From positions 1-51,356 of the forward strand of contig JBBDWO010000003.1 of assembly GCA_040902765.1 (NCBI GenBank): a stretch of 51,356 nucleotides of DNA, given 5' to 3'. How positions within the stretch are numbered: position 1 is the first letter of the stretch; every line of letters begins with the position of its first letter. Positions 1 through 51,356 of the stretch are shown one piece after another. This DNA is from Acidimicrobiia bacterium (GTDB lineage Bacteria; Actinomycetota; Acidimicrobiia; Spongiisociales; UBA11373). A model generated the notes under the pieces. It was not told where the DNA came from. It saw nothing but the letters and a program-made list of their open reading frames with translations, and did not search any database. A program made the translations under genes and the position numbers.

Positions 1-27
1 AAGGATGTCTACGCACACCTGTAAAGG

Positions 28-1083
28 ATGTCCCCGGTCCGCACACGGGGGAGGAAAGAGCACAGGTACCCTCTCCACTCCATGGGAGCACCCTCCCGTT
101 CGCTCGTCGTGGTAGTCGCCGCAGCCGTCGCCGTCGCTCTGTTGGGTCCGCCGGCACTCGGCGACACGGGCCGCCAGCGACTCGTCATCCATGGGACCGG
201 CGACGTCGACGTCAGCCCGACGCTGACCAATCGCTTCCGCGTCGAGGGCTACGAGGTGGCCTGGCAGCGCCTCGACGGACTCTTCCTTCGGGACCACTTG
301 ACCATCATCAACCTGGAGTGTGTCCCGTCGACGCTCGGCTTCCCGATCCCGAAGGAGACGAACCTGCGCTGCGACCTCGACGCTCTCCCGGCGATGCGCA
401 CCGCCGGCGTCGACGTGGTCAGTCAGGCGAACAACCATGCGGGCGACTACGGACCTAGCGCCCTGGTCGACGGGATCGCCAACCTGAGGGCAGCAGGCCT
501 GGTCACGGTCGGGTCAGGGGCGAATCTCGTCGAGGCGATGGCTCCAGGCATCGTCGACGTGGGCGGATGGCGGATCGCCATCGTCGGCCTCACGACGGTG
601 TCGGGATACGCGGTCGGCGAGCCGGGCGGAGCGTGGTTCGCCTCATCCGATCAGCCGGGCGTCGCCTACGCCTCCATGGAGAACATCGCCACGGCCGTCG
701 GCGCCGCAAGGGAAGCGGCCGACATCGTCATCGTGACCGTCCACTGGGGGAACGAGGGCGTGGGGTATCCCGATCACGGCGATCGGTTGCGAGCCGGGGC
801 CATGATCGCCGCCGGTGCCGATGTGATCCTCGGCCACCACTCACACCGTCTCCAGCCCTTGGAGGTCATCGGCGGCGTCCCGGTGTTCTGGAGCCTCGGG
901 AACTTCGTGTGGCCCGACATGGGCCCGGCGAGCTCCACCACCGGAATCGCCGAGATCATCGTCGAACCAGACGGGACCATCCACGCGCGAATCATCCCCG
1001 CCTACATCGAGTCCCACGGCCAGCCGGTCCTCCGCGGCCACCCCGACTGGACCCTGCGAGCCGATCGCGCCCTCATCCGGTAG
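28..1083 (+). CDS. CapA-family metallophosphatase-like secreted protein
   Basis: Probable exported CapA/PgsA-type protein of the calcineurin-like superfamily, a family linked to poly-gamma-glutamate capsule synthesis and often found as an orphan envelope gene. Visible motifs in order are HGTGDVDVSP near the mature N-terminus, NLECV, NNHAGDYG, VHWGNEG, GHHSHRLQP and the terminal WSLGNFVW; the last two are typical of CapA. A hydrophobic stretch (SLVVVVAAAVAVALL) followed by a small-residue cleavage region looks like a signal peptide. The start is uncertain: ATG at 28 gives a long charged N-region, ATG at 82 gives a conventional signal peptide, and neither has a well-spaced ribosome binding site. 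No capB or capC neighbour is present, so a capsule role is not supported by context. Confidence 0.75.
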   Translation: MSPVRTRGRKEHRYPLHSMGAPSRSLVVVVAAAVAVALLGPPALGDTGRQRLVIHGTGDVDVSPTLTNRFRVEGYEVAWQRLDGLFLRDHLTIINLECVPSTLGFPIPKETNLRCDLDALPAMRTAGVDVVSQANNHAGDYGPSALVDGIANLRAAGLVTVGSGANLVEAMAPGIVDVGGWRIAIVGLTTVSGYAVGEPGGAWFASSDQPGVAYASMENIATAVGAAREAADIVIVTVHWGNEGVGYPDHGDRLRAGAMIAAGADVILGHHSHRLQPLEVIGGVPVFWSLGNFVWPDMGPASSTTGIAEIIVEPDGTIHARIIPAYIESHGQPVLRGHPDWTLRADRALIR

Positions 1084-1113
1084 CCCACTGCCGTTCGCCC
1101 CGGCCGTACTCAC

Positions 1114-1141
1114 TGCAGGCTGCACGCTGCACGCTGCACGC
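1114..1141. repeat. heptamer tandem repeat (GCTGCAC)n
   Basis: Three copies of GCTGCAC preceded by a degenerate copy, between the CapA-like gene and the M23 peptidase gene. The period is 7 bp, as in eight other intergenic arrays of this window. Confidence 0.7.
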
Positions 1142-1164
1142 GTGGTGCGACGGAGTCGCACCAC
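1142..1164. terminator. perfect hairpin after the CapA-like gene
   Basis: GTGGTGCGAC and GTCGCACCAC form a perfect 10-bp stem with a GGA loop. It lies 58 bp after the stop of the CapA-like gene and before the next promoter, so it could end that transcript. There is no T-run, so intrinsic termination is only inferred. Confidence 0.5.
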
Positions 1165-1220
1165 ATAAATCGCTACCTGTGTCACCATCGGGTCAAGGAC
1201 CGAGAGTCGTAGCCGTAGAG

Positions 1221-1248
1221 TTGATATTCGCGATCTACTCGCTAGGGT
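1221..1248 (+). promoter_or_regulatory. probable sigma70-type promoter
   Basis: TTGATA (1221-1226), a 16-bp spacer and TAGGGT (1243-1248) lie about 50 bp upstream of the M23 peptidase start, giving a leader of about 45 nt. Confidence 0.4.
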
Positions 1249-1297
1249 GCCCCACCCGATATGGCTCTCTCCGGGCCGAAGACCGGACGAAAGCAGG

Positions 1298-2452
1298 ATG
1301 ACGACCATGACCTCGCAGATCACCGGACGCCGCATCGCCAGCGCGGTGGTGGCGATCGCCCTCCTCGCGAGCACCGCGCCCGCCGCCCTCGCCAACCATC
1401 AGGGTCCTCGGGACGGCTCCCGCCACAAGTACGGCGACATGATCGCTTGGGATATGACCTTCCCCGTCGCCGGCGAGTACCACTACAGCGACTCCTTCTG
1501 GGCGAACCGCGGCGGCGGCCTCCACCACGCCCAGGACGTGATGGCCGCCAAGATGGTCCCGGTCGTCGCTGCCAACGCCGGCACCATCATCCGCATCAAC
1601 GGCAGCAGCGTCTCCGGATCGACCGGCCCCTCCAACCGCTGCTGCACCCTGGCCATCCGCCACGACGACGGATGGGAGACCGTTTACATCCACCTCAACA
1701 ACGACACCCCCGGCACCAACGACAACCAGGGCTGGGGCATTGCTCCGGGCCTCGCCGTCGGGCAGCGGGTCAGTGCCGGCCAGCACATCGCCTGGGTCGG
1801 CGACAGTGGTAACGCCGAGAACGGTTCGCCCCACCTGCACTTCGAGCTGTGGACCGACGAGAAGGTCGCCGTCAACCCGTTCAACGCGATGCGCACCGCC
1901 GAAGGTCGCGCCCCCGCCGCCGTCGCATGCACCGTCGCCAGCGCCGGGGATCTGAGCAGCCTGTTCAACGCGTCGAGCTCGCTCCGTGAGGGTGCCCGAG
2001 GCGACGCGGTGCTAGCACTCCAACGGTTCCTCAAGGCGATCGGTGCGCCCGTCGGCAGCGTCGACGGGGTCTACGGTCCGAACACTGCCAGCGCGGTGCG
2101 CCACTTCCAGACGGTGCGTGGCCTGACCGTGGACGGCATCGTCGGATCGCAGTCGAGGTCTGAGATCTCGGCGCTGAACTCGATCCTGCCCGCCACCTCG
2201 GCCCTGGCTACCACCTCGAGGACGCTCCGACCGGGCGATCGTGGTGCCGACGTCAAGAACCTCCAGCAGCTGCTCCACGTGGCCGGGAACAGCCCGGGCA
2301 CTGCCGACGGCGTCTACGGACCGAAGACCGAAGCCGCGGTGAGCGCCTTCCAGCGGGAGCGCAACATAACCGCCGACGGCAAGGTGGGTCCGCAGACCCG
2401 AAGCGCCCTGTCGGCGTTCCTCGGCCTCGACGGCATCACCCCCTGCACCTAA
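1298..2452 (+). CDS. M23 peptidase with two peptidoglycan-binding domains
   Basis: Secreted zinc endopeptidase of the LytM/M23 family, predicted to cut peptide cross-links in the cell wall. An Ala-rich signal peptide (RIASAVVAIALLASTAPAALA) is followed by the M23 domain with the metal-binding HHAQD and the HLHFEL motif, both intact. The C-terminal half carries two PG_binding_1 repeats, each with the signature VDGVYGPNT/ADGVYGPKT ... F(Q) ... DG(I/K)VG.QTR, separated by a Thr/Ser-rich linker. The ATG at 1298 is used; ATG at 1307 is as likely because AGGA lies 8 bp before it. The upstream extension from 1247 would cross the promoter region and is not family-like. Probably a single-gene unit. 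Confidence 0.85.
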   Translation: MTTMTSQITGRRIASAVVAIALLASTAPAALANHQGPRDGSRHKYGDMIAWDMTFPVAGEYHYSDSFWANRGGGLHHAQDVMAAKMVPVVAANAGTIIRINGSSVSGSTGPSNRCCTLAIRHDDGWETVYIHLNNDTPGTNDNQGWGIAPGLAVGQRVSAGQHIAWVGDSGNAENGSPHLHFELWTDEKVAVNPFNAMRTAEGRAPAAVACTVASAGDLSSLFNASSSLREGARGDAVLALQRFLKAIGAPVGSVDGVYGPNTASAVRHFQTVRGLTVDGIVGSQSRSEISALNSILPATSALATTSRTLRPGDRGADVKNLQQLLHVAGNSPGTADGVYGPKTEAAVSAFQRERNITADGKVGPQTRSALSAFLGLDGITPCT

Positions 2453-2458
2453 CGGACG

Positions 2459-2480
2459 GCAAGCGGCAGACGGCAGACGC
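2459..2480. repeat. heptamer tandem repeat (GGCAGAC)n
   Basis: GGCAAGC-GGCAGAC-GGCAGAC immediately after the M23 peptidase stop; period 7 bp. Confidence 0.55.
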
Positions 2481-2494
2481 ATACAGTGGTTGAC

Positions 2495-2950
2495 ATGCGT
2501 GGCGTGCTCGCTCTGATGGCCTCGGCAGCCCTGCTGGTCGTGAGTTGCTCCGCTGATGGATCTCGCGCCTACCTGGAGACGGTCGCCGACATCAACGCCC
2601 GGATGGAGGCAGGTACCTTCGCCGCACTCCCCCGCGATGCCGAGCCGACCTGGAGAGCGATCACCGCCGTGGTCGCAGTGCGGGAGGCTGCCGTAGCTGA
2701 GCTGCGGGCCCTGGAGCCACCGGAGAGCCTGGAGATCGAGCACGAGGTGTACACCATATCGCTGCAGGTGCTGGTGGCAGAGAGCCGTCGGTTCCTCGAC
2801 AGCACTGCCGACCTCGACGACACCGGGTTCCTCGTCGCCCTGGGTGAGTCGGTGGATCTCGAGGTGCTCGCCGGCGCCGTGGCCCGGGCGTGCTCGGCGC
2901 TCCAGTCGGCCGCCACCACCACGGGCCACGACACCTACGTTGGGTGCTGA
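2495..2950 (+). CDS. small putative lipoprotein
   Basis: Protein of about 151 residues with a short N-region, a hydrophobic core (GVLALMASAALLVV) and a lipobox ending in VVSC, so it is probably anchored to the outer face of the membrane. The rest is rich in Glu, Ala and Leu and likely helical (TVADINARMEAG, VAELRALEPPESLEIEHEV), resembling small actinobacterial lipoproteins of unknown role. A GTG at 2486 is an alternative start three codons upstream. The stop lies about 40 bp before the phosphorylase gene on the same strand, so the two may be cotranscribed. I do not recognise a specific family. Confidence 0.6.
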   Translation: MRGVLALMASAALLVVSCSADGSRAYLETVADINARMEAGTFAALPRDAEPTWRAITAVVAVREAAVAELRALEPPESLEIEHEVYTISLQVLVAESRRFLDSTADLDDTGFLVALGESVDLEVLAGAVARACSALQSAATTTGHDTYVGC

Positions 2951-2990
2951 GCCAGGGGGCGGGCTCACGCTCCCGACTACGCTCACGCCG

Positions 2991-5900
2991 GTGAGTGGGC
3001 ACCCGAAGGTCCGGTACTCGCTTGACTCCGAGACGTCGACCTTCACCATCGACGGCTACAACCGGGCACCGGCGTTCTCGAATTTCCTCCCGGGTATCGC
3101 GGGTCCGATCGGTATCCCCGCGTGGACCTACTGGGTGAACCGCGGTCAGGCGATCATGGGTCTGGGTGTAGGAGACCGCGACAACCAGATCCTCGAGTTC
3201 TACTCCTTCAACAAGGCGTGCCTCCGCGTCGAGTCCGAGGGCTTCCGCACCTTCGTCCGGGTCGACGATGGCCCGATCTGGGAGCCTTTCCGCCGGGTCG
3301 ACGACCCGGCGGTGTCGCAGCGCCTCGACATGAACCCGAGCGGGCTGTGCCTCGTCGACGAGAATCCGGCGGTCGGCCTGCGCTGTGAGGTCCGATACTT
3401 CGAGCTGACCGGCCACCGGACCGCCGGCCTGGTACGGCATGTGACGCTGACCGATCTCACCGGGCGGACCCGCAACGTCGATTGGATCGACGGCGTCCCG
3501 CGGATCCTTCCCAAAGGAATCGACCAGCACGGGATCAAGAGGTCCGCCCGCCACATCGAGGCCATGATCGAGGTCGTACGACACGAGGACGTGCCGCTGT
3601 TCCGGCTGCGGCAGAGTGCGAGCGACGACGCCGACATCGGCGCGGTCCAGGCGGGCAACGTGTACCTGGTGACCCCGCGGACCGAAGTGGTAACCGACCC
3701 GCTGGTCGTGTTCGGCGATCGCTTCTCGCTCGGGCCCGCGGCGCGGTTCGCCGCAGGCGGAGCCGCGGCCGTCCTCGGCGGCAACCAGGCCACCCGGGGC
3801 ATCACGCCGTGCGCCCTGGCGGTCCATCGCGGGACCCTCGACGGCGCCGGGAGCATGCAGGCGACGTCGTTCATCGGGCGAGCCGAGGAGCTCGGCCACC
3901 TGACCGACCTCCGTGAGGACATGGACACGGCCGGATTCGCCGACCGTGCCGAGCAGGTGGCGCGCCGGGCCGTCGATGCCGTGGCCGACCATGCCTTCAC
4001 GGTGTCGGCCGTTCCCGAGCTCGACGCGTACGTTCGCCAGACGTTTCTCGACAACGTACTGCGCGGTGGCCTCCCGGTCACCATCGACGCCGACCCGCCG
4101 CAGCGGATCAACCTCTACTGGCGCCAAAACGCCGACCTCGAGCGCGATTACCACGACTTCGTGCTCGAACCGACCTACCTGTCCCAGGGGATGGGGCACT
4201 ACCGCAACGTCCTCCAGAATCGACGCAACGACCCGTGGTTCGCCGGGCTGTCCGATCAGGGCGACATCGACCTCCTAATCGGTCTGATCCAGCTCGACGG
4301 CTACAACCCCCTCGAGGTGCGCCACACCGCCTTTCATGTCGATGCCGAGGTGGCGACGCGATGGCTCGCCGACCACGGGGTCGATGAAGGCGGCCGACAG
4401 AGCGTCGCCGGCATCGTTTCGGGCGGCCCGGTGACGCCGGGTCGCCTTCTGATGAGCCTCGACGACGTCGGGATCGATGTCGCCGCCACATGGACGTCGA
4501 TCCTCGCCGACCTGCTCCCCGCTTCGACACCCGCCGAGCCGGGTGGGCGCGAGGCGGGCTTCTGGATCGACCACTGGCACTACAACCTGGACCTGCTCGA
4601 CGGGTATCTCGCCGTCTTCCCGGACCACCTGGAGCGGCTGCTGCTCGATCGACGCCACACCTACTACGACAACCCCGACGTGGTCCTGCCCCGGGCCCGA
4701 CGGGTGGTGGCCCGCGACGGCAGGCTCCGACAGCTCCGCAGCGTTGCCCTCGACGCGGCCAAGGCGGCGATGATCGACGCCCGCGTCTCCGACTCGTACC
4801 GGGCCAGGGACCACCACGGCGCCGGCAAGGTGATCCGGTCGACTCTCCTCGAGAAGCTGCTGCTCCTCGCCGCCACCCGCCTGGCCAGCATCGACATGGG
4901 CGGCCGGGGCATCGACATGGAGGCCGGCAAGCCGGGATGGAACGACTCCCTCAACGGCCTCCCGGGGCTGTTCGGGTCGGGACTCTCCGAGTTGGTCGAA
5001 TTGCATCGGCTACTGACCACCCTGCGCGACTGGCTCGGCGACGTCACCCTGCCGCCAGACGGGATCGAGTTGTTCACCGAGATCGCCGCCTTCGTCGAGA
5101 GTCTGTCGGCCCTCGTCGACGAGGTCGACGAGCCGCTCGAGTTCTGGGTCCGAGCCAACGGGCTCAAGGAGCGATATCGATCGGCTGTCATGCTCGGCGT
5201 CGACGGGGCGCGCCGATTCCTCCCGCCGGACCGGATGGCCGACTTCCTCGAGCGGGCCATCGCCCGGGTCCGCTCGGCGCTCGGGGGCGAGCACGGTGAG
5301 ATCGCGGCCGCCGGCGTGCCCCACACCTACTTCGTCAACGAGGTCACCGCGTGGACCGAGACGGACGACGGACCCCAGCCGACCTCGGTCGAGGCCCGCC
5401 CGATGGGGCTCTTCCTGGAGGGTGCGGTCCACTGGCTCCGCGAGTTCCCCGAGGACGCGGCGACCATGTACGCCGCCGTTCGGTCGTCTGCCCTCTATGA
5501 CAAGCCGCTCGGCATGTATCGGATCAGCACTCCCGGCCGACCCGAGGATGCCGAGGCCGGGCGGGCGGTTGCGGCGTACCCGCCCGGGTGGCTGGAGAAC
5601 GGCTCTGTCTACACCCACATGGAGTACAAGTACCTGCTCGAGGTCCTCCGCAGCGGACTCCATCGCGAGTTCTGGGACGACGCCCGGCACGCCCTCATCC
5701 CGTTCCTCGACCCGGCGACCTACGGGCGCAGCCCGCTCGAAGGCGTGTCGTTCATCGTCTCCAGCCTCCATCCCGATCCGGCCGAGCACGGACGCGGGTA
5801 TCAGCCACGACTGTCCGGCGTGACCGCCGAGTTCCTCCACATCTGGATGCTGGCCACCGTCGGCCGCAGGCCGTTCCGCCTGGTCGAAGGGAGCCTGCGA

Positions 5901-6224
5901 TTCGGCGTCGAGCCGGCACTGCCCGGCGACCTGTTCACCACCGAGGCCATCACCCGTCGGGTCACCTCACGAGATGGGTCGATCAGCACCGTCAAGTTCC
6001 CCGCCGGAGTAGTCGCCACCCGCATCCTCGGTGACGTCTTCCTGGTCCTGAGCAACCCGGGCCGGGCTGACACCTACGGGAAGGGAGCGGCCCGGGTCGC
6101 CGGCTACCGCCTCGACCACCGCGACGGCAGCACGACAGAGATCGACGGACCCGAGGTCGGCGCACCACACGCCGAAGCGGTGCGCCGGCGCTCCGTGCAC
6201 ACGGTCACCGCCCGTCTCGTGTGA
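2991..6224 (+). CDS. large glycoside phosphorylase, GH94/GH161-like
   Basis: Protein of about 1077 residues resembling the long 'cellobiose phosphorylase-like' proteins grouped near GH94 and GH161, which cleave beta-glucosidic links with phosphate to give a sugar 1-phosphate. Recognisable features are an N-terminal beta-rich part (FTIDGYNRAPAFSNFLPGIAG, WTYWVNRGQAIMGLGV) and a central (alpha/alpha)6-type part with GKPGWNDSLNGLPGLFGSG. The Asp of WND (about residue 652) is at the place of the general acid in GH94-type enzymes. There is no signal peptide, so it acts in the cytoplasm. The start is unsure: GTG at 2991 is the first plausible one after the lipoprotein gene, and the 49 codons before it look non-coding. 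The sugar ABC transporter next door and a second phosphorylase at 11.5 kb support phosphorolytic sugar use. The substrate is unknown. Confidence 0.6.
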   Translation: MSGHPKVRYSLDSETSTFTIDGYNRAPAFSNFLPGIAGPIGIPAWTYWVNRGQAIMGLGVGDRDNQILEFYSFNKACLRVESEGFRTFVRVDDGPIWEPFRRVDDPAVSQRLDMNPSGLCLVDENPAVGLRCEVRYFELTGHRTAGLVRHVTLTDLTGRTRNVDWIDGVPRILPKGIDQHGIKRSARHIEAMIEVVRHEDVPLFRLRQSASDDADIGAVQAGNVYLVTPRTEVVTDPLVVFGDRFSLGPAARFAAGGAAAVLGGNQATRGITPCALAVHRGTLDGAGSMQATSFIGRAEELGHLTDLREDMDTAGFADRAEQVARRAVDAVADHAFTVSAVPELDAYVRQTFLDNVLRGGLPVTIDADPPQRINLYWRQNADLERDYHDFVLEPTYLSQGMGHYRNVLQNRRNDPWFAGLSDQGDIDLLIGLIQLDGYNPLEVRHTAFHVDAEVATRWLADHGVDEGGRQSVAGIVSGGPVTPGRLLMSLDDVGIDVAATWTSILADLLPASTPAEPGGREAGFWIDHWHYNLDLLDGYLAVFPDHLERLLLDRRHTYYDNPDVVLPRARRVVARDGRLRQLRSVALDAAKAAMIDARVSDSYRARDHHGAGKVIRSTLLEKLLLLAATRLASIDMGGRGIDMEAGKPGWNDSLNGLPGLFGSGLSELVELHRLLTTLRDWLGDVTLPPDGIELFTEIAAFVESLSALVDEVDEPLEFWVRANGLKERYRSAVMLGVDGARRFLPPDRMADFLERAIARVRSALGGEHGEIAAAGVPHTYFVNEVTAWTETDDGPQPTSVEARPMGLFLEGAVHWLREFPEDAATMYAAVRSSALYDKPLGMYRISTPGRPEDAEAGRAVAAYPPGWLENGSVYTHMEYKYLLEVLRSGLHREFWDDARHALIPFLDPATYGRSPLEGVSFIVSSLHPDPAEHGRGYQPRLSGVTAEFLHIWMLATVGRRPFRLVEGSLRFGVEPALPGDLFTTEAITRRVTSRDGSISTVKFPAGVVATRILGDVFLVLSNPGRADTYGKGAARVAGYRLDHRDGSTTEIDGPEVGAPHAEAVRRRSVHTVTARLV

Positions 6225-6366
6225 CCACGGATCGCGCGCACAAGGGGCGTCCGCGGCGAAGGCGTCAGCCGAAACACCTAGGGTTGGGTCAAACAGACAT
6301 AAAGGCGGGGACGGTCCAGATGCACGAAGCACGCAGGCACTCTTCGCCGAGAGGAGATGCGACGAC

Positions 6367-7659
6367 ATGAGACGCGGGACAATGGGACGATGGTTCGTCC
6401 TGACACTCGCCGTGGCGCTCGTAGCCGCCGCCTGTGGCGACGACGAGGGGACTGACCTGGAGGGCGCAACCATCGAGGTGATGGCCGCGTGGGCCACCGA
6501 CTCGACGGAAGGCGCCAACTTCCAGCTCGTCATCGACGAGTTCGAGTCACAGACGGGGGTATCGGTCACTTACACGGGTATACCGCAGGACATGACCACA
6601 GTGCTGGCGACGCGGGTCGATGCGAACAACCCACCCGACGTGGTGTTCCTGCCCGCCCCTGGCCTGCTGGCCGACCTCGCCGATCGCGGAGCACTCATCG
6701 AGATCGAGGACGAGGTGGGCGACCTGGTCGACGAGAACTACGCGCCGGTGTGGCGCGAACTGGGCTCGTCGGGCGGCACGCTCTACGGCGTGTGGTTCAA
6801 GGGAGCCAACAAGTCGACGGTCTGGTACGACCCGGGGCTGTTCGGCGATGCCGGAGTGACCGCGCCAACAACGTGGGAAGAGTGGGTCCAGGTCTCCAGT
6901 GACCTCACCGACGCCGGAATCGGCGCCATCGCGGTCGGCGGCGGAGACGGCTGGACGCTATCGGACTGGTTCGAGAACGCCTACCTGCGGGTGGCGGGTC
7001 CCGAGATGTACGACTCGCTCCAGACGGGTGCTATCGCATGGACCGACCAGTCCGTGTACGACACCCTCGACTTCCTCGGTCAGATCCTCAACGACGACTT
7101 CATCGTCGGTGGGACGGCCCGCGGACTCCAGGATGGGTTCGTCGCATCGGTGAACACGGTGTTTGCCACCGGCGAGGCTGCCGTCGTGTACGAGGGCGAC
7201 TTCGTGGCTGGCGTGATCATCGGAGAGACCGATGCAGAGCCCGGCACCGGATTCGACTTCTTCGACTGGCCAAGCATGGACGGCTCGCCGCCTGCGGTGA
7301 TGGGCGGTGGCGACGTCGCCGTGGTCCTCAGGGAGAGCGGTGCGGCCTTCGAGTTCCTGCGCTTCCTGGCGCAGCCTGAGTCGGCGGCGATCTGGGCAGC
7401 TCAGGGCGGCTTCTCGTCGATGAACCGGAACCTCGATGTCTCGGTGTACCCCGACGACATCACTCGCCGGGCAGCGGCAGCGCTCGCCCAGGCCGAGGCA
7501 TTCCGCTTCGACATGTCCGACCTGATGCCGTCCGCCTTCGGTTCGACCGTCGGCGCCGGCTTCTGGGGTGGCCTCCAGGCGTGGCTCGGAAATCCGGGCA
7601 ACGTCGATGCCATCCTGGCTCAGATGGAATCGGAGGCGGCAGCAGCCCACGGGGGCTGA
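6367..7659 (+). CDS. sugar ABC transporter substrate-binding lipoprotein
   Basis: Extracellular solute-binding protein of family 1 (CUT1 type), 430 residues. The N-terminus has a signal peptide with the lipobox VAAAC. The body has family-like segments: IEVMAAWATDSTEG, FESQTGVSVTYTG, NNPPDVVFLPAPG, a middle segment around WYDPGLFGDAGVTAPTTWEEW and GEAAVVYEGDFVAG. It would capture an oligosaccharide or glycoside and hand it to the two permeases that follow. GAGAGGAGATG is upstream with suitable spacing for the ATG at 6367. A strong hairpin separates it from the first permease gene, which fits higher expression of the binding protein. The phosphorylases on either side suggest a glucan-derived oligosaccharide; this is inference. 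Confidence 0.85.
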   Translation: MRRGTMGRWFVLTLAVALVAAACGDDEGTDLEGATIEVMAAWATDSTEGANFQLVIDEFESQTGVSVTYTGIPQDMTTVLATRVDANNPPDVVFLPAPGLLADLADRGALIEIEDEVGDLVDENYAPVWRELGSSGGTLYGVWFKGANKSTVWYDPGLFGDAGVTAPTTWEEWVQVSSDLTDAGIGAIAVGGGDGWTLSDWFENAYLRVAGPEMYDSLQTGAIAWTDQSVYDTLDFLGQILNDDFIVGGTARGLQDGFVASVNTVFATGEAAVVYEGDFVAGVIIGETDAEPGTGFDFFDWPSMDGSPPAVMGGGDVAVVLRESGAAFEFLRFLAQPESAAIWAAQGGFSSMNRNLDVSVYPDDITRRAAAALAQAEAFRFDMSDLMPSAFGSTVGAGFWGGLQAWLGNPGNVDAILAQMESEAAAAHGG

Positions 7660-7683
7660 CAACCGTCTGAAACCAACGAGTGA

Positions 7684-7719
7684 CGCATTGGGGAGGGCCT
7701 CCGGGCCCTCCCCAATGCG
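7684..7719. terminator. intercistronic hairpin with UUCG-like loop
   Basis: A 16-bp perfect stem (CGCATTGGGGAGGGCC with its complement) closes on a C-TCCG-G tetraloop of the stable UNCG class. It lies between the binding-protein gene and the permease gene. A partial terminator or mRNA-end stabiliser is the usual role of such a structure. Confidence 0.65.
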
Positions 7720-7769
7720 CGACCGGGGTCTCTCCCGGTAGCATCGGATGGCCGACGGGAGGGAGGGAA

Positions 7770-9062
7770 GTGAAGGGCCAGAACCGGGGATGGGTCCTCC
7801 TCTTCCTGCTTCCAGCCCTCGTCGTGATCGGCGCCCTCGTCGTCTACCCGGTCCTCGCCACCATCTGGCGTAGCCTCTTCGACAGTATCGGGACCGAGTT
7901 CGTTGGGCTGGACAACTACCGCCGCATGCTCGAGTTGACCCGCATGCGGCGGGCGATCTTCAACTCGTTCATCTGGGTGGCTGTGTTCCCGATCGCCGTC
8001 ACGACCATCGGCCTGGTGCTGGCAGTCCTCTCCGAGAAGGTCGGCTGGCGCACCGCATTCAGGCTGATCCTGTTCGTACCGGCGGCCATCGCCGCTCTCT
8101 CCTCCGGGATCATCTGGAGGATCATGTACCAGACCGAGCCGTCGCGCGGCGTGGTCAATGCGGTCATCAGCGTTCCGATGTCGCTGGTATCGAGCGAGGG
8201 TGCTTTCGCCGGCGCCGCGCCCTCCTATGACGGCGGCGAGGAGGAGGCCGACGGCTCGATGTCTTTCGCCGTCGACGTCGACGGTGAGGGCGGGGTCGCC
8301 TACCTGGGACTGGTGCGCATCCCGCTTTCGGCGCTCCCCGATGATGCCGTTGCAGCCCGCGATCCCCAGCTGCTCGGCCCGGGGACTCTCAGCGGCGTGG
8401 TGTGGCGCGACACCCGGGCCGGCGAGGACGTCCGGGGGGCCATCGATCCCGAGGAGATGGGGCTCCCGAGGGTCCCGGTGCGAATCATCGACCCTGAGGG
8501 CACCGTCGTCGACACCGTCGAATCGGGTGTCGACGGCACCTTCGAGGTGACCGGGCTCGACCCCGGGCGGTACCGCGCCGTCATCCCGACCAGCCAGTTC
8601 AGCAGTGCCTGGGGCGGGATCCCGTGGCTCGGATCCGACCTGATCACGCTCTCGGCGATCATCGCCGGGATCTGGATCTGGGGCGGATTCGCCCTGATCA
8701 TCATCGGAGCCGGCCTCGCCGCCCTCCCTCGCGAGACCCTGGAGGCGGCGCGAGTGGACGGCGCCACCGAGTGGCAGGTGTTCCGCAGAGTGACCGTCCC
8801 TCAGCTCACGCCGGTCCTGGGCGTCGTTTTCGTGTCGCTGACCATCGGTGCCCTCAAGATGTTCGACCTCATCCTGGGCATCGCTCCCGGGTCGGTGCAG
8901 GCCGACGCCAACGTCATCGCCCTCGAGATGTGGCGTACTTCGTTCAGCGGACTCGGTGAACGAGGGCTCGGCTCGGCGATCGCCGTCTTTCTCTTCGTGA
9001 TGATCATTCCCGTCCTCGCCTTCAACATCAGGCGCTTCCGACTCCAGGAGGGAGGCCGATGA
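7770..9062 (+). CDS. sugar ABC transporter permease with an extracytoplasmic Ig-like insert
   Basis: MalF-type permease, about 430 residues. GTG at 7770 follows GGGAGGGAAG and begins VKGQNRGWVLLFLLPALVV, a typical first segment; the longer frame from 7680 would run through the hairpin. The EAA loop EAARVDGATEWQVFRRVTVPQL identifies the family and the ATPase contact. The odd part is an insert of about 145 residues (roughly 134-277) between transmembrane segments, where usual CUT1 permeases have a short loop. It contains the pattern GVVWRDTR ... PRVPVRIIDPEGTVVDTV ... DGTFEVTGLDPGRYRAVIP, like carboxypeptidase-regulatory or SdrD-B beta-sandwich domains. It is at the position of the MalF periplasmic P2 domain and may dock the binding protein. 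It overlaps the next gene by 4 nt. Confidence 0.85.
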   Translation: MKGQNRGWVLLFLLPALVVIGALVVYPVLATIWRSLFDSIGTEFVGLDNYRRMLELTRMRRAIFNSFIWVAVFPIAVTTIGLVLAVLSEKVGWRTAFRLILFVPAAIAALSSGIIWRIMYQTEPSRGVVNAVISVPMSLVSSEGAFAGAAPSYDGGEEEADGSMSFAVDVDGEGGVAYLGLVRIPLSALPDDAVAARDPQLLGPGTLSGVVWRDTRAGEDVRGAIDPEEMGLPRVPVRIIDPEGTVVDTVESGVDGTFEVTGLDPGRYRAVIPTSQFSSAWGGIPWLGSDLITLSAIIAGIWIWGGFALIIIGAGLAALPRETLEAARVDGATEWQVFRRVTVPQLTPVLGVVFVSLTIGALKMFDLILGIAPGSVQADANVIALEMWRTSFSGLGERGLGSAIAVFLFVMIIPVLAFNIRRFRLQEGGR

Positions 9063-9928
9063 CCGCACCCCCCGAGACCGAACGGCGGTCCATCGTCTCG
9101 CGGTTCACCGCCCTGATCGCCAAGGGCTCGGTTCAGATCACGCTGATCGTGGTCGCCTTCTTCTGGCTGGTGCCGGGGCTGGGCCTGCTCATTACGAGCT
9201 TGCGCCCGGTGCAGCGATACGCCGAGTCCGGCTGGTGGACCGCAGTGACCACACCGGGTGAGCTGACGCTCCAGAACTACGCCAACCTCCTCTCCGACTC
9301 CGCTCTCATCTCCAGTTTCACCACCACCGTCGTCATCGCGGTGGCCAATACCGTCCTGGTCGTCATCCTGGCCGCCATGGCCGGGTATGCCCTCGCATGG
9401 ATCCCGTTCAAGGGACGCGACGCGCTCTTCCTGGTCATAGTCGGGATGCTGGTCGTTCCTCTCCAGATGGCCCTGATCCCGGCGTTCCAGGTGTTCGGCC
9501 TCGTCGGCCTGCGGGGCATCCCGGCGGTCGTGTTCTTCCACACCGCGTTCGGTCTGCCGTTCGCCGTGTTCCTGATGAGGAACTACTTCGCCAGCCTTCC
9601 GAGCAGCCTGCTCGAGTCGGCTCGCATGGACGGCGCCAGCGAATGGCGGATCTTCACCCGGATCGTCCTGCCCCTCGGATTCCCCGCCCTCGCCTCGCTG
9701 ACGATCTTCCAGTTCACCTGGACGTGGAACGACCTGCTGGTGGCGCTCGTTTTCGCCGGTGAACAGCGGCCGCTCACCCTGTTCCTGAGGGACCGGCTCA
9801 ATCAGTTCAGCTCGGGCATCGACGTCATCGCCCCTGGTGTGTTCCTGTCGGCGATCGTGCCCCTGATCATCTTCTTCGCCTTCCAGAGGTACTTCGAGGC
9901 GGGTCTGCTCGGCGGCTCGGTCAAGTAG
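9059..9928 (+). CDS. sugar ABC transporter permease, MalG type
   Basis: Second CUT1 permease, 289 residues. The ATGA overlap with the previous gene indicates translational coupling. It shows the usual first transmembrane segment (ITLIVVAFFWLVPGLGLLITSLRP), a second near AVANTVLVVILAAMAGYALA, the EAA loop ESARMDGASEWRIFTRIVLPLGFP and the closing SAIVPLIIFFAFQRYFEAGLLGGSVK, all characteristic of MalG/ThuG/AraQ-like proteins. It pairs with the preceding permease to form the channel. The ATPase is encoded convergently just downstream beyond an inverted repeat. Confidence 0.9.
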   Translation: MTAPPETERRSIVSRFTALIAKGSVQITLIVVAFFWLVPGLGLLITSLRPVQRYAESGWWTAVTTPGELTLQNYANLLSDSALISSFTTTVVIAVANTVLVVILAAMAGYALAWIPFKGRDALFLVIVGMLVVPLQMALIPAFQVFGLVGLRGIPAVVFFHTAFGLPFAVFLMRNYFASLPSSLLESARMDGASEWRIFTRIVLPLGFPALASLTIFQFTWTWNDLLVALVFAGEQRPLTLFLRDRLNQFSSGIDVIAPGVFLSAIVPLIIFFAFQRYFEAGLLGGSVK

Positions 9929-9946
9929 CCCGTCGCCGCCGGGCCA

Positions 9947-10044
9947 CTAGGGGGTGCACGAATAGGTCGCTGGCTTCATCAGGTTTCGGCTTTGCCACAA
10001 GCCGAAACCTGATCCCCGGGCGAGCCTATTCGCGCACCCCCTAG
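9947..10044. terminator. nested inverted repeat between convergent genes
   Basis: Outer arms 9947-9966 and 10025-10044 match at 19 of 20 positions. Inside them a perfect 15-bp inverted repeat (9978-9992 with 9999-10013) has a 6-nt loop. The right outer arm contains the stop codon of the ATPase gene. The position between two converging genes fits a bidirectional terminator, but two nested stems are unusual. Confidence 0.65.
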
Positions 10045-11249
10045 GCCAGCCGGTCGCCGGTGGCCGGGTCGAAGAGGTGCACCTTCGACGTGTCGACGGC
10101 AAGGGTGATGCGGTCGCCGTCCTCGATCGCCACGTCGGCACTCACTCGAGCCGTGAAGCGGCTGGTGTCCCCCAGCGAGGCGGGTTCGGCCTCGGTGTCG
10201 GCCAATAGCTCCTCGATGTCCGGCGTGATCACCGGGGGCAGGTCGATGGTGAAGTGCACGAAGGACTCCGCCCCGAGCGCCTCGACCACGTCGACTTTGG
10301 CGTCGAGAGTGTTGCCATTGCTCGAAGCGGCGGCGACCCGGCTGTCCTCGAAGTCACCGGGTCGGATCCCGGCGACCACCTCGCGCCCCATGTACTCGGA
10401 GAGGCTGCGGTACCGGGCCACCGCATCGGCGTGCAGCGCCAGCCGACGGCGGCCGAACACCATGTCCACGCCCCCGTCACCGCTGCCCTCGAGGCGGGCC
10501 TTGACGAGGTTCATGGCCGGGCTGCCGATGAAACCGGCAACGAACAGGTTCTTCGGCTCGTTGAAGAGCCGCGAGGGCTTGTCCACCTGCTGGAGGGTCT
10601 CGGGGCGGCGCTCGCTGTAGGGCTTGAGCACGGCGACGCGCTCGCCCAGCGTCATCGCCTCGATCTGATCGTGGGTGACGTACACCGTGGTGGTCCCGAG
10701 GCGGTCGTGGAGCACCGCCAGCTCGGTCCTCATCAACACCCGGAGCTTGGCATCCAGGTTGGACAGGGGCTCGTCCATGAGGAACGCGGCCGGATCGCGC
10801 ACAATCGCCCGGCCCATGGCGACCCGCTGCCGCTGACCCCCCGACAGCGCCCGCGGCTTGCGGTCGAGGAAGTCGCTGAGTTCCAGCAGGACGGCCGCGT
10901 CATTGACCCGGCGCTCGATCTCCTCCTTGGGGCGCTTGGCGAGCTTCAGCGCAAAGCCGATGTTGTCCCGCACCGACATATGCGGATACAGGGCGTAGTT
11001 CTGGAACACCATCGCGATGTCGCGGTCCTTCGGGGCGACGTCGTTGACCACTCGCCCACCGATCTCGATCTTGCCTTCGGTGACTTCTTCGAGGCCGGCG
11101 ATCATCCGAAGGACCGTCGACTTGCCGCATCCCGATGGGCCGACGAAGACGATGAACTCTCCATCGGCGATGTCGAGATCGATGCCGAAGATGGCGCGGT
11201 GACCGCCGGGATAGACCTTGCCGACTCCCTCGAGGGTTATCTCGGCCAT
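10041..11249 (-). CDS. sugar ABC transporter ATP-binding protein (MsmK/UgpC family)
   Basis: ATPase of about 402 residues for CUT1 transporters. Motifs: Walker A GPSGCGKST, Q-loop FQNYALYPHM, signature LSGGQRQRVAMGRA, Walker B AAFLMDEPLSNLD and switch His in YVTHD. A C-terminal MOBP/TOBE regulatory part of about 150 residues follows. ATG at 11249 with GGAG a few bases upstream is preferred; a GTG three codons earlier is possible. It is encoded opposite to the binding protein and permeases and faces away from them, but it is the only such ATPase nearby and completes the transporter. In this family one ATPase can serve several sugar transporters. Confidence 0.9.
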   Translation of the reverse strand: MAEITLEGVGKVYPGGHRAIFGIDLDIADGEFIVFVGPSGCGKSTVLRMIAGLEEVTEGKIEIGGRVVNDVAPKDRDIAMVFQNYALYPHMSVRDNIGFALKLAKRPKEEIERRVNDAAVLLELSDFLDRKPRALSGGQRQRVAMGRAIVRDPAAFLMDEPLSNLDAKLRVLMRTELAVLHDRLGTTTVYVTHDQIEAMTLGERVAVLKPYSERRPETLQQVDKPSRLFNEPKNLFVAGFIGSPAMNLVKARLEGSGDGGVDMVFGRRRLALHADAVARYRSLSEYMGREVVAGIRPGDFEDSRVAAASSNGNTLDAKVDVVEALGAESFVHFTIDLPPVITPDIEELLADTEAEPASLGDTSRFTARVSADVAIEDGDRITLAVDTSKVHLFDPATGDRLA

Positions 11250-11465
11250 GCGCTCCACTCCCGACCGCTCGGCGACTCGCCAGCCATCCTACCCATCGGC
11301 TCCTCGGCGCCGCCGGGACGGGGGCGAGCCACTAGCGTATTCCGCTGTCCCCGAAGAGGTCCCACCTGCCGTGTCGCTGCGTCGAACCAGTTCCCGCCCG
11401 ACTCGCTCGAGCTCCTTCGACCGCCGCCCGGGTGGGTCGCCGGTCTCACCGTCTCGGTGCCACCG

Positions 11466-14400
11466 ATGACGGCGCGTTTGGTGATCGGCAAGCGGGACTT
11501 CGACGCCATCATCTTCGACATGGACGGGGTGGTCACCGACACCGCCCGAGTGCACTTCGCGGCATGGAAACGCCTCTTCGACGACTGGCTCGTCGGGGCG
11601 ACGGGGCCAGGGGTCGATACCCGCCCGTTCACCGAAGACGACTACCACAAGCTCGTGGACGGTCGCTCCCGCCTCGACGGCATCGTTGCCTTCCTCGCCG
11701 ACCGCGGCGCCCATCTGGAGTCGGGCACTCCCGCGGACGACCCCGGCGATGCGTCGGTGTGGGCACTCGCCAACCGGAAGAACGACCTGTTCCTCGACGC
11801 CCTAGCCGCCGAGCCCGCCGAGGCGCTCGCCTCGTCGGTCGACATCGCCAGGGCGGCCGAGCGAAGTGGGATCGACATCGCGCTGGTTACCGCGAGCCGC
11901 AACCGCGCCGCCGTGCTCGAGTCGGCCGGGCTCGGCTCACTGTTCGAGGTGGTCGTCGACGGCGTCGTGGCAGCCGAGCTCGGGCTGCCGGGGAGGCCTG
12001 ATCCCGCCATGTTCCTGGAGGCAGCGCGCCGGCTCGGCGTGGAACCAGCCCGCGCCGTGATCTTCGAGGACGCCCTGCCGGGAGTCGCCGCCGCTCGTCG
12101 CGGCGGCTTCGGCCTGGTGATCGGTGTCGACCGGTCAGGAGAGCGGACCGAGGAGTTCATCAGCCACGGTGCCGACGACGTGGTCACCGACCTCGCCGAG
12201 GTGGCGGTCGACGGGGCCCCGGCGATGACCGAGCCGGCGACGCTCACCTTCGGCGCCTTCGCTCCCGCCGACGAGGGCCGCCGCGAGGCTCTGTCCACTC
12301 TCGCCAACGGGGTCTTCGGCACCCGGGGGGCGGCACCGGAAGCGCGCGCCGACGGTGTCCACTATCCGGGCACCTACGCCGCCGGCCTGTTCAACCGCCT
12401 GACGTCGATCGTCGACGGTGTGGCGCTGGAGCACGAGAGCATGGTGAACCTGCCCAACTGGCTCCCGCTCACCTTTCGGCCGTTCGACGGCGTCTGGCTC
12501 GGCGAGGACGGACTCCACCTGTCGGGGCGCAGCCAAGAACTCGACCTGCTGCACGGGGAGCTCCGGCGCGAGTTCGTGGTCGAGGATGCCGAAGGCCGCC
12601 GCACCACCGTCGTCGAGCGTCGGATCGTCTCCATCGCCCAACCCAATCTCGCCGGGCTCGTCTGGTACATCACCCCGGAGAACTGGTCCGGGTCCATCCA
12701 GGTCCGCTCGGCAGTCGACGGAACGGTCGAGAACCGCAACGTGCCCGACGAGATCGCGCTCGAGGGCCGCCACATCCGGGTCACCGACCGGGGCACCTCC
12801 TTCCCCGATGAGGCATGGCTGTGTGCCGAGACGGTGCAGTCGCGCCTCCGCATCGCCGTCGCCACCCGCACCCGACTGGCCGCAGACGGCGGGATCCAGG
12901 TCGAGCCCTCGGAGTGGCTTCCCCCCGACGGCGTCGGCCTGATCCTCACCTCACCCGTCGAGCAGGGCCGAACCGTCGTCGTCGAGAAGACGGCTGCCCT
13001 GGCGACGAGCCGTGACCCGGCTATTTCCGAGCCCCTCGATGCGAGCCGGGTCATGTTGGGCGACGCCCCTTCGTTCGACCGGCTCGCCCGTAGACATCAT
13101 CTCGCCTGGCGCCAGCTGTGGCGCGACTGCCGGCTGCTCCTGGAGTCACCGGACCAGGAGGTGTCAGGGATCCTCGACCTCCACGTGTTCCACGTCCTTC
13201 AGACCCTTTCGCCCAATGTCATCGACCGCGATGTCGGCGTCCCGGCGAGGGGCCTGCACGGTGAGGCCTACCGCGGGCACCTGTTCTGGGACGAGCTCTT
13301 CATCTTCCCGTTCCTCGACCTTCGTTTGCCCGACCTGACCCGCGAGCTCCTGCTGTACCGCTACCGGCGCCTGGACGCCGCCCGGCGCAACGCCGCGGCC
13401 GAAGGGCACCGCGGCGCCATGTTCCCGTGGCAGAGCGGCAGCGACGGACGCGAGGAGACCCCCACGCAGCTGTGGAACCAGAAGAAGGGTGCGTGGATGC
13501 CCGACCGATCACGACGCCAGCGCCACGTCGGTCTCGCCGTCGCCCACAACGTCTGGCAGTACCTCGAGGTGACCGGCGACACCGACTTCCTCGTCGGCTA
13601 CGGGGCCGAGATGCTCATCGAGATCGCCCGCTTCTTCGAGAGCCTCGCCGTCGACGATGCCGACGACGGCCGATTCCATATCCGGGGTGTGATGGGACCC
13701 GACGAATTCCAGGACGGATACCCGGGCGATCCGGGTGGCGGGATCGACGACAACGCCTACACCAACGTGCTCGTCTCCTGGCTCCTACGACGGGCAGCCG
13801 AGGCATGCGACCTCCTGCTGCGGAATCACGGGGAGTCGGTGCTGGAGCGGCTCGGAGTCGAGCAAGACGAGCTCGACCGGTGGGACGACGTCAACCGGCG
13901 CCTGTATGTGCCGTTCCTCGACAGCGGGATCATCGCCCAGTTCTCCGGCTTCGACGAGCTGGAGGAGCTCGACTGGGAGGCGTACCGGTCAAAGTACGGG
14001 AACATCGGCCGACTCGATCTGATCCTCGACGCCGAGGGCGATTCGATGAACCGGTACAAGGCGTCGAAGCAGGCTGACGCCTTGATGCTCTTCTACCTGT
14101 TCTCGGCGGACGAACTCACCGACCTGCTGGCGCACATGGGCTACGACTTCGACCCGGAGACCATCCCGGAGACCATCGACTATTACCTGGCCAGGACCAC
14201 CAACGGGTCGTCATTGAGCCGGGTCGCCCATGCATGGGTTCTCGCCCGGGCAGACCGAGAAGCCTCGTGGGCTCTGTTCCGGGAAGCACTCCAGCTCGAC
14301 GTCGCCGACACCCAGGGGGGAACCACCCGCGAGGGGATCCACATGGGGGCGATGGCCGGGACCATCGACATCGTGCAGCGCTGCTACACCGGGATCGAGA

Positions 14401-14624
14401 CCATCGACGGCGTGCTCCGGTTCGACCCCCAGCTCCCCTCACCGCTCCCCCGCCTCACCTTCGCCATCCAATTCCGCGGCCACCGTCTCGACGTCGAGGT
14501 GACCCACCACAGACTGCGGATCCGATCCGGCGACAGCGACGCCCCACCGATCCGAGTGGCGCTCGCCTCCGAACTCCTGGACATGAAGCCCGGCACCACC
14601 ATCGAACGCGACCTACCGCTGTAG
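11466..14624 (+). CDS. beta-phosphoglucomutase / GH65 glycoside phosphorylase fusion
   Basis: Bifunctional protein of about 1052 residues. Residues 1-250 are a HAD-family beta-phosphoglucomutase: nucleophile Asp18 and Asp20 in FDMDGVVTDT, a VTASRNR motif II and FEDALPGVAAARRGGF. The remainder is a GH65 phosphorylase (maltose/trehalose/kojibiose type) with LHGEAYRGHLFWDELF, the FPWQSGSDGREETP segment and the catalytic-acid motif MGPDEFQDG (Glu about 747). Coupling makes sense: GH65 enzymes release beta-glucose 1-phosphate, which the mutase converts to glucose 6-phosphate. M. tuberculosis Rv3400/Rv3401 are the separate counterparts. The start is the ATG at 11466; the open frame runs far upstream, but that part is the antisense of the ATPase gene. 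No clear ribosome binding site is seen. Confidence 0.88.
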   Translation: MTARLVIGKRDFDAIIFDMDGVVTDTARVHFAAWKRLFDDWLVGATGPGVDTRPFTEDDYHKLVDGRSRLDGIVAFLADRGAHLESGTPADDPGDASVWALANRKNDLFLDALAAEPAEALASSVDIARAAERSGIDIALVTASRNRAAVLESAGLGSLFEVVVDGVVAAELGLPGRPDPAMFLEAARRLGVEPARAVIFEDALPGVAAARRGGFGLVIGVDRSGERTEEFISHGADDVVTDLAEVAVDGAPAMTEPATLTFGAFAPADEGRREALSTLANGVFGTRGAAPEARADGVHYPGTYAAGLFNRLTSIVDGVALEHESMVNLPNWLPLTFRPFDGVWLGEDGLHLSGRSQELDLLHGELRREFVVEDAEGRRTTVVERRIVSIAQPNLAGLVWYITPENWSGSIQVRSAVDGTVENRNVPDEIALEGRHIRVTDRGTSFPDEAWLCAETVQSRLRIAVATRTRLAADGGIQVEPSEWLPPDGVGLILTSPVEQGRTVVVEKTAALATSRDPAISEPLDASRVMLGDAPSFDRLARRHHLAWRQLWRDCRLLLESPDQEVSGILDLHVFHVLQTLSPNVIDRDVGVPARGLHGEAYRGHLFWDELFIFPFLDLRLPDLTRELLLYRYRRLDAARRNAAAEGHRGAMFPWQSGSDGREETPTQLWNQKKGAWMPDRSRRQRHVGLAVAHNVWQYLEVTGDTDFLVGYGAEMLIEIARFFESLAVDDADDGRFHIRGVMGPDEFQDGYPGDPGGGIDDNAYTNVLVSWLLRRAAEACDLLLRNHGESVLERLGVEQDELDRWDDVNRRLYVPFLDSGIIAQFSGFDELEELDWEAYRSKYGNIGRLDLILDAEGDSMNRYKASKQADALMLFYLFSADELTDLLAHMGYDFDPETIPETIDYYLARTTNGSSLSRVAHAWVLARADREASWALFREALQLDVADTQGGTTREGIHMGAMAGTIDIVQRCYTGIETIDGVLRFDPQLPSPLPRLTFAIQFRGHRLDVEVTHHRLRIRSGDSDAPPIRVALASELLDMKPGTTIERDLPL

Positions 14625-14637
14625 CGGAAGAGCGAGT

Positions 14638-15100
14638 ACCGCCGAAGGCCTCGCGACGCGTCAGCCCTCCCCCTCCGTCTCGGCCCTACCGGGCCGAGCC
14701 ACCTCCCCCTTCGGGGGAGGAGAGTGTTTGGTTCTCTCCCCCCGAAGGGGGGAGTACCGCCGAAGGCGGGGAGGGGGGAGGGCGATCACTACGCAGGCCC
14801 CGCGACGCGTCAGCTCTCCCCCTCCCCCGCGGTTCCTCCCCCCGAAGGGGGGAGTACCGCCGAGAGCGGAGCGAGCGGCGGGGAGGGGGGAGGGCGATCA
14901 CTACGCAGGCCTCGCGACGCGTCAGCCCTCCCCCTCCCCCGCGGTTCCTCCCCCCGAAGGGGGGAGTACCGCCGAAGGCGGGGAGGGGGGAGGGCGATCA
15001 CTACGTGGGCCTCGCGACGCGCGCCTCGCGACGCGTCAGCCCTCCCCCTCCGTCTCGGCCCTACCGGGCCGATCCACCTCCCCCTTCGGGGGAGGGGACC
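14638..15100. repeat. GC-rich palindromic repeat cluster R1, tandem copies
   Basis: Fills most of the 528 bases between the phosphorylase fusion and atpC. It has at least three tandem copies of one unit: the segment GCGATCACTACG recurs at 14783, 14894 and 14994 (spacing 111 and 100 bp). Each unit combines CTCGCGACGCGTCAGCCC, a CCCCCTCC tract, a CCCCCCGAAGGGGGG hairpin followed by GTACC, and GCCGAAGGC followed by GGGGAGGGGGGAGGGC. The middle copy carries an 11-bp expansion (GAGAGCGGAGCGAGCGG instead of GAAGGCGG region). The first and last parts carry the alternative half, GTCTCGGCCC-TAC-GGGCCGA plus CCCCCTTCGGGGG. I see no coding sense in it. Confidence 0.85.
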
Positions 15101-15109
15101 GCGTAGGAC

Positions 15110-15137
15110 GGATGACGGATGACCGTCGACGGATGAC
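15110..15137. repeat. heptamer tandem repeat (GGATGAC)n
   Basis: GGATGAC-GGATGAC-CGTCGAC-GGATGAC, four 7-bp steps with one degenerate unit, just before the atpC stop. Confidence 0.6.
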
Positions 15138-15152
15138 GGCCGCCGAAGGCGG

Positions 15153-15482
15153 CTACTCCTCCGCTACTTCCTGCTCCGCGAACTCCTGAGCCAGCGCGCG
15201 AGCCTCCTCGGCGTCGCCGGTGGAGAGTTCGGCGCGGTCGGTGAGCAGGGTCACCTCGTTGCGGAACACCTGGAGGAACCCGCCGTGCATGGCGAGGGTG
15301 ATCTCGGTGCCGTCGGCGGCGTGGATGATCGACGATCCGGTGGCCAGCGCCGCCATGGTGGGCTCGTGGTCGGCGAGGATGCCGATCTCCCCCTCCGTGG
15401 TCCGGGTGATCAGCATCGTCGCCTCGCCGGACCACACCACCCGCTCGGGCGACACGACATCGAGCCTGAAGGGCTTAGCCAC
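15153..15482 (-). CDS. atpC: F-type ATP synthase epsilon subunit
   Basis: Central-stalk epsilon subunit, 109 residues: AKPFRLDVVSPERVVWSGEA opening, then the ATMLITRTTEGEIGILADHEPTMAAL segment and a final helical region with a stretch of Glu/Ala. The GTG start at 15482 has GGAGG 9 bp upstream, whereas the longer frame from 15551 would begin with a Trp/Gly-rich sequence derived from the tandem repeat. It is the last gene of the atp operon, and its 3' side ends in repeat cluster R1, which probably serves as the operon end. Confidence 0.95.
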   Translation of the reverse strand: MAKPFRLDVVSPERVVWSGEATMLITRTTEGEIGILADHEPTMAALATGSSIIHAADGTEITLAMHGGFLQVFRNEVTLLTDRAELSTGDAEEARALAQEFAEQEVAEE

Positions 15483-15502
15483 GGGACGACCTCCGGTCGT
15501 CG

Positions 15503-15523
15503 GCTGCCAGCTGCCAGCTGCCA
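15503..15523. repeat. heptamer tandem repeat (GCTGCCA)n
   Basis: Three GCTGCCA units between atpD and atpC; period 7 bp. Confidence 0.65.
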
Positions 15524-15556
15524 GCCACCAACCAGACACTCGAGGGGCCAACGTTC

Positions 15557-15589
15557 AGCCGGTAGCCGGTAGCCGGTAGCCGGTAGCCG
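15557..15589. repeat. heptamer tandem repeat (AGCCGGT)n
   Basis: Four exact AGCCGGT units plus a partial one between atpD and atpC, a second and unrelated 7-bp array in the same 129-base gap. Confidence 0.7.
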
Positions 15590-15611
15590 CATGAAGCGGG
15601 GTCGAGCCGCC

Positions 15612-17934
<2,323 letters not shown>

Positions 17935-17960
17935 GTCGGTTACCTGGTGTCGTTCCGTAC

Positions 17961-18030
17961 GAGACGCTCAACGCTCAACGCTTCACGCAAGACGGGTTCT
18001 TGCGTTGAGCGTTGAGCGTTGAGCGTTCTC
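17961..18030. repeat. heptamer-built long inverted repeat in the atpA-atpG gap
   Basis: The left arm (17961-17992) carries GCTCAAC units and the right arm (17998-18030) carries GTTGAGC units. The arms are near-perfect reverse complements over about 32 bp around a 5-nt loop, and the right arm ends in the atpA stop codon. In RNA this is a stable stem directly after atpA. Confidence 0.7.
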
Positions 18031-19543
18031 ATTCCGCTGCGAAAGAATCGGCGTAACTCTTGATAGCGTCCTTCATCGCATCCCCTTCCGGCAGCTTGCC
18101 GGTGGAGAGCATCTCGTTGAGGAGGGCGCCGTGGCGGCTGCGTATGTATTCGACGAGTCCCTTCTCGAACTCGGCGACACGCTCGACCGGTACCTTGTCC
18201 ATGAGGCCCTGGGTGACGGCGTAGATGGCGACCACCTGGTCCTCGACGGGCACCGGGGCGTACTGCGGCTGCTTGAGCACTTCGACGACGCGGGCGCCGC
18301 GGGCCAGCTGCGACTGCGACGCCGCATCCAGCTCGGATCCGAACTCGGCGAACGCCTCCAGCTCGCGGTACTGGGCGAGGTCGAGACGCAGCGTGCCCGA
18401 CACGGTGCGCATCGCCCGCAGCTGGGCGTTGCCGCCGACCCGGGACACCGAGTTGCCGACGTCGATGGCGGGCCGCACCCCCGAGTAGAACAGGTCGTTC
18501 TCCAGGTAGATCTGGCCGTCGGTGATCGAGATCACGTTGGTGGGGATGTAGGCCGACACGTCGCCGTCCTTGGTCTCCACGATGGGCAGGCCGGTGAGCG
18601 AACCGCCGCCGAGCTCGTCGGACAACCTGGCGCAGCGCTCCAGCAAGCGGCTGTGCAGGTAGAAGACGTCGCCCGGGTAGGCCTCGCGGCCCGGGGGGCG
18701 GCGCAGCAGCAGGGAGATCTCGCGGTAGGCGACCGCCTGCTTGGACAGGTCGTCGAACACCACCAGGGCGTGCTCCCCGTTGTACATCCAGTGCTGGCCG
18801 ATGGCGGAGCCGGTGTAAGCGGCATACATCTGGAGGGCCGGCGAGGCAGAAGCGGCGGCGTTGACCACCACTGTGAATTCCATGGCGCCGGCCGCTTCGA
18901 GCGAGTCGACCACCCCGGCCACGGTGGAGGCCTTCTGGCCGATGGCCACGTAGATGCACTTCACGCCCTGGCCGCGCTGGTTGATGATGGCGTCCACGGC
19001 AATGGCGGTCTTGCCGGTGCCGCGATCGCCGATGATCAGCTGGCGCTGACCGCGCCCGATCGGGGTCATCGCGTCGATGGCCTTGATGCCGGTCTGGAGG
19101 GGCTGGTTCACCGGCTGGCGCATGACCACGCTGGGTGCCTGGACTTCGAGCAAGCGCCGCTCGGTGGTCTCGATGGGACCCTTCCCGTCGATCGGGTTGC
19201 CCAGGGCGTCGATGACCCGGCCCAGCATGGCATCGCCGACCGGTACCGAGAGCACCCGGCCGGTCTGGCTGACCGGGTCGCCTTCCTGCACCTGTGCGGA
19301 GTCACCCATGATGACGGCGCCGATCGAATCCTCGTCGAGGTTGAGGGCCACGCCGACGAGGTCGCCGGGGAACTCGAGGATCTCCGAGGCCATGCAGTTG
19401 GGGAGCCCGGACACCCTGGCAACGCCGTCACCGACGGAAAGGACCTCGCCGACGGTGCTGGCGGAGAGGGACGGTTCCCATCCCTCGAGGTTGCGGCGCA
19501 GCGCCTCGGTGATGTCCCGCGGGTTGATGGTCAGTTCCGCCAT
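18029..19543 (-). CDS. atpA: F-type ATP synthase alpha subunit
   Basis: Non-catalytic nucleotide-binding alpha subunit, 504 residues. Motifs: [23 protein letters not shown]-type Walker A ([12 protein letters not shown]), the [11 protein letters not shown] loop, [16 protein letters not shown] and [27 protein letters not shown]. The N-terminal [20 protein letters not shown] is typical of Actinobacteria. It follows atpH by 8 bp, so the two are coupled. Confidence 0.97.
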
Positions 19544-19551
19544 GTCTCTCC

Positions 19552-20091
19552 TCAGCGCCTGTTCAGGGTCTCACGAAGTTCTTGGAATCGGCTGGTCACC
19601 GAGCCGTCGATGACGACGTCGCCCACCCGGGCGATGATGCCTCCGATGATCGAGGGATCGACCACCGTCTTCAGCTCGACGTCGCGCCCGGTGGCACGCC
19701 CGAGGGCGGTGGCGAGCCGGGCCTCGGTGGCGGCGTCGAGTTTGGTGGCGGAGCGCACCTCGGCGATCACCTTGTCGCGGGCGGCGGCGGCACGCTCGGC
19801 GAGCCGGTCGGCGATGGCCGGCAGGTCGCCGGCGCGTCCGGCACTCACCACGAAGTTGATCATGTTGATGGTCAGGGGGCACACCTTGTCGCCGAGGATG
19901 TCGGCGACGATGCCCTGCTTGCGCTCGACGGGGACGCGGCGGTCGGTGAGAGCGTCGCGTAGTTCGTTCGACGATTCGAACGACCGGGCGATCCGGAACA
20001 GCTCATCACCGACCCGCGCCAGTTCGTCTTCGGCCTTGGCGAACTCGAGGATCGCCGCCGCGTAGCCGTCGATGCGGGCATCGGCGGTCAT
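19552..20091 (-). CDS. atpH: F-type ATP synthase delta subunit
   Basis: Peripheral-stalk delta subunit (OSCP family), 179 residues. Family marks: the N-terminal [24 protein letters not shown] helix bundle, [20 protein letters not shown] in the middle and the C-terminal [22 protein letters not shown], which is the diagnostic OSCP signature. In many Actinobacteria delta is fused to a second b-type subunit; here it is free-standing. A 163-bp gap without a recognisable feature separates it from atpF. Confidence 0.93.
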
Positions 20092-20254
20092 CAGTGGCTC
20101 TCCCTGTGACGCTGGTGATGCTCAGGGCGAGGCAGCGTCGCCATCCGGCAAGGACGCACGACGAAGGCGCATCCGTGCGATGCGTCGAGGAGGAGGACGC
20201 CGCCGGGGGTGACGGGGCCCGTCCTGAGCGCGGCAAGCGTTGCAGGGTGAGCCA

Positions 20255-20824
20255 CTAGCTGAGGCTCTCGAGGTCGGTCATGTACTTCTCGACCAGCGCC
20301 TTTTGGGCCTTGGCGTCGATGGAGCCGACGACCACTTTCTGCGCCAGGTCGAGCGATAGGCTGGCGACCTCGTCGCGCAGCCCGGCGGTGACCCGATCGC
20401 GTTCGGCGGCGGCGTCTTCACGCGCCTTGGCGACGATGGCGGCGCCATCGGCCTTCGCCTTGGCATCGATCTCCTGACGGAGGGCGTCGGCGGTCTGGCG
20501 GGCCTCATCGACGATGCGGGCGGCCTCCTCCTTGGCGGTCGCCAACTGCGCCTTGTAGTCCTGAAGGAGCTTCTCGGCCTCCTTCTTGGACTTCTCCGCC
20601 TCCGACAGCTGGCCGGTGATGGCCTGCTGGCGAGCCTCCAGCATGCGGTTGACCGCAGGGAGCGCCCACTTCCACACGAAGGCGAAGATGATGGCGAAGG
20701 CGATGAGCCCGGCGATCAGCTCGGCGGTGGGCGGCAGCAGCAGGTCGATGCCGGAGGGTTCGTGGTCGTCCACCGCCCCCTCGCCGAGGGCGAGGAGCGA
20801 GGGCGATGCAAAGACTCGAATCAT
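20255..20824 (-). CDS. atpF: F-type ATP synthase b subunit
   Basis: Peripheral-stalk b subunit, 189 residues: an N-terminal extension of about 30 residues, one transmembrane helix (LIAGLIAFAIIFAFVWKWALPAV) and a long charged coiled coil (RMLEARQQAITGQLSEAEKSKKEAEKL and onward) rich in Ala, Lys, Glu and Arg. The gene is 12 bp downstream of atpE on the transcript. Only one b-type gene is present, so the stalk is probably a homodimer. Confidence 0.95.
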   Translation of the reverse strand: MIRVFASPSLLALGEGAVDDHEPSGIDLLLPPTAELIAGLIAFAIIFAFVWKWALPAVNRMLEARQQAITGQLSEAEKSKKEAEKLLQDYKAQLATAKEEAARIVDEARQTADALRQEIDAKAKADGAAIVAKAREDAAAERDRVTAGLRDEVASLSLDLAQKVVVGSIDAKAQKALVEKYMTDLESLS

Positions 20825-20836
20825 GGTCGCACCTTC

Positions 20837-22257
<1,421 letters not shown>

Positions 22258-22268
<11 letters not shown>

Positions 22269-22476
22269 CGTCTCGCGTCGCAATCTGCCACATCCTCCAG
22301 AAGCCGATCACCGATCCGCCGATGATCCCGATCACCACCAGGAGCGGGTACGTGCCCAGAGCCTTGTCGCCCAGAAACCCCAGCAGTAGCCCAGCCATGA
22401 TGGACCCGAAGAAGGCCGTGGAGTCGACGGTGGCCGCGGTGTATTCGGCCACCCGGCGGTGGGCGGAGACCTTCAT
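22258..22476 (-). CDS. AtpZ-like small membrane protein, first gene of the atp operon
   Basis: 72 residues with two transmembrane helices (STAFFGSIMAGLLLGFLGDKALG and PLLVVIGIIGGSVIGFWRMWQIA). The GxxxGxxxD and final GFxxM(Y/W)xI pattern is that of the AtpZ/AtpI F-ATPase accessory family. GGAGGGG lies upstream of the ATG. It overlaps the following AtpI-like gene by 11 nt. It is preceded by a candidate promoter and operator. Confidence 0.7.
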
Positions 22477-22501
22477 CTATGGGCTCCCCTCCGAGCCTCG
22501 C

Positions 22502-22519
22502 TTGTGATTTCCTTCACAA
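22502..22519. promoter_or_regulatory. CRP/FNR-type operator upstream of the atp operon
   Basis: TTGTGA-N6-TCACAA is a perfect dyad and contains the CRP consensus TGTGA-N6-TCACA. It overlaps the predicted transcription start of the promoter at 22518-22546, which would favour repression. Confidence 0.55.
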
Positions 22520-22546
22520 TCTATCGCCGCGGGGTGTGTGTCGCAA
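22518..22546 (-). promoter_or_regulatory. probable atp operon promoter
   Basis: On the minus strand TTGCGA (22546-22541), a 17-bp spacer and TAGATT (22523-22518), about 40 bp before the first operon start codon. Confidence 0.45.
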
Positions 22547-22553
22547 CCGGCGG

Positions 22554-23828
22554 TCATACGTGCCCCGGGAACCCCGGAGGATACGCCGGGAGCGCCGCAG
22601 CCATCTCGGCGACCCTACCCCGCACCCCGTCCAGGGTGGCCGCGTCGTCGCGGCCGCGCAGGGCGGTGGCGATGAGCCGACCAACCTCGGCCACCTCGGC
22701 TTCCTTCATCCCGCAGGTGGTGGCGGCGGGCAGCCCGATGCGCAGGCCGGTGGCCCGATACGGCGGCCGTGGGTCGAACGGGATGGTGTTGAAGTTGAGT
22801 GTGATCCCCACCGTCTGGAGGAGCCGGGCGGCGTCGCGCCCGGTCAGGTCCTCGTCGACGGAGCGCAGGTCGATGAGGAACAGGTGGTTGTCGGTGCCGC
22901 CCGACACCACCCGCAGCCCGTCGCCGGTGGCCGCCTCGGCCATGGCCCGGGCGTTGGCGACGATCTGAGCGGCGTAGTCGCGGTAGTCCTGGGTGGCGGC
23001 CTCGTGGAAGGCGACCGCCTTGGCGGCGATGTGGTTGTTGATCGGCCCGCCCTGGACGTTGGGGAACACCCCCTTGTCGATCTCGGCGGCGTACTCCTCG
23101 GTCGACAGGATGAGCCCGCCGCGGGGACCGCGCATCGCCTTGTGGGTGGTGGCGGTGACCACGTCGGCGTGCGGCGTCGGGTTGGGGTTGGCTCCCCCGG
23201 CGATCAGCCCGATGATGTGGGCGGCGTCGACCACGAACAGCGCCCCAACTTCGTCGGCCACCCGCCGGAACGCCGCCCAGTCGATGATCCGCGAGTAGGC
23301 GGAGAACCCGGCAACGATCATCCGGGGCCGCTCCTTGCGGGCCAGCTCGGCCACCTCCTCCATGTCGACGACCTCGGTGTCGGGGTCGACCCCGTAGGAG
23401 ACGAAGTCGAAGAGCATCCCGGAGAAGTTGACCGGGGACCCATGGGTGAGGTGCCCGCCCTGGTCGAGCTTCATCCCCATGATCTTGTCGCCCGGCTTGA
23501 GCAGCCCGAAGTAGACCGCCATGTTCGCCTGGGCACCCGAGTGGGCCTGCACGTTGGCATGAGCGGCACCGAACAGGGCCTTGGCCCGCTCGATGGCGAG
23601 GGACTCGACCTCGTCGATGACGGCGCACCCCTCGTAGTACCGCTTGTCCGGATACCCCTCCGAGTACTTGTTGGTGAGGATCGATCCCGAGGCCTCCATG
23701 ACGGCGCGGGACACGAAGTTCTCCGACGCGATCAGGTGAATGTTGCTGCGCTGCCGATCCGCATCCTTGTTGATCAGCCCCTCGACCTCAGGGTCGACTT
23801 CAGCCAGATGAGCGTCCGCCCGCGACAT
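22554..23828 (-). CDS. glyA: serine hydroxymethyltransferase
   Basis: PLP enzyme of about 424 residues that interconverts serine and glycine and supplies one-carbon units. Marks: [38 protein letters not shown], the PLP-lysine motif [14 protein letters not shown] and [18 protein letters not shown] near the end. ATG at 23828 is the family N-terminus; the longer frame from 23906 runs through a heptamer tandem repeat and is rejected. glyA upstream of the atp operon on the same strand is a common actinobacterial neighbourhood, but the CRP-type dyad and promoter between them suggest separate control. Confidence 0.96.
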
Positions 23829-23854
23829 GAAGGCGAGGGTAGCGAGGGGGGAGG

Positions 23855-23890
23855 AGGGGCGAGGGGCGAGGGGCGAGGGGCGAGGGGCCA
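23855..23890. repeat. heptamer tandem repeat (GGGGCGA)n
   Basis: About five GGGGCGA units just upstream of glyA; period 7 bp. It lies where the glyA leader would be. Confidence 0.7.
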
Positions 23891-23896
23891 GGCCGC

Positions 23897-24128
23897 CCTC
23901 ACCCATCGGTCAGCGACCTACGGTCGCTGCAGCCTCCTCCACGGGGAGGAGAGGCCTCGCGACGCGCACGCCCTCCCCCTCCGTCTCGGCCCTACCGGGC
24001 CGATCCACCTCCCCCTTCGGGGGAGGAGAGTCTGTGGGATGGCCTCGGGCTGCTTCAGGACTCTCTCCCCCCGAAGGGGGGAGTACCGCCGAAGGCGGGG
24101 AGGGGGGAGGGCTAACGCGTCGCGATCA
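23897..24128. repeat. GC-rich palindromic repeat R2, a full element
   Basis: The most complete copy. The core 23957-24125 starts with TCGCGACGCG and ends with ACGCGTCGCGA, and inside the ends lie CCCTCCCCCTCC and GGAGGGGGGAGGGC, so the two ends are inverted repeats. Between them: GTCTCGGCCC-TAC-GGGCCGA, the CCCCCTTCGGGGG hairpin, a unique spacer of about 40 bp, the CCCCCCGAAGGGGGG hairpin and GCCGAAGGC. It fills the gap between glyA and the DUF559 gene. Confidence 0.85.
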
Positions 24129-24179
24129 CTCCAAAGCGACCCCCTAGCAACACACCCAAGAACCCCGCACCCTGACAGC

Positions 24180-24551
24180 ATGTCGAGGCCACCCCACGAC
24201 CCGATCACCGGCCACCGCGCGAGAGCCCTCCGGAATCACCTGACGATCCCCGAAGCACGCCTCTGGGGCTGCATCCGACGCAATCAGCTGGGTGTGCGCT
24301 TCCGACGGCAGGTCCCCATCGGCCCGTGGATCGTCGACTTCGCCTGCCTCAACCCCAAGATCGTCATCGAGGTCGACGACCCTTCACACGACTGGCCAGA
24401 CGAAGCCAACCGCACCCGCTACCTGGAGAGCCTCGGCTTCACCCTCCTGCGCTTCGACAACAAGGACGTCATCGAGATCGACGCCGTCGTGCGATCGATC
24501 GAAACCGCCATCGGCGCCCTCCAACGAGGCGAACCCCTCCCATGGGATTGA
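24180..24551 (+). CDS. DUF559 / Vsr-like endonuclease-fold protein
   Basis: 123 residues matching the DUF559 family, which has the fold of very-short-patch-repair (Vsr) nucleases. Signature in order: LRNHLTIPEARLWGCIRRNQLG, VRFRRQVPIGPWIVDF, PKIVIEVDDPSHDW, RTRYLESLGFTLLRF. The acidic residues in VDF and IEVD and the His are the likely catalytic set and are present, so it looks intact. The gene stands alone, and palindromic repeat R2 ends 54 bp before its start while R3 begins at its stop, with facing ends in inverted orientation. No methylase or restriction partner is nearby, which argues against a classical Vsr role. A part in moving or processing the repeats is my inference. Confidence 0.85.
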   Translation: MSRPPHDPITGHRARALRNHLTIPEARLWGCIRRNQLGVRFRRQVPIGPWIVDFACLNPKIVIEVDDPSHDWPDEANRTRYLESLGFTLLRFDNKDVIEIDAVVRSIETAIGALQRGEPLPWD

Positions 24552-24552
24552 C

Positions 24553-24719
24553 CCGACGCGTCGCGAGGCCCACGTAGCGATCGCCCTCCCCCCTCCCCGC
24601 CTTCGGCGGTACTCCCCCTACGGGGGGAGAGAGGGCCTACACACTCTCCTCCCCCGAAGGGGGAGGTGGCAGCGACCGCAGGTCGCTGACGGAGGGGGAG
24701 GGCTGACGCGTCGCGAGGC
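24553..24719. repeat. GC-rich palindromic repeat R3, reverse orientation
   Basis: It begins right after the DUF559 stop with ACGCGTCGCGAGGCCCACG, then CCCTCCCCCCTCCCC, GCCTTCGGC, the CCCCC-TA-CGGGGGG hairpin, CCCCCGAAGGGGG, GCAGCGACC-GCA-GGTCGCTG and GGAGGGGGAGGGC, and it closes with TGACGCGTCGCGAGG. The end directly abuts the stop codon of the convergent toxin-like gene. Confidence 0.85.
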
Positions 24720-25136
24720 CTATCGATCACCCAACCAGTACTCCCGCAACCGCTGCACCGCCTCGTCCTTCGTCATGGCGCGGACCTCCTCCTCGGGCAG
24801 CCCCACGCGCTCAACCAACTGATAAACCACCTCCGCCGGAAGCCCACCGGGCCTCTCCGCTACAGGCTGCGATCGCGCCGGAGGCGTGCGGTCGCGCACG
24901 CATGCCCAAAACTCCTCCTCGCTGACCTTCAGCTGATCTTTGAGGATGTGACCCCACATCCCCTTGCCGTAGGTGTCCTTTGCCGACGGAGGATGCGAGA
25001 TCCGGGTCCTCAGGATGTCGTCGCCGACAACCAGCTGGAACACGACGTGGTGACCGGATCGCTTCTGCACCCAGCCTTCGACCTGCACGAACCGGAGATG
25101 ATCGGCCCGGGTGGGCACGGGCCAGTCGTCACCCAC
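24720..25136 (-). CDS. toxin-like protein, 'cytotoxic translational repressor' family
   Basis: 138 residues. The pattern VQVEGWVQKRSGHHVVFQLVV...ILRTRISHPPSAKDTYGKGMWGHILKDQL.VSEEEFWACV, followed by a C-terminal part with LPAEVVYQLVERVGLPEEEVRAMTKDEA, is that of actinobacterial proteins usually annotated as cytotoxic translational repressor of a toxin-antitoxin system. The gene begins 4 bp after the stop of the upstream partner. The activity of this family is poorly characterised; the name comes from annotation practice. The start appears to be a GTG. Confidence 0.55.
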   Translation of the reverse strand: MGDDWPVPTRADHLRFVQVEGWVQKRSGHHVVFQLVVGDDILRTRISHPPSAKDTYGKGMWGHILKDQLKVSEEEFWACVRDRTPPARSQPVAERPGGLPAEVVYQLVERVGLPEEEVRAMTKDEAVQRLREYWLGDR

Positions 25137-25140
25137 CGCG

Positions 25141-25575
25141 CTACGCCGACGGCTCGTCGGCAGCCCCGATCACCCACTCCCTGACCGCGTCGTCGCCAAG
25201 GTGGCTGACGAACCGGACCAGGTCGGCGTTGTCGCGGTGACTCGCTGCGGCGCGCAGTTCGGCGTCGTCCATCCAGTCCTCGGCATACTCCCGCAACGCG
25301 GCCACAAAGTCATCGAGCGCGTCACCGAACTCTCCGGCCTCCGCGGCCACGGGTGCTCCGGGAAGCACGATCGACCAGCCGTCGTCCTCGGCGTACACGA
25401 CTGGTCGTGACAGGACACCGGGACGTCCCAACAGGTGAGTCAGCGACGCCACCGAAAGCACGGTGAACGATTCCGCCCCCCTGGCAAACTCGACGGCGAG
25501 CCCCTGCTCGGCGGCGTCGAGGATCTCCTTGAACGAGGACCGCGCTTCTGCCACGGTCGGATATCGGGTGCGCAT
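25141..25575 (-). CDS. Phd/YefM-like antitoxin partner
   Basis: 144 residues. The N-terminus RTRYPTVAEARSSFKEILDAAEQGLAVEFARGAESFTVL has the look of Phd/prevent-host-death antitoxins (a short DNA-binding part followed by a beta hairpin); the C-terminus is acidic and would bind the toxin. ATG at 25575 is chosen because a -10 box lies 6 bp upstream, giving a leaderless message, and because the longer frame up to 26172 crosses the membrane-protein gene. Just upstream are three GTACAC boxes. It is the first gene of a two-gene unit with the toxin-like gene. Confidence 0.6.
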   Translation of the reverse strand: MRTRYPTVAEARSSFKEILDAAEQGLAVEFARGAESFTVLSVASLTHLLGRPGVLSRPVVYAEDDGWSIVLPGAPVAAEAGEFGDALDDFVAALREYAEDWMDDAELRAAASHRDNADLVRFVSHLGDDAVREWVIGAADEPSA

Positions 25576-25581
25576 GGGCCG

Positions 25582-25608
25582 AATGTACACGATGTACACC
25601 GCGTACAC
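25582..25608 (-). promoter_or_regulatory. leaderless promoter and triple GTACAC operator
   Basis: On the plus strand GTACAC occurs at 25585, 25594 and 25603, exactly 9 bp apart. On the minus strand TACATT (25587-25582) lies 6 bp before the ATG, so transcription would start at the start codon. Autorepression by the antitoxin is the likely use. Confidence 0.5.
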
Positions 25609-25622
25609 AACAGGACCGCGAC

Positions 25623-26324
25623 CTAACCCTCCTCCGCCCAGTCGTCCGGCTCCCCCTCCGGCTCCTCCCGTGCCTTGATCGTCTCCATCATCTCGACGCC
25701 GCTGCGTCTGTTGCTGACGACGTCGGCAAAGTGGAGCAGGAAGTACGGGATGAGCGGCGCCACGGTGGCGGCCACGGCGGGGGCGACGATGTAGCCGAAG
25801 CCGACCACTGCGGTAGCGGTGATCACATAGAGCGACCGGGTCCGGGTGCTGCCGCCCGGCGCGGGCCGCAGGGCGAAGATGCCGACGGCGCCGTAGGCGG
25901 CGACCAGTGGCGTCGCCGGCTCGCGGAGGACCGCGCCGAGCACCATGAAGATGGCGATGGCGGCGGGACCGCCGAGGAAGATCGCCCGCATCGGCCGGTC
26001 CACCCGCGACACGATCGCCAGCACCCCGATGGAGAACAGCGACAGCATGGCGGCGAAGATCATGGCGAGCCGGGCACCGGCGTCGTTGCCGGCGTCGGAC
26101 TCGATGATGGCGTTGAGGAGGGATGCGAAGGCGAACACGATGAAGAAGGTGGCGAAGGCGACCGCCGCCCACCGTCGCCGCGGCGTGATGATCGAAGCCA
26201 CCCCTGGCCGCCCCGACGCCTCGGCCCGTTCCCGGGCGCGCTCGCGCCGACTCTTCTTGAGCGACTCGACGTACGCCTCCTTCTCCGGCTTGGGCGGCTC
26301 GCGTCGTCCTCGTTGTCTGCTCAT
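25623..26324 (-). CDS. polytopic membrane protein of unknown function
   Basis: 233 residues. A basic N-terminal tail of about 45 residues (RQRGRREPPKPEK, SRRERARERAE) precedes roughly six hydrophobic segments such as WAAVAFATFFIVFAFASLL, AMIFAAMLSLFSIGVLAIV, AIFLGGPAAIAIFMVLGAVL and the pair near VITATAVVGFGYIVAPAV. The tail end is acidic. ATG at 26324 has GGAGG 5 bp before it and overlaps the tsaC stop (ATGA), so the two genes are translationally coupled. It takes the place of wecA and related genes in the mycobacterial order. I do not recognise its family. Confidence 0.65.
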   Translation of the reverse strand: MSRQRGRREPPKPEKEAYVESLKKSRRERARERAEASGRPGVASIITPRRRWAAVAFATFFIVFAFASLLNAIIESDAGNDAGARLAMIFAAMLSLFSIGVLAIVSRVDRPMRAIFLGGPAAIAIFMVLGAVLREPATPLVAAYGAVGIFALRPAPGGSTRTRSLYVITATAVVGFGYIVAPAVAATVAPLIPYFLLHFADVVSNRRSGVEMMETIKAREEPEGEPDDWAEEG

Positions 26325-26899
26325 CCGTCCTCCCACACGACCGGCCCGACCCGCAGTACTACGGCGTCGAGACCAGTGAGGTCGACGACGGTAGACGACA
26401 TGCCACCCGGACTCACACCCGGCACATACACGGCCACACCCCGGCCGAGCATGTTCTGCGCCGCCCGGTCGTCGAGGGCAGGCGGCTCACCGCTGCGGTT
26501 GGCGCTGGTGACGGCGAGCGGACCACTGCGTCGCAACAGCTCCAACACGGTCGAGTGATCCGGGATCCGAACGGCGACGGTGCCCCGTTCCGTATCCCCC
26601 ACCCACTCGGGCACCCCGTCGGCCTTAGAGAGGACCACGGTCAGCGCCCCCGGCCAGTGCCGGGACGCCCGGTCGGCGACCTCGTCGCCCACCACCGCCA
26701 CTCGCCGCACGCCTTCCAGGTCGGCGGCAAGGATCGGGATCGCCTTGTCGTCCGGCCGCCCCTTCACCTCGAACAGCCGCCCCATCGCCACCTCGTCGAA
26801 CGGATCCACCCCCACCCCATACACCGTGTCGGTCGGAAACCCCACCACCAACCCCCGCTGCAGAGCGCGCAGAACCTGTTCGAATGCGACGGCCACCAT
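26321..26899 (-). CDS. tsaC: L-threonylcarbamoyladenylate synthase
   Basis: 192 residues of the Sua5/YciO/YrdC family, which makes threonylcarbamoyl-AMP for the t6A modification of tRNAs reading ANN codons. Conserved patches: GLVVGFPTDTVYGVG, FEVKGRPDDKAIPIL, WPGALTVVL, TVAVRIPDH and PLAVTSANRSGEPP. It is the short TsaC form without the C-terminal Sua5 domain. In Actinobacteria this gene normally follows prmC, as it does here, with a 277-bp gap that contains repeat R4 and a heptamer array. Confidence 0.92.
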   Translation of the reverse strand: MVAVAFEQVLRALQRGLVVGFPTDTVYGVGVDPFDEVAMGRLFEVKGRPDDKAIPILAADLEGVRRVAVVGDEVADRASRHWPGALTVVLSKADGVPEWVGDTERGTVAVRIPDHSTVLELLRRSGPLAVTSANRSGEPPALDDRAAQNMLGRGVAVYVPGVSPGGMSSTVVDLTGLDAVVLRVGPVVWEDG

Positions 26900-27058
26900 G
26901 TGGGTGAGCCTACCGAGAGTCAGTCGGCGGCCATCTTGGGCCGAGCATGGCCATCTGGCAGCACTACCTCACTCCAACTACCTAGGGATTGTTGACTGCG
27001 GTCCAAACAACCAGTTGCAAGAAGTGAATTCGTCCGCTCGTAGAAACAACGGCCCGCA

Positions 27059-27125
27059 CCGACTCTCTCCCCCCGTAGGGGGGAGTACCGCCGAAGGCGG
27101 GGAGGGGGGAGGGCTGACCCGTCGC
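27059..27125. repeat. GC-rich palindromic repeat R4, half element
   Basis: Half copy: CTCTCTCCCCCC-GTA-GGGGGGAGTACC, GCCGAAGGC, GGGGAGGGGGGAGGGC and TGACCCGTCGCGA. It lies between prmC and tsaC. The remaining bases of that gap (about 26900-27058) show no gene or clear structure. Confidence 0.8.
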
Positions 27126-27152
27126 GAACACCCCGGCGCGCCTCCCCCTGGC

Positions 27153-27175
27153 GCCTGGAGCCTGGAGCCTGGAGC
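27153..27175. repeat. heptamer tandem repeat (GCCTGGA)n
   Basis: Three GCCTGGA units and a partial one right after the prmC stop; period 7 bp. Confidence 0.7.
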
Positions 27176-27176
27176 C

Positions 27177-27965
27177 TCAAAGACAACAGCTCGCCCCCTT
27201 GCGCGCCACCAGGATCCGATCGCGCCCCGCCAGGTCGGGACGGACCTCCCGGTCGAAGGCACCGAACAGCCGCAGCGCCTCGTCGGCCTGACCGTCGCCG
27301 ATCTCGCAGAGAAGCCAGCCCCCCACGCCGAGCATCCAGTAACCGTCGTCGGCGATGCGCGCCAGCACCTCGGTCCCGAGCGGTCCGGCGAACAGCGCCC
27401 CGTGCGGCTCGTGGTCGGCGATCTCGGCCGGCAGCGGATCGTCGTCGGCGACGTACGGCGGGTTGGCGACGATGAGGTCGACCCGTTCCTGCAACTCGGC
27501 GATCGGTGCGAACAGGTCGCCGTGGAGCCACTCGACCTCCAACCCGGTGAAGTCGCCGTTCTCCTTGGCCAGCGACAGCGCGTCTTCGCTCATGTCGATG
27601 CCGATGACCCGCGCCTCGGGGAAGGCGTGCTTCAACGCCAGCGCCAGGCAGCCGGACCCGGTACCGACATCGACGATGACGGTGCCCGGCCCGGCGTCGC
27701 CGAGGGACCGCACCGCCTCCTCCCACAGCCGCTCGGTCTCGGGCCGCGGGATGAGTGCCCGCTCGTCGATCTTCAGGGTCAGCGGCCCGAAGTCGACGGT
27801 CCCCTCGAGGTACTGGAGGGGCTCGCCGGCCTCCCGCCGGGCGACGAGCGTGTCGAGTCGCCGTCGCTGGTCGGGCTCCAGGGCGGCGTCGAGCAGCGCG
27901 TCGCCACGGCTGCGCCCGGTGACGGCCCGCACCAGACGCACCCGCTCGTGGTCGGGAATCGCCAT
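27177..27965 (-). CDS. prmC: release factor glutamine methyltransferase
   Basis: SAM-dependent methyltransferase of 262 residues that modifies the GGQ glutamine of release factors. SAM motif VDVGTGSGCLALALKHAFP, then IGIDMSEDALSLAKEN and the catalytic NPPYV. The N-terminal helical domain with PLQYLEGTVDFGPL ... LIPRPETERL is typical. ATG at 27965 is the family start; the ORF extension to 28052 overlaps the divergent vapB-like gene. In related genomes prmC follows prfA directly; here prfA lies 18.6 kb away with accessory genes between. The C-terminus ends ARKGASCCL, with two Cys. Confidence 0.93.
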   Translation of the reverse strand: MAIPDHERVRLVRAVTGRSRGDALLDAALEPDQRRRLDTLVARREAGEPLQYLEGTVDFGPLTLKIDERALIPRPETERLWEEAVRSLGDAGPGTVIVDVGTGSGCLALALKHAFPEARVIGIDMSEDALSLAKENGDFTGLEVEWLHGDLFAPIAELQERVDLIVANPPYVADDDPLPAEIADHEPHGALFAGPLGTEVLARIADDGYWMLGVGGWLLCEIGDGQADEALRLFGAFDREVRPDLAGRDRILVARKGASCCL

Positions 27966-27992
27966 GGGGGAAGGGTACCGACGGCAGCCCCC

Positions 27993-28026
27993 TTGACATC
28001 CCCTCCGGTATGGCCATACTTCCGTC
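27993..28026 (+). promoter_or_regulatory. leaderless promoter with palindromic operator
   Basis: TTGACA (27993-27998), a 16-bp spacer and CATACT (28015-28020) lie 6 bp before the antitoxin ATG at 28027, so the message is probably leaderless. The perfect palindrome GTATGGCCATAC (28008-28019) covers the -10 box and is a likely antitoxin operator. Confidence 0.6.
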
Positions 28027-28290
28027 ATGGGCAAGACCACGGTGAAGGCCACCTACTCGCTGGACGAGAAGACCATCCGTCAGCTGGAGTCGACGGCGAG
28101 GCGGCTCGGAACCTCCAAGTCCGAGACGATCCGCCGCGCCATCGCCCTGCTGGCGGGCTCAGAGCCCCAGGCCGCACAAGCACAGCTGGCGGCGCTCGAC
28201 GGTCTCCAGGCGCTGGTTGCCCGCACGGACATCGACCTGGAGGCGTGGGCGGCCGATGTCCGTCGCGAGCGAGAGGCCTTCGGTCCCTGA
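28027..28290 (+). CDS. ribbon-helix-helix antitoxin (VapB-like)
   Basis: 87 residues. TTVKATYSLDEKTIRQLESTARRLGTSKSETIRRAIALLAG is a ribbon-helix-helix DNA-binding domain (strand with alternating Thr/Lys, then two helices). The C-terminal part (LQALVARTDIDLEAWAADVRREREAFGP) would wrap the toxin. The PIN-domain gene follows 3 bp later, so the two form one unit. It is transcribed divergently from prmC. Confidence 0.8.
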   Translation: MGKTTVKATYSLDEKTIRQLESTARRLGTSKSETIRRAIALLAGSEPQAAQAQLAALDGLQALVARTDIDLEAWAADVRREREAFGP

Positions 28291-28293
28291 CCG

Positions 28294-28677
28294 ATGCCGC
28301 CGGCAGCCATCCACCTCGACACCGACTTCCTCATCCGATCGCTGCGCCGCGACTCCACCGTGGACGAGCTCATGCGGTCGTGGCTCGAGGAGGACACCGC
28401 CCTGGCCATGAGCACCGTCGCCTGGACCGAGTTCTTGTGTGGACCGGTCACTGACTCGATGCTGGATCTCGCCGCCCGACTGGTTCCCGAACGCATACCC
28501 TTCGACGACCGCGACGCCACCCTGGCGGCACGGCTGTTCAACGCATCCGGCCGGCGGAGGGGGTCACTCGCCGATTGCATGATCGCCGCTACCGCCATCC
28601 GCCACGACGCTTCCCTCGCCACCCTCAACACCACGGACTTTCGACCCTTCGAAACGGCAGGCCTGCGCCTGACCTGA
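28294..28677 (+). CDS. PIN-domain ribonuclease toxin (VapC-like)
   Basis: 127 residues. The acidic PIN quartet is present: Asp9/Asp11 in HLDTDFLI, Glu in STVAWTEFL, Asp in SLADCMIAATA and Asp in TLNTTDFRPF. VapC toxins cleave tRNA or rRNA and are held in check by the partner. The short spacing to the upstream RHH gene supports the pairing. The length is normal and the frame is intact. Confidence 0.82.
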   Translation: MPPAAIHLDTDFLIRSLRRDSTVDELMRSWLEEDTALAMSTVAWTEFLCGPVTDSMLDLAARLVPERIPFDDRDATLAARLFNASGRRRGSLADCMIAATAIRHDASLATLNTTDFRPFETAGLRLT

Positions 28678-28722
28678 CCGTCACCGCGCCAACTGTTCCA
28701 CCCGGGCCGATCGACGCAACTC

Positions 28723-28751
28723 TTGACACCCCGCCACCACCCCGGGTACTC
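28723..28751 (+). promoter_or_regulatory. probable leaderless promoter
   Basis: TTGACA (28723-28728), a 17-bp spacer and GTACTC (28746-28751), then 6 bp to the ATG at 28758. The layout is the same as for the VapBC-like pair upstream. Confidence 0.4.
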
Positions 28752-28757
28752 AGAGGC

Positions 28758-28991
28758 ATGACCAACGCCGAGCTTCACCTCAACCCCACCACCGCCGCCC
28801 AGATCGAGGCCTTGAAGAAGCGCACCGGGCTCTCTGCCGAACGCATCGTCGAAGTGGCCCTCGAGCACCTCAACCGGGTCCTCACCTTCGACGAGGAACA
28901 GATGGCCCGGGACATGTACGAGCGGCGCCTCGCCATCAGAGAAGCCGAGGAAGAACGGTGGAGACGAAACATGGACGATGGCGCGCCGTGA
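28758..28991 (+). CDS. small antitoxin-like protein without a partner
   Basis: 77 residues. A short strand (AELHLNPTTAAQIEALKKRTGLSAERIVEVALEHL) of ribbon-helix-helix or related style is followed by a charged helix (DEEQMARDMYERRLAIREAEEERW). This is the shape of a VapB/ParD-type antitoxin, but no toxin gene follows; the next genes are a complete abiE pair. It may have lost its partner or act in trans. ATG at 28758 is used; the longer frame from 28575 overlaps the PIN gene. Confidence 0.55.
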   Translation: MTNAELHLNPTTAAQIEALKKRTGLSAERIVEVALEHLNRVLTFDEEQMARDMYERRLAIREAEEERWRRNMDDGAP

Positions 28992-28993
28992 GG

Positions 28994-29044
28994 TCATGAG
29001 CGCGCTGAAAGTAAGTCTTTGACTTACTATGAGCGCGCTCATGA
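28994..29044. promoter_or_regulatory. nested dyad operator of the abiE pair
   Basis: Outer arms TCATGAGCGCGCT (28994-29006) and its exact reverse complement (29032-29044) enclose a second perfect dyad, AGTAAGTC-TTT-GACTTACT (29010-29028). A -10-like TACTAT (29025-29030) lies inside. AbiEi antitoxins are known to bind inverted repeats upstream of their operon. Confidence 0.6.
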
Positions 29045-29784
29045 CACACGAAGCACCCCTCCCACGGCAACTCGCCTCCCGGCGATTGCGAGTCGTCAGA
29101 CCGCGGGACGCCGCCCAGATCTACAAGGCTGCGAAGGTCGAGTTCGCCCGCCTGGCCGAGGCTGGACTCATCATCCGGCTCGCCCACGGCTACTACGCCA
29201 TCCCACCCACTGAGGCTTACGGCGATCCCGGATGGACGCCGACGGTGGAGGACGTGGCGATGGGTATCGGCGTCGCCGACTACGGCCCGGAGGCGTCGGC
29301 CCTCAGTGGTGTCAGCGCCGCCCGCCACCACGGTGCCATGCCTCGCGCCCTGTCGGTCGGTGTCGTGTCGGTTCCGGTGAGGCGCAGTCCCCTGATCACG
29401 GCCGCAGGCCGTGTCGTCTTTTGGACCCGCCGCACCGACCACCTCGACACAGTCCGCGCCAAGACCGAACTCGCCTGGGGCTACACCACCTCGACCGAAC
29501 AGACCCTGCTCGACCTGGCCAACCGCCCCCGGCTTGGGGGTGTCTCGCCCCGGTCGATCAGCGAGGCGATCTGGGCCCTGGCCGGCCGCGCCGATTGGGA
29601 CCGAACCCACCGGCTCAGCGTCGATCAACAGCGCCCCAGCGCCTACGCCCGGGTGATCTGGGTCTGCGCCGGCTTGGCGCCGACTGACGCACCGCCAGCC
29701 GGTCCACGTCGAAGCCCGACGAAGACCCTTGGACTCTCATCGTGGGGCGAAGCGAGTCCCGCAGAATTCGGCCTGACCCCGTGA
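29041..29784 (+). CDS. AbiEi-family antitoxin
   Basis: Type IV toxin-antitoxin antitoxin and autorepressor, about 247 residues. The N-terminal winged-helix part (RLRVVRPRDAAQIYKAAKVEFARLAEAGLIIRLAHGYYAIPP) is typical, with the C-terminal domain around GPEASALSGVSAARHHGAMPRAL and TSTEQTLLDLANRP. Two starts compete: ATG at 29029 and ATG at 29041; the second suits a leaderless message and puts the operator arm at the start codon. The stop overlaps the toxin start as GTGA. Such pairs are often phage-defence genes, and the accessory setting fits. Confidence 0.8.
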   Translation: MTHEAPLPRQLASRRLRVVRPRDAAQIYKAAKVEFARLAEAGLIIRLAHGYYAIPPTEAYGDPGWTPTVEDVAMGIGVADYGPEASALSGVSAARHHGAMPRALSVGVVSVPVRRSPLITAAGRVVFWTRRTDHLDTVRAKTELAWGYTTSTEQTLLDLANRPRLGGVSPRSISEAIWALAGRADWDRTHRLSVDQQRPSAYARVIWVCAGLAPTDAPPAGPRRSPTKTLGLSSWGEASPAEFGLTP

Positions 29785-30524
29785 TCGAACGCGACGAGGT
29801 CGTCCGCTGGGCGAGGGCCTGGGGTGTCGCCGAGGCGCAGGTGGTGAAGGACCATCTCATCTCGCACCTTCTTCATGGACTCGATGGCTTCTCCGGAGTG
29901 ACGTTCTTCGGCGGCACCGCCATCAATCGCACCTTTGTGGCCGATCGCCGAGTGTCGGAGGACATCGATCTCTTCATCGACCCGCGCCATCCGACGGACC
30001 CAGACGCGGTGATCGCCGCCATCGCCGGCGGGACCCGACGAGAGTTCCCGGACCTTCGTCTCGAACCAGTGCGCCAGACCGCGGATGTCCGTACCTTCGC
30101 CGCCGTCGACTCCGACACCACCGTCCAGGTTCAAATCGTGGGACCTCGACACGAGCACAAGTACGTCGACGTCGCGCCCTGCCTGGTGCGACTCCGGTAC
30201 TCCGACCTACCCGACGCGGTCGGCCTCGCGGTGCCGACTCTCCCGGCGTTCGGCGCAATGAAGCTGGCCGCCTGGGAAGAGCGTCACGCACCCCGCGACC
30301 TCTTCGATCTGGACTCGCTGGAGAAGCTCGGTGGTCTCGGTGACGACGCCATAGCGGCACTCCGGTCCCTGCGCGGCTCAGCGCCGGTCCGAGCCGAATA
30401 TGAGCCCGCTCGATGCCCATCGCCGGATACATGGAACGCCGAGCTCGGTCACCAGACCACAGACCTGTCGGACCCCGCCGACATCCTCGAGCGAGTTCGA
30501 GACGCCTTGTTCCCCAACGTCTGA
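29781..30524 (+). CDS. AbiEii/AbiGii-family nucleotidyltransferase toxin
   Basis: About 247 residues. It has the nucleotidyltransferase motif: FFGGTAINRTF followed by SEDIDLFID (the two catalytic Asp) and later VDVAPCLVRLRYSDL. The MKLAAWEERHAPRDLFDLDSL segment matches the K...R..RDLFD motif of AbiEii. Such toxins transfer nucleotides to tRNA or other targets. GTG at 29781 is chosen because it overlaps the antitoxin stop by 4 nt; the upstream extension to 29742 lies inside the antitoxin gene. Confidence 0.82.
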   Translation: MIERDEVVRWARAWGVAEAQVVKDHLISHLLHGLDGFSGVTFFGGTAINRTFVADRRVSEDIDLFIDPRHPTDPDAVIAAIAGGTRREFPDLRLEPVRQTADVRTFAAVDSDTTVQVQIVGPRHEHKYVDVAPCLVRLRYSDLPDAVGLAVPTLPAFGAMKLAAWEERHAPRDLFDLDSLEKLGGLGDDAIAALRSLRGSAPVRAEYEPARCPSPDTWNAELGHQTTDLSDPADILERVRDALFPNV

Positions 30525-30591
30525 ACCCCCCAACAAGAGGACCATCGGCCCTAGTGTCGAACCACGGCATCCGACACGATGCCTGAGCAGC

Positions 30592-30608
30592 TTGTGAAAT
30601 ATTTCACG
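30592..30608. promoter_or_regulatory. CRP/FNR-type dyad upstream of a membrane-protein gene
   Basis: TGTGA-AATATT-TCACG (30593-30608), within a larger dyad GCTTGTGAAATATTTCACGAGC that has one mismatched pair. It is AT-rich in a GC-rich setting and about 35 bp before the AAGGAG of the next gene. Confidence 0.45.
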
Positions 30609-30639
30609 AGCACTGACTAGGACACAAGGAGCAACCCCA

Positions 30640-31350
30640 ATGGCCCACCGACTCAAGGTTCTCGGGATGGTGCTGATGGTCTTCGGTTTCGGCTTTCTGG
30701 TGGCGGCCGGCGTGGCCTTCTTCAAGGTCCAGGACGGCTACACGTCACTGCAGGCATTCAGCGAGACCCAGGGCGTCGAACTCAGCTACAACGACGACGG
30801 GCAACTGATCGACCGCGGCACCACGGAAGGTGCCGATGCGATCATGAGCCTGCTGGTCGACGACTGGAAGTACCCCGTGGTGCAGGGGGACATCGATCCC
30901 GACGATCCGCTGGTCAACACCGCCTCCGAGTACATGTATCAGATGGCGACGATCGTCTATCACACCCTGAACGGCACCCAGCGGGTGACCCTGGCCGAGG
31001 ACGTCGAGTACGAGGGCACCGTCTACGAGGCGGGCGTGTACGAGTTCGAGGTGGACGGCCGCTACTGGAGCGACTTCAACCGCTCGCACCCGATCGAGGG
31101 TCGTGCCCGTGACCTGGCGTGGAGCGGAACCGCCCATGCCCTGGTCGCCGAGCTCGGCGTCGGCACGGTCACCCACTCGGCCCTGCAGATGGGCCTGGCC
31201 ATCACCGGAGCCTTCGCCGCCCTCGGGTTCATGTTCCTGCTGCTGGGCGCCGGCTTCGTCTGGGTGAGCAAGGTTGACCTGATGGCACTGCTGCTGGCCC
31301 AGGGAATCGTCAAGAAGGAAGACGACCTGCCCCTCGCCACCACCGACTGA
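30640..31350 (+). CDS. membrane-anchored protein of unknown function
   Basis: 236 residues. An N-terminal transmembrane helix (VLGMVLMVFGFGFLVAAGVAFF), a soluble part of about 150 residues exposed outside (TEGADAIMSLLVDDWKYPVVQGDIDPDDP, YMYQMATIVYHTLNGTQRVTL, YEAGVYEFEVDGRYWSDFNRSHPIEG) and a second helix (GLAITGAFAALGFMFLLLGAGFVWV) with a short acidic tail. AAGGAG precedes the ATG. The layout resembles a family common in Actinobacteria but I cannot name a function. It has its own upstream dyad and ends at a hairpin, so it is probably a single-gene unit. Confidence 0.7.
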   Translation: MAHRLKVLGMVLMVFGFGFLVAAGVAFFKVQDGYTSLQAFSETQGVELSYNDDGQLIDRGTTEGADAIMSLLVDDWKYPVVQGDIDPDDPLVNTASEYMYQMATIVYHTLNGTQRVTLAEDVEYEGTVYEAGVYEFEVDGRYWSDFNRSHPIEGRARDLAWSGTAHALVAELGVGTVTHSALQMGLAITGAFAALGFMFLLLGAGFVWVSKVDLMALLLAQGIVKKEDDLPLATTD

Positions 31351-31376
31351 TCGATCCCCTCCAGATCGGTCGACAG

Positions 31377-31406
31377 GAGGCCCTCCGCGAAAGCGGGGGG
31401 CCTCCG
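31377..31406. terminator. GNRA-loop terminator hairpin between convergent genes
   Basis: GGAGGCCCTCCGC-GAAA-GCGGGGGGCCTCC: a 13-bp stem with one G-T pair and a GAAA tetraloop, between genes ending at 31350 (+) and 31417 (-). No T-run follows. Confidence 0.65.
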
Positions 31407-31416
31407 GCGTTGGGGG

Positions 31417-32616
31417 TCAGCCCGACGACACCGTCCGCCGAGCGGCCAGCACCCGGATCACCCGGATGGCGAAGTCGACGACGAACACCGCGGCGAGCCC
31501 CAGCGGCACCACCGCCGGCGCCCCGACGAGCACGGCCACCGGCACCGCAGTGGCCACGATCGCCCGCGGCGTCCCCCACCCGTGGAGGCGCCCGAAGTTG
31601 GCGGTGAGTGCATCGCCGCCACCACCGACGAGCACCGGCACCAGGTAGGAGAGGGACCCGAACAGCACCATCGCCACCCCGGCGACCCCCACCGCAACCC
31701 ACGGCCCGTAGACCGTGTGGTCACCACCGATGAGGGTGACCGCCTGATGGCCCATCCAGGCGAGCAGCCACCCGGCGCCGGTGGCGATCATCAGCGCCGG
31801 GAACCCGGCCCGGGCCACCTTGCCGATCCCGAGCCTCCCGACGATCCCGCCGAGGATTGCCGCCCCGGCAACCGCAGCCAGGGCGACCCCCACCCCGACC
31901 GGCACCGGACCCGACACCATGCCCGACGCCATGGCGACGGCGGCGGCGGCGCTCCCCCACCAGGCGGACACCGCTTCCTTCCCTGACACCATGGGGTGGC
32001 GCACCGTGGTGGGCAGGATGGTGGGCAGCGTCCCGACGATGGTGAACCCGACGAGCCCTATCAGGTTGAGATGCATGTGGGCAGTGCGAATGTCGAGGTG
32101 TGCGGCACCGGCGGCCTCGGCACCGAGGATCCACCCGAGGGTCACCCCAACGAGACCGGAGCCGACGGCCAGCAGGTAGAAGCGGCTGGCGATGTCGAAG
32201 CGCCGTAGCAGGGAGCGCCGGATCACTCCGACCAGGATCCACCCGAGCAGCCCGAGCCCGCCGAGCACCAGGACGGCGCCGATAGCCACCAGCCACTCCA
32301 AGCCAAAGGTGACCCCCATGACGGCAGCAACGGCACCGACGGCGAGCACCCACCGCTGAGCACCGGCTGCCCGCCGGTCGGCCGGCACCGCCGCCGCCCA
32401 GGTGACGGTGAACAGTTGCGTGGCCCCACTGATGGCGAGCAGCACCGCCCCCACCATGAAGGTGTGCAGCGGACCCCACCACACCCCACCGCGGACCGCC
32501 ACCACCACCGCCCACCCCATCGACCACGCGATGAACCCCCCGGCGAGCCGAAACGCCGCGGCGGCAACAGTGTGAGAGCGGGCGACCCGCCCCCTGCGGG
32601 GATCGGCAGGCTGCAT
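31417..32616 (-). CDS. polytopic membrane protein, NnrS / haem-copper oxidase-like
   Basis: About 399 residues with some 11-12 hydrophobic segments. The His-containing segments PLHTFMVGAVLLAISGATQLFTV, AHMHLNLIGLVGFTIVGTLPTILPT and WMGHQAVTLIGG recall NnrS and the CcoN-like superfamily, where His residues bind haem or metals. ATG at 32616 begins MQPADPRRGRVARS; the 51 codons upstream overlap the neighbouring gene remnant and look random. No nitric-oxide or cytochrome genes are adjacent, so a role in metal or NO handling is only a family-based idea. Confidence 0.5.
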   Translation of the reverse strand: MQPADPRRGRVARSHTVAAAAFRLAGGFIAWSMGWAVVVAVRGGVWWGPLHTFMVGAVLLAISGATQLFTVTWAAAVPADRRAAGAQRWVLAVGAVAAVMGVTFGLEWLVAIGAVLVLGGLGLLGWILVGVIRRSLLRRFDIASRFYLLAVGSGLVGVTLGWILGAEAAGAAHLDIRTAHMHLNLIGLVGFTIVGTLPTILPTTVRHPMVSGKEAVSAWWGSAAAAVAMASGMVSGPVPVGVGVALAAVAGAAILGGIVGRLGIGKVARAGFPALMIATGAGWLLAWMGHQAVTLIGGDHTVYGPWVAVGVAGVAMVLFGSLSYLVPVLVGGGGDALTANFGRLHGWGTPRAIVATAVPVAVLVGAPAVVPLGLAAVFVVDFAIRVIRVLAARRTVSSG

Positions 32617-32638
32617 GGGGGGTGGAGGGTAGGTCGGG

Positions 32639-33004
32639 CTAGGTGGTGGCGAGCGCCGACACGACCAACCGCTCCAGGTCCGCCGCTCGATACCCGGGCC
32701 AGCCGTGGAGCACCTCCACCCACTCGAGAGGGATGGCTGACGCTCCGAAGGATGCGCCGAGCAGTCCACCTGTGATTGCAGCCACGGTGTCTGTGTCGTT
32801 GCCGATCCGGACCGCAGCGATCAGACCGTCCCGAACCGGATCGGCGAACTCCGCCGAACGCGCTACCACCGACCACGCTGCCTGGAAGGCGGCGACCACC
32901 CATCCGTTCGGATTGAACTCACCGGGCGGTCGATCCTCGGCGTCGGCGATCAGGGCGCGCCACTGGTCGCGGCGATCGGCCGGCAGGCGCTCTAGCCCCG
33001 CCCA
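32639..33004 (-). pseudogene. ADP-ribosylglycohydrolase, truncated C-terminal fragment
   Basis: Reading upstream from the stop, the frame gives PADRRDQWRALIADAEDRPPGEFNPNGWVVAAFQAAWSVV and RIGNDTDTVAAITGGLLGASFGA. The GNDTDT motif and the NGWVVAA helix are those of the C-terminal part of DraG/ARH hydrolases. The first half, with the N-terminal metal site, is missing, and at about 33005 the sequence switches to an IS1595 transposase in another frame. It is a broken gene, probably cut by an insertion followed by deletion. Confidence 0.65.
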
Positions 33005-33323
33005 GCTCGTGCGACGAGATGCCGTTCTTGGAGTTGGCGATCATCCAGATCGCCGGGAGCCACTTGTCGAACCCGATGGGCGAGTCCTCAAAGATCGTCC
33101 CGACCTTCACAGAGAACTGCCGTTTGCAGCCCTTGCACTTCCAGATACGCCGAGTCGTGAGGAACGAATGCTCCAGCCCGTCGCAATGGGGGCAGACGGG
33201 CTTGGAGTCGGGCCAGCGGAGACCGGCGACGAACGCCAGGCAGACATCGGGGTCGGAGAAGTAGCGGACGGCTTCTACGAGGGTTTGAGGTTCCTGGCTG
33301 ACGGACTTCTTCTTGGCTGGCAT
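33005..33323 (-). mobile_element. IS1595-family transposase, N-terminal fragment
   Basis: MPAKKKSVSQEPQTLVEAVRYFSDPDVCLAFVAGLRWPD begins the fragment, followed by the zinc ribbon CPHC ... CKGC, then FSVKVGTIFEDSPIGFDKWLPAIWMIANSKNGISSHEL, all characteristic of IS1595 (ISXO2-like) transposases. The DDE catalytic domain is absent; the frame runs into the hydrolase fragment at HELGGARAP. No terminal inverted repeats or target duplication can be seen, so it is an inactive remnant. Confidence 0.75.
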
Positions 33324-33428
33324 ACCTGAAACGTATCAGCCGGGTGTGACAAGTATGTCATTGCCGGAGCAAGCCTTCATCGCCCTGTGGCGGTGGTGGG
33401 TCGACATCGACATCGAGGAGGAGAGCTG

Positions 33429-34073
33429 ATGCCGCCCGATCTCCGGACCGAACCGAACCTGGCCATTATGCGGCTGTGCTTGAAGCATGGTGAGGCGTAC
33501 GACGTGCGAGGCAACAGCGATGGCCACGCTCAGCAATGCCAGCTGTGTCACCTCGACTGGGACGACCATCCGTGGCCCGGCTACGACCGCAACGCCTGGG
33601 TGGACATCTGCCACTGCTGCTGCGCCGACGTGACCCCGGCGGGGTCGCGCTGGTCGACGTTCTACTGCAAAGACTGCCGTGTCCGGGTAACCAGGGGCCA
33701 GCAGGTGAATCGGATGTTCGACCCCCCGATGGGCCGCAACCTGATCATGAACGACGTGCTCGTCAGCGGACCGCGTGCGCTCGACGGGACCACCACATCC
33801 CGACTCGCCGACGCCACCCTCGACATGTCCAGCCGCATCCAACTCATATGGGAGATCCGTGAGCGGGACCTGGGCAGGGTGCTCCCGTACTTCGAGGCTC
33901 TCCACGACGGCGACACGCTGCTCGTCGACGTGCTCGAACGGGCTGGTCTGGTGCGGAACAAGCGGGAGGCCTTCCGGGAGTTCCGTGAGACGTGGATGCT
34001 GATGCGCAACATGACGGCGATGCTCAACTGGGAGCACACCCGCCCCAAGCCGAGGTATTGGGTGCGAGGCTAG
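33429..34073 (+). CDS. Cys-rich protein of unknown function
   Basis: About 214 residues. Three Cys clusters suggest a zinc-binding N-terminal half: CQLCHLDW, DICHCCCADV and FYCKDCRVRV. The C-terminal half is helical and charged (DMSSRIQLIWEIRERDLGRVLPYFEAL, NKREAFREFRETWMLMRNMTAML). ATG at 33429 has GAGGAGGAGAG just upstream. It sits alone between the IS remnant and repeat R5. I do not recognise it; its place next to a mobile-element remnant marks it as accessory. Confidence 0.55.
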   Translation: MPPDLRTEPNLAIMRLCLKHGEAYDVRGNSDGHAQQCQLCHLDWDDHPWPGYDRNAWVDICHCCCADVTPAGSRWSTFYCKDCRVRVTRGQQVNRMFDPPMGRNLIMNDVLVSGPRALDGTTTSRLADATLDMSSRIQLIWEIRERDLGRVLPYFEALHDGDTLLVDVLERAGLVRNKREAFREFRETWMLMRNMTAMLNWEHTRPKPRYWVRG

Positions 34074-34094
34074 GTCGGGCACGCGGCCCGCGGC

Positions 34095-34325
34095 CGGGCG
34101 GCCGCTGCGCGATCGCCCTCCCCCCTCCCCTGACGGCTGCGCCGTCAGGTACTCCCCCCTTCGGGGGGAGAGAGGGCTGGAACGGCCCGACGCCTCGCGA
34201 CGCGTTAGCCCTCCCCCTCCCCTGACGGCTGCGCCGTCAGGTACTCCCCCCGAAGGGGGGAGAGAGGGATAGGAGCGCCCGGAGGGCGCTCACCGCTGGG
34301 GAGGGAGGGAGCGGCCGCAGGACTC
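34095..34325. repeat. GC-rich palindromic repeat cluster R5
   Basis: Two half elements in the 317-base gap between the Cys-rich gene and the elongation-factor-like gene. Each has CCCTCCCCC(C)TCCCC, the hairpin CTGACGGC-NN-GCCGTCAG in place of GCCTTCGGC, GTACTCCCCCC with its GGGGGGAG partner, and they are separated by CTCGCGACGCGTTAGCCC. Confidence 0.8.
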
Positions 34326-34390
34326 TCGCCGCCCCTACCCCATGCCTGGCTTCGGCGGTACTTTCCGATGGCGGACGCAGGTGCTGCCGC

Positions 34391-34639
34391 CTACGCCTTG
34401 AACACCTCGTCGTTCTCGCGGGCGTGCTCGGTCACTTTGATGCCGATGCTGTCGCCGGCTCCGGCCTTGTCCACGTCCTCGTGGTCCACCTGCATGGACT
34501 CGACGGTCTGCGTGAAGTCGGAGGTGTTGCCGACGATGTGGATGGTGTCACCGACCTCGAGGTCGCCCTCGAGGTCGATGCCGGCAACGTTGATGTCGCC
34601 GTACCAGTGGGTGACGGTCCCAACCTTGGTTTCGCTCAC
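34391..34639 (-). CDS. small translation-elongation-factor-like protein (EF-Tu domain II-like)
   Basis: 82 residues: TKVGTVTHWYGDINVAGIDLEGDLEVGDTIHIVGNTSDFTQTVESMQVDHEDVDKAGAGDSIGIKV. This is the beta-barrel of EF-Tu/IF2 domain II (the last part matches the region ...V.aGD.vgi.l) without any G domain. Such stand-alone barrels are widespread and annotated as translation elongation factor-like; their role is unknown. GGGAGG precedes the ATG at 34639. Repeats R5 and R6 flank the gene. Confidence 0.7.
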   Translation of the reverse strand: MSETKVGTVTHWYGDINVAGIDLEGDLEVGDTIHIVGNTSDFTQTVESMQVDHEDVDKAGAGDSIGIKVTEHARENDEVFKA

Positions 34640-34727
34640 TGCGCCTCCCTTCGATCTCAGGACCAGGGTATCGGGAGCACCGCGGTCGCCGCCAATGGCG
34701 CCCGAGACGTCAGGCTCCCCTCTCCGT

Positions 34728-34975
34728 CATCGGCCCCGCGACCAGGCGGCCGCTGCGCCATCGCCCTCCCCCCTCCCCTGACGGCTCCGCCGTCAGGTAC
34801 TCCCCCCGTCGGGGGGAGAGAGGAGTTGGAGCGCCCGCAGGCGCTCACCGGTGGGTCATTGCAGTCATCGGCCCCGCGACCGGGCGGTCGCTGCGCGATC
34901 GCCCTCCCCCCTCCCCGCCTTCGTCAGGTACTCCCCCCGTCGGGGGGAGAGAGGGATAGGAGCGCCCGAAGCACG
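34728..34975. repeat. GC-rich palindromic repeat cluster R6
   Basis: Two half elements of the R5 type in direct tandem (34737 and 34863 regions), both starting with ATCGGCCCCGCGACC and ending in GGGGGGAGAGAGG. The second carries a shortened middle hairpin (CGCCTTCGTCAGG), which looks like a recombinant of the two middle-stem types. It fills the gap before oppF. Confidence 0.8.
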
Positions 34976-34987
34976 CCAAAGGCTCGC

Positions 34988-36007
34988 TCAGCGAACGGCA
35001 GGGCCCGTCGGGTCGAGGTGTTGGTGGGCGCCGGTGCGCAGGTGGCACGACGCCAGATGGTCCTCGGCGTCGCCGACCGGGAGCAGCACTGGCTCCTCGA
35101 CGTCGCACACCCCCGCCACGGCGATCGGGCACCTGGGGTGAAAGCGGCATCCCGGCGGTGGGTCCAGCGGGCTGGGCACGTCGCCCTCGAGCACGATGCG
35201 GCGGCGGCGCAGCAACGGGTCCGGGATCGGGATGGCCGACAGCAGCGCCTCGGTGTAGGGGTGGGTGGGGTTGCGATACAGCGAGTCGCGATCGGTGATC
35301 TCCACGATCTTGCCCAGATACATCACCCCCACCCGGTCGCTGATGTGCTCCACCACCGCCAGGTTGTGGGCAATGAACAGCAGGGTGAGCTCCATCTCCT
35401 GCTGCAGGTCGCTGAGCAGGTTGAGCACCTGGGCCTGCACCGATACGTCGAGGGCCGACACCGGCTCGTCGGCGACGACGAAGTCCGGGTTGAGGATCAG
35501 CGCCCGGGCGATGCCGATGCGCTGGCGCTGGCCGCCGGAGAACTCGTGGGGGAAGCGGCGGGCGTGATACGCCTCGAGGCCCACCAGGCGCAGCATCTCC
35601 ACCACCCGCTGATGGCGCTCGTCGGAATCGGTCACCCCGTGGATCTTCAGGCCCTCGGCGATGCTGGCACCCACCGGGGCCCGCGGATCCAGCGACGAGA
35701 ACGGGTCCTGGAAGATGATCTGCATCCGGCTGCGCATCTCCTTCAGGGCGGCACCCTTCAGGTGGGAGATGTCGACCCCATCGAACTCGATCGACCCCGA
35801 CGTCGGCTCCAGCAGCCGCACCAGCATCCGGCCCAGGGTCGTCTTTCCGCAGCCCGACTCGCCCACCAGGCCCAGCGTCTCGCCACGCACGATGTCGAGC
35901 GACACGTGGTCCACGGCGCGCACGTTGGCCACGGTCCGCCGGATGATGCCGCCCTTCACCGGGAAGTCCTTCACCAGGTCCTGGGCCCTGATCAGCGGCC
36001 CTGTCAT
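34988..36007 (-). CDS. oligopeptide-type ABC transporter ATPase (OppF/DppF)
   Basis: 339 residues. Walker A GESGCGKT, signature [14 protein letters not shown], Walker [14 protein letters not shown]. The C-terminal oligo_HPY extension with [11 protein letters not shown] ... CDVEEPVLL carries the Cys cluster typical of Opp/Dpp ATPases. The start overlaps the OppD stop by 4 nt (ATGA). Last gene of the opp unit on the minus strand; repeat R6 follows directly. Confidence 0.92.
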
Positions 36008-36999
36008 CGCCGGTCCTCCGAATACAGCCAGCAGCGGGCGGTGTGGCCGTCGCCCACCGGGAGTAGGTCGGGCTCGATCTCGGTGCAGATGGTGAGGGCG
36101 TTGTCGACCCGGGCCTTGCAGCGGTCGGCGAACCGGCATCCCACGGGCAGGTCGATGAGGTGCGGTACGGTCCCGGGGATGGTGTCGAGCCGTTCGCGCA
36201 CCTCGCCCAGCACCGGCACCGAACCGATCAGGCCCTGCGTGTACGGGTGCTTGGGATCCTCGAATAGAGTGACGGCGTCGGCCTCCTCGACGATCCGGCC
36301 CGCATACATCACCGCGATGCGGTCGGCCATCTCGGCGACGATCCCCAGGTCGTGGGTGATGAGGAGCACCGCCGTGTTCGACTCGCGCTGCAGGGTGCGG
36401 ATCAGGTCGAGGATCTGCGCCTGGATGGTCACGTCCAGCGCCGTCGTCGGCTCGTCGGCGATGAGCAACTCCGGCTCGCAGGCCAGCGCCATGGCGATCA
36501 TCACCCGCTGCGCCATGCCCCCGGAGAACTCGTGGGGGTGGGCGTCGACGCGCCGCCGCCCGTCGGGGATGCCGACCCGCTCGAGCATCTCGGTGGCCTT
36601 CTCCCGGCCGGCGGCGCGGCGCATGTCGCGGTGGATCTCGTACACCTCGGAGATCTGCGCCCCGACCCGCATCACCGGATTCAGCGCCGAGGCGGGCTGC
36701 TGGAAGATCATCGAGATCTGCTCGCCGCGCAGCTCCCCCAGCTGGCGACGCGACATGCCGAGCAGGTCGCGCCCGTCGAAGGTGATCTCCGAGCCCTCCT
36801 CGATGACCCCCGGCTTGGGGATCAGGCCCATCAACGACAGCGAGGTGACGCTCTTGCCGCACCCGGACTCGCCGACCAGGCCGAGGACCTCGCCGCGGCG
36901 CACCTCGAAGCTGATCCCGTCGACGGCGCGCACCTCGCCGTCGCGGGTGTGGAAGTACGTCCGCAGGTCGCGCACCGAGAGGAGGGGGGCGTCGCTCAT
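36004..36999 (-). CDS. oligopeptide-type ABC transporter ATPase (OppD/DppD)
   Basis: 331 residues. Walker [10 protein letters not shown]-loop [13 protein letters not shown], signature [14 protein letters not shown], Walker [14 protein letters not shown] and the oligo_HPY tail with [12 protein letters not shown] ... [10 protein letters not shown]. It pairs with OppF to drive the two permeases. ATG at 36999 overlaps the OppC stop (ATGA). Confidence 0.92.
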
Positions 37000-37946
37000 T
37001 CCGACAGCGAGGGGTCGAGGGCGTCTCTGAGGCCGTCGCCGAGCAGGTTGAAGCCGAGCACGGTGATCATGATGGCCAGTCCGGGGAAGAACACGAGATG
37101 CGGAGAGGAGAACACCTGGGCCCGCTCCCGGGCCAGCATCGCTCCCCACTCCGCCGTCGGCTCCTGGGCGCCGAGCCCGAGGAACCCGAAGGCGGCGGCG
37201 TCGAGGATGGCGGTGGCGATGCCCAGGGTGCCGATCACCACGAGCGGCGTCAGCGCGTTGGGCACCACCCGCGACCACAGGATCCGCAGCTTCGACGCCC
37301 CCAGCGCTCGCGACGCCGAGACGAAGTCCAGCTCCTTGATCGACAGCACCGAGGCGCGCATCACCCTCGCGTAGGCGGGAATGGACACGATGGCGATGGC
37401 CAGCATCGTGTTGCGCAGGCCCGGCCCCAGGGCGGACACGATGGCGATGGCCAGCAGCAGCGACGGGAACCCCAGGACCACGTCCATGATCCGCATGACG
37501 ATGTTGTCGGTCCACCCGCCCCAGAACCCAGCGATCGCGCCCAGGCTCGCCCCGATGGAGAAGGCGAACAACACGGTGGTGAGTCCGACCGACAGGCTCA
37601 CCCGAGTGCCGTAGATGATTCGGCTGAACTGGTCGCGGGCGTTGCCGTCGAGCCCGAGCACGTGCTGGCGGATCTCGGGCTCGCACCCGAACAGGTGCAC
37701 GCACGGCGGCGACCGGCGGCTCACGCCGTCCTGGCCGATGAGCACCTGATTGGGATCGTAGGGGGCGAGCAGCGGGGCCAGCACCGCGATCAGCACCAAC
37801 GTGCCGATGATGCTCAGCCCGATCACGCCGGTCTTGCGGCGTAGCAGGCGGCGCAACGCCCCCCGCCACAGCCCGCTCGGGCGATCGAGCAGATGCTCGG
37901 CGTCGGGGACGGTGAGGCGATCGACGCGCCGTGTCAGTCGATCCAT
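36996..37946 (-). CDS. oligopeptide-type ABC transporter permease (OppC/DppC)
   Basis: 316 residues. N-terminal basic tail, first transmembrane segment ([27 protein letters not shown]) and the outside loop with the Cys pair [11 protein letters not shown], unlike most OppC. The permease core is [27 protein letters not shown], and the EAA-type loop is [21 protein letters not shown]. The last helix is [26 protein letters not shown]. It forms the channel with OppB. Confidence 0.9.
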
Positions 37947-37950
37947 GCCA

Positions 37951-39030
37951 TCACTCCAGCCGTATTCGGGGATCGAGGTACGCGTACGAGAGGTCGACGA
38001 TCAGGTTGATGACCACGTAGCCGGTGGCGATGATCACGGTGAAGCCCTGGATGATCGGGAAGTCGCGGGCGGAGATGGCCTCGAACAGCATGGTCCCGGC
38101 CCCCGCCAGGCCGAAGACGGTCTCGGTGAGCACCGCCCCCGACAGCAGCGCCCCCATCTGCAGCCCGACGATGGTCACCACCGGGAGCATGGCGTTGCGC
38201 AGGGCGTGGCGCACGACGACCCGGCGCTCGGCGGCGCCCTTTGCCCGGGCGGTGCGGATGTAGTCGCGGCCCAGGGTGTCGAGCAGGCTGGAGCGGGTCA
38301 TGCGGGCGATGATCGCCATCGGGATGGTGCTCAGCGCCACCGCCGGCAGGATCAGGTGCTGGATGGCGTTGCCGAACAGCTCCCAGTTGCCGGTGATGAA
38401 GGCGTTGAATATGAAGTGGTTGCCGATGAACTCGACCACGGTGTGGGGGAAGGTTCCGTCGGCGAGGCCCCACCCCCATTGCTCGTAGAACGGGACGGAG
38501 ATCATCCCCGGGGACAGCCGGCCCGACGGGGGTAAGGCGAACCAGGTGTTGCGCAGCACCAGCCCGAAGAAGTAGGCGAGCAGCAGCCCCAGCCAGAACA
38601 CCGGCATCGACACGCCGACGTTGGCGAACATCATCGTGCCCACGTCGACGGCCGAGTTGTGCCTCATCGCCGCCACGATCCCCAGCGGGATGCCGACCAG
38701 CAGGGCGATGAACAGCGCCGTCATCGACAGCTCGATGGTCATCGGGAGGCGCTCGATGAGGATCTGTGAGACCGGGCGGGAGAAGCGGATCGAATTGCCG
38801 AAGTCCCCCTTGAGCACGTCGCCGATGTAGATGCCGAGCTGCACCGGGACCGGCCGGTCCAGCCCCTTGTTCCGCTCGAATGCGGCACACGACTCGGCGG
38901 TGGCGCGCTCGCCCAGCATCGCCCGGCAGGGTTCGCCGGGGATCGCCCGGGCGAGGAGGAAGGTGGCGATCAGGATGCCCAGCAGCACGGGGACGGCGAG
39001 CAACAGCCGCCTCCCGACGTACGCCAGCAT
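37951..39030 (-). CDS. oligopeptide-type ABC transporter permease (OppB/DppB)
   Basis: 359 residues. First helix GRRLLLAVPVLLGILIATFLLARAIPGEP is the standard OppB start. The long outside loop contains CRAMLGERATAESCAAFERNKGLDRPVPVQL, the core is MTIELSMTALFIALLVGIPLGIVAAMRHNS and the cytoplasmic loop is RAKGAAERRVVVRHALRNAMLPVVTIVG. It is 4 bp upstream of OppC and 126 bp downstream of the binding-protein gene, across a strong hairpin. Confidence 0.92.
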   Translation of the reverse strand: MLAYVGRRLLLAVPVLLGILIATFLLARAIPGEPCRAMLGERATAESCAAFERNKGLDRPVPVQLGIYIGDVLKGDFGNSIRFSRPVSQILIERLPMTIELSMTALFIALLVGIPLGIVAAMRHNSAVDVGTMMFANVGVSMPVFWLGLLLAYFFGLVLRNTWFALPPSGRLSPGMISVPFYEQWGWGLADGTFPHTVVEFIGNHFIFNAFITGNWELFGNAIQHLILPAVALSTIPMAIIARMTRSSLLDTLGRDYIRTARAKGAAERRVVVRHALRNAMLPVVTIVGLQMGALLSGAVLTETVFGLAGAGTMLFEAISARDFPIIQGFTVIIATGYVVINLIVDLSYAYLDPRIRLE

Positions 39031-39093
39031 CTCACCTCCTCACGGCGCCGGGCCGGACGGACCCGGATGATCGGTCTCTCCCCGGAATGAGCG

Positions 39094-39125
39094 CCGGGGC
39101 CCGCCCCCTCGAGGGCGGGCCCCGG
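39094..39125. terminator. intercistronic hairpin between binding protein and OppB
   Basis: A perfect 13-bp stem (CCGGGGCCCGCCC with its complement) around CCTCGA. It follows the binding-protein stop and precedes oppB on the minus strand, the same layout as the hairpin at 7684-7719 in the sugar transporter. Confidence 0.6.
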
Positions 39126-39156
39126 TCGGCTCGTCAGTCTGCGATGGGATCGATCC

Positions 39157-40836
39157 CTACGGGATCAACTGGTCCCACAGATAGGTGTAGTACTCGAACG
39201 CTCCGGTGTTGCCCACGTGGAGCGGATTACTCGCCTGGATGCCGAGCGCCCATGAGGCGACGACGTCGTTGGCGTCGAAATCCGACCCGTCGTGGAACTT
39301 GACACCCTGGCGCAGGGTGCAGGTCCACACCGTCGAGTCCTCGTTCGGCGTGCACTCGGTGGCCAGGGCCGGCACCACTTCGCCGGAGTCGATGGCGTAA
39401 CCGAGCAACGCCTCCACCACCTGCTGGCAGGCGGCCAGGGACTCGCCGTCGGTCTCGTCGGAGCAGAACAGGCTGATCGGCTCGGCGTTCTGCATCCACA
39501 CGAAGGTGTCCTTGCCCGGATCGACGAACTCGAACAGCGGGGCACCGAACGGCCGGAAGTGCGCGTTCTGCACACTGACCAGCGATGCCGACGCCGACGC
39601 GCCGTGAGCGACCGGCACCATCGGCACCAGCTCGCGGATGGCGTTGTTCGCCTGCTCGTAGAGCGGCCGGGCCGTCCCCACGTCACCGATCGTCGAGGCC
39701 TGCAGCAACGGCTCGTAGATCTCCGAATGAGTATCGCCGAACTGCGGGTTGGCCTCACCGAAGTGGAAGTCCAGGAAGTTGGTGATGTGCGGGTAGTCCG
39801 CACCCCAACCCAGGAGGTAGAAGCCGTCGAGGCGTCCGTTGGTCGACTCGTCGATGAACGCTCCCGACTCCATCACCTCCACCACCGCGGAGATGCCCAG
39901 GTTCTGCATCAGCTGATCCTGGATCTCGACCGCCACCGTGCCCGGCTCCGGCAAGTAGCCGCGGAACACGTCGCGGTAGTAGATGGCCGTGGTCCAGGTG
40001 TCGAGCGACAGGCCCTCCTCGGCCAGGCCCTCCTCGAGCAACGTCCGCGCCGCGGCGGCGTCGAACGGGTACCAGTCATCGCCCTCACACCCGTTCGGGA
40101 TCGAGCACGGCGTGAAGTGCGAGGCAACCTCGGACCCGTCCGGGTAGAAGTTGTCGACGATCCGCTGACGGTCGATCCCCATGGCGATCGCCTGGCGCAC
40201 CTTCAGGTTGTTGAACGGCGTGAACGTGTTCGTCATCGCCAGGTAGAAGGTGTTCGGGTTGGCCGACTCGATCAGGTTCAGGTTCGGATCAGCCCTCACC
40301 GTGTCGAAGGCGTCGGGGCTCACGTTCGTGATCTGATCGACCCGCCCGGCCTGCAACTCGAGGAGACGCGAGGCTCCCTCGGTGGCCCAGCGGAACACGA
40401 GCGTCTCGTACGGCGGCTTGGTGCCCCAGTAGTCGTCGTTGCGGCTGAAGATGATGCTGTCGCCTCGCTGCCACTGCTGGAGCACGAACGGGCCGGTGCC
40501 GATCGGGTTGTCCAACGGCGCGCCGCCGGTCGCCTCGAGATGCTCCTTCGGCTGGATGCCGAACGGAGTGAAGGCGGCGATCTGCGGGAACGCAGGCACC
40601 GGCTTGCACAGCTCGAACACCACCGTGTACTGGTCGGTCGCCGTGATCGACTTGATCTTGCCGCCGTAGTCACAGTCCTCGGCGGCGACACTGTCGCCCA
40701 CGAATGGCTCTTCTGGGCTCGTCGTGGCCCCGGTAGTGGTGGTGGGTGCCCCCGTGGTGCCCGGCGTGTCGTCGCCGCAGGCGGCGGCGACGAGCGCCAG
40801 CACGAGCACGAGGATCAAACCCCTTGCGTACTGCAT
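39157..40836 (-). CDS. circularly permuted family-5 ABC substrate-binding lipoprotein
   Basis: 559 residues, lipobox VAAACGDD, then a Thr-rich linker. Family SBP_bac_5 (peptide, dipeptide, nickel) proteins normally begin with a segment 'DGESL..VEALL ... GEVVPALA ... WTCTLRQGVKFHDGSDFDANDVVASW'. Here that segment is at the C-terminus (about 445-559), after the usual family C-terminal part (YEQANNAIRELVPMVPVAHG, about 407). The N-terminal part opens with what is normally the middle (SITATDQYTVVFELCKP, NPIGTGPFVLQQWQRGDS, AIAMGIDRQRIVDNFYP). So the domain order is a circular permutation. Several Cys (PNGC, LFCSDE, AACQQ, TECTP, WTCTL) may form disulfides. GGAGG precedes the ATG. It feeds the OppBCDF genes downstream. 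Confidence 0.85.
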   Translation of the reverse strand: MQYARGLILVLVLALVAAACGDDTPGTTGAPTTTTGATTSPEEPFVGDSVAAEDCDYGGKIKSITATDQYTVVFELCKPVPAFPQIAAFTPFGIQPKEHLEATGGAPLDNPIGTGPFVLQQWQRGDSIIFSRNDDYWGTKPPYETLVFRWATEGASRLLELQAGRVDQITNVSPDAFDTVRADPNLNLIESANPNTFYLAMTNTFTPFNNLKVRQAIAMGIDRQRIVDNFYPDGSEVASHFTPCSIPNGCEGDDWYPFDAAAARTLLEEGLAEEGLSLDTWTTAIYYRDVFRGYLPEPGTVAVEIQDQLMQNLGISAVVEVMESGAFIDESTNGRLDGFYLLGWGADYPHITNFLDFHFGEANPQFGDTHSEIYEPLLQASTIGDVGTARPLYEQANNAIRELVPMVPVAHGASASASLVSVQNAHFRPFGAPLFEFVDPGKDTFVWMQNAEPISLFCSDETDGESLAACQQVVEALLGYAIDSGEVVPALATECTPNEDSTVWTCTLRQGVKFHDGSDFDANDVVASWALGIQASNPLHVGNTGAFEYYTYLWDQLIP

Positions 40837-40857
40837 CGGATGGTTCCTCCTTTGTGT

Positions 40858-40886
40858 CCCTCACCGGTCACTCGAACCGGTGAGGG
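40858..40886. terminator. hairpin between the kinase gene and the binding-protein gene
   Basis: CCCTCACCGGT and ACCGGTGAGGG form a perfect 11-bp stem with a 7-nt loop. On the minus strand it lies 87 bp after the kinase stop and 22 bp before the binding-protein start. It could end kinase transcripts or sit in the opp leader. Confidence 0.5.
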
Positions 40887-40972
40887 GCCACGAACATTAG
40901 CCACATGCGAGTAACCCGGCTGTAAGAAGGGCTGCGCGGCTCGGCTCCCGATCGACAGGGACGCGGCGGCGG

Positions 40973-42730
40973 CTACGCCGCCGACGCCGCCGGCACCGAA
41001 ACCGGCAGCACGGTGACGAAGCGGGCGCCAATCCCGGCGGGCCCGTCTTCCACCCACACCTTGCCCTGGTGGCCGTGGACAAGCTCACGGACCAGGTACA
41101 GGCCGATGCCGGTGCCCTGGACTCCCTTGTTGCGGCCTCGCTGGAAGCGCTCGAACACCAGCTCGCGCTCCTCGGGTGGGATACCCGAACCCTGGTCCGA
41201 CACCTCAACCCGCACCGTGTCGGCCTCGCCGCGGGCACTCACCGTCACCGACGATCCCTCGGGCGAGTACTTGGCGGCGTTCTGGATGAGGTTGATGAAC
41301 ACCTGGCGCAGGCACCCGGCGTCGGCCAACTCAAGGGTGAGGCCGTCGTCGATGGCGGCGTTGAAACGGCGGCCCGGGAAGAGGCGGCCCACCAGCTCGA
41401 CGGCCTCCTGCACCACGGCCGACACATCCACCCGGTCGCGACGCAGTTCCAGCACCCCGGCCTCGATGTTGGACGCCATGAGCAGGTTGGAGATGAGCGT
41501 CTCCAGGTGAGCGGACTCGCGCTGGATCAGGCTCAAGAAGTCGCGACCTTCGGGATCGGTGACGTGGGCATCGAGCAGCGAACCGAACCCGATGATGGTG
41601 GTAAGCGGCGTGCGCAGCTCGTGGGACACGGCGGCGACGAAGGTGGTCTTGAGGGCGTCGAGCTCCTCCAGGCGTGCCTTGGCGGCACGCTCACCGGCGA
41701 GGGCACGGGTCAGGCCGATGGCCACCGCGCCCTGGGCGGCGACGCCACGGGCCAGACGGATCTGGCCGTCGGTGATGCGATGCGGCCGATTGCGGTCCAG
41801 CACCAACACCCCGAAGGTCTCACCCCAGGCGATCAGCGGTAGGTACAACGCGGCCTCGATGCCGAACGAAGTAGCCCACCATTCGGGGTTCAGGTCGGAG
41901 TCGACCTTGGGATCGTCGAAGGCCAGGACCGTGCCGGTCCGAAGAACCTGGTAGGCGGCGGGCAGGTCCGGGGCCGTCGACTTGAAAAGCTCCCACGCCT
42001 CCTGGTCGACGTGACCGTCGGCGAACTGGCTCATCTTCGGGTGCAGCTTCCCGTCGTCGCCGACCAGGAACACCGAACATCGGTCGAAACCGGCCACCCG
42101 GGCACAGTTCTGGGCCACCGAAGCCAGCACCGGGATCAGGTCGGTGGTGCGGCTCAGCACCTCCCCCACGTCCAGTAGCGCCTCGGCCTCCCGGGCACGC
42201 CGGCGCTCCCGCTCGAATGCGCGAGCGTTGGCCAGGCCCATCGCCAGGTACTCGGAAAACACGGCCAGGTCGTCGCGTCGGTTGCGCAGCTTCGCCGGGG
42301 TGCCTTCCACGATGAGGACGCCGATCGGTCGCCCGTCGCGACGCAGGGCGAACGCGAGGTACGGCTGCAGGTCGTACTTCTCGACGATCGGGAGTGGGAT
42401 GCCCTCGAAACGGGGATCGTCCACCTCGACGATGTCCTCGCCGCCGCGGATCCGCTTGACCACGTCGAACTGCTCGGCGTCCAGGCGGCGCCACTCTTTG
42501 AACAGCGCCGGATCGGCGTCACCGGAGGCCAGCTCCGACACGAACGGCGCCAGGCGACCCTCGTCGTCGTCATCGGCGAGGAACAGAGACACCCGGTGCA
42601 CCGAGAAGGCGGTGCCGGTGAAGCGCAGCATCTCTCCCACCAGGCGCGCCGTCGAACGCTCCGTCCCGGCACGGCGGACGAAGTCGAGGATTGCTCGCGG
42701 GAACGAGCCGGACTGGGAGTCAGAGTCCAT
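40973..42730 (-). CDS. GAF-domain sensor histidine kinase
   Basis: 585 residues with no transmembrane segment, so probably cytosolic. Two GAF-like domains (about 15-170 and 185-330, e.g. VHRVSLFLADDDDEG, FDRCSVFLVGDDGKL, FGIEAALYLPLIAWGETFGVLVLD) precede a HisKA dimerisation helix with the phospho-acceptor His370 in VSHELRTPLTTIIG. The ATP-binding domain follows: N box NLIQNAAKYSP, G1 DQGSGIPP, F box FERFQRG, G2 GTGIGLYLVRELV. No response regulator is adjacent, so it is an orphan kinase. Whether it controls the opp genes behind it is unknown. Confidence 0.9.
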   Translation of the reverse strand: MDSDSQSGSFPRAILDFVRRAGTERSTARLVGEMLRFTGTAFSVHRVSLFLADDDDEGRLAPFVSELASGDADPALFKEWRRLDAEQFDVVKRIRGGEDIVEVDDPRFEGIPLPIVEKYDLQPYLAFALRRDGRPIGVLIVEGTPAKLRNRRDDLAVFSEYLAMGLANARAFERERRRAREAEALLDVGEVLSRTTDLIPVLASVAQNCARVAGFDRCSVFLVGDDGKLHPKMSQFADGHVDQEAWELFKSTAPDLPAAYQVLRTGTVLAFDDPKVDSDLNPEWWATSFGIEAALYLPLIAWGETFGVLVLDRNRPHRITDGQIRLARGVAAQGAVAIGLTRALAGERAAKARLEELDALKTTFVAAVSHELRTPLTTIIGFGSLLDAHVTDPEGRDFLSLIQRESAHLETLISNLLMASNIEAGVLELRRDRVDVSAVVQEAVELVGRLFPGRRFNAAIDDGLTLELADAGCLRQVFINLIQNAAKYSPEGSSVTVSARGEADTVRVEVSDQGSGIPPEERELVFERFQRGRNKGVQGTGIGLYLVRELVHGHQGKVWVEDGPAGIGARFVTVLPVSVPAASAA

Positions 42731-42829
42731 AAGGAGACCATCGGCAGGGTGTTGCGGGGGGTTGAGGGGAGGCGCGAGGCGGGATTGGCGACTCGCGATT
42801 CACTGGGAGGCGGCGCCCCTGTCGGTTGG

Positions 42830-42997
42830 TCAGCGACGGGTTCGCGCCGCCAACACCTGCTCTTCCACAGAGACGTCGATGCCCATTCGGCGCTTGCGCT
42901 CCAGACGCGCCTCGGGGTCGGACGGCCCGCGGCCGACTCGTTCCAACCGTTGGCGGCCCTGCTCGGCTTGCTCGACCATCTGCCTGCCGAGGTCCAC
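42830..42997 (-). CDS. short hypothetical ORF, possibly a gene remnant
   Basis: Frame of 55 codons from a GTG at 42997: VDLGRQMVEQAEQGRQRLE ... DPEARLERKRRMGIDVSVEEQVLAARTRR. The composition (charged, helical) and lack of low-complexity runs look like real coding sequence, unlike the surrounding repeat-derived frames. Repeat R7 begins directly upstream and may have replaced an original 5' end. No family recognised. Confidence 0.35.
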   Translation of the reverse strand: MDLGRQMVEQAEQGRQRLERVGRGPSDPEARLERKRRMGIDVSVEEQVLAARTRR

Positions 42998-43003
42998 GTA
43001 GGG

Positions 43004-43455
43004 TTAGCCCTCCCCCCTCCCCTGACGGCTTCGCCGTCAGGTACTCCCCCCTTCGGGGGGAGAGAGACGGTTGGTCCCCTGCGCCCCGCGACGCGCGCAC
43101 TCTCCTCCCCTGTAGGGGGAGGTGGCAGCGGCCGCAGGCCGCTGACGGAGGGGGAGGGCTGACGCGTCGCGAGGCCCACGAAGGGTTTGCCCTCCCCCCT
43201 CCCCTGACGGCTCCGCCGTCAAGTACTCTCCCCTCCGGGGGGAGGGACCGCAAGAAACCTCCCCCCTCCCCTGACGGCTTCGCCGTCAGGTACTCCCCCC
43301 TTCGGGGGGAGGGACCGCAGAAAGTAGGAACTCTCCTCCCCCGTAGGGGGAGGTGGATCGGCCCGATAGGGCCGAGACGGAGGGGGAGGGCTGACGCGTC
43401 GCGAGGGCCCACTTAGTGTTTGGGCTCCCCCCCTACGGGGGGAGGGACCGCAAAT
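43004..43455. repeat. GC-rich palindromic repeat cluster R7, several copies
   Basis: Fills the 490-base gap upstream of the S9 peptidase. At least three copies of the CTGACGGC-NN-GCCGTCAG plus CCCCCCTTCGGGGGG half occur (near 43021, 43200, 43265). Two copies of the other half occur (near 43095 with GCAGCGGCC-GCA-GGCCGCTG and near 43335 with GGATCGGCCC-GAT-AGGGCCGA), each closing with GACGGAGGGGGAGGGCTGACGCGTCGCGAGG. Confidence 0.85.
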
Positions 43456-43487
43456 ACCCTCCCGCCTCGCCGCCTACCCTCCCTCCC

Positions 43488-45410
43488 ATGAAGACGGCGC
43501 CGTATGGGACCTGGGAGTCGCCGATCTCGGCGGAGCTGACCACGCAAGCCGGGTTGCGGTTCGCCGACCTGGTCGCGGTCGACGGGGACGACGTCTACTG
43601 GGTGGAGAGCCGGCCGCAGGAGGGTGGGCGCAGCGTCATCGTACGGCGGTCGCCGACCGGGGCCATCGACGATGTGGGCCCGGACGACTTCAACGCCCGC
43701 ACCTCTGCCAACGAGTACGGCGGCGGGGCTTACACCGTCGCCGATAGGCTGGTCTACGCCTCCAACTTCGCCGACCAGCGGCTGTATCGGATAGACCAGG
43801 AGGGGACCGCCGAGGCGATCACGCCCGAACCGCCGGCACCGAGGGGCGACCGCTACGCCGACCTGACGGTGCGGGGCTCGTGGGCGATCGGGGTGCGGGA
43901 ACGGCACAACGCCGATGGCGACGAACCCGCCAACGAACTGGTCCGCATCCCCCTCGACGGTGGCGAACCCGACATCGTCGCCTCCGGCCACGACTTCTAC
44001 TCGTCGCCGCGCATCTCACCCGACGGCACCCGGCTCGCCTGGCTGGCGTGGGATCACCCCAACATGCCGTGGGATGCCACCGAACTGTGGGTCGGCGACC
44101 TCACCGCCGCCGGGCACATCGACAACGCCCGCCGCGTCGTCGGCGACCGCTCCGAGTCGCTGTTCCAGCCGGAGTGGAGCCCCGACGGGGTCCTCCATGT
44201 GATCTCGGACCGGTCGGGCTGGTGGAACCTGTACCGGGAGGGGGCGGACGACCTGGAGCCGATCCTGTCGATGGACGCCGAGTTCGGGGTGCCCCAGTGG
44301 CTGTTCGGCTTCAGCCGGTATGTGTTCCTCGCCGACGGCCGACTCGTCACCGCCTACGGGAGGGAAGGCGGCGACACGCTGGTGGTCATCGAGGGGGGCG
44401 AACCACGGCCCATCCGGCTGCCGTTCACCTCGGTGGGGACCTCGCTGGCCACCCGGGGCAGCACCGTCTACCTGATCGCCTCCGGACCGAACCGCCCGGC
44501 GTCGCTGGTGCGCGTCGGCGTCGACGACGGCACCGTCGAAGACATCCGAGTGCCAGAGGGGCCACCGATCGACTCCGCCTACGTCAGCATCCCGGAGCCG
44601 ATCGCGTTCGCCTGCGACGAAGGCGTCGCCCATGCCCTCTACTACCCGCCCACCAACCCGGAGTACCAGGCGCCGGAGAGCGAGAAGCCGCCGGTGATCG
44701 TCGCCATCCACGGTGGCCCCACCTCGGCGGCGAAGGCGGCGTTGGACCCGGCGAAGCTGTTCTGGACCAGCCGGGGCTTCGGCATCGTCGACGTCGACTA
44801 CGGCGGGTCCACCGGGTACGGGCGAGAGTACCGGCAGCGACTCGACGGGCAGTGGGGCGTGATCGACGTGCGCGACTGCGCCCTGGCGGTGGCCCACCTC
44901 GCCGACCAGGGCAAGGCCGACCCGGACCGGCTGCTCATCCACGGCGGCAGCGCCGGCGGCTACACCACCCTGCTCGCCCTGGCGCTGCGCGACGAGTTCG
45001 CCGCCGGCACCTCCTATTTCGGGGTCGCCGACCTGGAGGCGCTGGCCGTCCACACCCACAAGTTCGAGAGCCGCTACCTGGACCGCCTCGTCGGCCCCTA
45101 CCCGGAGGCGAGGGACCTGTACCTGGAGCGCTCGCCGATCACCCACATCGACAAGATCGACAAGCCGGTGCTCATCCTCCAGGGCACCGACGACATGGTG
45201 GTCCCCCAGGCCCAGGCCGAGATGATGTGCGACGCCCTGCGAGCCCGGGGCACCCCCTACGCCTACCTGCTCTTCGAGGGTGAGGGCCACGGCTTCCGCC
45301 AGGCCCCCAACCAGATCCGGGCGCTCGAGGCCGAGTTGTCCTTCTACGGCCAGGTGCTCGGCTTCGAGCCGGCAGGCGATCTGGAGCCGGTGGAGATCGT
45401 CAGAGCCTGA
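43488..45410 (+). CDS. S9 family peptidase (prolyl oligopeptidase-like)
   Basis: 640 residues. An N-terminal beta-propeller (Trp/Asp-rich repeats such as ISPDGTRLAWLAWDHPNMPWD, WSPDGVLHVISDRSGWWNLY) is followed by an alpha/beta-hydrolase domain. The catalytic triad is visible: Ser488 in HGGSAGGYTT, Asp569 in GTDDMVVP and His601 in GEGHGFRQ. The oxyanion region is IHGGPTSAAKA. No signal peptide, so a cytoplasmic dipeptidyl/acyl-aminoacyl peptidase is likely, and it may process peptides brought in by the Opp transporter nearby. ATG at 43488 is the family-like start; the 24 codons before it come from repeat R7. Confidence 0.9.
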   Translation: MKTAPYGTWESPISAELTTQAGLRFADLVAVDGDDVYWVESRPQEGGRSVIVRRSPTGAIDDVGPDDFNARTSANEYGGGAYTVADRLVYASNFADQRLYRIDQEGTAEAITPEPPAPRGDRYADLTVRGSWAIGVRERHNADGDEPANELVRIPLDGGEPDIVASGHDFYSSPRISPDGTRLAWLAWDHPNMPWDATELWVGDLTAAGHIDNARRVVGDRSESLFQPEWSPDGVLHVISDRSGWWNLYREGADDLEPILSMDAEFGVPQWLFGFSRYVFLADGRLVTAYGREGGDTLVVIEGGEPRPIRLPFTSVGTSLATRGSTVYLIASGPNRPASLVRVGVDDGTVEDIRVPEGPPIDSAYVSIPEPIAFACDEGVAHALYYPPTNPEYQAPESEKPPVIVAIHGGPTSAAKAALDPAKLFWTSRGFGIVDVDYGGSTGYGREYRQRLDGQWGVIDVRDCALAVAHLADQGKADPDRLLIHGGSAGGYTTLLALALRDEFAAGTSYFGVADLEALAVHTHKFESRYLDRLVGPYPEARDLYLERSPITHIDKIDKPVLILQGTDDMVVPQAQAEMMCDALRARGTPYAYLLFEGEGHGFRQAPNQIRALEAELSFYGQVLGFEPAGDLEPVEIVRA

Positions 45411-45411
45411 C

Positions 45412-45822
45412 TCACGCAGCAGTCGTCGCCACGACGTCGACGTTGGCTCCACAGCCGGGAACGTCGCTGAGTGCTGCGTCGCCGGTGAGAAGCGGGATGT
45501 CGAGCAGTTCGGCGAGTGCCAGGTAGACGCCGTCGTACACCGAGACGTTGTCGCGCAATTCGAAGGCCCGAGGTACGAGCCGACGGTGTGGGTACCGCTC
45601 CAGCGGCAAAGTCGCGAGCAGGCCGAGCATGTCACTCGCCTCGGTCAGGTCTATCTCGCGCCTCATCGCCAGTCTGCGAAGTCCCTGTCCGACCTCGGTG
45701 TCCACGAGATGCGGCGCACAGACGACATCGCCTCCCTCGAGGTGATCAGACAGCCTGTCGCCTGCCGGGCTGTGGGGACCGAGCAGGAAGTCAAGGACGA
45801 CCGAGGCGTCGACGACGATCAC
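45412..45822 (-). CDS. PIN-domain ribonuclease toxin (VapC-like)
   Basis: 136 residues. Asp5 in [15 protein letters not shown] starts the PIN domain; further acidic residues are Glu in HLVDTEVGQGLRRL, Asp in VSVYDGVYLALAELL and Asp in LLTGDAALS. The start overlaps the antitoxin stop (ATGA). Convergent with the S9 peptidase gene, with 1 bp between the stops and no room for a terminator. Confidence 0.85.
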   Translation of the reverse strand: MIVVDASVVLDFLLGPHSPAGDRLSDHLEGGDVVCAPHLVDTEVGQGLRRLAMRREIDLTEASDMLGLLATLPLERYPHRRLVPRAFELRDNVSVYDGVYLALAELLDIPLLTGDAALSDVPGCGANVDVVATTAA

Positions 45823-46049
45823 CGGGAGTCACGCTCGGCTCGAATGACCTCGGCTGGCGTCTCCGACAGTGTTGGCCGCTGACGAGACCGAACCCGCTCG
45901 ATCATCTCCTCGAGCGAGGGCGTAGCGGCCAGTCGCACGACCTCACGCTTGAGATAGTCGGACAGGGTCATCCCCGCCTTGGCGGCTCGCGCCTTGATCT
46001 CTCGATGCACGGCATCGGGCACGTTGCGTATCTGGATCATCTTCGCCAT
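45819..46049 (-). CDS. FitA/VapB-type ribbon-helix-helix antitoxin
   Basis: 76 residues: [35 protein letters not shown] is the Arc-like DNA-binding domain of FitA-type antitoxins, followed by a toxin-binding tail ([29 protein letters not shown]). A -10 box 6 bp before ATG 46049 suggests a leaderless message. A perfect dyad lies just upstream. Confidence 0.85.
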
Positions 46050-46055
46050 GGGCCG

Positions 46056-46084
46056 AAGGTATCACATGTGGAGCACATGTGATA
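46056..46084 (-). promoter_or_regulatory. leaderless promoter and perfect dyad operator of VapBC
   Basis: TATCACATGTG-GAG-CACATGTGATA (46060-46084) has perfect 11-bp arms. TACCTT (46061-46056 on the minus strand) overlaps its edge and lies 6 bp before the vapB ATG, with CGGCCC between, as at 25576-25587. Confidence 0.6.
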
Positions 46085-46188
46085 GGTTGATCGACGCCTC
46101 CTACACGACCTACGACGAAATCCCGCTGGATACTCCCGACGCATGGGGCGACCTGGCCTCGTGGCGCGATGCCGCCGGGCGGTCATGA
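46066..46188 (+). CDS. short hypothetical ORF, possibly a gene remnant
   Basis: Frame of 40 codons ending [30 protein letters not shown]. The last 30 residues look like real protein sequence, whereas the first ones lie in the vapBC operator. A TTG start at 46087 or a lost 5' end is possible. No family recognised. Confidence 0.25.
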
Positions 46189-46231
46189 CCTTGGCGGAGC
46201 GGGATGACGGGGAGTCGGAGAGGCCCACGTA

Positions 46232-46570
46232 GCGTTAGCCCTCCCCCCTCCCCTGACGGCTCCGCCGTCAGGTACTCCCCCCTTCGGGGGGAGGGACCGA
46301 AAGGGAGGCAGGCCCGTGCTTATGACGCCACCGCAATAACCCACATGCGGTCCCCTCCCCCGAAGGGGGAGGTGGATCGGCCCGAAGGGCCGAGACGGAG
46401 GGGGAGGGCTGACGCGTCGCGAGGCACAGGTAGTGATCATCGGGAGGAAGAGGCTGCAGCGGCAGAAAGCCGCTGACATCGGGCGGCCAGACGCGCCGGA
46501 CGGTCGCTGCGCGCTAGCCCTCCCCCCTCCCCGCCTTCGGCGGTACTCCCCCCTTCGGGGGGAGAGAGTC
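46232..46570. repeat. GC-rich palindromic repeat cluster R8
   Basis: A full element in reverse orientation (46232-46425) has GCGTTAGCCCTCCCCCCTCC, CTGACGGC-TCC-GCCGTCAG, CCCCCCTTCGGGGGG, a unique 60-bp spacer, CCCCCGAAGGGGG, GATCGGCCC-GAA-GGGCCGA and GGAGGGGGAGGGCTGACGCGTCGCGAGG. A separate half element (46495-46570, GCCTTCGGC type) ends 12 bp from the prfA stop. Between them, 46426-46494 is unique sequence. Confidence 0.85.
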
Positions 46571-46582
46571 TGAACCCTCGCC

Positions 46583-47659
46583 CTACTCGCCACTCAACCT
46601 CCGCGCCTCGTCCTCCAGGGTCAGGGCGTCGACGAAGTCGTCGAGGTCGCCTTCGAGGATGTCGGGGAGGCGTTTGATGGTCAGGCCGACGCGGTGGTCG
46701 GTGACCCGGTTCTCCTTGTAGTTGTAGGTGCGGATCTTCTCGGAGCGCTCGCCGGTGCCCACCTGGGCGCGGCGGTCGGCGGCCAGGGCCGACTGCCGCT
46801 TGTCGATCTCGATCTGGTTGAGGCGGGCTCGCAGCACCCGCAGCGCCTTCGCCTTGTTCTGCAGCTGGCTCTTCTCGTCCTGGCAGGTCACCACCAGGCC
46901 GGTCGGCTTGTGGGTGATGCGGACCGCCGAGTCGGTGGTGTTCACCGACTGTCCACCGGGTCCGGTACTCCGGAACACGTCGATGTCGAGGTCGTTGTCG
47001 TCGATGTGGACCTCCACCTCCTCCACCTCGGGCAGGACCGCCACGGTGGCGATCGAGGTGTGGATGCGGCCCTGCGACTCGGTTTTGGGGACCCGCTGCA
47101 CCCGGTGCGGGCCGGCCTCGAACTTGAAGCGGGAGTAGGCGCCATCGCCCTTGACGGCAAAGGTGACCTCCTTGAAGCCACCGGACTCGCCCTCCGACGT
47201 GTTCATCGGCTCGGTGTTCCAGCCATGGCGCTCGGCGAACCGCGAGTACATGCGGTACAGGTCGCCGGCCCAGAGGGCGGCCTCATCGCCGCCGGCAGCG
47301 GCGCGGATCTCGACGATCACGTCTTTGGCGTCGTTGGGGTCCTTGGGCACCAGCATCACCCGCAGGCGCTTCTCCAGTCGCTCGGCGGCGGCGCGGCGCT
47401 CTTCGGCCATCTCACGGAGTTCGGCGGAGACCGCCTCGTCGGATTCGTCGCGGGCCAGTTCGGTGGCCTCGTCGGCGTCGGTGTGGGCGGAGCGCAGCTG
47501 ATGCCACACCTCGACCAGGCCCTTCAGCTCAGAGTGCCTCCTGGCAACCTCGGAATAGCGGGCCTGGTCGCCGGCGATTTCGGGGTCACCCATCAGCGCC
47601 AGGGTCTCCTCGAACGCCGACACCATCTCGGCCATCCGGTCGGCCAGCTGTTGATCCAT
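46583..47659 (-). CDS. prfA: peptide chain release factor 1
   Basis: 358 residues; terminates translation at UAA and UAG. The GGQ motif is in [18 protein letters not shown]. The codon-reading PxT tripeptide appears as PKT in [14 protein letters not shown], which marks RF1, not RF2. ATG at 47659 shares its A with the DUF1385 stop (TGATG). prmC, its usual next neighbour, is 18.6 kb away. Repeat R8 lies right behind its stop. Confidence 0.96.
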
Positions 47660-48594
47660 CAGCGCGACAGCTCGTACCCGAGCGCCCCCGGCACGATCGG
47701 GCCCCGCTGCTCCACGGCGGCACGCTCCTCGTCGTCCAGCGACGCCAGCAGCGACGCCACCGCCACCTCCACCTGGTCGGCGGCGGGCTCGCCGGTGGTG
47801 AGCCGCTGCAGCCAGATGCCCGGGCGGGCGGCGAATGCCATCCACCGCTTGTCGGCGGCGGCCTTCAACACCTCGTAGGCGATGCCGGCGATCACCGGGA
47901 TGAGGAACACCCGGCTGGCGATCAGCCACGGCCACGACGGGCGGCCCAGCGCGCTGAACACGATGATGGCGATGAGCACCACGATCATCAGGAAGTTGGT
48001 GCCGCAGCGGGGATGGCGGGGGCTGTAGCGCTGGATGGCCCCGATGGTGAGCGGGTCACCGGCCTCGTAGGCGTGGATCGTCTTGTGCTCTGCGCCGTGG
48101 AACTCGAACACCCGCTTGATGTCCTTGGAGCGCCCGATCGCCCAGATGTAGCCGACGAACATGCCCAGGCGCAGCACCGAATCCAACACGTTGAACAGCA
48201 GCGTCGACTCGCCGAGCAGCCGCTCGATGCCGCGGGCGGCGAGCAGCGGCAGGATCATGAACACGCCCAGGAAGAACACCAGGGCGAAGGCCATCGCCAC
48301 GGCGATGTGGCCCGACTTGAGCTCCTCGGCGCCCTCCTCCTGCTCGGCCTTGCGGGCTGACCACGACAGCGCCCGGAACCCGAGGCTGAGGGACTCGCCG
48401 AGCACCATGATCCCGCGGAAGAAGGGGATGCGGGCCAGGCGGGACCGCGACGACAGCCGGGGCAGCTCGTTGCGTTGGACTTCGATGATCCCGTCGGGTC
48501 GCCGCACCGCCACCGCCCAGGCGGTGGGGGCGCGCATCATCACGCCCTCGATGACTGCTTGTCCGCCGACGGTGGCACCGGGCGAACGACTCAT
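47659..48594 (-). CDS. DUF1385 family membrane protein
   Basis: 311 residues. The N-terminal [27 protein letters not shown] is the DUF1385 signature. Then come hydrophobic segments ([31 protein letters not shown]), the conserved [13 protein letters not shown] motif and [14 protein letters not shown]. The function is unknown, but the family is commonly linked to rpmE and prfA in Actinobacteria and Firmicutes. TGATG overlaps on both sides indicate a tightly coupled rpmE-DUF1385-prfA unit. Confidence 0.92.
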
Positions 48595-48875
48595 CAGGAC
48601 TCCGTCTCGGAGCCCTCTTTCGTCGTGAACGACTCGCGGCCATAGCGCTTACGGAAGCGCTCGACCCGTCCGCCGGTGTCGACGAGGATCTGCCGGCCCG
48701 TATAGAACGGGTGGCTGGCACTGGAGATCTCGACGCGCACCATCGGGTAGGTGTTGCCGTCCTCCCACTCGATGGTCTCGCTCGTCTCGATCGTCGACCG
48801 GGTGAGGAACTTGAAGTCCGACGACGAGTCGACGAACACGACCTCGCGGTACTGGGGATGGATGCCTTGCTTCAC
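48594..48875 (-). CDS. rpmE: ribosomal protein bL31, Cys-free form
   Basis: 93 residues: [62 protein letters not shown]. The Cys residues that bind zinc in the C+ form are absent, so this is the C- (type B-like) paralogue, here in the primary rho-prfA locus. GAGCG precedes the ATG; the gene is 42 bp downstream of rho. No zinc-dependent copy is in the window. Confidence 0.92.
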
Positions 48876-48917
48876 GGTTCTTTCGCTCCTGGGGGCGGTG
48901 ATCGTAGCGACGCTGCG

Positions 48918-50432
48918 TCAGCCGCCGGTCGACTTGGCGATATCGGCGAGGAACTCGGCGTTGCTCTTGGTGGCCTTGAGCCGGTCGATGAGCAATTCCA
49001 GGCCCGCCGCCGGTTCCGGCAGGGCGAGCAGCACCCGGCGCAGCTTCCACACCTGGGCCAGCTCGTCGGGCGAGAACAGCAGCTCTTCCTTGCGGGTACC
49101 CGATGCCTCGATGTCGATGGCCGGGTAGACCCGCTTGTCGGCGAGGCGACGGTCCAGGCGCAACTCCATGTTGCCGGTGCCCTTGAACTCCTCGAGGATG
49201 ACCTCCTCCATGCGGGAGCCGGTCTCGATGAGCGCCGAGCCCAGGATGGTGAGGCTGCCGCCCTCTTCGATGTTGCGGGCCGCACCGAAGAACCGCTTCG
49301 GCGGGTACAACGCCGTCGAGTCGACACCACCCGACAGGATCCGGCCCGAGGCCGGCGCCGCCAGGTTGTAGGCACGGGCGAGGCGGGTGATCGAGTCGAG
49401 CAGGATGACCACGTCCTGGCCCTGCTCCACGAGGCGCTTGGCCCGCTCGATGGCCAGTTCGGCCACCTGGGTGTGCTCCTCGGCGGGGCGGTCGAAGGTC
49501 GAGTAGATCACCTCGCCCTTCACCGACCGCTGCATGTCGGTCACTTCCTCCGGGCGCTCGTCCACCAGCACCACCATCACGTGGCACTCGGGGTTGTTGG
49601 TGGTGACCGAGTTGGCGATCTCCTTGAGCACGGTCGTCTTGCCGGCCTTGGGCGGCGACACGATCAGCCCGCGCTGGCCCTTCCCGATCGGCGAGATCAG
49701 GTCCATGATCCGGGCGAGCACATGGTTGGGCTGGCCCACTATCTCCAGGCGCAGCCGCTCGTCGGGGAACAGCGGGGTCAGGTCGCCGAACTTGGGTCGC
49801 CGCCGAGCCTCTTCCACGTCCATGCCGTTGACGGCGTCGATGCGGATCAGCGCCGGGAACTTCTCCTGGGTGCGGGGCGGACGGATCGGGCCGCTGATGA
49901 TGTCGCCGCGGCGCAGGCCGAACTTGCGGACCTGAGTCGCCGACACATAGACGTCCTTCTCCCCCGGTAGGTAGCCGGTGACCCTCAGGAAGCCGTAGCT
50001 CTCGGGAAGGATGTCGAGGATCCCCTCGCGCACCTCTGCGTTGGAATCGTCCCAGTTCTGCTGCTGGCCGCCGCCGCCACTGCCACCACTGCCACCACTG
50101 CCACCACGGCCGCGGCGACGGTTGCGGTTGCGATTGCCGCTGTTGTCGTCGTCGGACGAGCGGTCGCGGGACTGGTCACGGGGCTGGCGGTCGGAGCCGC
50201 CTCCGCCGTCACTCTTCTCGTCGCCACCGTCCTCGTCATCGGCACTGCGGGGCTTGGCCGCGGGCAGATCCACCGGGGCGGGCTCTTCGCTGGCCTCGAA
50301 CCCGTCGGAGTCGAGGATGGCGGCGATCAGCTTCGACTTCTGCAGCGACTCGTGGTCGGCGATGTCGAGCGACCCCGCGATGGTGCGCAGCTCGTCGAGC
50401 GTCTTTTCCTGGAGCTTGGCTCTACTGGTCAT
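48918..50432 (-). CDS. rho: transcription termination factor Rho
   Basis: 504 residues. N-terminal SAP-like part ([29 protein letters not shown]), then a low-complexity insert rich in Asp, Arg and Gly (about 60-130, including [13 protein letters not shown]), usual for actinobacterial Rho. The RNA-binding cold-shock part ([18 protein letters not shown]) and the ATPase with Walker [25 protein letters not shown] and the R-loop region follow. ATG at 50432 is chosen because it begins the SAP-like part; the ORF runs 21 codons further into the tal gap. It heads the rho-rpmE-DUF1385-prfA unit. Confidence 0.96.
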
Positions 50433-50445
50433 CGTTCCCCTTCGG

Positions 50446-51114
50446 TCAGCCCTTGCGGCGCTCGGCGAGCGCTGCCTGGTATGCCTCCCAGTCACGGTTG
50501 AATCGCTCGTTACCGATGTCGGTGAGCGGGTGGTTGAACAACTTCTTCATCACGTCGAACGGCATCGTGGCGGCATCGGCACCGACCCGGGCCGAGTCGA
50601 CCACATGGGCCGGATGGCGGAGGCTCGCCGATAGCACCTCGGTGGCGTATCCCTGCGTGGCGTACAGGTCGACGATCTCGGCGAGGAGGCCGACCCCGTC
50701 GTTGCCAACGTCGTCGACCCGGCCCAGGAACGGCGACACGAAGGTGGCACCGATGTTGGCGGCCAGGATCGCCTGCGCCGATGAAAAGACCAAGGTGACG
50801 TTGATCGGATGACCCTGCCGGACCAGTTCGGCACCGGCGGCGACACCTTCGACCGTCATCGGGACCTTGACCACCACGTTGTCGGCAATCTTCCGCAGGG
50901 CCACGCCCTGGGCGACCATCTCCGAGCGGTCCTCGGCAACCACTTCGGCCGATACCGGACCATCGACCAGGTCGGTGATGGCCTTGATCAGATCGTTGAA
51001 CTCGAGTCCCTCCTGTGCGGCGAGGGTCGGGTTGGTGGTGATGCCGTCGAGGATGCCCCAACCGACGGCGGTTTCGATGTCGGCCAGGTGGGCAGTGTCG
51101 AGAAAGAGCTTCAA
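50446..51114 (-). CDS. transaldolase / fructose-6-phosphate aldolase (TalC family)
   Basis: 222 residues, the short TalC/FSA form. KLFLDTAHLADIETAVGWGILDGITTNPTL, VVVKVPMT (Schiff-base Lys), INVTLVFSSAQAILAANIGATFVSPFLGRVDD and IRHPAHV-like LRHPAHVVDSA are conserved. The TTG at 51114 with GGAGG 9 bp upstream gives the family N-terminus (M)KLFLDTA; the longer frame is intergenic. It probably acts in the non-oxidative pentose phosphate pathway. It lies 13 bp upstream of rho on the same strand and may share its transcript. Confidence 0.9.
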   Translation of the reverse strand: MKLFLDTAHLADIETAVGWGILDGITTNPTLAAQEGLEFNDLIKAITDLVDGPVSAEVVAEDRSEMVAQGVALRKIADNVVVKVPMTVEGVAAGAELVRQGHPINVTLVFSSAQAILAANIGATFVSPFLGRVDDVGNDGVGLLAEIVDLYATQGYATEVLSASLRHPAHVVDSARVGADAATMPFDVMKKLFNHPLTDIGNERFNRDWEAYQAALAERRKG

Positions 51115-51255
51115 AGCGTTGCTACCTCCGGCAGCGGAGAGATCCGGACCGATGCGCGGCGACGGCATACGTCGTTCGCCGGTTCGATCGAGAGGGTCGG
51201 GCTGAATGCCCAAGGGGCAGTCTAGACGGTCTGCGCCGCGGGGCAAGCTAAGAGG

Positions 51256-51283
51256 CGCGATTCGCAGTTCGCAATTCGCAATT
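51256..51283. repeat. heptamer tandem repeat (ATTCGCA)n
   Basis: ATTCGCA-GTTCGCA-ATTCGCA-ATTCGCC upstream of the transaldolase gene; period 7 bp. Confidence 0.65.
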
Positions 51284-51286
51284 CGC

Positions 51287-51306
51287 CTCTCTCCCCCCGA
51301 AGGGTG
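51287..51306. repeat. GC-rich palindromic repeat R9, truncated
   Basis: CTCTCTCCCCCCGAAGGG, the start of the main hairpin of the repeat family, broken off after GAAGGG. The rest to the window end shows no gene. Confidence 0.55.
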
Positions 51307-51356
51307 TTGATTCGCGCGAGAGGGTGGACGGTTCATGGTTGGTTCCGGGTGTTGGG

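Follow-up and report, generated by a model that had tools for sequence, protein, structure and literature searches.

An SdrD_B/CnaB-type domain in the core TM3-TM4 loop of an actinobacterial sugar importer permease, with a possible role in binding-protein docking

Introduction

In the maltose importer MalFGK2-MalE of Escherichia coli, the permease subunit MalF carries a big extracytoplasmic insert between two of its transmembrane (TM) helices, the P2 domain. Many sugar importers, for example SugABC, have no P2. A lineage with members in Streptomyces, Streptosporangiales, Thermoleophilia and among uncultured actinobacteria keeps a domain of a different fold in a different loop of a permease of the same family. 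It offers a natural comparison that bears on which extracytoplasmic loops can turn into docking or gating domains and on what these domains add. Movements of the helices next to such loops were described for PotD-PotABC, where ATP-driven opening shifts especially TM3 to TM5 (PMC11414716).

Here, we analysed a permease of this lineage encoded in a contig of an Acidimicrobiia bacterium (GCA_040902765.1, JBBDWO010000003.1; assembly of 2.0 Mb in 35 contigs). The whole stretch of 51,356 nucleotides is referred to as the window.

Results

The permease gene (7770-9062, + strand) starts with GTG just 3' of the purine-rich stretch gggagggagg, and its stop codon overlaps by four bases with the ATG of a MalG-like gene at 9059. 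The 430-amino-acid product combines a BPD_transp_1 domain (Pfam, residues 292-416, E 7.8e-15, 55.5 bits versus a cut-off of 26.4) with an EAA coupling motif (EAARVDGA at 325-332; motif region 322-345, between TM4 and TM5), the combination by which we assigned it to the CUT1-type MalF/SugA subunits. An AlphaFold2 (AF2) model of the whole permease, based on 74 aligned family members, contains six TM helices at residues 6-34, 57-90, 94-120, 289-317, 334-371 and 398-428 (pLDDT 84.7, pTM 0.70). Fold searches with the full model returned matches to the permease part only, the closest solved chains being SugA of the mycobacterial LpqY-SugABC (7caf, 8ja7; Foldseek E 5.9e-9; VIA Z 20.6 over 272 residues), and MalF chains aligned with VIA Z 14.7-19.2.

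The neighbouring genes complete a CUT1 operon. Upstream lies the gene of a substrate-binding lipoprotein (6367-7659, + strand; SBP_bac_1, E 9.3e-29), downstream that of an insert-free MalG-type partner permease (9059-9928, + strand; BPD_transp_1), and a MalK/UgpC-type ATPase, the likely energising subunit, is encoded on the opposite strand (10041-11258, - strand; UgpC model 456 bits, cut-off 432). The gap between the binding-protein and permease genes holds a perfect 16-bp inverted repeat with a 4-base loop (7684-7719, + strand), possibly an attenuator that lowers expression of the permease relative to the binding protein. Directly 5' of the binding-protein gene, a GH161-type beta-glucan phosphorylase is encoded (2844-6224, + strand; start provisional), which is matched by PDB 9qqk over residues 63-1033 (E 1.4e-179) and gave no Pfam match at E <= 0.01. 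GH161 enzymes use beta-1,3-gluco-oligosaccharides and their genes adjoin ABC importers (PMC6484121). This neighbour suggests uptake of beta-1,3-gluco-oligosaccharides in the window, and the permease is best explained as the MalF-type component of a type I ABC importer for gluco-oligosaccharides. Further downstream, 11400-14621 encodes a GH65 enzyme fused in one frame with an N-terminal HAD (beta-phosphoglucomutase-like) domain.

The initial annotation had recognised a sugar permease in which 145 residues are inserted between TM segments. In agreement with this, the AF2 model and the alignment with MalF delimit an insert at residues 139-284 (8184-8621, + strand), between TM3 (94-120) and TM4 (289-317), that is nearly all beta in the model. 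DSSP assigned the first part to strands at 156-158, 164-171 and 174-182 (8235-8318, + strand); the second part is a predicted five-stranded sandwich of the SdrD_B/CnaB type at residues 206-274 (8385-8591, + strand). Modelled alone, residues 139-284 reached a pLDDT of 90.8 and a pTM of 0.86, so the insert looks like a self-contained domain.

A carboxypeptidase-regulatory/SdrD-B pattern had also been proposed, and the comparisons upheld it. By sequence, the sandwich matches the B domain of Staphylococcus aureus SdrD (10ps) at E 1.5e-7. The structural match to the same entry is weaker (Foldseek probability 0.98, but E 0.098), and VIA aligned 70 residues at 2.4 A and 33% identity with a Z of 5.0, below the tool's secure level. 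Since Foldseek returned no match to the insert alone at E <= 0.001 among PDB or viral models, the fold call is one from sequence together with a modest structural match; AF2 models and 10ps both place the domain among the prealbumin-like beta sandwiches. The Pfam scores of the window's permease fall below the curated cut-offs for SdrD_B (residues 209-272, 26.0 bits versus 29.7) and CarboxypepD_reg (21.0 versus 32.3), and relatives pass them: P0002 scores 36.7 bits for SdrD_B and 40.4 for CarboxypepD_reg, and L054 scores 35.7 for the latter. At E <= 1e-3, CarboxypepD_reg was found in 54 and SdrD_B in 52 of the 74 family members.

The insert is net acidic (10 Lys and Arg, 26 Asp and Glu). Isopeptide domains of the CnaB kind are closed by a Lys-Asn/Asp bond. 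The insert has no lysine, and none of its columns holds one in more than 35 of 74 members, so that such a bond is not expected here. In SdrD_B domains, calcium is bound by an acidic, EF-hand-like loop that follows the first strand. At the candidate site of the insert, D214 is present in 74/74, D226 in 65/74 and E229 in 71/74 members, but position 220 is glycine in 73/74 and the loop is longer.

In this permease family, the EAA motif meets the ATPase in the cytoplasm. Because the motif, between TM4 and TM5, is cytoplasmic and just one helix away from the insert, the domain must be outside the membrane. A cytoplasmic position or a lack of a beta-sandwich would have spoken against the first reading of this locus; the position of the EAA motif and the AF2 model gave an outside sandwich.

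The initial annotation further placed the insert where MalF has P2, and this did not hold. In a MAFFT alignment of the 74 members with E. coli MalF, P2 (about 98-258) corresponds to the TM1-TM2 loop of the permease, which is short here, and no large domain lies between the equivalents of MalF TM3 and TM4. The insert instead aligns to MalF 340-360, i.e. the MalF TM5-TM6 loop (P3), between common G..N and W motifs. As MalF has two extra N-terminal helices, 'TM3-TM4' denotes different loops in the two proteins, a trap in the numbering of six- and eight-helix permeases that is corrected here.

To what extent the architecture is shared was assessed in several genome sets. In protein searches, 7 of 395 class genomes (E <= 1e-40) and 23 of 396 sampled genomes of the phylum (E <= 1e-60) yielded permease relatives, all of them with the insert. 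Plasmid records contributed 11 near-full-length matches of 44-48% identity from Streptomyces and Nonomuraea; the five annotated copies examined are named only ABC transporter or sugar permeases, and with such generic names the domain has gone unremarked in them. In named genomes, 568 relatives were confirmed, and the best 80 of them all have the insert; 77 are from Actinomycetota and one each from Chloroflexota, Dormiibacterota and a Bacillota MAG. These 80 lean towards insert-bearing proteins, as they were ranked by whole-protein similarity. Seven of them, in which the ORF ran past the stop (L059, L062, L068, L069, L083, L086, L112), were left out of the family alignments. An HMM of the insert, trained on 73 of the named loci, recognised it in every one of 118 locus hits, of which a few belong to other phyla, and no loss was seen within the sampled clade; not all hits are distinct, L042 and L043 being one gene and L130 the window itself. 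The relatives in class, phylum, plasmid and named genomes rule out a feature unique to the source genome, and conservation in all 118 hits rules out chance or a frame artefact.

Searching with the C-terminal core (278-430) frees the ranking from the bias towards the insert. The result was a sharp step: of the 30 loci examined within the class, the top seven (E <= 3e-46) carry the insert and the other 23 (E 7.6e-39 and weaker) lack it. Within the phylum, the insert is present in 22 of 29 loci and missing from six, and the remaining locus is frame-broken. From the nearest insertless relatives the domain is wholly absent, and an insertless relative has a loop of 21 residues in its place. L217 (G499:C13) was rejected as an insertless relative, because its frame is broken by stops and the alignment retains a remnant of the insert. 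It is a broken copy of an insert-bearing permease, either a pseudogene or the product of a sequencing error.

In 81 aligned permeases, the TM3-TM4 loop falls into three discrete length classes of 14-42, 93-96 and 150-162 residues. The longest class takes in each of the 43 insert-bearing rows, which were chosen by hand from the 118 locus hits and others so as to be diverse; this argues against chance. A tree of these 81 rows without the loop columns, a quick build with long outgroup branches, has a single branch (SH-aLRT 97) that sets 43 of 43 insert-bearing rows apart from the others. The tree fits a single origin of the insert-bearing permease. In class relatives (L168-L184, L186, L187, L012), the same loop holds another kind of insert, 93-96 residues long and with two hydrophobic segments, and the rows with this insert (20/20) form a separate group. 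These permeases are mostly open frames of more than 600 amino acids, with 14-16 hydrophobic segments in the four long ones checked, and seem to merit their own study. SdrD_B-like stretches also occur in a 713-amino-acid frame elsewhere in the source genome (G000:C7:6125-6349) and in a protein with repeated domains in the relative L037; the domain in the permease may have come from proteins of this kind.

That the loop accepts an unrelated insert in a related clade shows that it tolerates insertions. One could accordingly regard the SdrD_B-like domain as a mere aid to folding, stability or permease pairing, or as a tolerated passenger of the lineage. We consider this unlikely in view of the presence of the domain in all 118 locus hits, including those from other phyla, and of the lack of any loss in the sampled clade.

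A survey of how often the insert and a binding protein occur together had been proposed at the outset. Among the best 80 of 568 relatives, every permease gene is immediately preceded by a binding-protein gene, and a MalG-type gene follows in 78; the other two are near a contig end. The insert HMM found no copy of the domain in 79 MalG-type partners or in 79 binding proteins. The enzyme neighbours vary. A GH161 gene is also present in L221 (5370-8522, 52% identity), and no match was found on the 9.4-kb contig of the other close relative, L222. GH65 occurs in the window and in L123. GH13 is found in 8 of the best 80 loci, and each of the five annotated plasmid copies examined from Streptomyces also has it as a neighbour. 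As only one of ten other neighbouring ORFs scanned encodes a sugar-cleaving enzyme (the GH65 of L123), gene context tells little about the substrate in general. The variation between GH161, GH65 and GH13 rules out the insert as a substrate-specific feature and leaves it untied to a single sugar linkage.

Sequence change is faster in the insert than in the core, with a median pairwise identity of 0.42 versus 0.66 (2701 pairs). The conserved positions are of two kinds, those of the SdrD_B fold (G209, W212, D214, G256, F258, G266) and the connectors next to the membrane, in which F277 and G283 inside the insert and W286 and L287 at the core junction are each invariant (74/74). W286-L287 match the motif of insertless relatives, and F277 and G283 lie within the inserted stretch. 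In the alignment, no conserved surface patch was seen beyond fold and connector residues.

These patterns bear on two further explanations. Oligosaccharides are handled by the window's operon, and weak structural similarities link the insert to some carbohydrate-binding modules (7zvo, Z 4.7; 8wc1, Z 4.2), as would fit a module of this type that enriches oligosaccharides at the gate or passes them on there. The conserved aromatic columns (140, 146, 212, 258, 268, 277, 281), however, look like fold or connector positions, no conserved aromatic platform was seen in the alignment, and the differing neighbour enzymes imply no single ligand, which makes such a module very unlikely.

The second explanation is an envelope spacer or scaffold that positions the importer via peptidoglycan, another wall component or a membrane protein. 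SdrD_B/CnaB domains are mostly units of surface adhesins and pili (matches included SdrD, UafA, RrgB and CnaB2), and 77 of the best 80 loci are from Actinomycetota, which are mostly monoderm. A single copy in a loop of fixed length (150-162 residues) is nevertheless unlike a variable repeat stalk, and the invariant connectors favour a rigid mount near the gate, so that we regard a spacer as improbable. Attachment to the cell surface, as suggested initially, likewise found no support: a lipoprotein signal is present in the binding protein itself (LVAAAC, by visual inspection), and the insert has no lysine with which to form a CnaB isopeptide bond.

Discussion

Sequence comparisons and models agree that, in one permease clade with a strictly linked binding-protein gene, the core TM3-TM4 loop holds a constant, folded domain outside the membrane. 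It spans about 145 residues and combines a pair of strands with a sandwich of the SdrD_B/CnaB type. No description of such an insert in a permease was found in the open-licence literature, the scope of our search. Both the domain type and the transporter are known, and what is new is the position at which the one is fixed in the other.

As to its function, the most likely role, to which we give about an even chance, is that of an additional surface for docking of the binding lipoprotein or for coupling it to the gate. Sitting beside the extracellular gate, the insert would offer the lipoprotein an added area of contact and would move with the gate. The conserved connectors would tie the domain to TM3 and TM4, which shift during outward opening of such importers, and because of this junction docking may be coupled to gating. 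The insert would resemble MalF P2 in purpose, starting from a different loop and a different fold. Against such a role stand the faster change of the insert, the lack of a visible conserved patch besides fold and connector residues, and the nearest insertless relatives, which do without the domain. The partial correlation with the binding-protein distances, too, was no stronger for the insert (0.30) than for the core (0.34), as computed from distance matrices of 79 systems without a proper null.

Several known systems help to place the architecture. SugA, the closest solved permease, has about 305 amino acids compared to 430 here, and its alignment skips the insert. PotB of E. coli PotABC has an extra helix in periplasmic loop 2, which matches the TM3-TM4 loop of six-helix permeases; this is a single short helix, in contrast to the folded domain found here (PMC11414716). 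The SdrD B and CnaB domains share the fold and a sequence motif (VW.D ... D..E.G ..., DG.F...L..G.Y) with the insert, which differs as a single copy within a membrane transporter, with a longer D214-D226 loop that is Gly-rich in most family members and, as distinct from CnaB, without an isopeptide bond.

The most instructive comparison is with MalF, a member of the same permease family whose two extra N-terminal helices are absent here. P2 occupies MalF TM3-TM4 (core TM1-TM2), whereas the insert occupies the equivalent of MalF TM5-TM6 (core TM3-TM4) and has an SdrD_B/CnaB fold different from that of P2. Since a related clade filled the same loop with two hydrophobic segments, the core TM3-TM4 loop appears to be a hot spot for insertions. 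With somewhat less than an even chance in our estimate, a docking and gate-coupling domain arose at least twice in these importers, once as P2 of MalF in the core TM1-TM2 loop and once, in the core TM3-TM4 loop, as an adhesin-type SdrD_B/CnaB sandwich with a rigid connection to the helices of the gate.

Follow-up and report, generated by a model that had tools for sequence, protein, structure and literature searches.

The inverted repeat lying over the predicted transcription start of the ATP synthase (atp) operon in an Acidimicrobiia bacterium is very probably an operator for Rex, through which Rex would repress atp at low NADH, with binding, sign, and NADH response carried over from Rex proteins that have been studied. 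The original prediction, made on the 51,356-nucleotide stretch of DNA analysed here (the whole of which we call the window), had assigned this site to a repressor of the CRP/FNR family; the repressor-type operator stood, while the family gave way to the Rex form of the motif, the presence of a rex gene, the Rex co-targets, and seven related genomes (family f7). The operator, promoter elements, and neighbouring genes in the window are as follows.

22502..22519, minus strand: Rex-type operator (ROP), reading TTGTGAAGGAAATCACAA, one mismatch to TTGTGAAnnnnTTCACAA
22518..22523, minus strand: -10 element TAGATT, from the sequence, with TAGATT or TACATT at the equivalent place in relatives
22541..22546, minus strand: -35 element TTGCGA, from the sequence, with TTG at the same distance in many relatives
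22258..22476, minus strand: AtpZ-like protein, 72 aa, first gene of the atp operon (PF09527, 28.4 bits, cut-off 26.6)
21867..22283, minus strand: AtpI-like protein, 138 aa (NCBIfam NF053722, 41.1 bits, cut-off 40)
21064..21879, minus strand: atpB, ATP synthase subunit a (PF00119, 183 bits)
Down to 18029, after atpB: atpE, F, H, and A, as open reading frames
22554..23831, minus strand: glyA, upstream of the operator (PF00464)

The dyad TTGTGA-N6-TCACAA (TTGTGATTTCCTTCACAA) that had been claimed at the atp start is present at 22502-22519 with zero mismatches, 25 nt from the operon start at 22476, with the operon downstream. On the minus strand, the promoter region is laid out as TTGCGA-17-TAGATTGTGAAGGAAATCACAA, in agreement with the proposed promoter of TTGCGA-17 bp-TAGATT overlapping the dyad, and since TAGATT gives its final two bases to the beginning of the dyad, transcription would be expected to start inside the dyad, at about 22511. 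The operator would span about -8 to +10 relative to this start, and the geometry is that expected of a repressor-type operator, which would cover both the predicted start and the last bases of the -10 element. The promoter scores 8/12 against the sigma-70 consensus, which was too weak for an automatic promoter scan to report it. Of 48 atp regions (relatives and this genome), 18 have the pattern TTGxxx-N16-18-TAxxxT beside the operator, versus 32 of 2400 random positions (1.3%), indicating that the proposed promoter is probably right; a promoter overlapped by the operator is probably a conserved feature of the relatives, as predicted from their sequences. Separately, the true start of the AtpI-like gene may be a codon later than the TTG at 22283. 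Beyond glyA, at 23918-24730 of the window, are reading frames containing "LPPPRLRRYSPLRGE"-like peptide repeats, which are probably repeat elements of this genome, and the stretch at 24.2-24.55 kb resembles a small endonuclease-like gene.

Searches of the window (68% GC) and of the 1.99-Mb genome with the Rex operator TTGTGAAnnnnTTCACAA revealed far more close matches than expected. Two sites occur in the window versus 0.15 expected, and none of 100 shuffles held two. Genome-wide, 1, 3, 0, and 9 sites were found at 0, 1, 2, and 3 mismatches, respectively, against 0.0003, 0.017, 0.48, and 8.1 expected from independent base frequencies, i.e., four sites at 0-1 mismatch where about 0.02 were expected, with the three-mismatch count close to expectation. 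All four precede genes, namely atp, a wblE-like WhiB gene (gap of 26 nt), nosZ (41 nt), and an orphan membrane protein (30 nt), and neither complex I nor a cyd operon was among the targets of these four strong sites. The dyad is genuine rather than a product of chance.

Across the order, 41 of 56 genomes carry the operator ahead of atpB at 0-2 mismatches (34 of 56 at 0-1), while permuted-palindrome controls gave no match within two mismatches in 440 trials (eight palindromes, 55 atpB-upstream regions). The 41 sites share the form TTGTGAAnnnn(T/A)TCACAA, which is the Rex form: columns 3-6 and 14-16 are invariant, the outer TT/AA and the A at position 7 hardly vary, and either T or A occupies the 3' inner base. 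The operator at the atp promoter is old. A good site upstream of atpB was absent in 15 of the 56 relatives, though nearly all of these carry Rex; 58 of 59 genomes overall gave a Rex match. The sole genome without a Rex match (G037, 89% complete) has no operator upstream of atpB and, as one of two such genomes, no 0-1-mismatch site among the matches listed.

The TGTGA-N6-TCACA core is common to CRP and Rex sites, and the genome encodes a candidate of each kind.

C2:25102-25722: rex, the one clear Rex gene of the genome (NF003992, 305 bits, cut-off 226; PF06971, PF02629)
C7:61496-62254 (G000:C7; L005:1171-1929, minus strand): CRP/FNR-like protein (PF00027 plus HTH_Crp_2, PF13545), alone in this genome in combining both CRP/FNR domains

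The encoded Rex is identical to Thermotoga maritima Rex at 10 of 12 DNA-contact residues and keeps all of the base-readers R48, K49, R60, and G61. The T. maritima protein was solved with NAD+ and operator DNA (structure 7WB3; PMC8836258), and its DNA-contact residues are like those seen here, whereas the Thermotogales operator and regulon are unlike.

Control of the atp operon by a CRP/FNR-family regulator bound at TGTGA-N6-TCACA has several observations in its favour and is nonetheless very unlikely. The half-sites agree with the CRP consensus; the dyad contains the core of a CRP/FNR site, as a Rex operator also does; and the ATCACAA half (for TTCACAA) that is common here fits TGTGA-N6-TCACA equally. 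In Corynebacterium glutamicum, the cAMP-dependent CRP-family protein GlxR activates the atp operon, atpBEFHAGDC (PMC7026483), and resembles the regulator sought here in being a global regulator on the atp operon with TGTGA-type half-sites; it differs in being a cAMP-dependent activator, while the sites here persist without CRP/FNR proteins. The search for crp/fnr-like genes that had been proposed as a check recovered the one CRP/FNR-like protein on C7, so that the refuting condition attached to the original prediction, a genome with no CRP/FNR-family protein, is inapplicable. This protein scored below every CRP/FNR equivalog cut-off (NCBIfam), and PF00325 gave zero matches in the genome. It carries Q at what we take to be the position of E181 in the recognition helix of E. 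coli CRP (aligned by eye with the E. coli sequence), which counts against CRP. Its gene adjoins ccdA-like and thioredoxin-like genes (named by eye).

It is the f7 genomes that decide decisively for Rex over CRP/FNR. None of the seven (94-97% complete) has a cNMP-binding domain, even at E 0.01, so no CRP/FNR protein is expected there, yet all seven encode Rex, retain the atp operator (1-2 mismatches), and have a perfect operator before wblE. A site of CRP/FNR type would be confined to genomes encoding a CRP/FNR protein, and this expectation failed in all seven. Further, G003, assembled as a single contig, has the atp operator and no protein with both CRP domains, and there, as in five further genomes, no single gene had both a cNMP-binding and a Crp-type HTH match. 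The extended motif, with TT and AA at its outer ends and an A at position 7, likewise argues for Rex and against a CRP/FNR regulator. An arrangement with Rex as the main binder and, where a CRP-like protein exists, competition with it or joint use at some sites would suit the TTGTGA halves common to both consensus sequences and a genome encoding both proteins, but nothing links the CRP-like gene to the sites and its presence does not track the site, leaving this very unlikely. Finally, the strand does fold into a 6-bp hairpin (z = -2.3 over a 50-nt stretch), as would be expected if the dyad acted as RNA at the 5' end of the atp transcript. We rejected this as extremely improbable because the predicted start inside the dyad would leave half of it untranscribed, because its letters are kept in 41 genomes without compensating pair changes, and because identical letters recur at unrelated genes.

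A Rex operator might also be expected at rex itself. In this genome none stands in front of rex (the best match has six mismatches), while, of 30 relatives with a rex locus, 10 have the start codon of rex inside an operator, which points to autoregulation there. The GTG of the start lies inside TTGTGAA; the rex transcript in those relatives might be leaderless and self-repressed.

The remaining predicted targets are the genes behind the other strong sites, including a second site in the window that had been placed at 30593; its class was upheld, and it begins at 30592.

30592..30609, plus strand: second Rex-type operator, reading TTGTGAAATATTTCACGA, with a start codon following after 30 nt
30640..31350, plus strand: orphan membrane protein, 236 aa, behind the second operator
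L026:5280-7271 (G000:C4), plus strand: nosZ, Sec-dependent nitrous-oxide reductase (TIGR04246, 769 bits, cut-off 625)

Orthologues of the orphan gene stand behind a Rex-type operator in at least 11 relatives, and in at least 12 genomes from three families overall, with proteins 55-68% identical to the window protein and with two operators in three genomes (G010, G020, and G045). The family consists of ~230-240-aa membrane proteins that are strongly conserved. Pfam, NCBIfam, and PDB searches returned zero matches for the window protein, and its structure model was poor (pLDDT 66.8, pTM 0.39), with a best fold-search hit of only E 0.099. The WhiB gene (PF02467) appears wblE-like, a name given by likeness, and WhiB genes follow a 0-1-mismatch operator in at least 13 genomes. 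The nosZ operator has one mismatch. After nosZ come nos-like genes (cupredoxin-like, NosD-like repeat protein, and ABC ATPase, by eye). This site, at C4:10220, was first given to a cyclase-like gene on the opposite strand, and nosZ was preferred as nearer and with a good start gap; divergent control of both genes from it is possible.

Among relatives, where the nearest-gene assignment used for the remaining sites is a heuristic, rex is also among the genes behind 0-1-mismatch operators, and a sigma-70-type factor follows such an operator in at least seven genomes, with gaps of at least 300 nt in two. These factors are 96-100% alike in four genomes of family f8, and perfect operators precede the factor in four genomes of that family. 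The operator-linked genes include respiratory or Rex-regulon ones, i.e., atp, wblE, and nosZ, and rex in the 10 relatives above. Our literature search, within the papers available to it, found nothing relevant on Rex in Acidimicrobiia or on Rex with nosZ, and we propose nosZ and the orphan membrane protein, from their operators, as new and less expected candidate targets. Whether the order's Rex governs a compact energy-gene set (including the orphan family, nosZ, and in some families the sigma-70-type factor), with the orphan protein being induced by accumulating NADH and acting together with respiration or ATP synthesis, is a proposal that we regard as evenly balanced.

The closest known system is that of Streptomyces avermitilis, where atp and wblE are among the genes that Rex binds and represses, the regulon comprising atpIBEFHAGDC, cydA1B1CD, nuoA1-N1, rex-hemAC1DB, wblE, hppA, and ndh2, and where the operator TTGTGAAnnnnTTCACAA was established by footprinting, EMSA, and ChIP, with TTGTGATACGGTTCACGA as the footprinted atpI operator (PMC5355995). 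The operator consensus, the atp and wblE-type WhiB targets, and a Rex of the same family are shared with the bacterium studied here; further likenesses are the operator at rex in several relatives and a hemN-like gene behind an operator in one genome (G002). By contrast, the S. avermitilis atp operator lies at -50 to -22, whereas here it covers the -10 end and predicted start, and the four strong sites here include nosZ and the orphan gene and do not include rex, nuo, or cyd. This likeness suggests an old origin for the pairing of Rex with atp and wblE known from Streptomyces.

Rex is a dimer that binds NAD+ or NADH and senses the NADH/NAD+ balance. At low NADH, Rex with NAD+ would occupy the TTGTGAAnnnnTTCACAA-type operator, covering the start site of the atp promoter along with the last part of its -10 element, and would block RNA polymerase or initiation. 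A slowing of the respiratory chain would raise NADH, and Rex carrying NADH would then leave the operator; its release would free the atp operon, the WhiB gene (wblE), nosZ, and the orphan gene at 30640 together. The repressive sign follows from the operator geometry and the known action of Rex, and the net effect in cells may differ, since oxygen limitation lowered atp operon expression in S. avermitilis instead of raising it, for other reasons and even when Rex was missing (PMC5355995).

Together, these analyses make the site at the atp promoter the probable operator of an already known type of switch, followed here through a branch of the Actinobacteria that has received little study. For the control of ATP synthase in a mostly uncultured actinobacterial order, a reading based on NADH/NAD+ replaces one based on cAMP or an oxygen sensor, and a conserved orphan membrane protein and nosZ are named as candidate Rex targets.
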